This document shows positions 1 to 64,000 of a DNA stretch of 64,000 nucleotides, piece after piece. The position numbers and the translations under genes are program-made. Origin of the DNA: Spiroplasma endosymbiont of Cantharis nigra (GTDB lineage Bacteria > Bacillota_I > Bacilli_A > Mycoplasmatales > Mycoplasmataceae). The DNA lies in assembly GCF_964019925.1 (NCBI RefSeq), contig NZ_OZ026470.1, positions 744,001 to 808,000 of the forward strand. The letters are read 5' to 3'. Each line of letters begins with the position of its first letter. Position 1 is the stretch's first letter. Below the pieces are notes generated by a model. The model was not told where the DNA came from and searched no databases. It was given only the letters and a program-made list of their open reading frames with translations.

Positions 1-1529
1 TAAAACTTCATTAAATTTTGTCCAGGCATATTGAATAAACCGTCAATATAATCTTCAACATAATTTAACTTTAAGCCACCCATTGATGAAAATTCTTCTT
101 CTCTAAGTTTTTTCATAATAGGCTCTACTTTTGATTTAATTTCTTCCGGCTTAAAATTTAAGTTTTCAGTGTATGTATAATAATATCCATATTTAGCATA
201 TAGATCATTTAATACATCTATTAAAGTTTTACCTTTTTGTTTATAATATCATGCTGCTTCAACTAACATTGTTGTTGCTTGAATTCCATCTTTATCTCTT
301 GTTGATGAATCAAGAACATATCCATAACTTTCTTCGTATGCAAATACAAAATTTAGATCTCTTTCAGGCTCTTTTAAAATTTCTGAACCCATTCATTTAA
401 AACCTGTTAGAGTTTTTATAACTTTAACATTATAAGTTTCATTTGCTATTCTATCACCTAAATCACTTGTAACAAAACTTGAGTACATAGCTGGATTTTT
501 AGGAGTTAACTTATGTTTTTTCATTTGACTTAATTTTCATTCAATTAATAATGGACCAGTTTGATTACCATCAATTCTAATTCATTTTCCCTTATGATTA
601 ACAGCACAACCAATTCTATCTGCATCTGGATCTTGAATAATTATAATTGAAGCATCTTTATGTTTTTCTCCATATTCTAAAGGAATTTTTCAAGCAGGTT
701 CAAATTCTGGATTTGGATTACCAACATTTTTAAACGTTGCATCTTCAAATGCATGTTCTTTTACTTCTATTACTTCATAACCAAAACTTCTCAATAATGG
801 TGGAGTAAATTCAGTTCCTGTTCCATTAACAGCTGAATAAATCATTTTAAATTTATCTCTTGATTCATTCTTATAAAATTGTAAATTTTCAATCATTTCT
901 TTATATTTTTTTAATACATTTTGAGGAACAACTTCTAAAAGAGTTTTATCAAACTTATAATTTCAATTTAAAATATCACTTATTTCTTCCATATATTCAG
1001 CAATTATTTTTGTATCTTCATCAATTAATTGACATCCAAATTCATCATAAATTTTATATCCATTATAAACTGCAGGATTATGACTTGCAGTAATTACAAT
1101 TCCTCCAATGGCATTTAATTGCTTGGTTGCAAAAGAAACTACTGGAGTTGGTTTCATAATATTATCTTTAAATAAATATGCTTTAATTCCAAAACTTGTT
1201 AAAATCTCAGCAGCTAATTGAGAAAATTCTTTTGAGAATTTTCTATTATCATGACCAATAACAACACCTCTATTTAAAACATCTCCATATTTTGATAACA
1301 ATAATTTTGCATAACTCATTGTCACTTTTTTAATTGTGTATAAATTAAATCTACCTGGTCCGGCACCAAGAATACCTCTTATACCAGCAGTTCCAAATTC
1401 TAATTGTATATTAAATGCAGCATTTAATTCATCATCACTAGCTTTTAATAATTCCTCTTTTAAATTTTCATCTAAGTGATTAGATTTCAATCACTCCTGA
1501 TAGACTTCATTATTTTTATTAAAATTCAT
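1..1529 (-). CDS. pgcA: phosphoglucomutase/phosphomannomutase, 3' end outside window
   Basis: Alpha-D-phosphohexomutase that interconverts hexose 1- and 6-phosphates in the cytosol. The first ~509 residues are present and the C-terminus lies beyond the left edge; the family is usually about 560 residues. The N-terminal motif GTAGIRG (near residue 47) and the active-site serine loop TASHNPAVYNGYK are visible, followed by the metal-binding/sugar-binding middle region. Three or more in-frame TGA codons encode Trp. The ATG at 1529 is preceded by an AAAGGAGAAAAA ribosome site that lies inside the end of rnhB, so the two genes overlap and are probably coupled. Whether it prefers glucose or mannose phosphate, or phosphopentose, cannot be told from the sequence. 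Confidence 0.9.
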
Positions 1530-2151
1530 GTTTTTTCTCCTTTAGAAATTTTATTGGTTTATAAGAAAATCTATGAATATCCAAAACACCAAACTCTTTA
1601 ACTCTATTTTGGTGATCAATTGTACAATATCCCTTATTTTTTATAAAGTTATATTGTGGATATTTTAAATGATAATTATTCATTATCCTATCTCTATAAA
1701 CTTTTGCTAAAATGCTTGCAGCTCCTATAGTAATGCTCAAGTTATCTCCCTTAATAATTTTTATGGTTTTACACAAATCTAATTCTATATTTTCTCCATC
1801 AATTAAGCAAACTTCTGGCTTAATTTTTAATTTTTTAATAGAATCTACCATTCCTATTTGACTTGTTTTCTTTGGATTAAATTCATCTACAAATTTTGAA
1901 TCATATTCACAAATGCTATAGTCAATACAATTTTTTTTAATTTCATCAAACAATTCTTCTCTTTGCTTTTCATTTAATAATTTAGAATCTTTAATTTTAA
2001 AGTTGTTATACTCAGGTTTTAAAATTACAGTTGCTACAACAATTGGACCTGCCATTGCTCCCCTACCAACCTCATCACTTCCAGAAATTAAATTAACCTT
2101 ATTTTCTTCTCTTATTTTTTGATCAAATAAGTATCTTGAGTTTTCTATCAT
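1519..2151 (-). CDS. rnhB: ribonuclease HII
   Basis: Endonuclease that removes RNA from RNA-DNA hybrids and single ribonucleotides from DNA. About 210 residues, normal length. The motif SGSDEVGRGAMAGP (residues ~23-36) carries the first catalytic Asp-Glu pair; IDG (near 118) and the C-terminal IDHQNRVKEFG and HRFSYKP segments are typical of the RNase HII family. It overlaps rbgA upstream by 4 bp and the sugar mutase downstream by 11 bp, which makes a tight three-gene operon. The rbgA-rnhB order is also found in Bacillus. Confidence 0.95.
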   Translation of the reverse strand: MIENSRYLFDQKIREENKVNLISGSDEVGRGAMAGPIVVATVILKPEYNNFKIKDSKLLNEKQREELFDEIKKNCIDYSICEYDSKFVDEFNPKKTSQIGMVDSIKKLKIKPEVCLIDGENIELDLCKTIKIIKGDNLSITIGAASILAKVYRDRIMNNYHLKYPQYNFIKNKGYCTIDHQNRVKEFGVLDIHRFSYKPIKFLKEKKHEF

Positions 2152-3104
2152 TCCACTGTTAAATCACTTACTACTGTTGAATCTAAATCATTTTCTTTAA
2201 TTGATTGCTTTGATATTTCCTTAATTTCAATTGGTTTTTCAAATGAGATTTTTCCCAAATTATTTTTAATAATGTCATGAATAAATAACTCAATAGCTCT
2301 TTCAACATCAGCTATTTCATCAAGAATTGTAAATTTATTTCTTTTAGCAATTTCTTCAAAGATAGTAAATGTATCATCATAATCTATTGGTCTTAATACA
2401 TGCTTATTAATTTTATAAGTATTTTCAATTAATGATGGATATGAATTATAAATATATCTCATTAATTTAGTTGCCATTCTCTCTTTTGGAATGACATCTA
2501 ATCTAATTGAATTAGTAGCAGCGCAATTACAAGCTACAGTTTCATTTTCAAACTTTGCAGGTAAAATACCAGGAGTATCAATCAATGTAATATTATTTGT
2601 CATTACAATTCTTTGCATACCCCTTGTTACTCCTGGCTTATTACCTATTTTTAAAGTCTTACCTCTTGAAAGCTTTGAAATAACAGTTGATTTTCCAACA
2701 TTTGGAATACCAACAACTAAAACATTAAGTTGTGGATTTTCTATTCCCCGTTTTTTTTGTTTTAATTGTGATTCTTTTGTCATTTCATTTATAAGCTTTA
2801 AAACATCACTATAAATATCAGCTTGTTTATCTTTTACAATGTATGTTATATTTCCAATGGATTTAAAATATTCAGTCCATTGATTAGTTATCTCTTTATC
2901 TGATAAGTCAAATTTAGTTAAAATTATTAACCTTGGTCTAGTGTTTAGAACTTTTCTTAATAATGGATTTTGTGTTGAAAAAGGTGCTCTTGCATCAACA
3001 ATTTCCATAACAAGATCTACTATAGAAATCTTTTGTTCAATTTCTTTAATACTTTTATTCATATGACCTGGGAATCAATTAAAACTTGATTTTTCATCAT
3101 TCAT
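2148..3104 (-). CDS. rbgA: ribosome biogenesis GTPase RbgA (YlqF)
   Basis: Circularly permuted GTPase required for late assembly of the 50S subunit. 318 residues. The start at 3104 is set by an AGGAGGT site 6 bases upstream and by the family's N-terminal WFPGHM motif, whose Trp is encoded by TGA. Motif order is permuted: LTKFDL (G4) comes first, then GIPNVGKST (G1, near residue 130), GVTR (G2) and DTPG (G3). The C-terminal ANTAR-like RNA-binding region is present. First gene of an operon with rnhB and the sugar mutase. Confidence 0.95.
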
Positions 3105-3172
3105 AGGATTACCTCCTCAGTGATAGTATCATTTTATAGTTTAATTATTAAAAAATCTAATTTATTTTTTAA

Positions 3173-3637
3173 TTATTTATGATACTTTTGGTTCTTATTT
3201 ATTTTAAACCCTCTATAAATTTGTTCCAATAAAATTATTCTTACCAAATTATAAGGTAAAGTGATTAAGCCAAAACTAATTTTATTATTATGAATTTCTC
3301 TAAACTCTTGACTAAATCCATCACTTGGACCAATTATAAAACATATTTTCCCATTTTTATAATTTTGATTTTCTTCTATAGTTTCAGCAATTAATTCAGA
3401 ACTATATTGCTTAGAGTTAATATCTAATAAAAATATTTCGTAATCTTTACTTTCTTGTAATTTTAAACTAATATTTTGCTCATTTTTTACCATATTAGAT
3501 TTTATATCACCATGATCAAATTCATTAATTTCAATCATCTCTAAAATACAATGCTTTTTCAACTTATCAATGTATGCTTCATATACTTCTCTATATTCCT
3601 TATTAACTTTATTAAAACAAATTATTTTTATTTTCAT
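3173..3637 (-). CDS. rlmH: 23S rRNA (pseudouridine1915-N3)-methyltransferase RlmH
   Basis: SPOUT-class methyltransferase acting on pseudouridine 1915 in helix 69 of 23S rRNA, as a homodimer on whole ribosomes. 154 residues, the usual family length. The SAM-binding trefoil knot is seen as FIIGPSDGFS (near residue 100), and the diagnostic C-terminal tail IYRGFKINKNQKYHK matches the family's YRAxxIxxxxxYHK ending. It stands alone between rbgA and a divergent unknown gene. Confidence 0.93.
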   Translation of the reverse strand: MKIKIICFNKVNKEYREVYEAYIDKLKKHCILEMIEINEFDHGDIKSNMVKNEQNISLKLQESKDYEIFLLDINSKQYSSELIAETIEENQNYKNGKICFIIGPSDGFSQEFREIHNNKISFGLITLPYNLVRIILLEQIYRGFKINKNQKYHK

Positions 3638-3727
3638 ATTTACTCCTAAAACTCCTATAATTATACACTTACATATTTATTCAAAAAGAAATATGATAAA
3701 ATATAATTATATTTTGGAGGATATTTT

Positions 3728-4627
3728 ATGGCTGAAAAAAATAAATTTTATTCAATTTTAGACTACAGACCACAATTTGAAAATATAGTTGATGCACTTG
3801 TGCCTGATATTCAATTTTCTTATTCTGCTATTATGAATAATTCAACTATTCAAACATATTTTAATATGATTTCACTTGAATATTATGGATATGAATACTA
3901 TCAATTATTGAGATTAAATAAATTAGAATTTAAAGTTAGTGAAAGAGCATTAAACTTAACTATTTTAGAAATGGTTTATAATATAATTACACAAATCATT
4001 GCAAGAAAATGAAGATATTCTGAGTATATTGCATATGATATGTATATATTACCTTTACGTATTAAAAAATATATTAAGGCAATGAATTATGAATTTATAG
4101 AGTATGAAACTGCAAGTAAAAAACCAATTTTAAAATTAGTTGGACAACCTTCAAGAATTGTTGTTGAAGAATTGGTGGATGAATTTCATGATGATAGATT
4201 AAACTATGTTATAGAGCAATTTAGATCTACTGGTGAAGATGAAGTTGAAATGAAATTAATATTATTTAAAAGCATTTCTCTTTTCGCTCATGAGGGTGAA
4301 GCATTAATTTATCAAAAATTTGGAAAATATTTTGCAGAAAATTATTTTAAAGATGTTAAAAGTTTAGAATCTTATAAAGCAGATAATTTATCTGCAAAAG
4401 AAAAAAAACATGTGTCTAAAATTATTAATGATATTTTTAATATAACTTTACTTTCAGTCTTATTAATGTCAGACGCAATGAAAACTGGTGTATGAAAGAA
4501 AATGAAAGATATTGAAAAAAGAAGATTAGAATTAGAAAGTACTCAAAAAACAATTGAAGAAGCTAATAAAAAATTACAAGCTATTTCTCAAAGAGAAAAA
4601 GAGATAAAGAAAATTGAAATTAAATAA
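3728..4627 (+). CDS. unknown protein with charged C-terminal coiled coil
   Basis: 299 residues, read through two in-frame TGA (Trp) codons. I do not recognise the family. The first ~100 residues are rich in aromatic residues (Tyr, Phe) and look like a soluble helical domain rather than membrane segments. The last ~45 residues (WKKMKDIEKRRLELE onward) are highly charged and predicted by eye to form a coiled coil. The start is supported by TTTTGGAGGATATTTTATG. It is a single-gene unit with its own terminator at 4627-4684. No signal peptide; probably cytosolic. Confidence 0.8.
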
Positions 4628-4684
4628 AACTCTCTAAGGTATTTTAATAAAATGAAACTTATTAAAATATATAGGGAGTTTTAT
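4627..4684 (+). terminator. rho-independent terminator after the unknown gene
   Basis: Imperfect hairpin: AAAACTCTCT...TTTTAATAA pairs with TTATTAAAA...AGGGAGTTTT, followed by a T-rich stretch. It starts at the stop codon of the gene ending at 4627. Confidence 0.75.
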
Positions 4685-4752
4685 TATTTTAAAATAGTAA
4701 AAATCTAATTATCAAAAAAATCTAATGATTTTACCAATAAAACCAATAAATA

Positions 4753-4784
4753 AAAACCAATAGATTATTATCTATTGGTTTTTT
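4753..4784 (-). terminator. terminator of ffh, near-perfect hairpin
   Basis: AAAACCAATAGA and TCTATTGGTTTT form a 12-bp stem with A/T runs on both sides, so it could act in both directions between the converging genes. Confidence 0.8.
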
Positions 4785-4788
4785 AATT

Positions 4789-6132
4789 TTAAAATTTCAT
4801 TCCACCAAGATTTGGCATTTTTCCAGATTTAAGTGATTTAGTTAATTCAATAACTTGCTTTTTACCTTTATCAAATTGATTTAAAAGCTCATTAAATTCT
4901 TTTTCTGTTCTACCTGAACCTTTTAAAATTCTTTGCTTTCTAGTTATTGCTTTTAGAAGTCTTGGTTCTCTTCGTTCTTTTAATGTCATAGAAGTCATTA
5001 AAATATTTGCAACTCAAAGTTTTTGTTGAGCCTGATTAATTTGTGTTTCACTAACTTTACCATTTAATCCTGGAACCATTTTCATAATTCCTCCAAGATT
5101 TCCCATTTTTGCAACTTGTTCCATTTGATTTCTTAAATCTTCTAAATCAAATTGACCTGCAAACATTCTTTTCATTGTTTTTTCCATTGTTCTTTGGTCA
5201 ACAACATCAGCTGCTTTTTCAAATAATGTTTCAACATCACCCATTCCAAGAATTCTATCAGCCATTCTTTTTGGGTAAAATTCAGCAAGAGCTCCAATTC
5301 CCTCACCTTCTCCAATAAATTTAATTGGCAGTTTTGTAATATCAGTTATTGAGAATGTTGCTCCCCCTCGAGCATCTCCATCAAGTTTTGTAACAATAAC
5401 TCCTGTTAATTTTAATAAGTTATTAAATTCTTGTGACACGTTTATAATATCTTGTCCAGTCATTCCATCAACAGTAAGAATTATTTCCTGAGGAGAAACA
5501 ACTTTTCTAATTTCATTAAGTTCATCCATTAATTGTTTATCAATTTGCAAACGACCTGCAGTATCTAAAATTATTACTTCATAACCATTTTTTTGAGCAT
5601 AATCAACTGCTTGCTGTGCAGTTTTAACAGGACTTTGTTTGCCTTGTTCAAAAACATCTAGATTATTTTTTTGACCTAATTCAACTAATTGATCAATAGC
5701 TCCTGGTCTATAAATATCTAAACCAACCATTAGTGTTTTCTTTTTATTTTTTTTGGTAATTAAATGGGAAAGTTTACCAACTGTTGTTGTTTTACCAGCA
5801 CCTTGTAAACCAACCATCATAATAATTGATGGCTTTTTATCTATTTCTAATGGTTTATTTGTTTTCCCTAAAATTTCAACTAGTTCTGCGTGAACTATTT
5901 TAACCATTTGTTGATCTGCTCTAACACCTTGTTCAATGAAAACACCTTGAGCTTTTTCTTCAATGTTTGCTATAAACTTTTTAACTACATCAATATTAAC
6001 GTCTGCTTCTAAAAGAGCTAATCTAATTTCCCTTAATACATCTTTTACATTATCACTATTTAAAGTAGTTTTTTTTAAATTCTTTTCAATAGACTTTTTC
6101 ATTCTATTGGCTAAAAAATCTCCAAATCCCAT
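4789..6132 (-). CDS. ffh: signal recognition particle GTPase Ffh
   Basis: Protein subunit of SRP, which targets membrane and secreted proteins to FtsY and SecYEG. 447 residues. The N-terminal helical N domain is followed by the G domain with GLQGAGKTTT (P-loop, near residue 107), DTAGRLQ and TKLDGDARGGA. The methionine-rich M domain follows, with a single TGA-encoded Trp at LWVANILMTSM near residue 373. The C-terminus after KMPNLGGMKF is short, as usual in Mollicutes. Monocistronic, with its own terminator. Confidence 0.97.
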
Positions 6133-6280
6133 AGTTTCACTCCAATCTCAATTAATTATAACAAAAAACCCCATTTTTGAAATGCCAAAAAATAATTATA
6201 ATTATCTAAAAAGTAAAGGTTAATAATAAATAAAATTATAGTTTTTTTAAATCTATAATTAAAAGTTTAATGAAGATAAA

Positions 6281-6307
6281 TTAAAAACGCTAGTTGAAAC
6301 TAGCGTT
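6281..6307 (-). terminator. rho-independent terminator of rny
   Basis: AACGCTAGT and ACTAGCGTT form a 9-bp GC-containing stem with a 4-base loop. On the minus strand it is followed by a run of T. Confidence 0.85.
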
Positions 6308-6350
6308 ATAAATCTTAAGACAGGAATTTATTTTCCTTAGTTAACATTTC

Positions 6351-7886
6351 CTATAATCTTATTACTTCTCGTTTTTCACGGATTATAGTTATATAAATGT
6401 CTCCTGGAGTCTTATTTATTTTTTGAATGCTTTCTTTTAAATTTAAAGATATTTTTTTCATACTATAATCATCTACAACAGATGGATTTACCATAACTCT
6501 TATTTCTCTTCCTGCTTTAAGAACATAAACTTTAAGAACACCTTCTTGTTGTAAACAAATATCTTCAAGTTCTTGCATTCTTATAAAATATTGATCTGCA
6601 TCATTATTTCTAGCTCCTGGCCTTGCAGCACTCATAGTATCTGCTATAGCTACAATTTCTGCATAGTATGTTTCTTTTTCAACATCATTATGATGTGATT
6701 CAACTGCATTAATTATTTCAGACTCTAGATTATATTTTTTTAGAATATCTACTCCTAATTTTACATGACTTCCTTCTTGCTCGAAGTCCACAGCTTTTCC
6801 AATATCATGTAAAAGACCGGATTTAAGTCCTATTTTTTCATCAAGACCCATCTCTAAAGCAATTTTTCTAGATATCTTTGCAACTTCAATTGAATGCTGC
6901 AAAGCATTCTGACCATAACTATGTCTAAATTTTAATTTACCTAGCATTTTAACTATTTCTTCAGGTAAATCATCAATATTTAAATTTAACATGACTTCAT
7001 TTCCAATCTCCAAACAATGTTTATCCAATTTTTCTTCTTGAATTATTAATTGCTCTTCAATTGTAGCCGGATGAATTCTTGCTGTTTTTATAAGTTCGCT
7101 TAAAGTCAAATATGCAATTTCTCTTCTTATTGGATTAAAAGAAGATATTGTCACCCTATTTGGAGTATCATCAATAATTAAATCAACACCCCCATAAGAT
7201 TGAAATGTTTTTATATTTCTTCCTTCTTTACCAATAATTTTACCTTTTCAAGAATCATTTTCAATTTCAAAAAAAGTTGTATTTTTTTCAGAAGTGATTT
7301 CAATATGACAACTTTGCATTGCATCTATTAAAATATCAGAAGCTTTTTTTTCAGCTCTAACTTTTAATTTATTTTCATAATCTTTAATTTTATTTGAAAG
7401 TTCATTTAAATATTTATTTTCTACAATATTAAATAATTCTGTTTTTATTTGATCTTCAGTTAAATTCGAAATATTTTCAAGAGCTAACTGAAATTTCTTT
7501 TTTTGAATGGCTAATTCATTTTTTATTTTATTTGCATTAATTTTGTCCTGAATTAGTTCTTCTTCCTTCTTATTCAAAATTTCTATTTCTTCAAAGAATT
7601 TTTCTTTTTTTTGTTTCAAATTTTTAGTTTCAATTAAAATTTCTTCTCGGATATATTCAGCATCATTTTCAGCATTAAGTTTTATTAAAGCTGCATCTGC
7701 TTTTGCTTCCGCAAGAATTTTCATTTTAACTTCTTTTGACTCGTCTAATGTTTTTTTTAAAATGTATTTGCGCTGACGAGACTTAATTAAATATACTATA
7801 ACTGTACCTAATACAATTAAAAGCACTATTAAAAAAGATATTATCGCAATATACACATGTACTAAATCATCGTTCATAACTAGCAT
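6351..7886 (-). CDS. rny: ribonuclease Y
   Basis: Membrane-anchored endoribonuclease that starts bulk mRNA turnover in Firmicutes. 511 residues. One N-terminal transmembrane helix (residues ~10-33), a long coiled coil to about residue 190, a KH RNA-binding domain with GKIIGKEGRNIK near residue 215, and an HD domain with HS...LLHDIGKAVD (near residue 330-350) holding the metal-binding His-Asp pair. The only TGA-Trp sits just before the KH motif. GGAG lies 5 bases upstream of the chosen ATG. A small GTTGC/GCAAC hairpin lies in the leader at 7914-7927. Confidence 0.95.
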
Positions 7887-8034
7887 TGTTCTCCAATCCT
7901 AGAAAAGCGTGGTGTTGCCTTATGCAACGTTATTATTTTACATTAATTAATAACAATAGTATAAATAGCAAAGAAGATTTTATAAATAAAAAAAATAAAC
8001 AAAAATAATAATATTTTTTATTTATTTGAAAATA

Positions 8035-8475
8035 TTATCCAACATGTAGTTCAACTTCAAAAGTAAAACTCTGAGCTGATCAATTAAAAGAAGAATTCTC
8101 ATTAATTGATTGGGCTTTTTTATATGTAATAATATAGTGAATATGTTCGTGCGAATGCTCTGCTTTAGAAATTATATTTTCATTAAAACTAAATGAGGCA
8201 CTTTCACTCTCTTCTTTTACTGCACTAAAAAATAAAATTTCAAAGTTTTTTGTAGGTAAAATTGATTCATCCATAATTACATTTTCAACTTTTTTTGCAG
8301 CTTCTTCAATTGCATTAATTGCCTCCTCTTCTGTTTCAACAGCTACTTTATTTAAAACTTTTTGCAAATTTTTTACTGTATTTTCAATAGAGTTTACATT
8401 GTTACAAGCAATAACACTTGTGCTAGCTGTACCAATAAGTCCAAATGAACCCAATAAAGTCAAGATTTTTTTCAT
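8035..8475 (-). CDS. small putative lipoprotein
   Basis: 146 residues. A Spiroplasma-type lipoprotein signal peptide (MKKILTLLGSFGLIGTASTS) ends in VIAC, predicting lipid attachment at Cys24 and display on the outer face of the membrane. The mature part is mostly charged helix followed by a short His-rich stretch (HSHEHIHY) that is followed by a TGA-encoded Trp and ends FEVELHVG. I do not recognise a domain. It is a single-gene unit between rny and recA. Confidence 0.8.
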
Positions 8476-8606
8476 ATATTTTTTCCTCTAATTTCTATTT
8501 CTAATATCTTTATTAGATATAAAAATTATAAATTAGATTTATTATTTTTATTTATAATTTTTATAAATAAAAATAATTTAAATTTAATAAAAAATTTTAA
8601 AATAAA

Positions 8607-8627
8607 AAAACTGCATTAAATACAGTT
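8607..8627 (-). terminator. weak terminator of recA
   Basis: AACTG and CAGTT form a 5-bp stem, and on the minus strand seven T follow immediately. The short stem makes this only a moderate candidate. Confidence 0.5.
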
Positions 8628-8633
8628 ATAAAT

Positions 8634-9674
8634 TTATTCAATACTTTCTTTAAGTTTAGCTTGAATCTCAAAGTATTTTTCTGGATTATTATTAAATCAT
8701 TCCCTCACTGATTCTTTTCCTTGACCAATTTTTTCTTCACCATATGAATATCAAACTCCAGCTTTATTTAAAATATTATATATTGTAGCCATTTCAATAA
8801 TTTCAAGATCTTTTTCTACACCTTTATTATATGCAATAGTAATTTGACAAGTTTTAAAAGGCGGTGCAACTTTATTTTTTACAACTTTAATTTTAACTTT
8901 ATTTGCAGTTGCCTCACCATTTGTAGATATTGTTTCTCCTTTTCTTACTTCTAATCTTATAGATGAATAAAATCTTAAAGCTCTTCCACCAGGAGTTATT
9001 TCAGGACTTCCAAATATGACACCAACTTTTTCTCTCAATTGATTAATAAAAATTACTGTAGTATTAGTTTTCGAAACTATACCATTAATTTTCCTTAAAG
9101 CTTTTGACATCAATCTTGCTTGTAACCCAATTTGTTGATCTGACATTTCACCATCCAATTCTGCTTTAGGAACTAAAGCAGCAACAGAGTCAACTACAAC
9201 TATATCAATAGTATTCGATTTAATTAACATTTCTAAAATATCTAAAGCCTGTTCACCTGAATCAGGTTGAGCCACAACTAAATTTTTAATATCTATACCA
9301 ATATTTTGAGCATACTTTGGGTCTAATGCATGCTCTGCATCAATAAAAGCTGCCCTACCATTATTTTTTTGTGCTTCACAAATTGCATGTAAAGAAAGTG
9401 TAGTTTTACCACTTGATTCTGGTCCATAAATTTCTATAATTCTACCCTTAGGATATCCTCCTACGCCAATAGCTCTGTCAAGTAAAAAACTACCTGTTGG
9501 AATAACTTCAATTGCTGAATTAGCAGCATCTCCTAATTTCATAATTGATCCTTTTCCAAAAGTTTTTTCAATATCTTTTAATACACTTTTAAAAGCAGGA
9601 TCATCATAAATATTATTATCACTCATATTTAAAAGCACCTCATTTGTATTTTTCTCTAATATTTTTTCTATCAT
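8634..9674 (-). CDS. recA: recombinase RecA
   Basis: ATP-dependent strand-exchange protein for homologous recombination. 346 residues with the full core: Walker [13 protein letters not shown]-binding loop region [16 protein letters not shown], and [13 protein letters not shown]. Two TGA-Trp codons lie in the last 40 residues, so a standard-code reading would wrongly truncate it. The ATG at 9674 has a strong GGAGG 8 bases upstream. An internal ATG at 9626 (MSDNN) also has GAGGTG upstream and gives a 330-residue form. Intact recA is notable because some spiroplasmas (S. citri) carry a truncated copy. Follows the CinA-like gene. Confidence 0.96.
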
Positions 9675-9719
9675 ATATTTTCCTCCTCAATTATCATTAT
9701 CGACAATAAGGAATTAAAA

Positions 9720-10172
9720 TTAAATTTCTAAAATTTTTTCAATAATAAATTCACTTGCTCTAAGTTTATACTCTTCTCTTGTAATACTTTCTTTAATAAA
9801 AAATTTATAAATAAAATTTTTATCTTTAAATCTAAAACCAATAAAGCTTAAACCAGATTTGTTATCTTCATATTTTGGTGGAGCATAACCTGTAAAGCCA
9901 ATAACAATATCTGAATTAATTTTTTCACAAGTTTTTTCTAACATTAAAGCTAGAACTTCTTTTGAAACAACACTATATTTTTTAATTACTTCTATATCTA
10001 TTCCTAAAATTTTTGTTTTAAAATCATCAGAATAACAAATAAATGAGCCTTTGAAATATTCACTAGCTCCAGAGATATTTGTTATTTGATTTGCAAAATA
10101 CCCTCCTGTAAATGATTCACAAGTAGATAATGTTAAATTATTTAATTTTAAATATTCAAATAATTTTTTCAT
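9720..10172 (-). CDS. cinA: CinA C-terminal-type protein (nicotinamide-nucleotide amidase)
   Basis: 150 residues matching only the C-terminal (PncC-like) domain of CinA, which deamidates nicotinamide mononucleotide in the pyridine nucleotide salvage cycle. The STCESFTGGYFANQIT motif near residue 16 and GFTGYAPP near 88 are family features. The start at 10172 is preferred because AAGGA lies 7 bases upstream. cinA next to recA is a conserved Firmicute arrangement. The N-terminal MoCF-like domain of full-length CinA is absent. Enzyme activity is inferred from the family. Confidence 0.85.
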   Translation of the reverse strand: MKKLFEYLKLNNLTLSTCESFTGGYFANQITNISGASEYFKGSFICYSDDFKTKILGIDIEVIKKYSVVSKEVLALMLEKTCEKINSDIVIGFTGYAPPKYEDNKSGLSFIGFRFKDKNFIYKFFIKESITREEYKLRASEFIIEKILEI

Positions 10173-10195
10173 ATACAAATCCTTAAAAAATATAG

Positions 10196-10568
10196 TGAGA
10201 TTAAATTATCATAACCCACGTTTTGTAACACTTACGTGCATCAACTATCTATCTATCGCTTATGCATGCGATCCCAAAGGCTTGTTGAATTCCTCGCCCT
10301 TAAGCTCCTCTACCAAAATTTGAGTTTCTTGCTTGTGGAGTTTACCCGTTCCATTTCACTATTTCTAGCTAATCGTCTCTGTGGCACTTTAAAAAGCTTA
10401 TCATAGGCATAAATGCCCTTAGACTATACTTAAGTCGTTACCAATAAATTGGTACCTAAAGTTATTTTTTTCTCTAGCACAAACACTACATTCATCTCAG
10501 AATGTGCAAGCGTGGAGTTTCCTCTATATTATTTTTCAAATATAGCAGTTGATTCAAAGTTAATCTCA
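10196..10568 (-). ncRNA. rnpB: RNase P RNA (class B)
   Basis: Catalytic RNA of RNase P, which matures tRNA 5' ends. The minus strand contains the conserved AGAGGAAACTCC near the 5' end, an ACAGAGACGA core element, GAAATGGAACGGGTAAACTCC, and GAGGAATTCAACAAGCC. The ends are set by an outer stem: TGAGATTAA (10560-10568 on the minus strand) pairs with TTAATCTCA (10196-10204). Length about 373 nt. It lies directly after gpsB, as ypsB-rnpB do in Bacillus subtilis. Confidence 0.93.
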
Positions 10569-10587
10569 TTGTTTATTTTATACTAAA

Positions 10588-10917
10588 TTACTTATTATAT
10601 CTCTCTTTTTCTAAATTAGAAATTCTCTTAATAAGATCTGAACTATTTAATCCTGCTCTTGCTAATGCTTCCATTTGACTTTCACTTAATTTTAAAGTTG
10701 CCAATGTTTCTGTTAATTCATTTGATAATCTATTAATATTTTCTTTTAAAGTTCCTATTTCCTTTTCTTTTTTAATATTTTTTTCTTCGAAAAATTTATA
10801 ATCTTCTGCTATCATATCTAAAAAAGCATCAACTTCTTCTACTTTATAACCTTTATATTCAACTTCAAAATCTTTATCAATAATTTCTTGTTTAGTTAAT
10901 TTTATAAAATCTGCCAT
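10588..10917 (-). CDS. gpsB: DivIVA/GpsB-family coiled-coil protein
   Basis: 109 residues. The N-terminal segment EIIDKDFEVEYKGYKVEEVDAF is the membrane-associated DivIVA/GpsB domain; the rest is coiled coil (roughly residues 35-85). In walled Firmicutes GpsB links cell-wall synthases to the division site. Here there is no sign of wall synthesis, so a partner other than penicillin-binding proteins must be assumed. The start has GGGGGCATAAAAAA upstream. Position beside rnpB and recU follows the Bacillus order. DivIVA rather than GpsB remains possible, but the short length favours GpsB. Confidence 0.82.
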   Translation of the reverse strand: MADFIKLTKQEIIDKDFEVEYKGYKVEEVDAFLDMIAEDYKFFEEKNIKKEKEIGTLKENINRLSNELTETLATLKLSESQMEALARAGLNSSDLIKRISNLEKERYNK

Positions 10918-11002
10918 TTTTTTATGCCCCCATTTAGTCTAATTGTATCTCATTTTATAATTTTTTGTAGAGATATATCGACTAATATATTTGGGTGAAA
11001 TT

Positions 11003-11488
11003 TTGATATTAAAAAATAAAGGAATGTATTTAGAAACTATTATAAATAATAGTATAAGTATTATTGAAGAAAATAGTGGTTTTATTTATAAAATACCTAT
11101 TAATAATAATATTATTTCAGTTAAAGATAATATTATTACAGCAAGATTAAAGAAGAACTTTTTTTGTGATTATATTGGTTTATGAAAAGGAGCTTATTTA
11201 GAGTTTGAAGCCAAGGAATCTGAGAAGGACTATTTTAATTTAAATAATCTTTCTCAAAAACAATTTGAAAAATTAAGATTAGTAAATAAAAATTATGGAT
11301 TAGCTTTTCTAATAATATATTTTCATTTATATGAAAAAATATATATTATCCATATAAATCAATTAGAGAATATAAAAATTAAAAAAATACCCTATCAGTA
11401 TTTCAAAGATAATTTCTTGGAAATAAGTTTTTCAGGTATTAGTTTTAATTTTAATGATATTTTTAATCATTTAATCAATTATACATAG
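11003..11488 (+). CDS. recU: Holliday junction resolvase RecU
   Basis: Cleaves four-way DNA junctions during recombination and chromosome segregation. 161 residues with one TGA-Trp. The segment NKGMYLE matches the family's GRGMSLE, and DYIGLWKGAYLEFEAKES carries the catalytic Asp and the E-x-K pair. FLIIYFHLYEKIYII and IPYQY near the end also match. A TTG start at 11003 is chosen because GGTGA lies 4 bases upstream; a TTG at 10991 has no such site. The N-terminus is shorter than in Bacillus. It converges on dnaD with a 14-bp overlap of 3' ends. Confidence 0.85.
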
Positions 11489-12014
11489 TTATTTTTACAG
11501 AAGTTTCTTTTGACTTATCTTCTAGCTTCTTCAATAAATCTTTAATATTATTAATTTTACATTCATCAATTATTGACATAATCTTTGGTTTTGAAATACC
11601 AAGTTCAATAAAATTTTCAATTTTATCTATTTCATTATCTGTAAGTTTATAGTCAAACAGTTTCTCAATAAAGTTATATGTATTATCATTTCTTAATTTA
11701 GAATGTTTTTCTTCTAACTCTACAAGCAACCTATTAAATAAAGGTGTAAGATCAAGGATAGTTTTTTTACCTTTTTGTTCCAATTTAATAATTCGATTTT
11801 TTAATAATAAAGATATTTCTTTTTCAATTTCTTCTTTTGAAAGTATCATATGCTCTGCTATTTGTGAAGGTGTAAAATTTTTTTGGTCATCATTTGATAA
11901 CTCCATAATTATTAGTAAAATAGCTAATTGATTTTCATTAATTTTAATTTTTGAATAATTTAAAATTAAAAGAGTTTTTTTGCTTATTAACCCTGTTTTA
12001 AAAAGTTCAAACAT
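11475..12014 (-). CDS. dnaD: DnaD-like replication initiation protein
   Basis: 179 residues. The N-terminal half looks like a winged helix (TPSQIAEHMILSKEEIEKEIS), and the C-terminal half carries a DnaD/DnaB2-type helical region (FDYKLTDNEIDKIENFIELGISKPKIMSIIDEC). In Bacillus DnaD helps load the replicative helicase with DnaB and DnaI. The overall similarity is judged by eye and is modest. Genomic context (dnaD-recU-gpsB-rnpB) strongly supports the call. Confidence 0.78.
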   Translation of the reverse strand: MFELFKTGLISKKTLLILNYSKIKINENQLAILLIIMELSNDDQKNFTPSQIAEHMILSKEEIEKEISLLLKNRIIKLEQKGKKTILDLTPLFNRLLVELEEKHSKLRNDNTYNFIEKLFDYKLTDNEIDKIENFIELGISKPKIMSIIDECKINNIKDLLKKLEDKSKETSVKITMYN

Positions 12015-12069
12015 ATTTTTTTACAAAATTAAAACTTGCTATTTGCAAGTCTTTTAAATTTTGTTCTTA

Positions 12070-12345
12070 TTATTTAGCTACTGCTTCTTTTAATTGTTTA
12101 GCTACTTTAAATTTTGTTACTGTTGTTGCAGCAATTTGGATTTTTGCTCCAGTTGCTGGGTTAACACCTTCACGTGCTGCTCTTTCAGCAGTAACAAATT
12201 TACCAAATCCTGCTATTGCAACTTCATCTTTATTAACTAGAGCATTTATAATTTCATCAAATACGAAGTTAATCATTTTTTCAGCATCAGCTTTTGTATT
12301 ACCAAATTCTACTGAAATTTTTTCTGATAATTCTTTTTTTGTCAT
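12070..12345 (-). CDS. hup: DNA-binding protein HU
   Basis: Small nucleoid protein that bends DNA. 91 residues, standard length. It starts MTKKELSEKIS and carries the DNA-binding arm region GFGKFVTAERAAREGVNPATGAKI with the Pro that intercalates into DNA. gpsA-hup adjacency follows Bacillus (gpsA ... hbs). SD sequence GGGGTGG lies just upstream of the ATG. Confidence 0.97.
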   Translation of the reverse strand: MTKKELSEKISVEFGNTKADAEKMINFVFDEIINALVNKDEVAIAGFGKFVTAERAAREGVNPATGAKIQIAATTVTKFKVAKQLKEAVAK

Positions 12346-12363
12346 GGCTATCCACCCCTATCT

Positions 12364-13368
12364 CTATACTACCTTAGCATGTTGGAAAAAGTCATTTACT
12401 AACGCACTAGGCTTATGATTATTGTATAGTATTTTATATAGTATTTCAAACATTGGTACTTTAATTTTATATTTCTGGCTTATCTCATAAGCTAACTTAC
12501 AAGATAAAACTCCTTCAACAGTATTCTTATGAGAAATTAAAACAGTCTTTGCATCATCTTTTTGAGCAATTTGAACTCCTAATGAAAAGTTTCTTGATTT
12601 TAATGATGAAGCAGTTAGAATCAAATCACCAAGTGTTGCAAAATTCATAAATGTTTCTATTTTAGCTCCAAATTGTTTTGCTATAGTATATATTTCTGCA
12701 TTTCCTATTGTAATTAATGATGCTTTTGAATTATCTGCTGCTGAAAAACCATGCAGCAATCCTGCAGCAATCGCAACACTATTTTTTAATGCTGCTGCAA
12801 CTTCGCACCCAACTACATCAGTTGTGGGTTTCACAATAAAGTATTCATTAGAAAATAAATTTGCGATATATATAGCAGTTTTTTCATCTTCATTGCAACT
12901 CATAACACAAGTTGGTTTTCTCATAATTACTTCAATTGCAACAGAAGGTCCATAAATTGCACCATAAGATTTCATAACATCTTTACCTTGAAATCTTTTT
13001 TTAATTTTTTTACTTAATAAATCAAGATTTTCTTCATCTAAACCTTTGGCTACATTTATTATATGCATTTCACGCTTTCCAAATTTTATTACATTTTCAA
13101 TTGCGTTATCTAAAGCAAAAGTTGGTACACTTAAAATTACAATATTTGCTTTTTCCATGGCTGCTGCAAAATCTGTTGTTGCCTTTATGTTTGAATTAAT
13201 TAGTAAATCCTGAAAGAATTTAGAGTTCAAATGATTATTATTAATATCTTCAACTTGAGTTTCTTCAATTCCATACATAATTACATCATGGCCATTGTCT
13301 GCTAAAACATTAGCTAAAACTGTTCCATAAGCCCCAGTCCCTATTATTGCTATTTTTTCTTTTTGCAT
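12364..13368 (-). CDS. gpsA: glycerol-3-phosphate dehydrogenase [NAD(P)+]
   Basis: Reduces dihydroxyacetone phosphate to sn-glycerol 3-phosphate for phospholipid synthesis. 334 residues. The Rossmann motif IGTGAYGTVLA is at residues 9-19. The catalytic Lys lies in VGCEVAAALKNSVAIAAG, and NFATLGDLILTASS matches the family's AGLGDLxxT site. It sits 4 bases after der, as in Bacillus (der-gpsA). No TGA codons are needed. Confidence 0.96.
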   Translation of the reverse strand: MQKEKIAIIGTGAYGTVLANVLADNGHDVIMYGIEETQVEDINNNHLNSKFFQDLLINSNIKATTDFAAAMEKANIVILSVPTFALDNAIENVIKFGKREMHIINVAKGLDEENLDLLSKKIKKRFQGKDVMKSYGAIYGPSVAIEVIMRKPTCVMSCNEDEKTAIYIANLFSNEYFIVKPTTDVVGCEVAAALKNSVAIAAGLLHGFSAADNSKASLITIGNAEIYTIAKQFGAKIETFMNFATLGDLILTASSLKSRNFSLGVQIAQKDDAKTVLISHKNTVEGVLSCKLAYEISQKYKIKVPMFEILYKILYNNHKPSALVNDFFQHAKVV

Positions 13369-13372
13369 ATTA

Positions 13373-14686
13373 TTATTTCCTTTCTCTAAAAATTATAGTT
13401 ATTGGTACACCACTAAAATCAAATTGTGAACGAATTTGGTTTTCTAAAAATCTTTTATATGAAAAGTGAACAAATTCAGGATTATTTACAAATAAAACAA
13501 ATGTTGGTAAGTATGCTTCTACTTGAGAAGCATAGAATATTTTCAATCTACCTTTATTATGATTTGGAGCAGGATTAATTAATTGAGCCTTATTAAAAAC
13601 TTCATTTAATAAACTCGTTCTAATTCTTTTTTTAATATTTTTTTGAACTAAATCAACAATATCAAATATCTTATGTATTCTTTTATTTTCTTTTGCTGAA
13701 ATAAATAAAACCTTTGCATAATTTAAATACTTAAAATAAGCCTTAATTTCTTCTTCTTTTCTTTTCATAGTATTGGTTTCTTTATCTTGAACTAAGTCTC
13801 ATTTGTTACCAATAATTATTATAGGTTTATTCTCTTCAAAAGCAAAACCTCCAATATTTGTATCATGATCTTTAATATTTTCACTCGAGTCTAAAATTAA
13901 TAAAACGATATCTGACTTATTAATCGTACTTATTGATCTTAAGTAACTATATTTTTCAAGATTTTCATAAATCTTACCTTTTTTTCTCATACCAGCAGTA
14001 TCTATAATTGTATAACTATTTCCATTATATTTTATTTTACTATCCACTGCATCAACTGTTGTTCCCGCAATTTCAGAAACTATCATTCTATCTTCACCAA
14101 CTAATGAATTCACTAAACTTGATTTACCAACATTGGGTCTTCCAACAATTGCTAGTTTAAGTTCATCACTTTCTTGACTTTCATCAAACTTTGGAAAACT
14201 TTCAATTATTTTATCCAGCAAATCTCCTATTCCAATACCGTGAGTAGAAGATATCATAAACGGTTCACCAAAACCTAAAGTCATAAAAGTAAAAGACTCA
14301 TCAAATTGATCCTTTTTATCATATTTATTGACAGCAAGAATTACAGGTTTATTAGTCTTATAAAGTATCTTAGCAACTGCTTCATCTTCTTGAGTTATTC
14401 CATCTTTATAATTAATTGCAAAAACAATAACATCTGCTTCTTTAATTGCAATTTCTGCTTGCATTCTTATCTCTTTTGAAAATGGACTATCTTGTAAAGT
14501 TATTCCACCTGTGTCAACTACAATAAAAGGTAAAGTTAGTCATTCAGCTTTACCATACATTCTATCTCTAGTGACTCCAGGTTTATCTTCAACAATAGCT
14601 TTTTTTTCTCTGATTATTCTATTAAAAAGTGTAGATTTACCAACATTGGGTCTTCCAACAACTGCTACAATTCCTTTTCTTGCCAT
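13373..14686 (-). CDS. der: ribosome assembly GTPase Der (EngA)
   Basis: Essential GTPase with two tandem G domains for 50S assembly. 437 residues after reading two TGA codons as Trp. First P-loop [12 protein letters not shown] at residues ~11-22 with DTGG; second [12 protein letters not shown] near 185 with DTAG and the NKWD motif whose Trp is TGA-encoded. C-terminal KH-like domain follows. The ATG at 14686 is set by AGGAGGTGTAGTTT upstream. In an operon with cmk upstream and gpsA downstream. Confidence 0.97.
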
Positions 14687-14713
14687 AAACTACACCTCCT
14701 TAAAAAGTAATTA

Positions 14714-15376
14714 CTATTTAAGTTTTTCTATTTTGTTTAAAATTAATCTAATTACTTTATTTATATTTAATTTACTTGTATCTAAATATCAAGCATCAGG
14801 CGCTATTTTAAGTGCACCCATTTCTCTTTTTTTATCATAATCATCTCTTTGTTGAATTTGCCTTAAAATATCTTCATAAACATTTGGCTTTATTTTTCTT
14901 CTTTTATTTTGATTAAATCTTCTTTCTGCTCTTGATTCAACTGAACAATCAAAATATATTTTTAATTCCGCTTCTGGAAGAACAACTGTAGTAATATCTC
15001 TTCCAATGACAATATTGTTTTTATTTTGAGTCATTTTTCTTTGAGCCAAAACCATAAATTCTCTAACCTTATTATTTTTTGCTACATATTTAATATTTTC
15101 TGCCACATCATAGTCAAAAATACTTTTTCCATATTCTATATTATTTACTAATATAGACTTTTCATTTATATATTCAAAATTAAAGCTTTTAATTTGTTTT
15201 TCAATTTCAGCATCCTTTAAAAAATCAACTTTATTATCTAAACAAAATTTAGTAAAAGCTCTATACATAACTCCAGTATCTATAAAATTCATTTTCAACT
15301 TTACAGCTATTCTTTTCATAACTGAACTTTTACCAGAACCTGCTGTACCGTCTACTGCGATATTAATATATTTCAA
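14714..15376 (-). CDS. cmk: cytidylate kinase
   Basis: Phosphorylates CMP and dCMP. 220 residues. P-loop VDGTAGSGKSSVMKR at residues 8-22; DTGVMYRAF is the NMP-binding site; GRDITTVVLPEAELKIYF and the RAERR lid region match the family. The start codon is TTG at 15376, with GGAGG 9 bases upstream embedded in the last codons of the preceding gene, so translation is probably coupled. A TGA-Trp near residue 196 separates the last 25 residues from the body of the protein. Confidence 0.95.
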
Positions 15377-15381
15377 TTACA

Positions 15382-16071
15382 TTATCCTCCTATTACAAAT
15401 ATTGGAATTATTATTGCTAAAAACATTAATACTGCTAAAACAATTAAAATTGGTAAAACTCATTTAAATCTATATTTTCTTTCTTGTAATTTTCAGGTTT
15501 TCAAAACTCTATTTAAACCTTTTTCATTTTTTTCACTAACCTCTATTATCATTTGCTGAGTACTTCTATTATCTTTACTTCTTACTTGTTGAACAGTTGT
15601 CATTGAAATGTCTTGAGGATTAGTTTTTAATCAAGCTTGCTTTTCTTTTAACTTATCAATATTTCTTTGAAAATTTTTATCATTTGCTTGTAAACTATTA
15701 TACAAATTAATATACTTATCATTTCTTAGATTAAGTGAACTTTCATCTTCTTCAACTTCACTAATAAAATTTTTATTAACTTGATTTAAACCAATTTTTT
15801 TAAGTTCTGATATTTCTAATTTCATTTCATATTTTAAATCTTCAGGAAATAAACTTGACGACTTATCTCTATCTAGATAAGGTTTTTCAAATTCATGTTT
15901 TGCATCAAAAATTGATAACTTTTCTTTAAAAAAATCTAAATCTATCATTTTCAATTTTTCAAAAGTTGAATGTATTACTGATTTTTCATCTTGTATATTT
16001 TTTTTATAAGCAATTTCCTTCTTCACTTTTTCATGAATTGGCTTATTACGTTCCATTCTTGTTAGGTTCAT
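15382..16071 (-). CDS. unknown tail-anchored membrane protein
   Basis: 229 residues, family not recognised. Residues 1-190 are soluble, Lys/Glu-rich and helical. One transmembrane segment at the very C-terminus (WVLPILIVLAVLMFLAIIIP, followed by FVIGG) makes it a tail-anchored protein with its body in the cytosol. Its last two Gly codons contain the GGAGG ribosome site of cmk, 5 bases before the cmk start. Read with TGA as Trp at three places. Confidence 0.78.
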
Positions 16072-16164
16072 CTTTTTTTCACCCCATTAACTTATATATT
16101 ATAAATTAAATATGGAAATAATTGAAATTATTGTTATTATATTAAAGAAAAGGAGATGGTTTTT

Positions 16165-16347
16165 ATGAAGAAAACTTGAATTGATAAATCAATGTGTATA
16201 GGATGTATGGCATGTGTGCAAATTGATGAAACTGAGACTCTTTTCATGGATGATGATGGTTTCGCTGAAGCAAACGAAAATGATCTAGAATTAGTTGAAT
16301 GCCAAATGGTTTGCCCTACTGGTGCAGTTAAAATTGGTGATGAATAA
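16165..16347 (+). CDS. fer: ferredoxin, single 4Fe-4S
   Basis: 60-residue electron carrier. Cysteines in CIGCMAC (residues 11, 14, 17) and the later CQMVCPTGA provide the ligands of a Bacillus-type single [4Fe-4S] cluster, and the acidic middle (FMDDDGFAEANENDLELVE) is typical. AAGGAGATGG lies upstream of the ATG and Trp5 is TGA-encoded. Short monocistronic unit, divergent from the cmk group, with its own terminator. Confidence 0.93.
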
Positions 16348-16350
16348 AAA

Positions 16351-16377
16351 AAATTCTCAAAAGAGAATTTTTTTTAT
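16351..16377 (+). terminator. terminator of fer
   Basis: AAATTCTC and GAGAATTT form an 8-bp stem with a 4-base loop followed by eight T. The stretch from here to 16620 (about 240 bases) is AT-rich and I see no gene or RNA in it. Confidence 0.85.
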
Positions 16378-16621
16378 TCATTTATTTATTAATATTTTAT
16401 AATAATAACTTATCTAATAAAACTCACTCATTAATAGTCTATTAAATTTATTTATTACAACTATAAAATAATTAGCCTTTTGGACAGTCTAATATCTTTT
16501 CTTTTTTTTGATAATGCGAAATTATAATTTCTTATAATTTCAAAATTATTATATCATAGTTAAAAAAATATTATAGTTTTTAATTATAATTTAGAATTTT
16601 TTCCACTATAAGTTAAATAAA

Positions 16622-16645
16622 AAAAATCCTAATATTAGGATTTTT
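16622..16645 (-). terminator. terminator of mreB
   Basis: Perfect palindrome AAAAATCCTAAT/ATTAGGATTTTT ending 4 bases before the mreB stop codon, flanked by A/T runs on both sides. Confidence 0.85.
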
Positions 16646-16648
16646 TTA

Positions 16649-17671
16649 TTAATAACTTATTTCTTCTTTTACTCTTCTTAATTGATCAAATACTTCTGAT
16701 TGATATTTTTTTGTTCCATTAATAACAGCTAATAATGGTTGTTCTCCAACTTTAGTTGGCAACTGTAAAGTATCTCCAACATATTTTGCAATACCATTAA
16801 TTAGTGCTGTTCCACCACATAATACTATTCCATTTCTGAAGATATCTCCAGCTAATTCTGGAGGTGTCATCTCAAGAACTTGAACTATTAATTCAATAAC
16901 TCTTGATAAAGGAACTTTTAATACTTCTCTTAATTCTTCTGGTGTAATTTCAATTTCTCTTGGTAACCCAGAAACAACGTCACGTCCATAAACTTTCATT
17001 GATTTTTCATCAATAAATTTAGCAAGTGAACCAATATTAATTTTGATAATCTCTGCTGTTTTAATTCCAATTTCCATTCCATATTGTGCTCTTATGAATT
17101 TTAAAATTTCTTCATTTAAATAGTTACCTGCTATTTTAATAGATTTTGAAATAACTATATCTCCAGATGAAATAACTGCAACATCAGTTGTTCCACCACC
17201 CATGTCAACAACAAGTCTTCCTGTAGGAGCATTAATGTTAACTCCTCCACCTAAAGCAGCCATTTTTACTTCTTCTTCAATAAATACTTCTCCTGCTCCT
17301 AAACTAATTGCAATTTTTTTAAGTGCTGTTTTTTCTAATTGAGTAATTGCTGATGGACAAGCCAATAACATTACACAATTTTTAAGAGTCTTTTCTAATC
17401 TAAGTCTTGCAAAAATATAATTTAATTGAGCTTGAGTAGCTTTGATATCAGTAATAACACCATCAACCATTGGTCTAACAATTCTCAGGTTTTTATTTCC
17501 TTTACCAATCATTTTATATGCTTCTGCACCAACTGCTATAATTTTATTTTCCTTAATTTTGTAAGCTACTATTGAAGGTTCATTATAAACTATTCCGTTT
17601 CCTTCAATATAAACTAATGTATATGCTGTTCCTAAGTCCATAGAAACAAATACTGGTTTTTTTCCTGCCAT
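16649..17671 (-). CDS. mreB: actin-like cell shape protein MreB
   Basis: Bacterial actin homologue. 340 residues. Phosphate-1 motif MDLGTAYTLVY at residues 10-20, phosphate-2 region DMGGGTTDVAVIS near 160, and adenosine motif GIVLCGGTALINGI near 295. Start at MAGKK (17671) has GAGGT 10 bases upstream; a start at 17710 would add 13 residues. Spiroplasmas use several MreB paralogues for helical shape and swimming; this copy is isolated, not in the multi-mreB cluster. Its presence is the main marker for Spiroplasma in this window. Confidence 0.95.
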   Translation of the reverse strand: MAGKKPVFVSMDLGTAYTLVYIEGNGIVYNEPSIVAYKIKENKIIAVGAEAYKMIGKGNKNLRIVRPMVDGVITDIKATQAQLNYIFARLRLEKTLKNCVMLLACPSAITQLEKTALKKIAISLGAGEVFIEEEVKMAALGGGVNINAPTGRLVVDMGGGTTDVAVISSGDIVISKSIKIAGNYLNEEILKFIRAQYGMEIGIKTAEIIKINIGSLAKFIDEKSMKVYGRDVVSGLPREIEITPEELREVLKVPLSRVIELIVQVLEMTPPELAGDIFRNGIVLCGGTALINGIAKYVGDTLQLPTKVGEQPLLAVINGTKKYQSEVFDQLRRVKEEISY

Positions 17672-17749
17672 TTTTTTATTTACCTCACTATTTTCAACTT
17701 TCATATACATTCTATCAAATAAAAGGTCAAAAATTCAAAAAATTTATTT

Positions 17750-18574
17750 TTACTTGTAAAAGTGATTAATTTTTTTAACTTGAGGTTCTATTACTGCAAA
17801 TAATGTATAGCAAATTGAAAATCTAACTAATTCTATTGCTGAAATAACACCTATAAAGATTCCTAAATTTTCTTTTATACTTGTTCATTCTCCTGAATGA
17901 GCCTCATGATATGAAATAATCATTCCTGTTGAAAAATGATTATGAGTATGACCGTGATCACTATTTGTTGTAATGTATAACATTAAAAATACTAATAGTG
18001 TATAAATTATTGTTATTACAGGTACATAAATAACTATTGGTGTTCATCTTTTAAATCTATCTACGCTTTTAATTGGATGCTTATGAATACTTGAATTTCT
18101 AAAAATAAAGTAATAGACAAATCACATCAATCAAATTGATGCAAAATAGCCAAAACTATCAATTACTAAAGTTAATGGGTTGTGAGCATCTATTAAGTGA
18201 ATAAATGGCACTATAAATGCTATTATTCCAGAAAAGATTGGTCCTAGTGCTGCAAGTGATAATGTTATAACTAAAATATCCAATATTCTAAATGGAATGG
18301 CCACACCATATAATGGTATTTTATCTAATAATTGCTCATATAACATTTCAAATGCTGATAATGCTACAGCTAATGCTAAGAAAACTCCTGTTAGAGTTAT
18401 TTTAAATGTTAAATTTCTACGACTTGTAAATAAGCTATTTTTTCAATGAAAATCAGTATCATTTATATCATCGTGGTTACCTAGAGAATCAAAGTGGTGT
18501 TCATCATGATAATGGTCTTTTTTACCCTCTTTTACATCATCATGATCTGGTATTTCATGTTTTTTATCTTCCAT
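17750..18574 (-). CDS. His-rich membrane protein, ECF transporter S-component-like
   Basis: 274 residues with about five to six transmembrane segments. The cytosolic N-terminus (residues ~5-40) is rich in His and Asp (DHDD, HYHDEHH), and a later loop contains SDHGHTHNH. The core (TLTGVFLALAVALSAFE, VAIPFRILDILVITLSL, GPIFSGIIAFIVPFIH) resembles substrate-binding S components of energy-coupling factor transporters. His clusters hint at a metal ligand such as cobalt or nickel, but that is only an inference. ATG at 18574 follows AAAGGAG. Confidence 0.55.
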
Positions 18575-18617
18575 ATTTTTTCTCCTTTTATTGTTCAAAA
18601 ATATTATATACTAAATT

Positions 18618-18650
18618 ATAAAAATTATAATTAAAAATTATAATTTTTAT
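18618..18650. repeat. AT-only inverted repeat between divergent genes
   Basis: ATAAAAATTATAA and TTATAATTTTTAT form a 13-bp perfect inverted repeat with a 7-base loop. It lies between the start of the His-rich membrane gene and the FMN-riboswitch promoter. Function unknown; in such AT-rich DNA chance is possible. Confidence 0.5.
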
Positions 18651-18654
18651 AATT

Positions 18655-18682
18655 TTTACTTTTTTTATTTGTTGTTTATAAT
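18655..18682 (+). promoter_or_regulatory. promoter of the FMN riboswitch-ribU unit
   Basis: TTTACT and TATAAT separated by 16 bases. A start about 10 bases after TATAAT would fall right at the 5' edge of the riboswitch aptamer. Confidence 0.55.
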
Positions 18683-18692
18683 AATATTGTGT

Positions 18693-18807
18693 GTATTTTC
18701 GGGGCAAGGTGTGATTCCTTACCGATGGTAATAGTCCATGAACTTGTAAAAGAGTTGATTCAGTGAAATTCTGAAACCGACGGTAAAGTCCGGATGAGAG
18801 AAAATAC
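18693..18807 (+). promoter_or_regulatory. FMN riboswitch (RFN element)
   Basis: The aptamer contains the conserved blocks TTTTCGGGGCAAGGTG, ATTCCTTACCGATGGTAAT, GTCCATGA, AAATTCTGAAACCGACGGTA and GTCCGGATGAGAGAAAAT. The ends GTATTTT and AAAATAC pair as P1. FMN binding is expected to turn off the downstream riboflavin transporter. Confidence 0.95.
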
Positions 18808-18857
18808 CATAACATTTTTATAAACTTTTTAGTTTTTAATTTTGTTGTATACTAAAC

Positions 18858-18893
18858 GCCCTTTTCTTTTTTTTAAATAGTAAGGGCTTTTTA
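18858..18893 (+). terminator. riboswitch expression-platform terminator
   Basis: GCCCTT (18858-18863) pairs with AAGGGC (18882-18887), followed by TTTTT. It lies between the aptamer and the AAAGGAG site of ribU, so the switch probably works by transcription attenuation. Confidence 0.8.
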
Positions 18894-18909
18894 TTTCAAA
18901 GGAGTTAAA

Positions 18910-19614
18910 ATGGAAAATACTTATAATTTCTGAAGTCATAAATATGACTTTGCAGAAATAAATAGATATAACTGAAGAATGGTACTAAAAGATAATTTTG
19001 TTCTAGATATAAAAAGAATATCTTTATTGGCTATGCTTTTTGCAATTGAAATACTTTTTACTATTATAAGTAAATACACTATTGGTGGTTTAGCAATAGC
19101 AGAAGCTTTTACAATAGAAATATCTTTAATTGGAATTTTATTTATATATCTAACAACAAATGTTTTCTATGCTGCCATATTTAATATTGCAGCAAATTCG
19201 CTCAGAATGGTCTTACCTCTTCCAAGCAATTATATTGGTGTCTTAGCAATGACTATCTCTGATTTAACATTTATAATATCTTTTGCAATTATATTTTTTT
19301 CATTAAAGAAAATTGTACTATTTAAAATTAAAAAAGAGAATCAACTAAAGTGGTATCTATTATTAATAGCAATATCAGGAACTTTAGCAATTATGATTTC
19401 TGCATTTATTTCTCTTATTTGTAATCAACATTTTATTTTTGAATGATATGAAGTTTTATATCCTGGAATTGTTCCTGAAAAGAATAGTTATGGATGAAAT
19501 ATTTTGTTATGAACAGGATTTGGAGTTTCAATTGCCAAATTAGGAGTTAATCTGATTATTTTTTTATTAACTACTAAATTACTTGTTAAACTTATCAATA
19601 AACATTTATTTTAG
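18910..19614 (+). CDS. ribU: riboflavin ECF transporter S component (RibU-like)
   Basis: 234 residues, five or six transmembrane segments after a cytosolic N-terminus of about 35 residues. It would bind riboflavin and work with a shared EcfA/A'/T module encoded elsewhere. The assignment rests on the FMN riboswitch directly upstream plus the S-component-like pattern (SLLAMLFAIEILFTII, AAIFNIAANSLRMVLP). AAGGAG sits 5 bases before the ATG. Several Trp codons are TGA. Sequence similarity to RibU itself is modest, so the substrate is inferred from the riboswitch. Confidence 0.82.
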
Positions 19615-19672
19615 AAAGTATTGCTATACTTGAAATAATTTAATATAAAATAATTTTATAAAGGAGAACTTA

Positions 19673-20239
19673 ATGATGGAAAAAAATGTAATTAAGATGA
19701 TTGTTGAAATACCAAAAGGTAGCTCAAATAAATATGAATATGATATTAATACTAATGAAATTAGTTTAGATAGAGTTTTATACGGAGCTAATTTTTATCC
19801 AGGAGAATATGGATTTGTTCCAGAAACTCTTGATTGAGATGGAGACCCATTAGATGTTATAAGTCTTGTAACATACCCTACACTTCCTGGGGTTGGAGTT
19901 AATGTTAGAATCTTAGGATCAATCAAAATGATTGATGCTGGTGAAATTGACACTAAACTATTTGGTGTATTTGCAGATGATAGAAGATTTGATTCATATA
20001 AAAAAATAGAAGATGTTCCTCAACACTTGAAAGATGAAATTGAAAATTTCTTTTTACAGTATAAAGCATTACAAAAAAAAGAAGTAAAAATTAATGGTTG
20101 AGGTTCTGCAAATGAAGCTATGAATGAATTAAAAGAATGTAAAGAAAGATATATTCAATACAAGGATAGATATTCTAAACCTGGTGGTAAGGAAGAAATT
20201 ATGGCTGAGTGAAAACAAAAAGGTTTAGGCCAAGGATAA
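19673..20239 (+). CDS. ppa: inorganic pyrophosphatase
   Basis: Soluble family I pyrophosphatase that hydrolyses PPi from biosynthetic reactions. 188 residues from the first of two adjacent ATGs. Metal-binding motif DWDGDPLDVI (near residue 61, Trp from TGA) and the YPGEYGFVPET signature are present, as is the C-terminal KINGWGSANEA. AAAGGAG upstream. 58 bases after ribU. Confidence 0.97.
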
Positions 20240-20244
20240 GAAAT

Positions 20245-20303
20245 AAAAAATGAGATTATAAAGTGAATACAATTTTGGTCACTCTATTTATCTCATTTTT
20301 TTA
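20245..20303. terminator. bidirectional terminator between ppa and the next gene
   Basis: AAAAAATGAGAT...AGTGA pairs with TCACT...ATCTCATTTTTT around a loop of about 15 bases. A/T runs on both sides serve the converging genes. Confidence 0.75.
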
Positions 20304-20307
20304 TTTC

Positions 20308-21096
20308 TTAAAGTAATGTGAAAGGTCCAACAAATTTTAAATTTGAAGTTTTTGAATTAAATCTAAAAACTTTAAAATCTATTTTATTAAATTCTTTTGC
20401 ATAAATTCTTGCTATCGAAATATCTTTTTTATAACTTTCACATTCATTTTTTACAAATTGAATAATTTCCATTTCATATTTTTCCTCTAAGCCATTTTTT
20501 AAACTATTTGAAAAAAACATTAAAGTAACAATAAATAAAAATGAACTAATAGAAATAAACTCAAATATTGGCTTTTCAAAAATAAAAATTAAAAATTTGG
20601 AAGGATTTTCTTTAATGATTGATGTTTTATCTAAAAAAGAAAAAACTATTGCAATAATTAAAGTTGAATAATAAATAGTATATAAAAATAAAGGTATTCA
20701 CTTAACTATTAATTGAAATTTTTTTATATCCTTATCTTTTTGATAAAGCTTAGTATTAAATCAAATACTTGCTAATATATAATCCAATTCATATCCAACG
20801 CTTGGCATTATTCATTTTGGTATTACTATCTGTTTTTTTCTTTTATTTATCATTTGATTAATTCTTGAATAACTTTCAGTTTCACCATAAATAACATTTA
20901 ATTCTTCTGCTCTCAAATATACCTTAAATTTAGAGATCATTGAATCAATTTTTGAACTTGAAATATTGCTATCTGCTGTATTTATCTCATGGATTATTAT
21001 TTTATTTAAACTAAAAGTATTAAAAATTCTTATAGTTATTAGAGAAATTAATGATAATCCCAATGCAATTAAAAGTATCTTATTTAAAGAGTCCAT
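20308..21096 (-). CDS. unknown membrane protein
   Basis: 262 residues, not recognised. One transmembrane segment at residues 5-25 and two more in the middle (FLYTIYYSTLIIAIVFSF; FEFISISSFLFIVTLMFFS). A charged soluble stretch of about 60 residues follows the first helix and another of about 70 residues ends the protein. Trp codons at three places are TGA. It lies 41 bases after glpX on the same strand, so may be in its transcript. Confidence 0.7.
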
Positions 21097-21137
21097 AAGT
21101 TCACCTTTCTTTAAAATAATTATATAACTTTAAAATA

Positions 21138-22157
21138 CTATCTCTTATATTTGTCAAATAAAAATTTAATTTCCGGCTTTAATGAATTTACTTTTTTTAC
21201 ATCATAAATAGAATTAAAGTTTCTAACTATTCCATGCGAAGACATGAAAGCATTTACATAGAATTTACCATTTTTATAGTCTACTGGTTTTAAAGTTCCC
21301 CCTGCAGTTAATCCTGCGGCAAAAAAACGAACTTTATGATCATCAATCAAATCTAAATCATGTAATATTGAATCAAAATCAAGATTATATTTTTCCAATC
21401 AAGCGCGTTCTTTATTTTGTCTTTCAAATGTTTCTAATTCATTTGGTCAAACTTCTTCATATCTTACAAGCCTTGATTGCATTTTACAGTCAGCTGAAAT
21501 TGCAAGAGCTGCCATGAGTGATCCCTCAGGTGCTCCCCCTATTCCATAAACAAAGTCAGCTTCTCCATTGACAACATCAATTGCTGCCAATACATCTCCA
21601 TCTTGGATAAGTCTTACAATTATTCCCATATCATTCATTTTTCTTATAATTTCTTGATGACGTGGTTTATCTAAAATAATACACTTCAAATCTTTTCTTT
21701 TAGCATGAATTTGCATTGCTTCAATCGAATAAATTACTCCCTTGGATAAATTAATGCACTCCTTAAATTCTGTCCTAACAAAGAGCTTTTCCATGTACAT
21801 TTCAGGAAGCTGCAACATTGTATTTTCTCTTGAAAAAGCAATTGTTGAAATACTTCCAGCATAATTATATGCCGCTGGATGAGTCCCCTCGACAGGATCT
21901 ACACTAACATCATATGTTAAAACGCTAGGATCTTCTAAATCACCAAGTATTTGACCTACAAATAGCATAGGAGCTTCATCTAACTCTCCTTCTCCATTTA
22001 CTACTTTTAATTTAAAGCCCTTCTCATTTTTTAACATTACTTGAAAGGCTTCAACTGCAGCTTGATCTACTAAGTTTTTGTTTTTTTTACCAATATATTT
22101 ATATGAAGCAATTGCAGCTACTTCAACAGTTCTTAATAAAATAATATCGCGATTCAT
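21138..22157 (-). CDS. glpX: fructose-1,6-bisphosphatase class II
   Basis: Removes the 1-phosphate from fructose 1,6-bisphosphate. 339 residues. Class II signatures are GEGELDEAPML (residues ~55-65), DPVEGT near 87, and GIGGAPEGSL near 201. Two TGA-Trp codons lie near residues 237 and 251. Presence of this enzyme implies a gluconeogenic flux or sugar-phosphate supply for glycan and lipid synthesis. AGGGGTATTCAAA precedes the ATG. Confidence 0.94.
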
Positions 22158-22222
22158 TTTGAATACCCCTTATATAAATAATTATAACAAAATTATCCAA
22201 ATCTACTTTTAGCTCTTTTGTA

Positions 22223-22249
22223 TTGTTTATTTCCTTATTAGTCTATAAT
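22223..22249 (+). promoter_or_regulatory. putative promoter of the M13 peptidase gene
   Basis: TTGTTT and TATAAT with a 15-base spacer, the -10 ending 26 bases before the ATG at 22276. Confidence 0.45.
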
Positions 22250-22275
22250 CTAATTTGTATAAAGGAGATGTATTT

Positions 22276-24180
22276 ATGTCAAAAAAAATAAGAGCACAAG
22301 ATAATTTCTTTGACTATATGAATAAGGAATGAATTGATAAAACTGAATTGCCAATTGGATATCCATCATGAGGTAGTTTTGAGATGCTACATAAAAAATC
22401 AATGGATGATATTAAGGAATTAATTTTAGAATTTAAATCTAAAAAGTATGATTTAAAAGATGATCAAGAAAAAATAACTAATATTTTTGAAAATTACTTA
22501 AATGTAAAAAAAAGAAATGAACAAGGAATTACTCCAATAATGGAGATAATGGAATTAATTGATTCATTAAATTCAAAAGAAAACTTTACTGATTTCTTAA
22601 TAGAATCTTTTAAAAGATTTAATATATCATTTTTTCACTCAAAAGGAATAGATTCTGATTTTAAAGATAGTAATAAAAGAGCCTTAATGATAGGTTCAAT
22701 GGGTTTGGGTATGTCAGATAGAGATTTTTACGATGAAAATCACCCGAGGCATAAAGATATTAAAGCAGCTTATAAAATATATTTAGAAGATATTTCAAAA
22801 GCTTCAAAATTACAATTTAAGACAAAAAGTATTTTTAATTTAGTTTATAACTTTGAAAAAGAAATATCTCAAAGTATGTTAAAGCAAGAAGAATTGAGAA
22901 GTCCTGAAAATATTTATAATGTTGTTAAAATAAGTGATTTAAATAAATATTGCTCATTTATTAACTGAGATAAGTATTTAACTCAAACAAAATATGGAAA
23001 AGCTGAAATATTAATATTATCTGAACCTAAATTTTTAGAAAAATTAAATGAAATGCTTAATAAATTTGAAATAGATGAATTAAAGGATTTCTTGAAAATA
23101 AAAACTTTAATAGCCTTCTCATCTATATTAAGTTTAGATTTATATCAAATAAATTTTAATTATTCAAGTATCTTTAGTGGTGTTAAAGAAATGAAACCTG
23201 AAATTGATAGAGCTGTTGAATTCACAAACTCAAGATTGGGAGAATTATTAGGAAAAGAATATGTAAAAAAACACTTTTCACAAGAATCAAAAGAGGATGT
23301 TCTAGGAATTGTAAAAGACTTAATTAAAGTCTATTCAAAAAGAATAAATAATTTAGAATGAATGAGTAATACTACAAAAGCAAAAGCTATTGATAAATTA
23401 AACTCGTTTACAGTGAAAATTGGTTTTCCAGATAAATTTGAAGACTATTCAAAAATTGAAATTAAAAGCTATGAACAAGGCGGGAATTTATTTGAAAATA
23501 TTAGAAATCTTTCAAAACATTTTATTGAAAAAGAATTAAATGAAATAAATCTTCCTGTGGATAAAACAAAATGATATATGAATCCCCAAACTGTTAATGC
23601 TTACTATAATCCCACTTCAAATGAAATTTGTTTTCCAGCTGGAATATTGCAAAAACCATTTTATGATATTAAAGAACCAAGAGCTAAAAATTTAGGTGGT
23701 ATTGGTGCTGTAATTGGTCATGAAGTAAGTCATGGATTTGATGATGAAGGAAGTAAATTTGATAAAAATGGAAATTTTGAAAATTGATGAACTGAAGAAG
23801 ACTATAAACAATATAACTTAAGAACTCAAAAATTGGTTGAGCAATATAACTCATATGAAGTTAATGGAACTAATGTTAATGGAAAATTAACATTAGGTGA
23901 AAATATTGGAGATCTAAGTGGAGTTGCAGCAGCTCTAGATATTTGCAAGACTCAATGTAAAGAGGATATAAAACTATTCTTTGAAAATTATGCAACTATT
24001 TGAATGAGAAAGTCTACTGATGAATTAAAAAATACTCGTCTTTTAATAGACCCTCACTCACCTGAGGAGTTTAGATGTAATGGAGTTTTAATAAATATTG
24101 ATGAGTTTCATAGTGTTTATGAAACAAAACCGGCAGACAAAATGTATCTTGAAAAATCAAAAAGAATTAAAATTTGATAA
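22276..24180 (+). CDS. pepO: M13-family zinc endopeptidase (PepO-like)
   Basis: 634 residues, neprilysin-like oligopeptidase. Zinc site HEVSH at residues 482-486 with the third ligand Glu542 in GENIGD. The substrate-binding NAYYNP motif is at 441-446. The C-terminus RIKIW matches the family's short basic-Trp ending, and its final Trp is TGA directly before the TAA stop. There is no signal peptide or membrane helix, so it is predicted to be cytosolic, like lactococcal PepO, and to degrade imported peptides. AAAGGAGATG upstream. Seven or more TGA-Trp codons. Confidence 0.95.
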
Positions 24181-24183
24181 AAT

Positions 24184-24215
24184 AAAAATCAATAGACTAG
24201 TATCTATTGATTTTT
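24184..24215. terminator. bidirectional terminator after pepO
   Basis: AAAAATCAATAGA and TCTATTGATTTTT form a perfect 13-bp stem with a 6-base loop, between converging genes. Confidence 0.85.
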
Positions 24216-24226
24216 ATTTTATCAAA

Positions 24227-24664
24227 TTAATCTTTATTAACTACTTCTTCCTTAATTTCTTTATTATTTTTTAAAACTAATTTTCCAAAAAAATAAGTTT
24301 TATCTTCTATAACTAATTTTCCAAAAAACTTTGAAAAACTAAAGGCATATGTAAAGCAAATTATAGAAAAAGTAGTATAGGTAACTGTCATCTTAACTAA
24401 TAATAATTTGGACTTTTCATTTGTATTATCAAATCCATTTAATAATTCTGGTGCTCTTAGACTAATTCCCCATATTATTGATAAAACTATTATTAGCAAA
24501 AAAATAAAAATATTAATTGATAGAAATATTCAATTTATTTTGGTCTTTTTCTTATTTACTAAAAAAATAGTATATCCAAAAATAAATCAAACTAAAGTTA
24601 CAATAGCAAATAATAAGGACATATAGCCAATAAGTTCTAAAATAATCATATATCACTCAATCAT
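24227..24664 (-). CDS. unknown small membrane protein, last gene of the glycosidase unit
   Basis: 145 residues with three transmembrane segments (roughly 8-30, 44-67 and 90-112) and a short charged C-terminal tail. Not recognised. The ATG at 24664 follows the stop of the upstream glycosidase-like gene by 1 base, so it is translationally coupled to it. It may help anchor or secrete that product, but nothing in the sequence proves this. Confidence 0.72.
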
Positions 24665-24665
24665 T

Positions 24666-26900
24666 TTATCTATCTCCTCTATATCTTCTAGTTTCTATTT
24701 TTAATTTATTAATAATATTTTTATAACCCTGAATTTCATCATATCCTTTTTTACTTGACATATATTTCTCAAGATTTGTTTTATTTGACATTATATTCTT
24801 ATCAAATACAGTTTTATTATAGTTTAAATCAAATTTTGTACCACTAAGTTTTTTACCTAATTTAAGAGTTTGTGCTATATTTTTGTATAAAAATTCTTCT
24901 GAAAAATAATTTTTATCAATTAAATAATTAATTTTATTAACATTATTTGTTCCTACAGCTAATTGTAAAAGCCTAGTTGAAGGCATAAATTTAAAATTCT
25001 CATCAGAATTAATATCTGCAATTTCAATTATTTTTTGCTTATCTTTTTGTGTATCATATTGTGGATAAGTAAATAAGGTATCTCCAGACACATAACTTAT
25101 ATCTATAAAACTATAGTCATTAAAATCAGATGATCAAGCAGAATGGCCCTCTTCTCATCCATTTAATATATATTTCATATAATGTGGTTCACCTTGCTTA
25201 TAAAGTGAAGATTGTATATATCCTAATATTCCAGGTTCTGATCTTGTTAAACTAAAAGTACTATCTGAATCTAAAAAGTATTCACCACTTTTTAGATTAT
25301 TCTTATTTCTAAATTTTTTAAAATTGTTATAGTTCTTATTTTTCTCATTATAAATATCTAGCAAATGAGTCCATGCATAATCAATATGATCATAACTTTC
25401 AATATTTTTATAATCAATATCTCTTTCTCAATCTGAGAAAGCCATTCCTAAATAATCTTTATTTGGATCAACTGTTTTTAGTCATTCATTAGTTTTTATA
25501 ACTTCACCAGAATTTATTTCATCTAAATAATAATATAATTTTATTTCATTAGCTCATTTTGGTTTTTTATTATCTACATGCTTTTTAAATTCTTTAAATC
25601 ATCAATTCATAAAACCCTGTCCTACACTATAATTTAAAGAACCATTAACATAAAAATATTCCTCTGTTTTTTCATTATAAATGTTAAGAGTTTTATTATC
25701 TGTAGTTCAACCAGATTTTGTTGAATTAACAAAACCATGCTTCATTCCAGCATCAGATAAAAGATTTAAATATGTATCAAAAGTATTTCAGTCACTTTCA
25801 TCAATATAAAGATCATCTTGAATGTCCTCAATATTAATAAATTCTTCCTTAGAATTAATTGTATTAAAATCTCCTTTATATCTTCACGGAGTGAAGTTTA
25901 GAGATTTTCTTCTTACTTTTCAAAGATTATGAAACTCTCTTTCATCATCTCAATTATTATTTCAACTATCATCAATTCTCAATTGAAAAGAATCCATTCC
26001 AAGTTCTGCAAGTGATTCATACTCATTTTTTCAATATTTATTTCAATTAAAATCAAGATATTCATCAAAAGACAATTTATCTTCAATTCCTATTGGAACT
26101 CCTCTATTTTCATTTTCTTTAAAAACACTATTATAATAAGCAGATGTTCATTCAGGAAAATAAAAAATATTATAATCTGCTTCTTTATAATCATCATAAT
26201 TTATATCAAATAAATTTAAAGTTATTTGATTATTAATAGAGAAATCTTTTTCATTTTCATTTTTACCAGTAATTTTGAAATTAAGTTTTTCAACTGTCTC
26301 ATTTTTAATCTCATTTGATTTTACAGAAACATTTATTATATAAACTTTATTTTCATAAACATTATTTAAAACTTTTCTATTATTAATTTTTTCTGGAACA
26401 AGTAATGTTTGTTGAATACCAAATGGGTTTTTCATACCATTAGTTAATTTATAATCACTGGCATAAATAAATTCATTAAATCCGAATTCTACTTCAAAGT
26501 CTTGTTCATTTATTAATTCTTCTAATTCAACTTCTATCGAGTCAAATTTCTCATTAACCACTACCACTATTTGCGCAGTATTAAAATCATTTTCTCAAAT
26601 ATCTATTGAATGCTCATTATTTAAATAATTATATTTTTCTATATCACCATAAAATTCAGCATTTTCCATTGAGTTACTTTCTTCGCTTGGGATATACAAA
26701 GCATAATTTTCATAGGCATCTGTAGAAAAAGCATGTAATTTTTCTTTCCCCTTAAAGTTTTCTTTCATTTCATTTGTTAGCTTGAAATCTAAATAGACAC
26801 TTCTTTCTAAACTAGATTTATTTATAAATATTGCTAATGAAAAAATCATTAAAATGAATTGTAAACAAATAGTTGAAATAAGTAAAATTTTTTTTGTCAT
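24666..26900 (-). CDS. membrane-anchored glycosidase-like protein (DUF4091/GH123-like)
   Basis: 744 residues with one N-terminal hydrophobic segment (residues ~5-27) acting as signal anchor. An N-terminal beta-rich region of about 230 residues precedes a catalytic-looking domain. A LYYYLDEINSG segment places an Asp-Glu pair at 460-461, like the catalytic pair of GH123. Later SGDTLFTYPQYD and FKFMPSTRLLQLAVGTNN resemble the DUF4091 pattern GDGxLxYPG...PSIRxxxLRDG. Family assignment is by eye; GH123 members release N-acetylhexosamine. At least fifteen Trp codons are TGA. It starts 16 bases after yebC and may share its transcript. Confidence 0.58.
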
Positions 26901-26916
26901 AGAACCCCTTTATATT

Positions 26917-27633
26917 TTAATTCTCAACATTATGATAAATATCTTGAACATCTTCTAATTGATTTAATTTTTCAATTAATTTTTCAAAATTAATTTTTAT
27001 TGCAGCATCTGTTATTGTAATCATTTCATCTGCTAACATTGTAGTTTCTGCAATATTATAATTATTAATACCAGCAGAATCTAAAGTTTTTTTAACTTGA
27101 TTAAATGAATTAAAAGGTGCATAAATCACTGTCATATTTTCTTCTTCTACAACATCATTTACTTCACAATCTGTTTCCATTAATAATTCTAATGTTTGTT
27201 CAACATTTTTTTGATCAAATGCAAAAATGCTTACCGCTTGAAATGAGTGAGAGACAGCTCCGCTGTTAGCAATCTTACCACCATTCTTATTAAATGCATC
27301 TCTTATTTCAGCAATAGCTCTATTAACATTATTTGTTAGTGAATCAACAATTATCATTGAATTCCCTGGTCCATAACCCTCATATCTATTTGAAGTATAA
27401 TTATCAGCATCTCCACCTTCAGCCTTTTTAATTGCTCTTTGAATTACATCAGCTGGAACTTGCTTTGATTTTGCTTTATCAATAGCACTTCTAAGAGCTA
27501 AATTTGAATCCGGATCTTTGCTACCAGCTTTTGCAGCCATATAAATTTCTTTTGAAGCTCTACCATAAATTGCTGATTTCATAGCAGCTGTTTTTTCCAT
27601 ACTTGCTTTTCTAACTTCATGTGCTCTTCCCAT
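26917..27633 (-). CDS. yebC: YebC/PmpR-family protein
   Basis: 238 residues. MGRAHEVRKASMEKTAAMKSAIYGRASKEI is the conserved N-terminal domain, and RYEGYGPG near residue 82 is diagnostic. Members have been described as transcription regulators and, more recently, as translation factors helping ribosomes through proline stretches. The ATG at 27633 is chosen because AAAGGAG lies 7 bases upstream; a further upstream ATG would add MQRSFN. It sits between the two glycosidase genes, but as a core gene its link to them may be only positional. Confidence 0.93.
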   Translation of the reverse strand: MGRAHEVRKASMEKTAAMKSAIYGRASKEIYMAAKAGSKDPDSNLALRSAIDKAKSKQVPADVIQRAIKKAEGGDADNYTSNRYEGYGPGNSMIIVDSLTNNVNRAIAEIRDAFNKNGGKIANSGAVSHSFQAVSIFAFDQKNVEQTLELLMETDCEVNDVVEEENMTVIYAPFNSFNQVKKTLDSAGINNYNIAETTMLADEMITITDAAIKINFEKLIEKLNQLEDVQDIYHNVEN

Positions 27634-27782
27634 ATTAAAACTCCTTTGCATTTGAAAACTTTACTTTAAAATTTTACACTAAAATTTTTATTTATTTAGG
27701 AAAAGCGTTATATTTATTTTTTATAGTTAGATATATATTAGAATCTTCTTAATTCAATTTAATTACATAATTTAAATTAATT

Positions 27783-27809
27783 AAAAAAAGTTACAGATAT
27801 GTAACTTTT
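27783..27809 (-). terminator. terminator of the GH85 operon
   Basis: AAAAGTTACA and TGTAACTTTT form a 10-bp stem with a 4-base loop and a T-run on the minus strand. It separates the GH85 operon from yebC. Confidence 0.8.
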
Positions 27810-27828
27810 CTATTATAAATATTTAATT

Positions 27829-30618
27829 TTAATAATTATAATTTGTACTTATTTTGGAATAAAATATATCTCCAACTATACCATCATTATAAATAGGTTG
27901 TATTCCTAAATATATATAATTTTCTGAGTTTTCATTAAGTTCTCTAATATAGTGACTATTTAAATTATTTTGACCTTGATAATATCATTTTCTACCATCG
28001 GTTGAGTAATAAATTTGAAAATAACTTGCACTTGAATTATTTGTTTCTCAATTAAATCTAATATTTATATTATTATTATTTGTTTCTCTTTTAACAATAT
28101 ATTCACTATTTATTTTTGATACTATTGTTTCTTGATTAGAATCAATCTCATCCTTATTAATTTCAAATCCACCAACAGAAAAAATAAAATTATTATTATT
28201 CTGTGGATTAATTTTTAATCCAAGTTTAGCAATTCTATTATCTTTATTTATTCCTCGAGCAGATGATAAATCAGCACTAATTTTATATCACCCATCATTA
28301 CTTTTCTCTTCAATGATTGTATCAATGCTTTTAGGTCCTTCATTTAATTTAGAATCCGTATATGTTATTTGAGTATTATTTAAAATATCTTCTAATTGTG
28401 AATTTGAAGACTTACCTATTTTATCTTCATCACTTGCCTTTATATAAAAACTTACCTTATAATTACTTTTACTCAAATTAGTTCCCATTAAATTTCAAAA
28501 ATAGTCATTATTTGATCATATACCAGGCATAACTTTTCCATCGTTATTAAAGTCATAACCCATTCCTATTGATATAGAGTTACCCTTCATATAAGGATTG
28601 TAATAATCATAATATGGCGCTAACTGACCTTTGTTATTTATTTGACTTACAAATTTTTCTCCGTCATTTGTTTTTATTGAGTTTGTATCTGATTTTTTTA
28701 TTGAACTTCAAAAATCTCATTGGTAAGTAGGATTTGAATCTGCAATTCTGGAGTTAGTTCATGGATTAATTTTGTCATAAATAATTTCATTATTACCATC
28801 TCTATTTATAAAATATATTCCTGACCCTGTTGAAAAATAGGTTTTCATAGATGGATCATTTTCAATTTCTTCAGGTTGCTTATCAGAAAACTCACTATAG
28901 TTATTATCAATAATTCTATCTGCAACTATTGTTTTTTCTAAAAAACTATTACCTATTCCATAACTCTTATTGTACTTACCATTATTATTTAAAATAAAGT
29001 TACTTTTATAAGCTTCATTTCAATTTTTGTCCTCTGAATTAAAAGAATCAAATTTAATTCTTGGATCAGACATATAAATAGCTTCAATATTTTGTTGTCC
29101 TTGCCCAATCATCATATCGTATCCTTCAGCATCATTTTCTAAATAACCATTTTTACCAGTCATTTGATAAGTGGAATAGAGATTTGATATTTCTTGTTGC
29201 ATTATTAAATACTTATATAGATCCTTTTCTTTCCAAATATTTTTTGCTTTTAAAAAGTTTTTAAAGGACTTTGAATATTCATTTGCTCCACCAGATCCAA
29301 ATATTGAAAAAGAATTATTAGGTTCATTATCATATTCATTTAAATTATTTTTATTAAATATTTGATTTCTATAATCATAGGCTCCAACACTAGGAATAGT
29401 AATACTTTCATTTAATAATGTATAAGCATTTTTTCTAGCTTCATTATTACCATTGTGTTCTGAACTTATATATTGATTAAGATTAGGAGTTGAAATACCA
29501 AAATCTAGTTGTATAGCACTAGCACTTCTAGAGGCATCAACTGTCTTTTTAGAATTTGGTCGAGATGAAACTTTATCATATTCTAAACTTCCATCATTTG
29601 TATAATAAACAATTGATAATCTTCTTCCAATTTTATCTTCTATTTTTTTTGCTTCCCTATTAAACTGCTCCATTATTTTATTTATTTCTGAATTTTTAAT
29701 AACATACCCATCGCCTTGAGATCCATTTGCTTCATTATTTATTATTCAACCATCAAAATTAAATTTTATACATTGTTGAATTAAAATATCTACCATTTTA
29801 TAATTGCCATTTGAATCAATCTCTAGAATACTTTTTAGAGATTCTCTAGTTAAATCTTCTCAACCAGACATATATCAAAGACCTAATACTGGAACACCAT
29901 TTTTGTGCATATATTCACTATAATCTGCAAATGATGGAGTTAATCAACCTTTATTTGTTATTGCTGGTCAAGTATACATTTGATGCATATAACTTAAATT
30001 TGTTAGGTTACCACCAAATGGATTTTTTGTTCCTAAAATAGAACTTGATGAACTTGAAGGAGCATGAAACATATTGAAAAAACTACTTTTTTGTTGATTT
30101 TTTACAGTGCTTTTTGCAACATAATTTCTACCTCTTAACTTTTCTTTTGATATATTATATTTTAAATCCATATCTTTACCATCATTTCAAGTGGGAAGTG
30201 AATTAATATAATTAAATTTTCTAGACCTAGATTGAATTCCAAAATCTAATCACTTATTTCCATTTGGTCTATATGATTTTATTATTGGTGAACCTGTAGC
30301 TCCTTGTTTTTTTATAAAATTTGCTCCTTTATATGATGTAGCATAATTGTCATAGTCAAAAATTTTATCAACTACACCATTTGAGGAATCAGTTTTTTTA
30401 AAAAGTGAATCATTAAAATCAATTCCATTTTTATCAAATTGATCATAAAATCAATTATAACCATCTCCATCTTCTGTTTCTCCTGTACTTCAATTAAACT
30501 CAGGTAATCCTTCAATATAATTTCTTGTTGTTATATCTCCGATGTTACAAGATACAGCGCTTAAAGAAGCTCCTGAAATAATAAAACCTACTAATAGTAA
30601 TTCAATTATTTTTTTCAT
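27829..30618 (-). CDS. GH85 endo-beta-N-acetylglucosaminidase lipoprotein
   Basis: 929 residues. The signal peptide ends SAVSC, predicting lipidation at Cys24 and exposure on the cell surface. The GH85 core includes GVPVLGLWYMSGWEDL (residues 241-256) and FDGWIINNE (288-296). GH85 enzymes use an Asn-x-Glu pair for substrate-assisted cleavage of the chitobiose core of N-glycans; here these are Asn294 and Glu296. The C-terminal ~250 residues look like beta-sandwich/fibronectin-like domains. More than a dozen Trp codons are TGA. The start overlaps the permease upstream by 13 bases. Substrate is inferred from the family. Confidence 0.85.
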
Positions 30619-31550
30619 ATTTTTTTATAACCTCCTTGCTTAATATTAATAAGCAGTGTAAAAAAAGAAATTCATAGCAATGACATAACATAAGTAATTG
30701 GCAATATGATATTTGCTTTATTCGTTAAAAATGTAAATGGAATTTCTAATTTTGGATTTACTATTGTTTGTAATATATTAATTTTATACATTGTTATGTT
30801 AGTAATTGAAGATAAAAATAATCATTGAAAGGATTTTATTGGCATCAAGTATCCAAATAAGTTTAATACAATAGCTGCCCTATTATTCGTTATTAAATTT
30901 ATATCAATTAAGCAATCTCCTAGTAATAAAAATACTATTATTATTATTAAATTTATTGATTGAATAATAATTAAATTTTTAAACAGCATCGACATTAAAT
31001 AACAAATGGCAAGTAGACATAACATATATAAGAATGAAGTAATTAACGAATTCAAAATACAAAAAAATAAATTAAAGTATTCTCATACATTATTATTAAT
31101 GAAAAATATTTTTTGCATTGAAATAAATAAATATTGAAAATTTTTAAAATACAAAAAGCTATCGATAATATTTGCAATAATTAAACAAAAAAATAAAGAT
31201 AAAAAAGTGATTAATAAGGTACAAATTAATATTGAAAAATATATTTTAAACTTATTTATTGCAAATATTTTAGCTTGTTTAACAAGAATACTTTGCTCTC
31301 AATTTGAAATCAATAAGGAGAAAGTAAATAAAGAAAAAGTAAAAGGTATTATAAATAAATTAAAAATCTGTCCACTACTTTCAATATAGTCTTTATTACC
31401 AAAAGATGTTTTAATTAAATATGCACTAATAAATATAAAAGTTGGTATTAATATTGCTAATACATATACTTTAAAGTTTTTAAATATAGTTTTAAAAACA
31501 TAGTTAAAAGTTGACCGAAATGATATATTGGATTTTAAAGAATTAAACAT
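30606..31550 (-). CDS. ABC-2-like transporter permease, subunit 2
   Basis: 314 residues with six predicted transmembrane segments and a first cytosolic stretch of about 30 residues, the layout of ABC-2 type export permeases. It is the last transporter gene before GH85 and overlaps its start by 13 bases. It follows the other permease by 7 bases. No close named family was recognised; substrate unknown. Read with TGA-Trp at several places, including near the end where IWKK precedes the stop. Confidence 0.72.
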
Positions 31551-31557
31551 ATTTTAC

Positions 31558-32415
31558 CTACTTTCATTTAAATAACTTAATTGATAGATACGTTAAGATT
31601 GATACTAAAATTAGAGAAATGACTACTAAAATATATATATTAGTAATAAATGTGTAACTATGATCATCAGAAATAATTTGTTTTATTCCACCTCTAAAAT
31701 CAACAAAGGTAAATGAAGCTGTAATTAGTAAAATTCAAACCATATACTTTGTTATTGAAATATAACCTAAGAAAGTTATAAATCAGCTCCTAGTAGAAAT
31801 AAACGAAGGTATAATAACGTCAGACATAATTAAATAAAAAATAATAATTAAAATTGGAACTACTGCTTGAATATTTTTTGAATTAAATAGATTCATAATT
31901 ATAACACAAGAAGAAAAAACAGTTATTTGAATTAAAATTGAGACAAAAATAAATCAAACCCAATTTCATCAAAATAAGTTTCCTAAATAATTAAAACTTA
32001 TTTTAAGCTGAACTTTAGAAATTAAATAGACAATTAATATATTTAAAAGTTCTGCAGCAAAAGTAAAACATGTAGAACAAATTATAATCGATAAAATAAT
32101 ATCATATGGCTTAGTACCTATAAATTTAAGTCTTTTAATTAAAGATGTTTCCTTTCATGAAAACAGCATACTAGAGAAATAAGCTCCAGTAACAAAAGAA
32201 GGAATCAGAAATAAAGAAGTCATCTGAGGTGGTAATAATTCAAATGTATTTGAATAATTTGTATAGCCTATAAAACAAATAATAGTAATTATTAATGAAG
32301 AAGCAAATATTATTATTCAAGCTCTTTCATTTCTTAAACTTAATGATGTTATTATTGATATTGTTCTTTTGAAATTACTAATTCCTATTTTAAAATTACT
32401 ATTATTTCTCATCAT
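31558..32415 (-). CDS. ABC-2-like transporter permease, subunit 1
   Basis: 285 residues with about six transmembrane segments. A cytosolic loop SMLFSWKETSLIKRLKFIG follows helix 2 and matches the ABC-2 pattern in which the cytosolic face contacts the ATPase. It begins inside the end of the ATPase gene (14-base overlap) and is followed closely by the second permease, so ATPase and two permeases make one transporter. Start could be 32415 or 32412 (two adjacent ATGs). Confidence 0.75.
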
Positions 32416-33118
32416 CAATTTCCTCATAATATTTTTCTAAAAAATATCTAATTGATCCATATTCTTTAATAATTTTTTTTACACTTTCATCCCTATAAAT
32501 TTCACCTTTATTTAAAACTATTATCCTATTACATATTTTTTCAATTTCTTCAGGTATATGAGATATTACTATTAAAGTAATATCTTCTTTTTTTCTTAAA
32601 TTATCAAAAAAATTAACTAGTTTGATTTGCATTTTTAAGTCAAGACCTGTTATTAATTCATCTAAAATTAATATTTTTGGTTTTTTAATTATTGATATCA
32701 TAGAGTTAAAGCGTTGTTGTTGACCACCAGATAAGTCACTTAATCTTTTAGTTAAAATATCTTCAACCTCAAATATATTAATTAACTCTTTTATATATTC
32801 GTCTTTATTTCATTTTTTTGAAATTAACAAATTAAGTAAATCTACCCCTCTTGTATTAAATGGTCAATCTCCTTTTTGAAATTGTATTCCAATACTCTCT
32901 TTAATTTTGTTATCAATTTCTTTATTTTCACTTATAAAATTTACTTTACCTTCTGTTGGTTCACTTATTCCAGATATTATTTCTATAAGAGTAGTTTTAC
33001 CACTACCATTTGCTCCTAAAATACCAATTGCTTCTCCTTTTGCAATTTCAAAATTTAGGTTTTTTAAAACTCATTTATTTTTTTCGAATTTTTTTGATAA
33101 ATTTTCTATTTTAATCAT
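32402..33118 (-). CDS. ABC transporter ATPase
   Basis: 238 residues, complete nucleotide-binding domain. Walker A GANGSGKTT at 35-43, signature LSGGQQQR near 132, Walker B ILILDELITGLD near 152 and switch His in VISH near 189. Walker B ends in Asp-Glu, so hydrolysis is expected. ATG at 33118 has GAGGT upstream. Pairs with the two permeases downstream. ABC-2 exporters can move polysaccharide, lipid, drug or peptide; nothing here fixes the cargo. Confidence 0.93.
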
Positions 33119-33128
33119 TTTTATACCT

Positions 33129-34457
33129 CTAACTCATTTCACTATTTGCAAAAAGCAATAAGTTTCACGTTCTTTGTGTAAAATCCTTAAGCTGAGTATT
33201 AAATTCTATTCAAGGATTAAACGGTAGTTCCTCTCTGTTTGAGTAGTTATTTGAAGTTTCTTCAATTTTATCAACAATAACTTTATCCTCATTTCCTTCT
33301 TCTGCTTTAATAAATTCAACTCAGTTATTTTGATCATAACTAATATAAATGTATCTATTATCTGATTTTCCTAAATCAAATAAAAAGATTCTTAAATCAT
33401 AAAATGAGTTATATTTATAGGCATAGTAAAGTAAAGACCCTGGACTATCTTGTCTATATTCTTTTCCCTTATTATTAAAAACATTATCTATTCCTTCTAA
33501 TGGTGCTGCTTTTTTTTGATACATTTCAGATTTTGGATCAATGAAATTAATATAATTTAAGGCAATCTCTGCATATATTTTTATTAAATTACTTGCAATA
33601 TAACACTGTAAATTTTCATTATTAGAATGATATTGATTTCAATCTCACAGTTTGAATTGAATAAAACTATCAACTTTATTATCCTGGATACTAATATTTA
33701 ATTCTTTTCTTCTATAATATGGATCAAATACATTTAAAGTTTCTTCTTCACCATTATTAATTTTCTTTTTTGCAAGAAAATTTAATTTAACTACCTGACC
33801 AATATCATTTTCATTAACTTCCTCATTTGTTTTAAAAAAAATATTATCCGTATTATTTAAATTCACTAAGTTAAAATACTCATTTCCTGATTCATCTATA
33901 AAAGAATCCTCTTGATTTATATTAATTATATCTAATATTTTTTTATCACTTATTGAACTTTGATTAACATATAATTTAAATCCACTTTCCTCTAAAGCAC
34001 TAAAATTAGATATTTCATATCTTTCAATTTCATGCAAGGGAGATGCAGATGGGCTATTATGTCCCATTACTTGTAAACCTAAATAAATTGCATCAACACG
34101 TTTACTTTTTATTCTTATTGGTTTTTTTTGCATTAAGTCAACACTAATTTCATCAACATTACCATTTTTAATTCTCTTTGCTTCATTTTCAAGCTCAACT
34201 TTATATTTTCAATCATAAGCAGCTGAGTAAGTTTGAGAAGAGTTTACAAGATTTTCTCAACTTGACCTATATTTTGGTTCTAAAGGAATATCTTTAAAAT
34301 TTAATAAATTATCAAGTGCACCTGATCTACCCTCCTCTTTATTTTTGATTGTAGTGGTAATCAAAAATAAGGAAGAATATAATGGTAATACTGTTAATGC
34401 TGAGATTGCAAATATTAAAAAAATTTTGCTTTTAAAATTAATGATTCCCGATTTCAT
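33129..34457 (-). CDS. unknown anchored exoprotein, first gene of the GH85 operon
   Basis: 442 residues, not recognised. One hydrophobic segment near the N-terminus (residues ~10-34, FLIFAISALTVLPLYSSLFL) with Lys before it suggests a signal anchor with the rest outside the cell. The outer part is rich in Asn, Asp, Glu and Tyr and looks beta-rich. There is no lipobox Cys. The start at 34457 has GAGGT 7 bases upstream. It is the gene nearest the poly(A)-spacer promoter and is 10 bases before the ATPase, so it is likely a surface partner of the transporter or the GH85 enzyme. Confidence 0.7.
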
Positions 34458-34485
34458 TTTTTTAACCTCTTTTATAACTTTTAAA

Positions 34486-34513
34486 ATTATAGACAAAAAA
34501 AAAAAAAAAACAA
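34486..34513 (-). promoter_or_regulatory. putative phase-variable promoter with poly(A/T) spacer
   Basis: Minus-strand -35 TTGTTT (34513-34508) and -10 TATAAT (34491-34486) are separated by 16 bases. A run of 16 A on the plus strand (34495-34510) fills almost the entire spacer and the end of the -35 box. Gain or loss of one base would change the spacer length. The -10 lies 28 bases before the start of the first gene of the operon. Confidence 0.6.
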
Positions 34514-34591
34514 TTCCCTATAACAGTATTTTTCATATCCGCATAATTTTAGCTACTTATAAATTTATTTAATAGCTATTTTAAATATTAA

Positions 34592-34621
34592 AAAAGAAAA
34601 CTCAAAATTAAGTTTTCTTTT
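34592..34621 (-). terminator. terminator of the dnk operon
   Basis: AAAAGAAAACT and AGTTTTCTTTT form an 11-bp perfect stem with an 8-base loop and a T-run on the minus strand. Confidence 0.8.
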
Positions 34622-34709
34622 CAATTTATATAGAATATTTAGAAAGTCCTTTAATAAAAATATTTATATTTATTAAATACAACCTTTATATTGGAAGATT
34701 ATACAAGTT

Positions 34710-35327
34710 TTATTTTACTAATTTTGGATCTATAGAATAAATTTTATTCATAATAAAGTCCATTTTTGTTTCTAAATTGTCTGTTTCCGCATCTACTACC
34801 AAAAAATCAAACATATGTTTTCTTCTTTCAAAGAAATCATCATATTTTTTATTTAATGTTTCTCAATATTGTTTTGGAGTATTAAGTTCTTGACTTCTTC
34901 CTCTCTCTTTAATTCTTTGGATTGCTTTGTTGGTTGAAACTTTTAAATAAATTACCAAATCAAATGTTGCTCTATGCGCCAAATTTGGAATAACAACATG
35001 CTCATAAAAATCAGTGTAAGTTTTATAATCAATATCATTCATTGTTTTTAATTCATGATTAACTGCAACAAAAATTGGGTCTTCCAAAATTGTTCTATCA
35101 AAAATTACATTTTCCAAAGATTTTGCTGCAATTAATTGTTGACTTCTTGCAGTAAGCATATATATTTGCATTTTAAATACATTAGCTTCCATATCTTTAT
35201 AATAATCATCAAAGTATGGATTATTATCAATTGGTTCTGGAAATATTTCATAACCTAGTCTTTTTGAAATCTCTTCACTAATAGTTGATTTACCTGCACC
35301 AACTGTTCCAAAAATAGCTATTCTCAT
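34710..35327 (-). CDS. dnk: deoxynucleoside kinase (dAdo/dGuo type)
   Basis: Salvage kinase that phosphorylates deoxyadenosine and/or deoxyguanosine. 205 residues. P-loop FGTVGAGKST at 6-15, the FPEP acidic substrate motif at 29-32, FDRTILED (DRS-like motif, near 76) and RIKERGR lid near 140 are all present. The start lies immediately after the rluB stop (TAAATG), so it is coupled. A TGA-Trp occurs at KQYWETLN. Which deoxynucleoside is preferred cannot be told. Confidence 0.93.
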
Positions 35328-36077
35328 TTATTTACCCCTCTTAATTTTCAATGAATTATAAATTCCATAAAACTGCTTAATTTCATGTGATTTTAGTTCT
35401 CTAAATTTACCAATTGGTAAATCATCAATTGTTAAAAACTCTATTTGAGTTCTTTTTAATTTTCTCAAATAGATATCTGCTGCAACTAACATTTTTTTTA
35501 CGTGATGTTTTCTTCCCTCTGCAATTGTTAATTCAATAACAGATTCATCATACTCTTCATCATATTTAAGTAATCTTGCTTGAATTGCTTTTGTTTTGTA
35601 ATCATCATCTATAATTACACCATCTACCAATTTTTTAATTTGATACTTATGAACCTTTCCTTTACATAATGCCTGATATGTTTTTCTAAATTCATATTTC
35701 GGATGCATTACAAAGTTTGCAAATTCTCCATCATTTGTCATGATTAAAGCTCCCGATACATCATAGTCAAGTCTTCCTACTGGATATACTCTTAATTTTG
35801 AATCTTTAAAAAATTCTGCTACAGTTTTCCTGTCTTTTGGATCGTGCATTGTTGTTAATACTAATCTAGGTTTGTTAAACAAATAATAAACCTTTTCTTT
35901 ATTCTCATCCAGATTTTTATTATTAATATCAATTTTTACATTTGTATCAAATTTTGAACCCATTTCTCTAATAACAGTTCCATTAACTTTTACTCTACCT
36001 TGTTCAATTAATCTTTCTGCTTGTCTTCTTGAACAATAACCTCTAGTGGCTATTATTTTTTGTAATCTTTCTTCCAT
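35328..36077 (-). CDS. rluB: 23S rRNA pseudouridine synthase RluB-like
   Basis: 249 residues. N-terminal S4 RNA-binding domain (ERLQKIIATRGYCSRRQAERLIEQG split across residues 2-28) followed by the RsuA/RluB catalytic domain with PVGRLDYDVSGALIMTNDG, containing the catalytic Asp near residue 105. EGRKHHVKKML matches the family. scpB-rluB adjacency is conserved in Firmicutes. Its start overlaps scpB by one base. Confidence 0.93.
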   Translation of the reverse strand: MEERLQKIIATRGYCSRRQAERLIEQGRVKVNGTVIREMGSKFDTNVKIDINNKNLDENKEKVYYLFNKPRLVLTTMHDPKDRKTVAEFFKDSKLRVYPVGRLDYDVSGALIMTNDGEFANFVMHPKYEFRKTYQALCKGKVHKYQIKKLVDGVIIDDDYKTKAIQARLLKYDEEYDESVIELTIAEGRKHHVKKMLVAADIYLRKLKRTQIEFLTIDDLPIGKFRELKSHEIKQFYGIYNSLKIKRGK

Positions 36078-36637
36078 TATGAACCTCTATTAAAAATGTC
36101 TTTTTCTTCTTCTATTGCTTCTTTTAGTTTTGGCAACTCATCTAAGCTATTTAAATTAAAATATTTTAAAAAATCATCTGTTATTTTATATAACATTGGC
36201 TTACCAACATCTTGAGATTTTCCAGCTTCTTGAATTAAATTTCTCAATTTTAATTTATAAAAAATTGTTTCACAATTTACACCTCTAATATCTTCAACAT
36301 TAGCTCTTGAAATTGGTCCTTTATAGGCAACTATAGAGAGAGTTTCAATACTTGCTGTTGAAAGTTTTGATTCGGTTTTCACATTTGCTAGTTTTGTATA
36401 ATATTCAGCATTTTCTTTTTTTGTAATTAGTCTAAATTTATTTTTTGCAAATTTTTGAATGTTTAGGCCACACGATTCATCACTCTTATATTTATCAACC
36501 AACTTATCTATTATTTTTTCAATCTCATTTGTACTACCTTCATTTAATATAAATTGCAGATCTTCAATTGTTGTTCCCTCATCGCCACTTACAAATAATA
36601 AACCTTCAACTATTGCTATCTTTTTATTCTTATCCAT
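36077..36637 (-). CDS. scpB: segregation and condensation protein B
   Basis: 186 residues. Kleisin-binding partner of ScpA in the SMC condensin complex. Two winged-helix domains; the second contains LSIVAYKGPISRANVEDIRGV, which is the ScpB signature. It lies 20 bases after scpA in the same operon. Confidence 0.93.
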   Translation of the reverse strand: MDKNKKIAIVEGLLFVSGDEGTTIEDLQFILNEGSTNEIEKIIDKLVDKYKSDESCGLNIQKFAKNKFRLITKKENAEYYTKLANVKTESKLSTASIETLSIVAYKGPISRANVEDIRGVNCETIFYKLKLRNLIQEAGKSQDVGKPMLYKITDDFLKYFNLNSLDELPKLKEAIEEEKDIFNRGS

Positions 36638-36657
36638 AATTTTCTCCTCTTAATAAT

Positions 36658-37398
36658 CTAATTCAAATACTTTACAATAACTGCATCTCCATTTTGAGAA
36701 AGCGTTATAAATTTCTTAGCTGCTAAATCTAAGACAGCCAAGAAAGTCGCTACCATCATTCTAATTGAGAATTCTTTTAATTCAATTAACCTTTCCAAAT
36801 CAATTTCATCAATATTATTATTTTTTAGAAATTCCTTAATTTCTTCTGCTACTTCTTCAGGAGAAACATCAGTTCTATTAATTGTATTAACTTCCATTCT
36901 TTGGAATTTATTCTTCTCAATTGCTTTTAAGAATATATTTGAGAATTTTTCTATATCAATATTATTTTGAGCTAAAGGTAATTCGTCATCATCAATTTTA
37001 GCTATTTTTATTATACTTTTTGTTTTACTAAAAGTCTTTAAAAAATCTTCTTGTTTAGTTTTAAAGAAATTTGTTACTTCTTTAATTTTGTGATATTCCA
37101 TTAATCTGCGTATTAAATCATCTCGTTCTTGATCTTCATAATTTGAATCAACTTCAACTTCTTCTTTTGGAATTAATAGTTTTGATTTCAATTCTATAAG
37201 GTATGCAGCCATAACCAAATATTCACTTGCAATTTCAATATCTAGTAACTCATATTCTTTAATATAGCTTATATATTGTGAAGAAAGTTCAATTAAATTA
37301 ATGTCCATAATATTCATTTCTTTTTCTTTTATTAAATGAAGTAATAAGTCTAGTGGTCCATTAAAATTATTTAGTTGTATTTCATTTCATTTATTCAT
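36658..37398 (-). CDS. scpA: segregation and condensation protein A
   Basis: Kleisin subunit of SMC-ScpAB. 246 residues. The N-terminal FNGPLDLLLHLIKEKEMNIMDI and the C-terminal winged helix FSIRMMVATFLAVLDLAAKK are diagnostic. The start at 37398 is set by AAGAGGT and by the conserved N-terminal motif; Trp4 is TGA-encoded. Ends 20 bases before scpB. Confidence 0.94.
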
Positions 37399-37418
37399 AA
37401 TGTACCTCTTAAATTAAA

Positions 37419-38264
37419 CTATTTTTCTACTCTTAAGGAATCTAATGTTTCTTTGATTTGCTCGTTTGATTGTAAGTATTTATTTAACGCTAGCATTATT
37501 CTACCAATTATTATGAATAATAACTCTAATGAAAAGCAAATATTATATTTATATGCTGGATCAACAAAATCATGTTCAATCGAATTTCTTAACCTTCTAA
37601 TATAATGTCAAGCCTTAGAATAAGTTACTTTTTCAATAATATCTGATAGTTGTTGGAAATCAAAAGCACTCTTTGATAAAAAAGAAATATTTGGTAAAAA
37701 ATCATTCGAAAATCTTAATGACTCACTAGAGTATTTTGTAGGTTCTTTTTTACAATACTTATCATTTAAATGTTTTGCAATATAAGTTAATTTATCAAAT
37801 ATTGTGTAAAGATATTTAAAACTTTCATTTTGCTGATGAAATTCAACTGAACTTACACTATACAATTCTTTAAAATTTTTTAGTGCTTCATATTCTTTTG
37901 ATTTTTCTAAGAAATATTTAAAGATACTTTTTATTTCTACAAAAATTGAAAAATTGAAAGTACTTTCTTCACTACAAATTGTTTTTTCAATTGATTTTTT
38001 TACATTGCTTGTATAATTATGAACATTTTCAGTAGTTAATTTAATTCCACTTGTTTTTTTAAAAGTAATATCTAGATATCTGGCACTATTATCACAATAT
38101 TCAACTAATTTTTCAATAATTGCATCATTTTTGAAAAAAGTCTCATCAATGTAGTTTTGAATAATATCACTATATTTATCAAACTCTATTAAAGATTCAT
38201 ATTCTTTAGAGGCAAGTGTTTTATTAATTTCAACTATATCTCTTAATGTAGTTTTTTCGGACAT
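37419..38264 (-). CDS. unknown helical protein with HEPN-like RxxxxH motif
   Basis: 281 residues, first gene of the scpA operon and 20 bases before it. All-helical in appearance, with no signal peptide or membrane segment. A motif RNSIEH at residues 226-231 within YIRRLRNSIEHDFVDPAYKY fits the R-x4-H active-site pattern of HEPN RNase domains (Cthe_2314-like group). The resemblance is by eye and one motif. TGA-Trp219 lies 4 residues before the motif-bearing helix. There is no antitoxin-like partner beside it. Confidence 0.65.
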
Positions 38265-38350
38265 AATTTTTACCCCTTACTATATTAATTATACATAAAA
38301 AAAATTTATAACCCCATTATGTGTACTAAAATTTAGCTTATAAAAGAGTG

Positions 38351-38356
38351 TATAAT
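38351..38356 (+). promoter_or_regulatory. -10 element of ispG
   Basis: TATAAT 35 bases before the ispG ATG; no convincing -35 hexamer was found at the usual distance. Confidence 0.4.
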
Positions 38357-38390
38357 ATTTGAGTAAAGAAAAGACAATTTGGAGAAATTT

Positions 38391-39464
38391 ATGATAAATA
38401 GAATTAATACACGAAAAGTTATGGTTGGCAATATTGAAATTGGAGGAAATAACAATGTTGTTATTCAATCAATGACAACATCAAAAACACACAATGTTAA
38501 GGAAACTCTAGAACAAATAAATTCACTTTATAAAGAGGGATGTCAAATTGTTCGTGTTGCAGTATTAGGTATTGATGATGCTAATGCACTTAAACAAATT
38601 GTAGATAACTCCCCTGTCCCTATAGTTGCAGATATACATTTTAATTATAAATTTGCCTTAATTGCAGCAGATGCTGGTTGTGCTAAAATAAGAATAAATC
38701 CAGGAAATATTGGAATTGAAGAAAATACAATTGCAGTTGTTGAAAAATGCAAAGAGAGAAAAATACCAATAAGAATTGGAGTAAATTCAGGTAGTTTACC
38801 AAAAAAAATGGTTGCTCAATATGGTTGAACAGCAAAAGCAATGGTTGAATCTCTTAGAGAGCATATTGAGATATTAGAAAAGTATAATTTTAAAGATATT
38901 ATTTACTCTTTAAAGGCAACCGATCCTTTAATGGCAATTGAAGCCTATGAACTTGCTAGTGAAAATTGAGATTATCCTGCACATTTAGGAATTACCGAAG
39001 CTGGTAGTTTATTAAATGGAGCAATTAAATCTAGTTTTGGTTTGGGTTATCTTCTTAAAAGAGGAATTGGAAGTACTATAAGAATTAGTTTAAGTGAAGA
39101 CCCTGTTGAAGAAATTAAAGTGGCAAAAAGATTATTAAATTCACTTGGTCTATTTGAAAATATGGTTGAGGTAATTGCTTGTCCAACTTGTGGAAGATTA
39201 GAATTTGCTCTAAGAGACGTTGTTAAGGAAGTTGAGGAATTTGTAGAAGAACTTCAATTTCCTTTAAAAGTAGCAATACTTGGTTGTGTTGTAAATGGGC
39301 CAGGTGAAGCGAGTCAAGCAGATATTGGAATAGCAGGTGGAAATAAAGGTGGTATTATTTTTAAAAAGGGAAAAATTTTTAAAACTGTTCAACAAGATAT
39401 GTTAGTTCCAGAATTAAAAGAATTAATATTAGAATATTATGAGGAATGAAAAAAGATGCAATAG
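38391..39464 (+). CDS. ispG: 4-hydroxy-3-methylbut-2-en-1-yl diphosphate synthase IspG
   Basis: [4Fe-4S] enzyme of the MEP isoprenoid pathway, converting MEcPP to HMBPP. 357 residues, the short bacterial form. Residues 1-60 carry the TIM-barrel start [23 protein letters not shown] near 100; cluster cysteines in CPTCGR near 265 and [10 protein letters not shown] near 303. The ferredoxin at 16165 is a candidate electron donor. ATG at 38391 follows GGAGAAATTT. Last residues WKKMQ end inside the terminator stem. The rest of the pathway is not in this window. Confidence 0.96.
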
Positions 39465-39475
39465 CATCTTTTTTA
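39451..39475. terminator. bidirectional terminator overlapping ispG stop
   Basis: AAAAGATGC and GCATCTTTT form a 9-bp stem with a 4-base loop; the left arm encodes the last ispG residues and the right arm reaches the stop of the converging epimerase-like gene. Confidence 0.85.
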
Positions 39476-40300
39476 AAATTCAATTTGTAATAAAAAATTC
39501 TTCTCTTGATTAGGTTCTAAATTTAAAACTTCAGGCTTATCTTTTAACTCCTTAGATATTTTATTTTTCATATCAGGTAATCCATTTCAATGTTCAATAC
39601 AAATAAAATCACAATCATTATTTTCTCTTCATAATACTAAATCTTTGAAATCTTTAGTTTTTATTTTAAATTCTATTTCTCCATTATTTAAAATAATATC
39701 TTCATGATAATAATTATCAGTTATATATGATTTACTATTATTAAAATCTAAACCTTTATGTGTAAATTCTTTAATTTCAATATTCTTATTTAAGTTAACA
39801 ATAAGTCCCTTTTCAAATTTATCTGAAAATAAGATTGGCTTATCAAATTTTAAATTTGCTTTATTGAAAAATTTAAAACCAGGATGATGTCCAAGTGAGA
39901 AAAACATAGTTTCATTCTCTAGATTTTTTACAATTATGTTTAAAAAGAAATTATTCTCTATTAAATATAATTCAATTATAATTTTAAATTTAAATGGGTA
40001 TATATGATAAAAATCATTATTTGAAATATATTCTATAATCACCCTACTTTTGCTCTGCTCAGTAATTTTTCAGTTTCTTATTTCTCTAAAAAATCCATGT
40101 CTTTCGAGTTTTAAAGGTTTACCGTTATGTTCTAAATTACCATTTAAATTCCCACAAATGGGAAATAAAATTGGTCAATTTTTCTTTCATTCTGAACTCT
40201 TTTGATATATTATTTCCACATTAGATTTCTTAACACTTTTTATTTCAAAAGGATTAATTTCAAAAATAACTTCAATTTCATCATTAAAAATTTTATTCAT
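39473..40300 (-). CDS. aldose 1-epimerase-like protein (LacX/GalM superfamily)
   Basis: 275 residues with a galactose-mutarotase-type beta-sandwich pattern. SLGHHPGFKF near residue 140 carries the conserved His, and CIEHWNGLPD near 235 resembles the family's ExW..LPD end. It probably interconverts anomers of free or phosphorylated sugars. The start overlaps the end of the MFS-like gene by 8 bases. TGA-Trp is used at four or more places. Confidence 0.75.
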
Positions 40301-41804
40301 AATCTTGATTAATATCCTCCTCTATAGCTTTTAAGTTCAATTTTGTTTTTGTTTTTGCTATAACTCTTTTTTTAATTAACATTTTTAAATTTTTTGTAGC
40401 CGAATTGTACTTATTATAGTCTGCAAATATTTTATTACTCATAAAATAAAATATTAATATTGAAACAAGCACAATCACACAAGCAATTGAGATTATTAAT
40501 GTTGAGAAATTATCAAAGGTTCTTAAAAGTTTTTCAATTTCTTCACTTGTTGAAGTCTCTCTAAAAATAAACAATTGATCTAAATTAGAAAAGTTTTTAA
40601 AAATACCTACTTTTAAACTAGATAAACTATTTTGTGTCACTTCAACAATGAAATATCCAAGAAACATTGAACTGCCAAAAAAACCTGTAATGGGGTTTTT
40701 TTTAGCTCTATAATTTCAAAATACACAAGCTGAAAATAATGAGTAAATAATTTGATTAAAACAAATTCCAGTAAGTATATTTAATAATATAAATATAAAT
40801 GGATTAGAAATAAATGCCATTATTGTATATGCTGAAAATAAAACAAATAGATTAATATAGATTAAATATTTTTGTTCTATTATTTTTCTTAAAACTTTAT
40901 AACTTAATATTGAAGCTAAGATCGTTGGAATTAAATAAATAAATTCATTAATTCTTAATCAGGTCAAAACATTCTCGTCATTTAGATTTAAATTAGTTAA
41001 ATTTAAAGCAATATATAACTTTATAAATAATGAGTTATTTATTGCACTAGTCAAAGTTAATAGAAAAGCCAATGTGTAAATAATAAAAAAAGTAAAATTA
41101 TTCTTCTTAGGTAAATGTTCTAAAACTTCATTATCAAATACTTGAACTAGGTTTTTGTTTTCCTTAATTATAAAACTAAGTACAAAACCCGTAATTAACA
41201 TCGATATTAATAATACATTAAATACTATTGTACTTGCATTGCTATTAGCAACCATATTTACATTATTAAAATAAATTCCTAAAGAAGATGAAAAAGAAAT
41301 AAATATAAATGTAATTCAAACTGAGGGCATAATATATATTCTAAAAAAGCTTTGCTCATTTAAAAATAGAGTAAATAATGTTGAACTTGCTAAACAAAAT
41401 GAAAGTATAATTGATACAATGATTAACATTCATAATGGTAAATTTAGAAAACTTATTAAAGTTAAAACTAACATTAGTAAAACATTACTTATTTGAATTC
41501 AAATTTTTCTATTTTGTATAATTCCTGTAGTAAAAGTTGCAATTGGTTTTAAAATAATTAAAAATAAAAAAGTTGAAAAAACACTAGCTAAAATAAAATT
41601 TGTGGAACTAATATTTTGTTGTAAACTTATCTGATTTTTTATTTCAATGCTTGCATAACCAGCTGCTACTCAAAATAAAATAATTTGAATTAATCATAGA
41701 TAAGTAGTCTTTTGCAATTTCTCTTTTTTGCACAAAAATACCATTGAAATGGCGCAAATTATAAAAAGTATTGGAAATAGAATCATTATATCTCAGTGTT
41801 TCAT
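40293..41804 (-). CDS. MFS-like multi-pass transporter
   Basis: 503 residues with about 12 transmembrane segments and a large middle loop rich in Lys (ENKNLVQVFDNEVLEHLPKKN). It has the general layout of the Major Facilitator Superfamily, but no clear signature motif, so the substrate is unknown. The pairing with the epimerase-like gene suggests a sugar role, which is inference. A basic C-terminal tail of about 45 residues follows the last helix. ATG at 41804 has GAGGTG upstream. Confidence 0.65.
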
Positions 41805-41839
41805 TTTGCACCTCAAATTATATTTTATTACAAATTAAA

Positions 41840-41869
41840 ACTAAAAGGTCATTTAAATGACCTTTTAGT
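41840..41869 (-). terminator. terminator overlapping the stop of the next gene
   Basis: A 30-base perfect palindrome (ACTAAAAGGTCATTT and its complement) that includes the stop codon at 41865 and is followed by T on the minus strand. Confidence 0.85.
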
Positions 41870-43454
41870 GTGAAATTTTTTGATGATTTTGTTCCTTTTT
41901 AGAAACTACTGGGCTGATTTGTTGCTGATTAATTTTTTTAATATCTTTTTTGATTTTTTTAAGTTCATTATGAACTTTAATTAAATAGACACTTGATTCA
42001 TTATTATAATTTTGAATTGAGTCAATTATTTCAACCCTGTTCTCAAGTTGAAAATTATAAAATGCAATCTTTTTATATTGTTTATCACTAATTATTATCA
42101 AATAGAAAACTAAGTAAATTAAGAAAATTAATGTTATTGATATAAATGCTGTCATAAAAATAACATCTATTGCATTATTAAAATTGAAAGTAAATATTAC
42201 ACTTAGATTTAATGTTTTATTTTGAACTCAGTAAACTGAACTTTTTATAAATAGTCCAATTATCGGCGTAATTACCATAGCTAATAATAAAATTACTAAT
42301 CATAAGCTCATTATTCTAAATTTTTTATAAATTTTAGAATTTTTTAAGGCATCTTGATTAAAATTTCTGTTAACTCCAAATAAAGTATTTGTATTATCAA
42401 CATTATTTCTATATTTTTCATTTAAACTATCTTGAAAATTTTGTTGCTTATTGAAGTTTTCAAACAATCTTCTAGTATTCAAAGGTCCAGTTTCCAAAGT
42501 ATCAAAGTGCTTTTCATCAAACTCCTTATTTAAGTTATTTGAAAACTTATTAAGCTCAATTTCTTTTTCAATTACTTCCTTATCTAATGACTCAGTAAAG
42601 TCATTTTTAAATAAGTTTAAATTATTGTTACTTTCAACTTGATTAATTTCTTTAATTAAATCAGAATTCAGTTCTTTTAATAAAAGAGAATTTCTTTCAT
42701 TTAAAGGATTAGATTTTAATTCTTTTATTAAATAATTTTTAAATTTATCATTTTGATTAAAATTTGATTCATCAAGTGATACATTTTCTTTTAATTTTCT
42801 CTTTTCATACTCAATTTCATGCTTTTTAAAATCTTTAATTTCTTGTATTCTATTAATTTCAGATTGTTTTTTTTCTTGTTGTAATTTTCTTGTAGGAATT
42901 ATTTCAGTAGTTTTAGTAGCTACTTCCCCAACCAATTTCAAATCGCTAAATGTCTCACTTATTGGTGAAAGATTTTCTAATGAAGATTTTCTTCTTGGTG
43001 TCAAGTGAACTTTTGTTTCAGGAGTTTGAAAATTTTCAACTAATGTAGATGATGTGTTAGATTTTTCAAATATATTTACTGTTTCATGATTTTCAAAATC
43101 ATCATTTTCAAAATTATCAAAAATAACATCATCTAATGTAAAAGTATTTTCTCCAGTTAAATCAAACAAACTAATATCTTCAGTTTCCTGTGTTATACCA
43201 ATTTCTGAAAATAAAGATTCAATATAACTAGTATCAGTAATTTGATTTTCAGTTACCTCTTTTTGTACTTCTTTTCTTGGTCTTAACTCAATTTGTTGAA
43301 CTTCTTGAGAATTAACTGTTACTATTTGTTGATCTATTAGGTTTTTTAATTTCAAAAATTTAATGAAACTAGAATTAATCTGTCTTTCAATTATTTCTAG
43401 TATTACATAATTTTGACGATTATATGATACAACCATCCCTATACTAAATCCCAT
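41865..43454 (-). CDS. unknown long linker protein with two C-terminal membrane helices
   Basis: 529 residues, not recognised. The first ~60 residues look like a small beta domain (GMVVSYNRQNYVILEIIERQ). Residues ~60-380 are low-complexity, rich in Glu, Asn, Lys and Thr, and probably disordered or coiled. Two transmembrane helices follow (near 390-410 and 435-460), then a C-terminal coiled coil. The start at 43454 has GAGGTG upstream. The layout suggests a membrane-tethered scaffold. TGA-Trp near residue 385 joins the long body to the membrane part. Confidence 0.72.
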
Positions 43455-43570
43455 AAGATACACCTCTAATATTTAGTATATATATAAATAAATGTTTTAC
43501 AACCTTGCTTGAGTGACTTTTATAAGGTATCTTTTAAGTTGAATTGAGGTCAACTATTAGATAAAAAAAT

Positions 43571-43590
43571 AAAAAAAGCATAAGCTTTCT
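43571..43590 (-). terminator. terminator of frr
   Basis: AAAGC and GCTTT form a short stem, followed by seven T on the minus strand. Confidence 0.65.
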
Positions 43591-43598
43591 AATAAATA

Positions 43599-44147
43599 CT
43601 AAATTTTCATTAAATCATTTTCTTTATCTTTTGCCATTTTATCAAGCATATCAATAAATTTATCAGTGTGTTTTTGAATTTGATTTTCCAAATCTTTTTT
43701 TACATCTTCTGGAGATGAACTATCTTTTTTAATTTTATCATTTGCATCTCTTCTTGCATTTCTAATTCTAACTTTAAAACTCTCAAGTTCTTTTAGCATT
43801 TTTTTAACTAGGTCTTTTCTAATTTCTTCAGTTAGTGCTGGTATATTAATTCTTACTAAATCAGCTTCTGCAATTGGATTTAATCCCAAATCAGCCTTAT
43901 TTATTCCTGCCACAACTGCAGCTACCTGACCTTTATCATAAGGTTTAATAACTAACTGTTGAGGTTCAGGAGAAGATACTTGTGAAGTTTGATTTAATGG
44001 TGTTGGAGTTCCATAGAAATCAACCATAACACTATTTAGCATATTTGAGTTAGCTCTACCTGTTCTAATTTTTAATAAGTATTCTTTAAAACTTTCTATT
44101 GTCTCTTCCATACTCATTTCAGTGATATCAATTATTTCATGTGACAT
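43599..44147 (-). CDS. frr: ribosome recycling factor
   Basis: Splits post-termination ribosomes with EF-G. 182 residues. [23 protein letters not shown] (split at residues 26-49) and the C-terminal [14 protein letters not shown] are family signatures. Directly follows pyrH (19-base gap), the standard order. Confidence 0.97.
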
Positions 44148-44166
44148 TTTAAAAATCCTCTCTTAT

Positions 44167-44880
44167 TTATTTAATTACAGTGCTTTCTAATTCACCATGT
44201 GCAATTTTGATAATGTTGTCTGCACCATTCATATCAAAGACAACAATTTCCAATTTGCCATCTCTTGATAATGCTGCAGCCGTTGAGTCCATAACTTGTA
44301 AGTTTCCTGCAACTAAATCATTATGTGTTAATTTTTTTAAAAATTTTGCTTGAGAATTAGTATTTGGATCAGAATCATAAACTCCTTTAGTTCCATTTTT
44401 AGCCATTAATAAAGCGTCCGCTTTAATTTCAATTGCTCTAATACTTGCTCCAGTATCTGTTGTGAAGTAACTATATCCAGTTCCTCCAGCAAATATTGTT
44501 ACATAACCTTCATCAAGTTTTTCTCTTGCATTTCTATAGTTATATGAACTTGTTACAGTTTTAATTTCCAAAGATGAATAAACTTTGACTTTATCAAATC
44601 CTAATTTTCTTAATGTAGCTTCAAATGCCAACGCATTCATAATTGTTGCTAACATTCCCATATAATCTGCTTCAATTCTAAATAATTCAAGAGTATCTGC
44701 TAATTTTCCTCTTCAAATATTTCCCCCACCAATTACAATTCCAATTTGCAAACCTTGCTTAGTTAATTCAATTACTTGCTTTGCAACAGCATCTAGTCTT
44801 TCCTTATCATAAATGTCTCCATTTCCTTTTAAGGCTTCTCCAGATATTTTCAATAGAACTCTTTTAAATTTTAGTGCCAT
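44167..44880 (-). CDS. pyrH: uridylate kinase
   Basis: Phosphorylates UMP. 237 residues of the amino-acid-kinase fold. KISGEALKG at 11-19, GIVIGGGNIWRG near 48 (Trp from TGA) and FAGGTGYSYFTTDTGA near 130 are diagnostic. The MALKF start at 44880 has GAGGT upstream; an upstream in-frame ATG at 44916 would add 12 residues and is less likely. Confidence 0.96.
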
Positions 44881-44906
44881 ACTTACCTCGCTAGATAGAT
44901 TATAAC

Positions 44907-44943
44907 AAAAACCCATATTTTTTTGATAAAAATATGGGTTTTT
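44907..44943 (-). terminator. terminator of the APC permease gene
   Basis: AAAAACCCATATTTT and AAAATATGGGTTTTT form a 15-bp stem with a short loop. Confidence 0.85.
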
Positions 44944-44964
44944 TACAATTTAATATTTATATTA

Positions 44965-46341
44965 TTAAATCTGTTTATTATCAACAACTTCCTTTTTTGT
45001 TTGCTTTTCTTGTAAATAGAATTTTAAAAAACCTATTGGAACAATTAAAATAACTAACAATATAACTAAAATCGGTTTTCAAATATCAGCCCTTTTTGTT
45101 GCACTTAACATTAACATCATTGAGCCTCCAAGTGTTAATAGACAAGTTAAATATGCAAAAGTAACAAATATTCAAAATAGTCAATTTTTATAAATTTTCT
45201 TATAAGTAGGTTCTTTTAATCTTAAGTAGATTACATTAGTTGTCATTAATATTTTTAATGCGCTTACTGCTAATGAAAAATATGCTAATAATTCAACAAT
45301 TTGATTAAAAATTATATACAATATAGCACAGCCAATTAAAAGTAACATAGCCATATATGGTTGATTTGATCATTTAGAAGTTTTTAAAAATGGCTTAGAT
45401 AAATCTTTTTCTTCTGCCATTTTATATATCAATCTTGTTTGATATAACAAAAATGCATTAATTGAACCAATAAATAATAAAATTGCTAAAACATTAAAAG
45501 TTATTTTTGATCAATAAGGTAATTTAGAAAAAGCCAATAATCCTTGATTACCATTTGCCATTTCATCACCTGATGAGGCTAAAGATAACAAAGCAATCCC
45601 ATATATTAAATAAATTGTAATAACAATTATCACACCACAAATAATTACTCTTGGTGTAGTTTTTTCTGCATTTTTAATTTCTCCTGCTACATAAGTTGGT
45701 ACTTCTGTACCCGAATATGAAAACATAGTCATTGTAATTGCTGGAATTAATAAAGATGATGAAATATATGCTTGACCTAAACCTTGATTCATTTCCTTAT
45801 TACTTAAAAGCCCATTAGTTGAACCATAAACTAAAGCTAATATCATTACAAATAATATAGGTAATGCTTTAATTACTAAAAAAATTATTTGACTTACTTG
45901 ACTACTATTTTTTAAAAATATTTGAGTTCCCCCAATTAATAATAAAATTAAAATTGATATAGTCTTTAATAAGTAAATATTATCAGCTTTTGCCATACTC
46001 ATAATAATTGTAGATAAAGCTAAGCAACTACTTGCTATTGCAGTTGCTGATACAAATAATGTTAAAACTCAGCCAAATCAAAAACTCATAACTTTTCAAT
46101 TTGCTTTTCTTAATCAACTATAAGTAGTTCCATTTTCTTGAAAAGAAATTGCAGGTTCTACCATTAAAAATGTTTCAGGAAGAATTATTATTCCCCCAAT
46201 AATTCAAGCTAATATCATAAGCAATGGATTATTACCAACCATCATAAAAACTTGATTAAAAGTAACAAGTAAACTTGAACCAATTGTTGCTGTTAATGTC
46301 AAAGCTAACACAGTTCAAAAACCCATTTTCTTATTTTTCAT
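44965..46341 (-). CDS. APC-family amino acid permease
   Basis: 458 residues with about 12 transmembrane segments. The N-terminal ATIGSSLLVTFNQVF matches the substrate-binding helix 1 of the APC superfamily, and SYSGTEVPTYVAGEIKNAEKTTPR is the typical helix-6/loop signature. Specificity is not evident. The start overlaps the hydrolase gene upstream by 11 bases. It lies within the insertion that separates pyrH from tsf. Confidence 0.87.
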
Positions 46342-47362
46342 TTTTTATTCTCTCGCTTTCCTTTGAAAACTCTAAAGTTCTATTTATGTACTCTTCATTA
46401 TAATCTACAATTACATTTACATGTTCAGAACCCTCTGGTGTTCATAATATACTTCTTTTATTTTTTTCTAAAGAGATTTTTTTATTATACATATCTAAAC
46501 TCATTTCATAAGGAATAAATGTATCACCAATAGCATGTATAAAAAATATTGGTACATCCTTATTAAATTTCATATTTTTAATTAAATTGTAACTATTTTG
46601 ATTAGTTTTTGTAATTTTACTAAACTTCTTAGTATAATTTAAACCATTAAATCATCAAGCTTTTTTAAAAAAATTATTTTGAATATAATAACGATATTGA
46701 TATTTAATTTTATTAAAACCACAATCAGCAACTACTCAACTTATTTCATTTTTAAAAAGACCTTTTTGAGAATACAGAATAGAAGTTGAAGCGCCCATGC
46801 TATTACCAATTAAACCAATATTTTTAACATTATTGTTAATTTTCAAATCACTTATAATTTCATCTAGCATTTCAATACTTGAATAACCAATATCAGTATA
46901 TTTGCCATAGCTCTCTCCATGTGCAAATGCATCAAAAGATAAAATATTATATCCCTTTTTAAAATAGTGGTAAACAAGTCTTAAAGCTAAATATTTATCT
47001 TCAGTTCAACCATGTAAAGCAATTACTCAATTATTGCTTTTCTTATTTATAGCTTTAATATAACTTATATCTCCTTTTTTGGTTTTCAACTTATACTCTT
47101 TAATATCATTTTTTTTAAATGATTCCTCTTTTAAACTCATTTTTTTTAAATCTCAATAGTGATAATCTAAACAATTCAATTTACTTGTAATATTTGGATA
47201 CTGACCAATATTCCTCTCTTTTTCAGATCTTGGATATGTATAACAAAAATCCTTATATATTTTAAAATCCCTTTTTGATTTTATTAAAATTAAAGGAATT
47301 AAAATAATTGTAAGTAAAATTCTTGAAAAATTATACTTATATTTTTTTATATTTTTAGACAT
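46331..47362 (-). CDS. membrane-anchored alpha/beta hydrolase
   Basis: 343 residues. N-terminal hydrophobic anchor at residues ~13-28, then an alpha/beta-hydrolase domain. ALHGWTEDK forms the oxyanion site, IGNSMGAS the GxSxG nucleophile elbow, IHAIGDTFIP the catalytic Asp, and SEHVNVIVD the catalytic His. The family covers esterases, lipases and peptidases; the substrate is unknown. Overlaps the downstream permease start, so the two are probably co-translated. Confidence 0.82.
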
Positions 47363-47474
47363 AAACTATTCCTCTCAAGAATTTCATTTTAATTCCTACA
47401 AAAAAATTTTAAAAGATATATTGGATATTTTTTCACTTTTATAAAAAATGAAAATTTTTTTTATATTAAAAAAC

Positions 47475-48425
47475 CTACTCAGTATATTCTTCTTGAGTTA
47501 AGTTTCTATTATAAAAGAATCTATCCTTTACAGTTCAAAGTGACTCACATATTGAGGGAATGCAAATTATTAAAAGTATATAATCAAAAATTGTATTTAT
47601 GGAATTATAAATAAATGAGTAACCGATATTATTTGCTCAATTGAATTCCTTATTTATTACTTCAATTTTATTTGGATTTAATCAGTATACAACTCCCGAA
47701 GTAACTCTTGAGAAATATAAAAATATAATTGGTATAGAAATAAAGGCAAATCATACTCCAATTTTAGTAATCATTTTATTTGTTTTTACATTTGGTGTGA
47801 AAAAACCAGCTGTAAAAATTAATAGAGTTGGTAATCAATAATCAAAGAAAAATTGTCAAAACTGTAAATATGCTCCTGGTAAAAGTATTGATAAAGTTGC
47901 TGCTAAGAAACATAAAGTAATTGAAGCAGATATTGACAAGATAAAAGCTCCAAAAAAAAGTGGTATATACTTAAATGTCAATGTAATATAAAAAGGCATT
48001 GGTGGTATTAATCCTGTTACAAAACCTATTGAAAAATATAAAGCTAATAATAGTGAAATTGAAGTTATATCAAATATTGTTCATCTTTTCATTTTTATTT
48101 TTTTAAATTTAAAGTCTTGTTTACTTAAATAGTAAATTAAAGTCTCTAAATTTAAAGTAATAAAAGCTAAGGCCATTATATTTTTTTTATTAAAATTATC
48201 CTTATCTAGGATAATATTAAGAATTAGTGAAAAATTTATTAAAGTAAATAAAACAAAAAATAAGGAAAAACAAAAAGAGATTGTTATTATTTTTCCAAGT
48301 AATAGACTACCGTTTTGATCTCCTGCCTCAATAATTGTAATAATTGCTCAAATCACTAATCCTAAGCAAATTAATATTCTTATTGTAGATAAAGTTATTG
48401 ATAATTTTATAATTTTTTTATTCAT
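47475..48425 (-). CDS. thiT: thiamine ECF transporter S component (ThiT-like)
   Basis: 316 residues, eight to ten hydrophobic segments. The second half has the S-component pattern, and FWQFFFDYWLPTLLIFTAGF resembles the ThiT motif QxxLDYxLAF in a transmembrane region. The TPP riboswitch directly upstream is the strongest argument. The first ~110 residues are extra compared with the usual ~190-residue ThiT. TGGAGGAAC precedes the ATG. Thiamine or a precursor is inferred as cargo. Confidence 0.75.
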
Positions 48426-48447
48426 GAAGTTCCTCCATGAAAAAAGC

Positions 48448-48545
48448 AGAATTTTTATTCTAAAGGTCTTCCTACGCTAGTATTAACTAGATCAGGTTCT
48501 AAGAGTGTTTCTCAAACTTATTTAAAAGTTACCTCTGCCTTTTTC
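48448..48545 (-). promoter_or_regulatory. TPP riboswitch (THI element)
   Basis: Minus strand contains the conserved TTTGAGA and GAACCTGATCTAGTTAATAC followed by TAGCGTAGGAAGA, hallmark of the thiamine pyrophosphate aptamer. A hairpin AGAAT/ATTCT followed by GCTTTTTT near 48440-48460 is the likely terminator before the GGAGG of thiT. Confidence 0.9.
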
Positions 48546-48570
48546 ATACTTATTTTATATTAAATAAAAT

Positions 48571-48596
48571 AAAAACACATATTAAAATGTGTTTTT
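48571..48596 (-). terminator. terminator of the repeat-tailed membrane gene
   Basis: AAAAACACAT and ATGTGTTTTT form a 10-bp stem with a 6-base loop. Confidence 0.8.
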
Positions 48597-48607
48597 ATCT
48601 ATTAATT

Positions 48608-49483
48608 TTATTTCTCTAAATCTGTCTTAGATTTTGCAACTGTCTTTTTGGCAGTTGATTCAGCTTTAGCAACTGTTTTTTCGGCAGTCTTTTCAGCTTT
48701 TTCAACTGTCTTTTCAGCTTTTTCAACTGTTTTTTCAGCAGTTTTTTCGGCCTTTTCAACTGTTTTTTTGGCAGTTGATTCTGCTTTAGCAACTGTTTTT
48801 TCAGCTTTTTCAATTGTCTTTTCGGCTTCTATTTCTACTTTTTCATTTGGTGCTTTCACATCTTTTTTAGAAATTTCTAAAGCTTCAGCTCTAATTTTAG
48901 CCACTTGTTCTTTAAAATAAGTAACCTCATCTCCCTTTTCTGGATTAACTCCTGTTTTTGATGCATTCTCTAAAAAATAAATTCCTAGAGCTGTTTTTTT
49001 ACTAAATTTTATTTTTTTAATTGTTCTTCTACCTTCTAAGTAGTTAACATAAACAGCACTTTTTTCATCATCTTCAATTATTTTTTGAATTTTTGATAAT
49101 TTAATTGATTCTCCCAATGTAACAATTTTTTCATCATCAATATAAAATCATAGTTGATTTGAAAAAAATAAAACCATTGAAAACCAAATTGCCGATGTTA
49201 CAAATGATATTACAATACAAACAATAAACAATGACATAGTTAAGCTTTTTAAATCTATAAAATAAAATACCAATGACATTACTGCTGCTACAATTGATAA
49301 AATTTGTAAACCTATCATAATTCCAACTAATAATTTATTAGCAAATTTAACTTCAGATTTATTTGTTTTAAATAACCCTGTTAAATATCATGAATAGACT
49401 GATGATAATGGTGCTACAGTTAAAAGGACAATTGAAAGAATTAATAAATTACTTGCTTGTAAAGATAATAAATTATTAACCAT
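48608..49483 (-). CDS. membrane protein with Lys/Glu/Ala/Thr repeat tail
   Basis: 291 residues, not recognised. Three transmembrane segments in the first ~120 residues, then a soluble domain (~residues 122-215), then about 75 residues of imperfect repeats built from KTVEKAEKTAEK and KTVAKAESTAKK. Such Ala-Glu-Lys-Thr repeats usually form long amphipathic helices. Starts 1 base after the tsf stop, so it is co-translated with tsf and occupies the place where pyrH is normally found. Confidence 0.75.
48615..48830 (-). repeat. imperfect coding repeat in the tail of the preceding gene
   Basis: Tandem units of about 18-36 bases encoding AEKTVEK/AESTAKK variants. The units differ by synonymous and small changes, so they are an old, diverging array; expansion and contraction by recombination is possible. 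Confidence 0.75.
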
Positions 49484-49484
49484 A

Positions 49485-50360
49485 TTAATTACCTGCCAAC
49501 TGTGCTGCAACTTCAGCTGCAAAATCTGTTGTTACTTTTTCAATTCCTTCTCCAACTTCAAATCTAAACATTTGTTTTAAAGTTGCGCCTTTTGATTTTA
49601 CAAAGTTTCCTACTGTTTGTTTTTCATCCATTACAAAACCTTGATCCAATAAAGTTATTTCAGCAATCTTTTTATTTAGTTTTCCTTTTAAAATATTTTC
49701 AGCAACATTTTCAGGTTTACCAGTTAAATCAGTAGTTTCCTTAATAATGTGCATTTCTTGATCTTTAAATTCCTGAGGCACATCAGTTTGTGATAAATAT
49801 TTTGGAGACATAGCTGCAACATGCATACAAACATTATATGCATCTTCACTTGAAATGTTTCCATCAAAATTTAGTAATACAGATATTCTTTTATTTGCAT
49901 GATTATATATTGCTAAATTTTTTCCTTCAACTGCAGCAATTCTTCTTAATTCAATTTTCTCACCAATTGTTGCTGTTGCTTCAACACAAGCTTCACTAAT
50001 ATTTTGCCCTGATGCCAATTTAACATTTAAAGCTTCTTGTAAATTTGTAGCTTTTGATTTTAATAAAGCATTACTAATATTTTCAATTAATGCCATAAAC
50101 TTATCATTTTTAGAAACAAAATCAGTTTCTGAGTTTACTTCAAAAATAATTGCTCTTTTACCATCAGTTTTTGCAAATGAAACTCCTTCAGCTGCTACTC
50201 TATCAGCTTTTTTAGCTGCTTTTGCTAAACCATTTTCTCTTAATCAAACTACTGCTTCTTCAATGTTACCGTTTGTAGCTTCTAAAGCTTTTTTACAGTC
50301 CATCATTCCAGCAGAAGTCATTTCTCTTAATTCTTTAATTAATTGTGGTGTAACTGCCAT
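49485..50360 (-). CDS. tsf: elongation factor Ts
   Basis: Nucleotide exchange factor for EF-Tu. 291 residues. [20 protein letters not shown] (residues 7-26) and [12 protein letters not shown] near 73 are the family signatures. Two TGA codons are not needed in the second half; Trp39 is TGA-encoded. Follows rpsB with an 11-base gap. Confidence 0.97.
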
Positions 50361-50371
50361 TTTAATCTCTC

Positions 50372-51214
50372 CTATTTAGTTTCTTCTTTATTTACAACAG
50401 GTTTTTTAGGTGCAGCTGATCTTTCACCCATTGAATCATTATTTCTTGGTGTATATGGTCTTTGACCTTCTCCATATTGTTTCTCTTCTTTTTTCTGAGC
50501 AACAATTTTTAAACTACTTGGTTGCATTTTAATACCTGCTGCGTCAGCATAAACGTCAACTATAAAATTAATAATAATATTTACTGATTCTTGAATATCG
50601 TCATTTGCAGGAATTACAAAATCAACCATATCTGGATCAACATTTGTATCACAAATAGCAATAACTGGAATTCTTAACTTTCTTGCTTCTTTAACAGCAA
50701 TTTCATCAGTTTTAGGATCAACTACAAACATCGCTGCAGGTAGTTTATGCATTTGCTTAATTCCACCTAAAGTTTTTTCTAATTTAGCTTTTTCTTTTCT
50801 AATTAAAATTTGCTCTTTTTTAGGTCTTAAGTTAATTTTTCCTGTTTTTTCTTCATTTTCAATATCTCATAAAGTTTTAATTCTTAATGAAATTGTTTTC
50901 ATATTTGTTAATGTTCCACCCAATCATCTTGAGTTTACAAAGAAATTCCCACTTCTTAGTGCTGCTTCTTTTACTGCATTTTTGGCACTTCTTTTTGTAC
51001 CAACAAAAATTATTTTCTCTTTTTTTTGTCCAATTAAAGTAACGTATCTTTTAACGTCTTCTAATCTTCAAATAGTTTGTTGTAAATCAATAATATGATT
51101 TTTATTTTTTGCTCCATAAATATATGGTTTCATTTTTGGATTTCAACGCTTAGTTTGGTGTCCAAATTGAGCTCCAGCATCTCATAACTGTTCTCTTGTT
51201 AAATCTTTTGCCAT
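50372..51214 (-). CDS. rpsB: 30S ribosomal protein S2
   Basis: 280 residues with [19 protein letters not shown] near the N-terminus and [14 protein letters not shown] near 96. A C-terminal extension of about 40 residues ([15 protein letters not shown] and on) is typical of Mollicute S2. AAAGGACC upstream. The leader at 51215-51411 has possible regulatory structure. Confidence 0.97.
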
Positions 51215-51300
51215 GTTTTAAGGTCCTTTCAAGTTTTTATTCGTTAATCTTCCATAATGGTTCTAAATAAATCCACTTGTTTAATTAAAAATAACAAGCA
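51215..51300 (-). promoter_or_regulatory. possible S2 autoregulatory leader
   Basis: The ~85 bases before rpsB contain pairable CAAGT...ACTTG ends and an internal CCATTATGG. S2 leaders in other bacteria mediate autoregulation, but I could not match a specific conserved motif. Confidence 0.3.
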
Positions 51301-51392
51301 CTAGGATATAAAATTCCCATATGTGATTGCATACCCAAAATTAAATATACAATATTTATAGTATATCATTTTTTAATATTTGTTCTACAAAA

Positions 51393-51417
51393 AAATAATG
51401 CTTTAAAAGCATTATTT
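51393..51417 (-). terminator. terminator overlapping pepV stop
   Basis: AAATAATGCTT and AAGCATTATTT form an 11-bp stem with a 3-base loop; the right arm covers the stop codon. Confidence 0.75.
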
Positions 51418-52764
51418 TAATTTTGTTAATTTGACTAAAGATTTTGCATAAATTTCCATCATTTTCTTTAAATCATCAATTTTTACATATTCATTATATG
51501 CATGCATAGTTGAATCATTCATATCAAATTCTGCTCCAAAGGCAATCATATTTGGCATTGATTTTGCAAATGTTCCCCCACCAATTGCTATTGGTTCAGC
51601 TTTTAAATCCCCAGTTACTTCTTTATAAACTTGCATAATGTTTTTTACAACTTCACTATCTTTTGGAAAATAAACTCTATCCTCAATTGAAGATAATTTT
51701 AATTCAATGTTTTGATTTGAAACAAATTTCTCTAAAACTTCCACAACATCTTTTTTTGGTTCTCTTGTACAAGGTATTCTAAAATTAATTGTAAATCTAA
51801 AATCTCTTTTAGAAACTTCAACTATTCCATTACAAGCAGTTAAACTTCCAGTCTCATCTGTTAAGTCCCCAAATATTTCTTTCATATCAAAATTTAGGTG
51901 AGCATATTTTGAAACAAATTCAGTCAAAGGATGTTTCAATCCAATTTCAGCAATTGCTTTTAATAATCAAGTTGATGCAGATATTCCTTTAAATGGTAAA
52001 CTTCCATGAGCTGATACTCCTTTTACAAATAAGTAGTTATCTTTTTCATAAGAATCAATTGAGTTTTTCTTTAATCAAGCTGCAATTTCGCTTTTTTTAG
52101 GTCCATTATATTTAACTAAATCATTTACGGCGTTGTAAACTTCTCCTCCACTTAATTCAAATTCGGATTCAAATTTTCCCACTAAATCAACATCAGCAAT
52201 TCATTTTTCTGCATAGACAACAGGAAAATGACCATCAGGAACATATCCTAAATCACATAATTGCTCATTTGCAACATATGCTTCCATACATTCTCAGTTT
52301 GTTTCTTCACTTGTACCAAAAATAAATCTAACTTTATAATCCGGTTTAAAACCATTATCAATTAAATATTTAAAAGCAAAAATATTCATCATTGTAGGTC
52401 CTTTATCATCGAAAGTCCCTCTACCAATTAATTTTCCATCTTTTATTATTGGTTCAAATGGATTAGTTTTTCACTCATCAATATTTCCTGCAGGAACAAC
52501 ATCTAAATGACAAATTATTCCAAATAATTTATCTCCAGTTCCATAATCTGCATAACCGTATCTGTAATCTGGAGCTATAAAAGTTTCAAAACCAAAACCC
52601 TTTAGTAAATCTATACAATGATTTAGAACATTTTTTATTTCTTGATGTACAGGCGCTCCATATGTCAGATCTCTTCTATAAGATGGCATAGCCACTATTT
52701 TTTTTGTTTCTTCCAAAGCTTGATCAAAATATTGACCTAATAATATTTCTTTAACTACATTCAT
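51412..52764 (-). CDS. pepV: M20 dipeptidase PepV-like
   Basis: 450 residues. Zinc-dependent peptidase. Metal ligands appear in GIICHLDVVPAG (H, D), GRGTFDDKGP (bridging Asp), GTSEETNWE (Glu pair) and VPDGHFP. The C-terminal IAIGGGTFAKSMPNMIAFG matches PepV. Probably cytosolic, releasing amino acids from imported di- and tripeptides. At least five TGA-Trp. Confidence 0.94.
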
Positions 52765-52775
52765 AAATATTCTCC

Positions 52776-53624
52776 TTAATTTTTATTTCTTTCTTTTACA
52801 ACAATATCATAGGCATCATTTATTTGAGCCATTTTTTCTTTTGCATATTCATTATTATTTTTATCAGGATGATACATTTTAGCAAGTTTTAAATAGGCTT
52901 TTCTAATTTTATCATCTGAATCAGTTGGTAACACTTCCAAAATTTTGTAAGCTTCTATTAATTTTAACTGCATTTCATTAACTTCAAAATTTGTTTTATT
53001 TTTTTCATTTGATTTAACTTGTAATTGAATTTCAATCATTTCAATAATTTTATTTAATTGTTTAGAAAATTCAAGAAACTGACTATCAATATATTCATTT
53101 AAACTTTCTGGTTTAATTGATTTAAAACTTTTATTTTCTTCTTTAAAAATGATAGCTGGTATAACTGCTAAAATAAATGTCTGCTTATACAAATTAAAAG
53201 TTTTTGTAATAAACTCACTATATATCAATAATAGAACTTTTGTTGAAAATACAATAAAATTTTTTTTGGATAAGTTTTCAAAAATTACAAAAAAATCAAA
53301 TTCTTTAACTGCTCAATAATCATAAAAACTTTTTTGAGTATTTTCAATAGTTAAAATTAGTTTTTCATTTTTATATTTTTTCTTTATTTCTTTAAATTCA
53401 GATTTGAAAGGAAATCTATTAAAACTTTCAACTAAATCAATTTCCTTTATTAAAACAATTTTATCCTTTTGACTTGCAAATGAGGATTTAAAACTTTTTA
53501 ATGCTTCATTAACTTGAATATTATCTTTACTATTTTTTTCACGTTTTCCTAATTTAATCTTATACAAAAAACTTAAAATACCAAATAAAAATAATAAAAT
53601 AAAAACTAATACTCAAAATGACAT
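52776..53624 (-). CDS. membrane-anchored protein with C-terminal J domain
   Basis: 282 residues. N-terminal hydrophobic anchor (MSFWVLVFILLFLFGILSF), a central ~190-residue helical region with a second possible membrane segment near 135-150, and a C-terminal J domain (~residues 222-282) with YKILEVLPTDSDDKIRKAY and the HPD motif in MYHPDKNN. The HPD motif stimulates DnaK ATPase. The J domain at the C-terminus with a membrane anchor at the N-terminus is like eukaryotic/DjlA-type cochaperones rather than DnaJ. Function in recruiting DnaK to the membrane is inferred. Confidence 0.8.
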
Positions 53625-53644
53625 TATTAAACTCCTCTTTTCAT

Positions 53645-53670
53645 TAAAAAAACTCCTATTTAAAGGAGCC
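53645..53670 (-). terminator. terminator of the rplU-prp-rpmA operon
   Basis: AACTCCT...AGGAG stem with A/T flanks just after the rpmA stop. Confidence 0.7.
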
Positions 53671-53682
53671 TCTTATTTATTA

Positions 53683-53973
53683 TTATTTAGATTCTTGGGG
53701 AATAACAACAGCTCTAGTTCTGTTTTTACCAAATCTTTGATATTTTACTATTCCTGATACTAATGCAAATAATGTATCATCTCCACCACGTCCAACATTT
53801 ACACCTGGATGGATTTTTGTTCCTCTTTGTCTGAAAATTATAGAACCTGCATTAGCAAATTGTCCATCTGCTTTTTTAGCTCCTAAACGTTTTGATTCTG
53901 AGTCACGACCATTTCTAGTTGACCCTACTCCCTTTTTAGAAGCAAAATATTGTAATCCTAATAAGAAACGCAT
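53683..53973 (-). CDS. rpmA: 50S ribosomal protein L27 with cleavable N-terminal extension
   Basis: 96 residues. N-terminal [10 protein letters not shown] precedes the mature [21 protein letters not shown]. The extension matches the Firmicute L27 prosequence cleaved by Prp before Ala11. The protease gene lies just upstream (1-base gap). Cleavage exposes the tail that reaches the peptidyl-transferase centre. Confidence 0.97.
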
Positions 53974-53974
53974 A

Positions 53975-54286
53975 TTAAATCATCCTTTCTATTTTAAAAT
54001 TCTTTGGATATTGTACCTCAATAGTTTCTAGTTGAATAATCATAAACTCTAATAGATGATTTAATAAATTATCCTCTATTATTACTTTTATTTCTATTCT
54101 ATTTGCATCAACATTAATTTCTATATTTTTATTAAATTTAATATCTAATGCATTTAATGATCCTGAAACTATCCCTGTAATTGCAGCACATACAAGATCT
54201 TCTCCATGATCTTTTAAATTTGCATGTCCACTTATTACAAATGAATTTATTTTATTTTCCTTTTTAAAAATTTTTGCTTTTACCAT
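53975..54286 (-). CDS. prp: ribosomal-processing cysteine protease Prp
   Basis: 103 residues. Cleaves the N-terminal extension of L27. [24 protein letters not shown] contains the catalytic His (SGHA) and Cys (VCAA). The ATG at 54286 has GAGGA 7 bases upstream; a TTG three bases earlier would be poorer. Located between rplU and rpmA, the conserved place. Confidence 0.94.
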
Positions 54287-54289
54287 CAA

Positions 54290-54673
54290 CTATTCCTCTG
54301 TTTTATTTGAAGTAGAAGTTTTTGGTGCAGCTGTTGTTTTTGGTGCAGCTGATTCTATTGTTGGTTTTGAACCACTTAATGAAATAGTATCAATCTTAAC
54401 CTTAGTATAAGGTTGTCTGTGACCATATACTTTATTAACATTTTTCTTAGGGTGATATCTAACAACTCTAAGTTTCTTTCCTTTACCTTGTTTAACAACA
54501 GTTCCTACAACTGTTGCTCCTTTTATTAAAGGTGAACCTACAGTTCCATCAATCATTAGAACTTCATTAAAAGTAAATTTTTTACCTTCTTCGACCTCTA
54601 ATTTTTCAATATAGATTTCATCTCCTGATTGAACTTTAATTTGTTTTCCACCAGTTTTTATAATTGCGAACAT
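54290..54673 (-). CDS. rplU: 50S ribosomal protein L21
   Basis: 127 residues. [14 protein letters not shown] at the N-terminus and [18 protein letters not shown] near 80 are diagnostic. A Thr/Ala/Pro/Lys-rich tail of about 25 residues ([16 protein letters not shown]) is an extension not found in Bacillus L21. GGGAGGAATAAAG upstream. Confidence 0.96.
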
Positions 54674-54775
54674 CTTTATTCCTCCCAGTCTAGACTCGCC
54701 TTGTATGTGAGTTATTTTGCAAACTTCTTTATAACATACAAAAGTGCGGTTGAAACTAGCAACCTAAATAATTTT
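54674..54775 (-). promoter_or_regulatory. probable L21 leader (ribosomal-protein autoregulation)
   Basis: The 100 bases before rplU can form hairpins (TTGTATGTTATA...TCACATACAA and GGTTGCTAGTTTCAACC). A leader in this position is known in Firmicutes; the match is by position and fold, not by a full motif. Confidence 0.55.
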
Positions 54776-54825
54776 ATACCAAATTAATAGATTTTTTTAC
54801 TTTTTTTTACTTTTTTAAGCAAATA

Positions 54826-55110
54826 TTAAAACAAATTTACTACATTTGGAACATTATTTTCAGCTTCAATTGCAGCTTTATTTGAAGTTGAATTATCTGT
54901 CTTAAAAGTAGAATTCCCAATTTTAGCATCTAGCTTATCAACTTTATTTAATGAAATTGCTGTAAAAACAGTAGTGGCAATTGTTCCTATTGAATTTGAG
55001 AAAAGATCACCAAGTGATTTTGTAATAGAACTAAAACCATTAAGTAACGCTCCTGAGATTCCTTTACCTCCAATAATTTCTCTTGATTTTTGTATAGATA
55101 ATTTTTCCAT
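54826..55110 (-). CDS. small Gly-Gly leader peptide gene, bacteriocin-like
   Basis: 94 residues. The N-terminus MEKLSIQKSREIIGGKG resembles a double-glycine leader (Leu, Ile, Glu, Ile pattern before GG at 14-15), and the rest has a Gly/Ala/Ser-rich amphipathic stretch (ISGALLNGFSSITKSLGDLF) and a hydrophobic run (IGTIATTVFTAISL). That pattern suits a class II bacteriocin-type precursor, but no exporter or immunity gene is beside it. AGGAGGTCTAAAT gives a strong ribosome site. Identity is uncertain. Confidence 0.6.
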   Translation of the reverse strand: MEKLSIQKSREIIGGKGISGALLNGFSSITKSLGDLFSNSIGTIATTVFTAISLNKVDKLDAKIGNSTFKTDNSTSNKAAIEAENNVPNVVNLF

Positions 55111-55152
55111 ATTTAGACCTCCTTTATTAATGTCGTCATAATATTTAAAAAA

Positions 55153-56034
55153 TTAATCTTTATAAAAATATTTTGTTAATTCATTTTTACTTACAGAGTA
55201 CTTTTTTGAAATAGTTTTTATTGCTTCCTTTTTACTAATATTTTCTGATATTAGTTTTTCAACCTCACATATAATTAATTCCATATCTACTTTTATTTCA
55301 TTTTTTAAAGAATATTTAGAATCAATAACAATACAAAATTCTCCTTTTAAAACTAATTGATTATTATTAATATATTCACAAATCTCAATAATTGTTCCCC
55401 TTAAAAACTCTTCATTAAGTTTTGTTAATTCTCTTGCTAATACAATATTTGTATTTTCATTTAATTGTAGAGAGAGCTGATTTAATGTTGCTTGAACTCT
55501 ATGAACAGATTCATAAAAAGATATAATAGTATCACCATTCTTATTATCCTTAAAGATTTCTTGCATATCTTTTTCTATATTTTTTTTATCTAAAAAACCC
55601 AAAAATAAATTCCTTTTGGCAACAAAACCTGAAGCTGCTATTGCATGAATATATGCAGGACCACAGTTTATTGAAGTTATATTCACTTTTATATCATTTT
55701 CAATAATATTTTTAGTAACAATGGCTCCTGGATCACTAATACAAGGAACACCTGCATCACTAATTATCGCTATATTTTTACATTTTTTAATATCATCAAT
55801 TATTGTTGGCAAGATTGAATATTCATTAAATTTATGTAAAGCCTTTAATTTCTTTGATATCTTTAATTTTTCAAATAATTTAAAACTTACTCTAGTATCT
55901 TCACAATAAATAACATCAGAGATTTCAAAAGTGTCAATTACTCTTTTTGATATATCATTTAAATTACCAATTGGAGTTCCCACTAAATATATAGTGGTCA
56001 AATCATTTTTAAATGTGCTTTGAACTTTTAACAT
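55153..56034 (-). CDS. rsmI: 16S rRNA (cytidine1402-2'-O)-methyltransferase RsmI
   Basis: 293 residues of the tetrapyrrole-methylase fold. YLVGTPIGNLNDIS near residue 16, CEDTRVS near 44, ISDAGVPCISDPG near 91 and SFYESVHRV near 173 are RsmI signatures. AAAAGGAGAGTGCCAT precedes the ATG. Follows greA with a 49-base gap containing the greA terminator. Confidence 0.95.
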   Translation of the reverse strand: MLKVQSTFKNDLTTIYLVGTPIGNLNDISKRVIDTFEISDVIYCEDTRVSFKLFEKLKISKKLKALHKFNEYSILPTIIDDIKKCKNIAIISDAGVPCISDPGAIVTKNIIENDIKVNITSINCGPAYIHAIAASGFVAKRNLFLGFLDKKNIEKDMQEIFKDNKNGDTIISFYESVHRVQATLNQLSLQLNENTNIVLARELTKLNEEFLRGTIIEICEYINNNQLVLKGEFCIVIDSKYSLKNEIKVDMELIICEVEKLISENISKKEAIKTISKKYSVSKNELTKYFYKD

Positions 56035-56053
56035 ATGGCACTCTCCTTTTATA

Positions 56054-56080
56054 CAAAAAAACCTAATAAAATTATTAGGC
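56054..56080 (-). terminator. terminator of greA
   Basis: CCTAATAA and TTATTAGG form an 8-bp stem followed by seven T on the minus strand. Confidence 0.8.
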
Positions 56081-56083
56081 TAA

Positions 56084-56557
56084 TTATTTGATATCTTTAA
56101 TTGTTATTTTATAAGGTTCTTTTAGTTCTCTTACTTCAACTGAGTCTCCAACAACTTTACCCATCATTGCTTTTGCCAATGGTGATTCGTTTGAAATTTT
56201 ATTTTCAAATGGATCTGCTTCAATAGCTCCTACAATTTTAACAGTCATTTCTTTTTTAGTTTTTTGACTTGTAAATGTAACTTGACTTCCAATTTTTACT
56301 TCTTTGTTTTTTGAATTAGAATCTTTAATAATCTTTGCTTTTGAAAGCATTGCTTCTACTTCTTTAATTCTTGCTTCTACTTCAGCTTGTCTGTTTCTTG
56401 CTGCATCATAATCAGCATTTTCTGATAAATCTCCCTGTGCACGTGCTTCAACAAGTTCTTCAATAACTTGTGGACGGATATTATTGATTAAATGAGTTAA
56501 CTCTTCTTTTAATTCCTTAAGACCCTCTGCTGTTAAAATAATATCTTTATCTATCAT
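56084..56557 (-). CDS. greA: transcription elongation factor GreA
   Basis: 157 residues. Rescues backtracked RNA polymerase by stimulating transcript cleavage. N-terminal coiled coil with the tip acidic residues in RAQGDLSENADYDAARNRQ (near 38-56), and C-terminal FKBP-like domain ending SPLAKAMMGKVVGDSVEV. AAAGGGGATTCAT upstream. Confidence 0.96.
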   Translation of the reverse strand: MIDKDIILTAEGLKELKEELTHLINNIRPQVIEELVEARAQGDLSENADYDAARNRQAEVEARIKEVEAMLSKAKIIKDSNSKNKEVKIGSQVTFTSQKTKKEMTVKIVGAIEADPFENKISNESPLAKAMMGKVVGDSVEVRELKEPYKITIKDIK

Positions 56558-56621
56558 ATGAATCCCCTTTTATTAACTAAAATATTATACATTTTTTTAT
56601 TATAAAAATGACTATATTATT

Positions 56622-58388
56622 CTATTTTTTATTATCTAATTGTTTTTTTAATTCCTTAATGTTTAAAACAATTTCATCCTTCTTAACAATACTCTTTATT
56701 TCTTCAAAACTAGCATTATAGAAGTCTATTCTTGAAGGAAATTGATTATTTATTTTTTGAATCATTTTCTCTCCAATACCTTTTATTGTAGCTAATTCAT
56801 CTCTTGTAAAAGATTTATTATGTTTTTTTCTAAAACCAGCAATAGCATAACTATGAACTCTATTTTGAATTAATTCTAAGAATTTAAAAACTTCTTGAGA
56901 TTTATCTAAATATATTTCTTGCATATCATAGTTCAAAATATATTCAGTCCTATGTTTATCATTTTTAACAAGTCCAATTATTGGAATATTTAAATCCAAT
57001 AATTCTAATTGTGACCTGGCAGCATTTACTTGAATTTTACCTCCATCCATTATTATTAAATCTGGTAAATTTTTTTCTTCACCAATTTCTTTTTGATATC
57101 TTCGATAAATCATATTTTGCATTCTTTGAAAATCACCTTTTTCATCAATTATAATATTATACTTTCTGAAGTCATTAAAACTTGGTTGTGCTCCTTTAAA
57201 AACAACCATAGCACCAGTTACAAATTCATCTAAGATATTGGCTACATCAAACATTTCAATATGATATGGATAATTTGGAAGATTTAGAGTTTTTTGTAAG
57301 TTATCAAGTAATTCTTCTTTACTCATTGATTTTTGATTTTTATAAATTTCTTGTTGTCTAATATATTCCTTAGCATTATTTCTAGCTAGTTCCAATATTT
57401 TTAAACTAGTTTCATCATTTCCATAAGTTATTTTTTCTTGAAATAAAAACTTTAAACTTGTTTGTTCCAATATTTTAGGAAGAATAATATAATCAGGAAG
57501 CATATTTTTTAAGTATATTTGCATAATAAAATTTTCAAATAGAGATATTAAATCCTCTAGACTATTTTTAATAATTAATTGGTCTTTTAAAATTAATTTT
57601 CCACTTCTATAAAATAAAACAACAAAACAGATATATTCTTCTGATTCAAAATAATTAAAAACATCACGATTTAAATTATCATTAATATCAACAAATTGTT
57701 CTACAATTGAAAAATTTAAATGAGCTATAATATCTTTTATTCTTTGTGCTTCTTCAAACTGAAGATTATTTGAAGCAATAATCATTTTTTCCTCTAGTTT
57801 ATTTTTAAAATCATTATTTGTTCTATTAAAAAAATTTTTAACTTTTGTTATTTGTTCTTGATAATATTCCTTTTCAACATCCTTAAAGCAAGCACCAGAA
57901 CATTGGTCAATATGAAAGTGAATACATGGTTTACCCAAATTACCTTTACATCGTCTTAAGGGATAAATTCTTTCTAGTGTTTTTAAAATATTTCTAGCAC
58001 TAGTTCCATCTGGAAGCGGTCCAAAAGATATTTGATTTTTATTATCAAAATTTCTAGTATATACATAAATTGGATCATGTTCTTTTGTAATAGCAATATA
58101 AGGATATTTTTTATCATCATTTAAAACAATATTATATCTTGGACGATATTTTTTTATTAGGTTTTGCTCTAAAATTAAAGATTCCTTTTCATTGTCAGTA
58201 ACTATAGTTTCAATATCAAATATATCTCTAACAAGTTGTGTTGTTTTAAAATTATGAGCCTTATTAAAATAACTTGTAACTCTCTTTTTAAGATTTTTGG
58301 CTTTTCCAACATAGATTACTTGATCTTTTTTATTTTTATACAAATAGCAACCAGATTTCTCTGGTAAATTTTTAACTATGTTTTCCAT
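56622..58388 (-). CDS. uvrC: excinuclease ABC subunit C
   Basis: 588 residues. Makes both incisions in nucleotide excision repair. N-terminal GIY-YIG domain (GCYLYKNKKDQVIYVGKAKN, residues 12-31), UVR motif (KMIIASNNLQFEEAQRIKD) near 205, RNase-H-like domain with EMFDVANI and IIMDGGKIQVNAA, and helix-hairpin-helix at TIKGIGEKM. Start at 58388 has GAGGTGAG upstream. Contains no Trp codon at all, so it needs no TGA. Confidence 0.96.
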   Translation of the reverse strand: MENIVKNLPEKSGCYLYKNKKDQVIYVGKAKNLKKRVTSYFNKAHNFKTTQLVRDIFDIETIVTDNEKESLILEQNLIKKYRPRYNIVLNDDKKYPYIAITKEHDPIYVYTRNFDNKNQISFGPLPDGTSARNILKTLERIYPLRRCKGNLGKPCIHFHIDQCSGACFKDVEKEYYQEQITKVKNFFNRTNNDFKNKLEEKMIIASNNLQFEEAQRIKDIIAHLNFSIVEQFVDINDNLNRDVFNYFESEEYICFVVLFYRSGKLILKDQLIIKNSLEDLISLFENFIMQIYLKNMLPDYIILPKILEQTSLKFLFQEKITYGNDETSLKILELARNNAKEYIRQQEIYKNQKSMSKEELLDNLQKTLNLPNYPYHIEMFDVANILDEFVTGAMVVFKGAQPSFNDFRKYNIIIDEKGDFQRMQNMIYRRYQKEIGEEKNLPDLIIMDGGKIQVNAARSQLELLDLNIPIIGLVKNDKHRTEYILNYDMQEIYLDKSQEVFKFLELIQNRVHSYAIAGFRKKHNKSFTRDELATIKGIGEKMIQKINNQFPSRIDFYNASFEEIKSIVKKDEIVLNIKELKKQLDNKK

Positions 58389-58428
58389 AAATCTCACCTC
58401 AAATATAATTATATATAGTTAAATAAAT

Positions 58429-58459
58429 TAAAATCAGCAAAACTAATTTGCTGATTTTA
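58429..58459 (-). terminator. terminator overlapping ftsK stop
   Basis: TAAAATCAGCAA and TTGCTGATTTTA form a 12-bp stem with a 7-base loop. Confidence 0.85.
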
Positions 58460-61438
58460 ATATACATCTTCATTTTGAATATAAACATCTCTTGGTTTTG
58501 AACCATTTTGAGGTCCAATGATACCGCTTTCTTCAAGTTCGTCAATAATTCTCGCAGCACGGTTATAACCAATATTAAATTTTCTTTGAATTAAGCTTGT
58601 AGAAGCTTTTTGCGTTCTAATTACATAATCTTTAATTTCATCAAACATTGAATCCTGACCAGCTCCAAGATTAACAGTAAAACTTGGTTCCTCTGCTTCA
58701 GCTTTTAAAAATTCTGTGTCAAAAATTTGTTGTTGTTGACTTGAACAATGTTTTACTAATTTCTCAATTTCATCATCACTAATGTAAGCTCCTTGAGCTC
58801 TTACAAGGGATGTGCTTCCAGGAATTGTATAAAGTAAATCTCCTTTACCAATTAATTTTTCAGCTCCATTTGAGTCTAATATTGTTCTTGAGTCAATTGA
58901 TGATGCAACTGAGAAAGCTAATCTTACAGGTATATTTGATTTAATAACACCTGTAATAACATCAGTTGATGGTCTTTGAGTAGCTACAATTAAGTGAATT
59001 CCTGCAGCTCTTGACAATTGTGTAAGTCTCATAATTGAGTCTTCTACATCTTTTTTATTTGATGTCATCATTAAATCAGCAAGTTCATCAATAATAATTA
59101 CATAATAAGGTAACTTAGTTGAATCTGTTTTCTGTTTAGCATTAAATCCTGCTATATTCTTAACCCCATATGTTGTAAATAATGCATATCTTCTTTCCAT
59201 TTCATTAATAACTTTTTTTAAAGCACTATTTGCAATATTCATATCACTAATAACTGGTGCAAGTAAATGTGGAATTGAAGAGTAAACTGAAAGTTCAACC
59301 TTTTTAGGGTCAATCATTAAGAACTTAACTTCATGTGGTTTTGCTCTCATTAAGATTGAAGAGATTATTCCATTTATCATAACTGATTTACCACTACCTG
59401 TTGAACCAGCAACAAGTAAATGAGGCATTTTATCTAACTCACCAAATAGTAACTCTCCAGTAACTGTTTTACCAATAGCAAATAATAACTTATTACCCAT
59501 TTTTACAATTGGTGTATTTTCAATAACCCCTCTCATTGGAACTGCTTCTGGTTTATCATTTGGTATTTCAATACCCACGGCAGCTTTTCCTTGAATTGGA
59601 GCTTCAATTCTAACATTTTGACTTGCCAGTGCTAATTTTAAATCATTTTCCAATGAAGTAATACTATTAACTTTTGTTCCTGGCTCAGGTTGTACTTCAA
59701 ATTTAACTACACTAGGTCCAATGCTCATATTTTTTACACTAGCTTTTACACCAAACTGTTTAAATGTTTCATTGATACTTTCCGCCTTTTGTTTGGCTGA
59801 GTTAGTAATTTCTTCTTGGTCTTTTAAATTCACAACATGTACTTTTAAAATATCAATTGATGGTAATTGATATGAATTGTTTACAAATTGTTCCTTTTCA
59901 ACTGCTTTATTTTTGTTAACTTCCATAGTTTGATTAACTTTGTTTGTTGATTGATATGATGATGAAGAATGTAAAATATTTCTTGAAACATTCTCTTGCA
60001 TTGGTGAAGTATAATCACCATAATCCTCAATCATTTTTTTCTCTTCTTCTTTTTCTTTTTTACTTTCACTAATAAAATGATCTAATGTAATTTGACCTGA
60101 TTGAACTTCATCAATTTTAATTGAGTTTTTTCTATTTCTTGATTGTACTAATTCTAGTGTCTTTCCATTTGCACCAAAAGGAGTTATATTTGTTTCTTTA
60201 GCTAATTCTTCTCTTGCTTTTTCAGTTGATACTTGACCATATTTTGTATCATATGGAAGAGAATCATAACTATAGTCTTTTTCTCTTCTTGGAATATAAT
60301 TATGTTCTTCTCTAACTAAATTTTCAGCTTGTTGTCTAGCTTCATGAATTTTTTGATCTAAATTATAATCAACTATTCTATTTTGATTTGGATTTTGAGT
60401 TAAATTTGGATTTTGATTTTGATTTTGATTTGGATTAGCATATTGCTCTTTATAATTTTGATTTGAATTGTAACTTTCTAAATTTACATTGGAAAAATCA
60501 TCATTATAAAAATCAGTATTTACTTCTTCATAAATATTATTTTCATAGTTTCTATGAAAACTTGGAAGCTCGATTGTAATATCTGATTCTTTTGATGAAG
60601 ACAAAATTATTCTTTCATCAAAAGTTTCGTCATTTTGAATATTTAAAATATTTAAAATCCCTCTTCCGTTACTTTCTCTTTTAGGTTTTTCAGAAGCTGG
60701 ATAATTTACACTTTGAGTATTTTTTAGGGAAAGAATTCTTAATCTTTTACCTCTACGCTTATGCTTTGGTTTTAAGAAAAAGAAAGGATCTCCAGTAAAA
60801 ATTCAAATCATATCCAAAACAAGAAATAAAATTGCAATAATTAAACCAACATATATTGATGTATATGCAAATATTCCAGAAAGAAGAGTTCCTATTAATC
60901 CTCCACCAGATCAAGTTGTAAAGTATGTACTTGGGTCTGCTATTCAAATTGTTCCACTATTCTCACCTCAAATAGAGTTATTTTTTCAATTAGTTAAATA
61001 AGAATTTAATGAGTCTTTTAGTATTGTTCCTGACCATATATCTTTTACTATAAAATCTTGTGTTTTTACATGATAAGCAACAATAAACAAAATTGCACTA
61101 ATAATTCAACATAAGCAAATCCAAGTTAAAAAAATCATAGCTATAAACCTTTTTTTAGGTTTAAATTTTATTCCAAAATAAATTGAAAAGTCTAGTAAGA
61201 AAAATAAAGAGTATAAAAAATATTTAAATCATCCAAATGGCAAATTAAAAATTACATCATCGAAGAATTGACCTACTATTGTAATTCTTCCCAATGACAT
61301 TAAATTTAAAAAAAATAATACTAAAGCTCCAACTATTCAAGAAATTGAGTCATTTTTTCTTTGTTTTTTTTGAATAGAAAAAGCCCTTGTGCGATCATTA
61401 TCATTATGATTATTTAGCCCTTTGTTATTATTCATCAT
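58457..61438 (-). CDS. ftsK: DNA translocase FtsK/SpoIIIE
   Basis: 993 residues. Clears chromosomes from the division site. Four transmembrane helices in the first ~215 residues, a long low-complexity linker (about residues 230-540) that includes an Asn/Gln/Pro repeat, then the RecA-like motor with GSTGSGKSVMINGI (Walker A near 680) and VIIDELADLMM (Walker B), and the gamma winged helix (LIQRKFNIGYNRAARIIDELE) that reads orienting DNA sequences. Start at 61438 or 61435 with AAGGTGAA upstream. TGA-Trp occurs only in the membrane part. Confidence 0.95.
60377..60441 (-). repeat. coding microsatellite in the ftsK linker
   Basis: Repeats of the 6-base units TTTTGA/TTTGGA (plus strand) encode QN/PN dipeptides, giving NPNQNQNQNPN. 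Short perfect units are prone to slippage; in-frame units change length only by whole codons. Confidence 0.75.
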
Positions 61439-61505
61439 TTCACCTTAATTTTGCCCTTACCATATGATTTTAATATATTTTAACCCTTTTTTACATTCAA
61501 TTAGC

Positions 61506-61532
61506 AAAAACTCATAGAGACTATGAGTTTTT
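61506..61532 (-). terminator. terminator overlapping the RNase J-like stop
   Basis: AAAAACTCATAG and CTATGAGTTTTT form a 12-bp stem with a 3-base loop. Confidence 0.85.
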
Positions 61533-63236
61533 TGATTTAGTCATTTTTGGCTCAAAAAACGAACCATCTAATTCATTAATTATTACTAAAACAATTGGTT
61601 GCTTTCCAGTTTCTTGTTTCAAAGTACTTCTAATTCTTGAAACAATTTCCTTTTTAATTGCATTTAAATCAAAACTAGCAGGTTTTGTTTTTGCCTCATT
61701 TTTATATTTCTCTAAAATATCAATTATTTGTTTTTGCATTAATTTAAAAATAGGATTTTCATCAGTAATGTAAATAACACCTCTCATTTGAATATCTATT
61801 AATGATATTAATTCTTTTGTTTTACTATTTACATTTGCACCAATTATAACTGCTCCATCAGTTGCAAGCTGCTTTCTTTCATTTAAAACAACTGCTCCAA
61901 TATCGCCAACACCAATTCCATCAACATTTACATCTGCTGTTTTTATTGAATCAGAACCAATAACTAGCTTTCCACCATCACTAATTTTTAAAATTTGCCC
62001 ATTATTAATTAGTTGAATATTTTTCTTTTCAACTCCTGCTTCAATTGCTGCTCTTTCAGCACTTAAAAAATCTTTATATAAACCCTTAATTGGAATAAAT
62101 GATTTTGGTTTCATTATTCTTGTCATCAATTTTATATCTTCATAACTTGCTCTCATAGATCAAATATTTTTATCACTTAATGATATTAATTTTGCATTTG
62201 TTCTTGATAATTCATCTAAAATTTCAGCATGTCTTTTTTCTACCCCAGCTGCTGGTGGAGTTGCTAATATAATAGTATCATTCTCTGTAAATTCAACCTT
62301 ATCATCATTTCCTGCAGCTATTTTTGCAAGTCTTGCATATAGAAGATCTCCTGCTCCAGTTAAAAGCAAAATACCATCTTGAGATTTCATAAAGTCTTCA
62401 ATAGATATAATGTCTTTTTCAGTGATTTGTAAACTTTCTTGTATTACTTTTGATTCAACAACCTTAGTAATTGTTTTTCCATAAATTGCTATTTTTCTAT
62501 CATTTGCCTTTGCTTGTTTTATTATTTCAAATAATTTAAAAACATCTTCTTCAAACATTCCTAAAATTAAACGTCTTTTTTTATCTTTCATTGGCGCTGC
62601 AATGAATTTTTCAATTCTATGATTTGGAACTGTATATCCAATTCTTGATGCGTATTCTGCATCACTTATTAATGCCAAAACACCCTTTTGAGCAATTTGA
62701 TTTAAGTGATTCATATCTGTTGAGAAATATGATTGTTCATTTCCATCAATAATATAATCACCTGCATATACAATTACACCATCTTGCGTATGAATTGCAT
62801 AACCATATGATTCTGGAAATGCAGCTGTTGTTCTAAAAGCTTCTATTTTTACATCACCAAAATTAATGATATCTTTATCATTAATAATTTTAAAATTATT
62901 TTCTCTATTTTTAATTCTGTATTTTAAATTTCTATATTTCAAAATTGTTGTTGTAAGTTCATTGCAATAAACTGGTACATCTATTTCTCTTAAAATGTAA
63001 CTAATTGCTCCTGAATTATTTGAACTTGGATTTGAAAGAAAAATTCCTTTAATTTTTTTTGAATTTGCTTTCAAAAAGTCAAAATTTGGAATTATTACAT
63101 CAATTCCTAATACACTTCTTTCTGGAAATTTAATTCCAGCATCAAAAATATATAAATTATCATTAACACTAATAACAAAAATATTTTTTCCTCTTTCGTC
63201 TTGACCACCAAGAGCCATAAATTTAATATCTGCCAT
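61521..63236 (-). CDS. rnj: RNase J paralogue with degenerate active site
   Basis: 571 residues with the full length and order of RNase J (beta-lactamase, beta-CASP, C-terminal domain). The metal-binding HxHxDH motif should follow KGIF: residues 68-74 read SNPSSNN instead. The later HVSGHG motif is WSMRAS (359-364; Trp359 from TGA), and the usual PVHGEY is PIKGLY. All these histidines are therefore missing. In Bacillus, RNase J1 is active and J2 is a weaker partner; this copy looks like a non-catalytic partner. The frame is open throughout, so it is maintained. Confidence 0.9.
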
Positions 63237-63395
63237 ATTTTTTCTCCTTTTTTTAATTTCTTCTTATTATTTTGTTTAATTTTTTAATAAACGTTAACCA
63301 GAATTGAATTCTATTTAATTATAATTTATTTATAGTTAAAGTAAAGTTTTTTTAAATAAAAGAATAAAATCTTAATGAGAGAGGAAGAAATTTAT

Positions 63396-63698
63396 ATGTA
63401 TATTTCAGTAGAAGATTATTCATTAAATTACGATAAATATTTCACTTTAGATGTTAGAACAGAAATGGAATTTAAGACTTTACCTCATTTTGATTGAGCA
63501 ATAAACGTGCATATTGATGAATTTATAAAAAAATTTGAAACTATTTTAAAAGAAAAGAATCCTGAAAATAAGCCAATTGTGACTGTATGTAATGCAGGAA
63601 ATAGAAGTGGCGAAGTTGCTAGATTTTTATTAGAAAATGGTTATAATGCAAAAACACTTGATGGTGGGATTTATAAGTATAAAAGAAAAATAAGATAA
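63396..63698 (+). CDS. rhodanese-like sulfurtransferase
   Basis: 100 residues, single rhodanese domain. YFTLDVRTEMEF is the conserved N-terminal DVR motif and VTVCNAGNRSG carries the active-site Cys of the CxxGxR loop. Single-domain rhodaneses pass persulfide sulfur in cofactor or tRNA thiolation; the partner is unknown. GAGAGAGGAAGAAATTT precedes the ATG. Monocistronic, divergent from the RNase J-like gene. Confidence 0.88.
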
Positions 63699-63714
63699 TT
63701 AATTTATCTTATTT
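63688..63714. terminator. bidirectional terminator after the rhodanese
   Basis: AAATAAGATAA and TTATCTTATTT form an 11-bp stem with a 5-base loop between converging genes; both stop codons overlap it. Confidence 0.8.
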
Positions 63715-64000
63715 TTTAATTCCTCTTCTAATTTTTTTAAAAATAACTTAATTGAAAATTCTTTTGAAGTTAAACTTAATGTTTTTCCTTCAAGTTCTGC
63801 CTTAATTTTTAGTTTCTTTAGATTATTTGTATTTACTAAGTGCTTTGATAAAATTAAAATCTTATCATTATTAATACTATCAATATTTTGAATAGTGCCT
63901 ATTTCATTTAAAATTTTTTCATAAATAGTTCAGCCTTTTTCAATTGAGTTTATCCCAAATTTTTCTTTTCTCTTTCTTAACATACTTAATGTTGAAAAAT
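63699..64000 (-). CDS. unknown protein, 5' end outside window
   Basis: About 100 residues of the C-terminal part are visible; the reading frame stays open to the right edge. It is basic and Lys-rich (MLRKRKEKFG, LFLKKLEEELKNKIN) with a TGA-Trp in KGWTIYEKI. Not recognised. A start at 63983 (94 residues) is possible, but no ribosome site is visible before it, so it more likely begins outside. Confidence 0.6.

Follow-up and report, generated by a model that had tools for sequence, protein, structure and literature searches.

Most of what is known of phase variation in Mollicutes comes from pathogens of vertebrates. Mycoplasma hyorhinis switches its vlp genes at the promoter (Citti and Wise 1995, as cited in PMC10502178), and in Mycoplasma mycoides slippage of a TA dinucleotide repeat in the promoter spacer acts on the lipoprotein gene vmm (Persson 2002, cited in PMC10502178 and PMC3053259). 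A homopolymer also underlies phase variation of an ABC-transporter operon in Mycoplasma fermentans, where the p78 system works by a frameshift in a coding A7 (Theiss and Wise 1997, as cited in PMC2831843), and in Helicobacter pylori slippage in a T run tunes the sabA promoter as a rheostat (PMC4081817). For Spiroplasma, no paper on a slippage-promoter switch was among the matches listed in one open-access library. Here we describe a T16 run in the predicted promoter of a five-gene operon that ends in a GH85 glycosidase gene. We read it as probably a switch of the vlp type that works by slippage in the promoter spacer, its coding strand having T where vlp has A, and as one of a genus-wide set of such runs.

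The window is the whole 64-kb stretch of DNA that was analysed. On its minus strand, a TTGTTT hexamer (34513-34508), the predicted -35 box, and a TATAAT hexamer (34491-34486), the predicted -10 box, stand 16 bases apart; direct reading of the letters confirmed this spacing, which had been proposed in a sequence-only reading of the same DNA. The spacer between the two boxes (34507-34492, minus strand) is TTTTTTTTTTTTTGTC, i.e. T13-GTC. The homopolymer itself (34495..34510; T16 on the minus strand, A16 on the plus strand) provides the last three bases of TTGTTT, which are its first three, and 13 of the 16 spacer bases. The earlier description of a 16-base A/T run filling the spacer was right about the run, which is real, and inexact about its limits, as three of its bases lie in the -35 box and GTC stands before the -10 box. 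It is the only A/T run in the window longer than 8, all others reaching 8 at most, and one of 34 long runs genome-wide. From the -10 box, which is identical in the close relative G009, there are 28 bases to the ATG of gene 1 at 34457, and 37 bases separate the run from this ATG, so that the placement directly upstream of the operon is borne out as well. TTGTTT is a poor -35 box. Because it agrees with TTGACA at just three of six positions, a consensus promoter scanner missed the TTGTTT/TATAAT site, which was not among its predictions. Promoter-like sites were not overrepresented in the scanner output for the region (14 vs 22.4 expected), and no Rfam element matched positions 33900-35400 at gathering thresholds.

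The predicted promoter is followed by five codirectional genes on the minus strand, neighbours of which overlap or sit 7 bases apart. Gene 1 (33129..34457) encodes a 442-aa protein with a single hydrophobic segment, at the N-terminus; it matched no family in Pfam or NCBIfam and aligns from residue 1 with its homologs in G009 and G018. Gene 2 (32402..33142) encodes an ABC transporter ATPase (Pfam ABC_tran, E 3.1e-26), and genes 3 (31558..32427) and 4 (30606..31550) encode membrane proteins with 7 and 8 hydrophobic segments, respectively, both probable permeases with no Pfam match. Gene 5 (27829..30618) is a GH85 endo-beta-N-acetylglucosaminidase (Pfam Glyco_hydro_85, E 4.6e-13) with the lipoprotein-type signal LSAVSC, and the enzyme is likely surface-anchored. 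It aligns to the solved GH85 structure 3fha and retains the N-x-E motif, which we take to be the catalytic motif of the family. On the same strand, the upstream dNK gene has a probable terminator at 34585..34625, a hairpin followed by T6 (-12.7 kcal/mol, z -4.8); the hairpin was absent from the consensus scanner output. Since the dNK gene probably ends at this hairpin and T6, transcription of the operon most likely starts from a promoter of its own.

Comparison with homologous operons also points to a promoter at this place. The G018 ortholog has TTGACA-17-TATAAT at the same position, 18 bases before the start codon and with no T run; when its 150 upstream bases were shuffled 20000 times, 6 of the shuffles contained such a match. 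In G015, the sequence before the homologous operon reads TTGATT-16-TATAAT and includes T16. These two promoters are the best evidence that the run probably sits in a real promoter, and the earlier proposal that it lies within a promoter spacer is supported by the G015 arrangement together with the retention of T16 in the close relative. Among the six operons with a gene-1 homolog, three have the run before gene 1 (our genome, G009, and G015), and in the operon homologs of G018, G011, and G010 the run is absent.

Long T runs form a distinct class in this genome and in the genus, which we take to be Spiroplasma from the genetic code (TGA=Trp) and the lipoprotein signals. The 1.24-Mb genome (1,237 kb) contains 34 bounded T runs of at least 10 bases, all 34 of which are at least 15 and none at least 18; there are no runs of 10-14, and every long run measures 15-17. 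In 20 genomes of the genus, 615 runs reach at least 10 bases, 525 at least 15, and 54 at least 18, or, by length, 90 runs of 10-14, 471 of 15-17, and 54 of 18 or more. Runs of at least 15 are present in 19 of the 20 genomes (0 to 83 per genome), with none in G010, and in G006 18 of 21 runs measure 18 or more. The usual run length seems to differ by species. The scarcity of runs of 10-14, missing in our genome and few in the genus, beside the common lengths of 15-17, suggests a set point that may vary by species.

The long runs differ from shorter ones in where they lie. With genes defined as mechanical open reading frames rather than by annotation, 32 of the 34 long runs are intergenic, compared with 244 of 1047 control runs of T7-8; the controls come from the window and from stretches selected around the long runs, 406 kb of the 1,237-kb genome in all, with 9 control runs at stretch edges excluded. 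Reading along the T strand, 22 of the 32 intergenic long runs have a start codon 15-150 bases ahead of them vs 73 of the 244 controls (Fisher 4e-5); along the A strand, just 4 of the intergenic long runs are placed in this way. Sequence context separates the classes further. A TTG at or up to 2 bases before the run occurs in 13 of the 22 promoter-placed long runs compared with 6 of 73 controls (2e-6), and in 1 of the 12 long runs that lie elsewhere. At spacer 15-19, 8 of the 14 TTG-preceded runs are followed by a -10 box with at least 5 of 6 matches vs 13 of 73 controls (p 0.004); ignoring TTG, the -10 excess is weak (12/22 vs 22/73, p 0.045). In other species, a -10 box at spacer 15-19 was found for 11 of 27 TTGC runs vs 19 of 176 T7-8 runs (3e-4), the controls being T7-8 runs at any position within the same loci and the 27 loci coming from 30 sampled out of 54 sites, from which 3 own-genome loci were removed. 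These 54 TTGC-T15 sites occur in 13 of the 20 genus genomes, with no site for the mirror pattern, and TTGC-A15, the vlp orientation, has 17 sites in 11 genus genomes. The AACG-T15 mirror control gave 21 sites, found only in G013 and G019 of the 20 genomes and perhaps part of a repeated element. Palindromic tracts were also seen, T16-A17 at 16666-16698 of locus L077 and T16-A18 at 9255-9288 of locus L105.

Of the 22 genes downstream of the promoter-placed runs, seven have an MKKLL-type lipoprotein N-terminus; a lipobox pattern is likewise found in seven of the 22, and an eighth gene (576735) appears lipoprotein-like by eye. The set also includes three RpiR-type regulators, a transketolase, a short-chain dehydrogenase (SDR), an ABC ATPase, the GH85 operon at 34457, and a GH85 lipoprotein at 505623-508163. 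Two phosphotransferase proteins are encoded downstream of runs, one of which best matches an N-acetylglucosamine IIBC model, below the cut-off of that model. The second GH85 gene of the genome also has a long run, but with no TTG before it and a -10 box of only 4 of 6. T15-17 lies within 150 bases upstream of 7 of 34 GH85 genes, this set being those of at least 500 codons in the examined stretches rather than every GH85 match, and all 7 run-bearing genes fall in the group of 22 genes nearer the second GH85 gene.

Conservation of the run differs between downstream genes. The SDR gene (own genome run 399284) has T15-17 in 8 of 8 orthologs (81-99% identity), 124-156 bases before the start, and in 0 of 5 paralogs, which makes it the best conserved of the runs. 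In our genome, however, no -10 box matching 5 of 6 positions was found for it at spacer 15-19, and the use of this run may therefore differ. Directly after T15-17, the SDR orthologs (L332-L339) have a hairpin that is kept in all 8; both of its sides have changed with pairing kept at 7 of 10 pairs, the TCCTATT loop is invariant, and the element is possibly an operator or a structured leader. For the nag-type PTS gene, which was compared in 17 genomes, six have T15, 16, 17, 18, 18, and 26 at 34-40 bases from the start, two have T10 and T5AT7 (39 and 51 bases away), and one has T9. Three further genomes have one tract each, T17 (135 bases away), T8AT8 (75 bases), and A17 (97 bases), and in five of the 17 genomes there is no run.

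The comparison with G009, which is 95.3% identical to our genome over 154,259 aligned columns, shows how often these runs change. Seven of the 15 cleanly matched long runs are one base different between the two genomes. Adding three less clean pairs (T16 to T17 at 323324, T16 in both at 262557, and T17 in both at 267063) brings this to 8 of 18, and a strict count gives 5 of 9. By the strict count, short runs of 5, 6, 7, and 8 bases changed in 9 of 797, 10 of 351, 9 of 168, and 7 of 46 cases, a difference rate of 1-15%. In G009, a single A interrupts three of our 34 runs, and a fourth is T10. For the runs at 282366, 379294, 514419, and 905299, a match to G009 was obtained on one flank, and the sequence next to this flank showed no run; the remaining runs were without a usable match in the G009 pieces compared, which cover 53 loci rather than the whole genome. 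The run of the GH85 operon is T16 in both genomes. The earlier idea of a length-variable tract finds support in the class, which changes far more often than short runs do; this particular tract has the same length in both close species.

What holds these runs near 16 bears directly on the main alternative, in which slippage keeps long T runs near this length at any site that tolerates them, promoter activity is much the same from T15 to T17, and no switching takes place. Of the 22 promoter-placed long runs, one is T15, fifteen are T16, and six are T17, and the 12 runs outside promoter position are all T16. Because these 12 have the same length, something besides promoter spacing must help to set it; selection on promoters is rejected as the only cause of length 16, and a slippage equilibrium, rather than a spacing optimum, accounts at least in part for the value near 16. 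For the same reason, a length of 16 does not by itself prove a switch. The passive account also draws on the narrow clustering of lengths with an apparently species-typical value, as in G006, on the three of six operon homologs that do without the run, and on at least one non-promoter run that lies behind a strong terminator-like stem. We nevertheless consider it unlikely, given the strong enrichment of the class before genes and after TTG and the retention of the SDR run in every ortholog and no paralog. In addition, spacer length matters in sigma-70-type promoters. Mapped promoters of Spiroplasma melliferum have a pronounced TTGACA -35 box and thus retain a -35 element (PMC5138195). Three T16 runs of contig C1 stand behind terminator-like stems, at 310345 (16 pairs) and at 917114 and 983787 (5 pairs each); the two 5-pair stems are weak, near p 0.05, and both of these runs are T8AT6 in G009.

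Run length could instead act in graded steps on DNA shape or polymerase contact, as in sabA, and not on/off via spacing. The T-tracts of sabA are commonly T13 to T17, and their length gives a multiphasic output (PMC4081817), which suits the lengths seen here. On the other hand, the sabA run adjoins the -35 box and acts via upstream elements, whereas the run of the GH85 operon lies between the boxes, where its length alters spacing directly, and we judge a graded effect of this kind improbable. A run serving as the terminator tail of the upstream gene, or as a frameshift run in the reading frame of gene 1, is very improbable. The stem at 310345 is an example in this genome of a T16 run that follows a strong stem, but no stem was found ending at the GH85-operon run, and the dNK terminator, a separate hairpin, is at least 75 bases upstream, which disfavours a terminator tail. 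For the frameshift, an in-frame TAG directly precedes the run, which in turn ends 37 bases before the ATG; a coding switch of the p78 or vaa type from the ATG used here is therefore excluded. Finally, real lengths might differ and cluster at 16 through read processing. Homopolymer lengths are error-prone, and one recent paper on Spiroplasma proposes that assembly artefacts may account for most of the indels it reports, which are in homopolymers (PMC12408004). Yet the class is found in 19 of the 20 genus genomes and at conserved places, and interrupted forms such as T8AT6 are no length error, which makes an artefact the hardest of these explanations to credit.

We therefore return to promoter-spacer slippage as the preferred reading. 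Replication slippage would add or remove T within the run, and each gain or loss would likely change the distance between the -35 and -10 boxes, turning the operon up or down in individual cells. The assembled spacer is 16, and one extra T would make it 17, as in the fixed consensus promoter of G018. Slippage of the T16 run would probably alter the spacing in this way and so switch or tune the whole GH85 operon in single cells. We infer that the promoter at 34486-34513 is used, that run length affects transcription, and that switching is reversible within a clone. The run is one of a genus-wide T15-17 class, mostly promoter-placed, before lipoprotein, glycosidase, phosphotransferase, and sugar-regulator genes. 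A wider proposal, which we advance tentatively as a real possibility, is that much of the surface and sugar biology of Spiroplasma is run through genome-wide poly-T contingency promoters that form one stochastic repertoire, with a length set point specific to each species. Such a repertoire would pair N-glycan release (two GH85 loci), sugar uptake by phosphotransferase systems, RpiR-type regulators, and many lipoproteins. It would operate in organisms that have few transcription factors and lack mismatch repair; the absence of mutS and mutL throughout Spiroplasma is reported in PMC8208695.

If true, surface bet-hedging would also shape insect symbiosis, here in a wall-less bacterium of a probably arthropod-associated genus. 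A conserved set of slippage-prone promoters would, in addition, name the genes to watch, and testing the idea would cost little, since deep reads allow a direct count of the runs. As far as the literature was searched, two features are new: a T form that makes up a class across the genus, and the presence of such runs at GH85 glycosidase loci.

Among the described systems, vlp offers the most points of comparison. In an M. hyorhinis assembly reached through locus L269, TTGC-A19 precedes a gene (L318) whose product begins with a lipoprotein N-terminus of the vlp type, and we presume from this signal sequence that it is a vlp gene. The likeness to vlp that had been suggested for the GH85 operon agrees with the layout of this gene. 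In both cases, a homopolymer lies in the promoter before surface genes of a Mollicute, here between predicted rather than mapped -35 and -10 boxes (TTGTTT, T13-GTC, TATAAT), and a surface lipoprotein gene stands behind the promoter, here GH85 with its LSAVSC lipobox. The TTGC-T15 sites of this genus likewise resemble L318, where TTGC directly precedes the run. The differences are that the coding strand has T here and A in vlp, that vlp is one antigen family whereas the T runs stand before genes of unrelated kinds, a glycosidase-transporter operon among them, and that switching is reported for vlp and here predicted from sequence. The other systems show partial likenesses. The vmm promoter shares spacer slippage at a Mollicute lipoprotein gene but has a different repeat and a different gene; p78 shares a homopolymer and an ABC-transporter operon, but its change falls in coding sequence and not in promoter spacing; and the sabA run is of similar length but lies next to the -35 box, outside the spacer, whereas the run of the GH85 operon is inside it. 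Because the layout is the same as that of vlp, with A in place of T, we rate the locus as a variant of vlp-type promoter-spacer switching.
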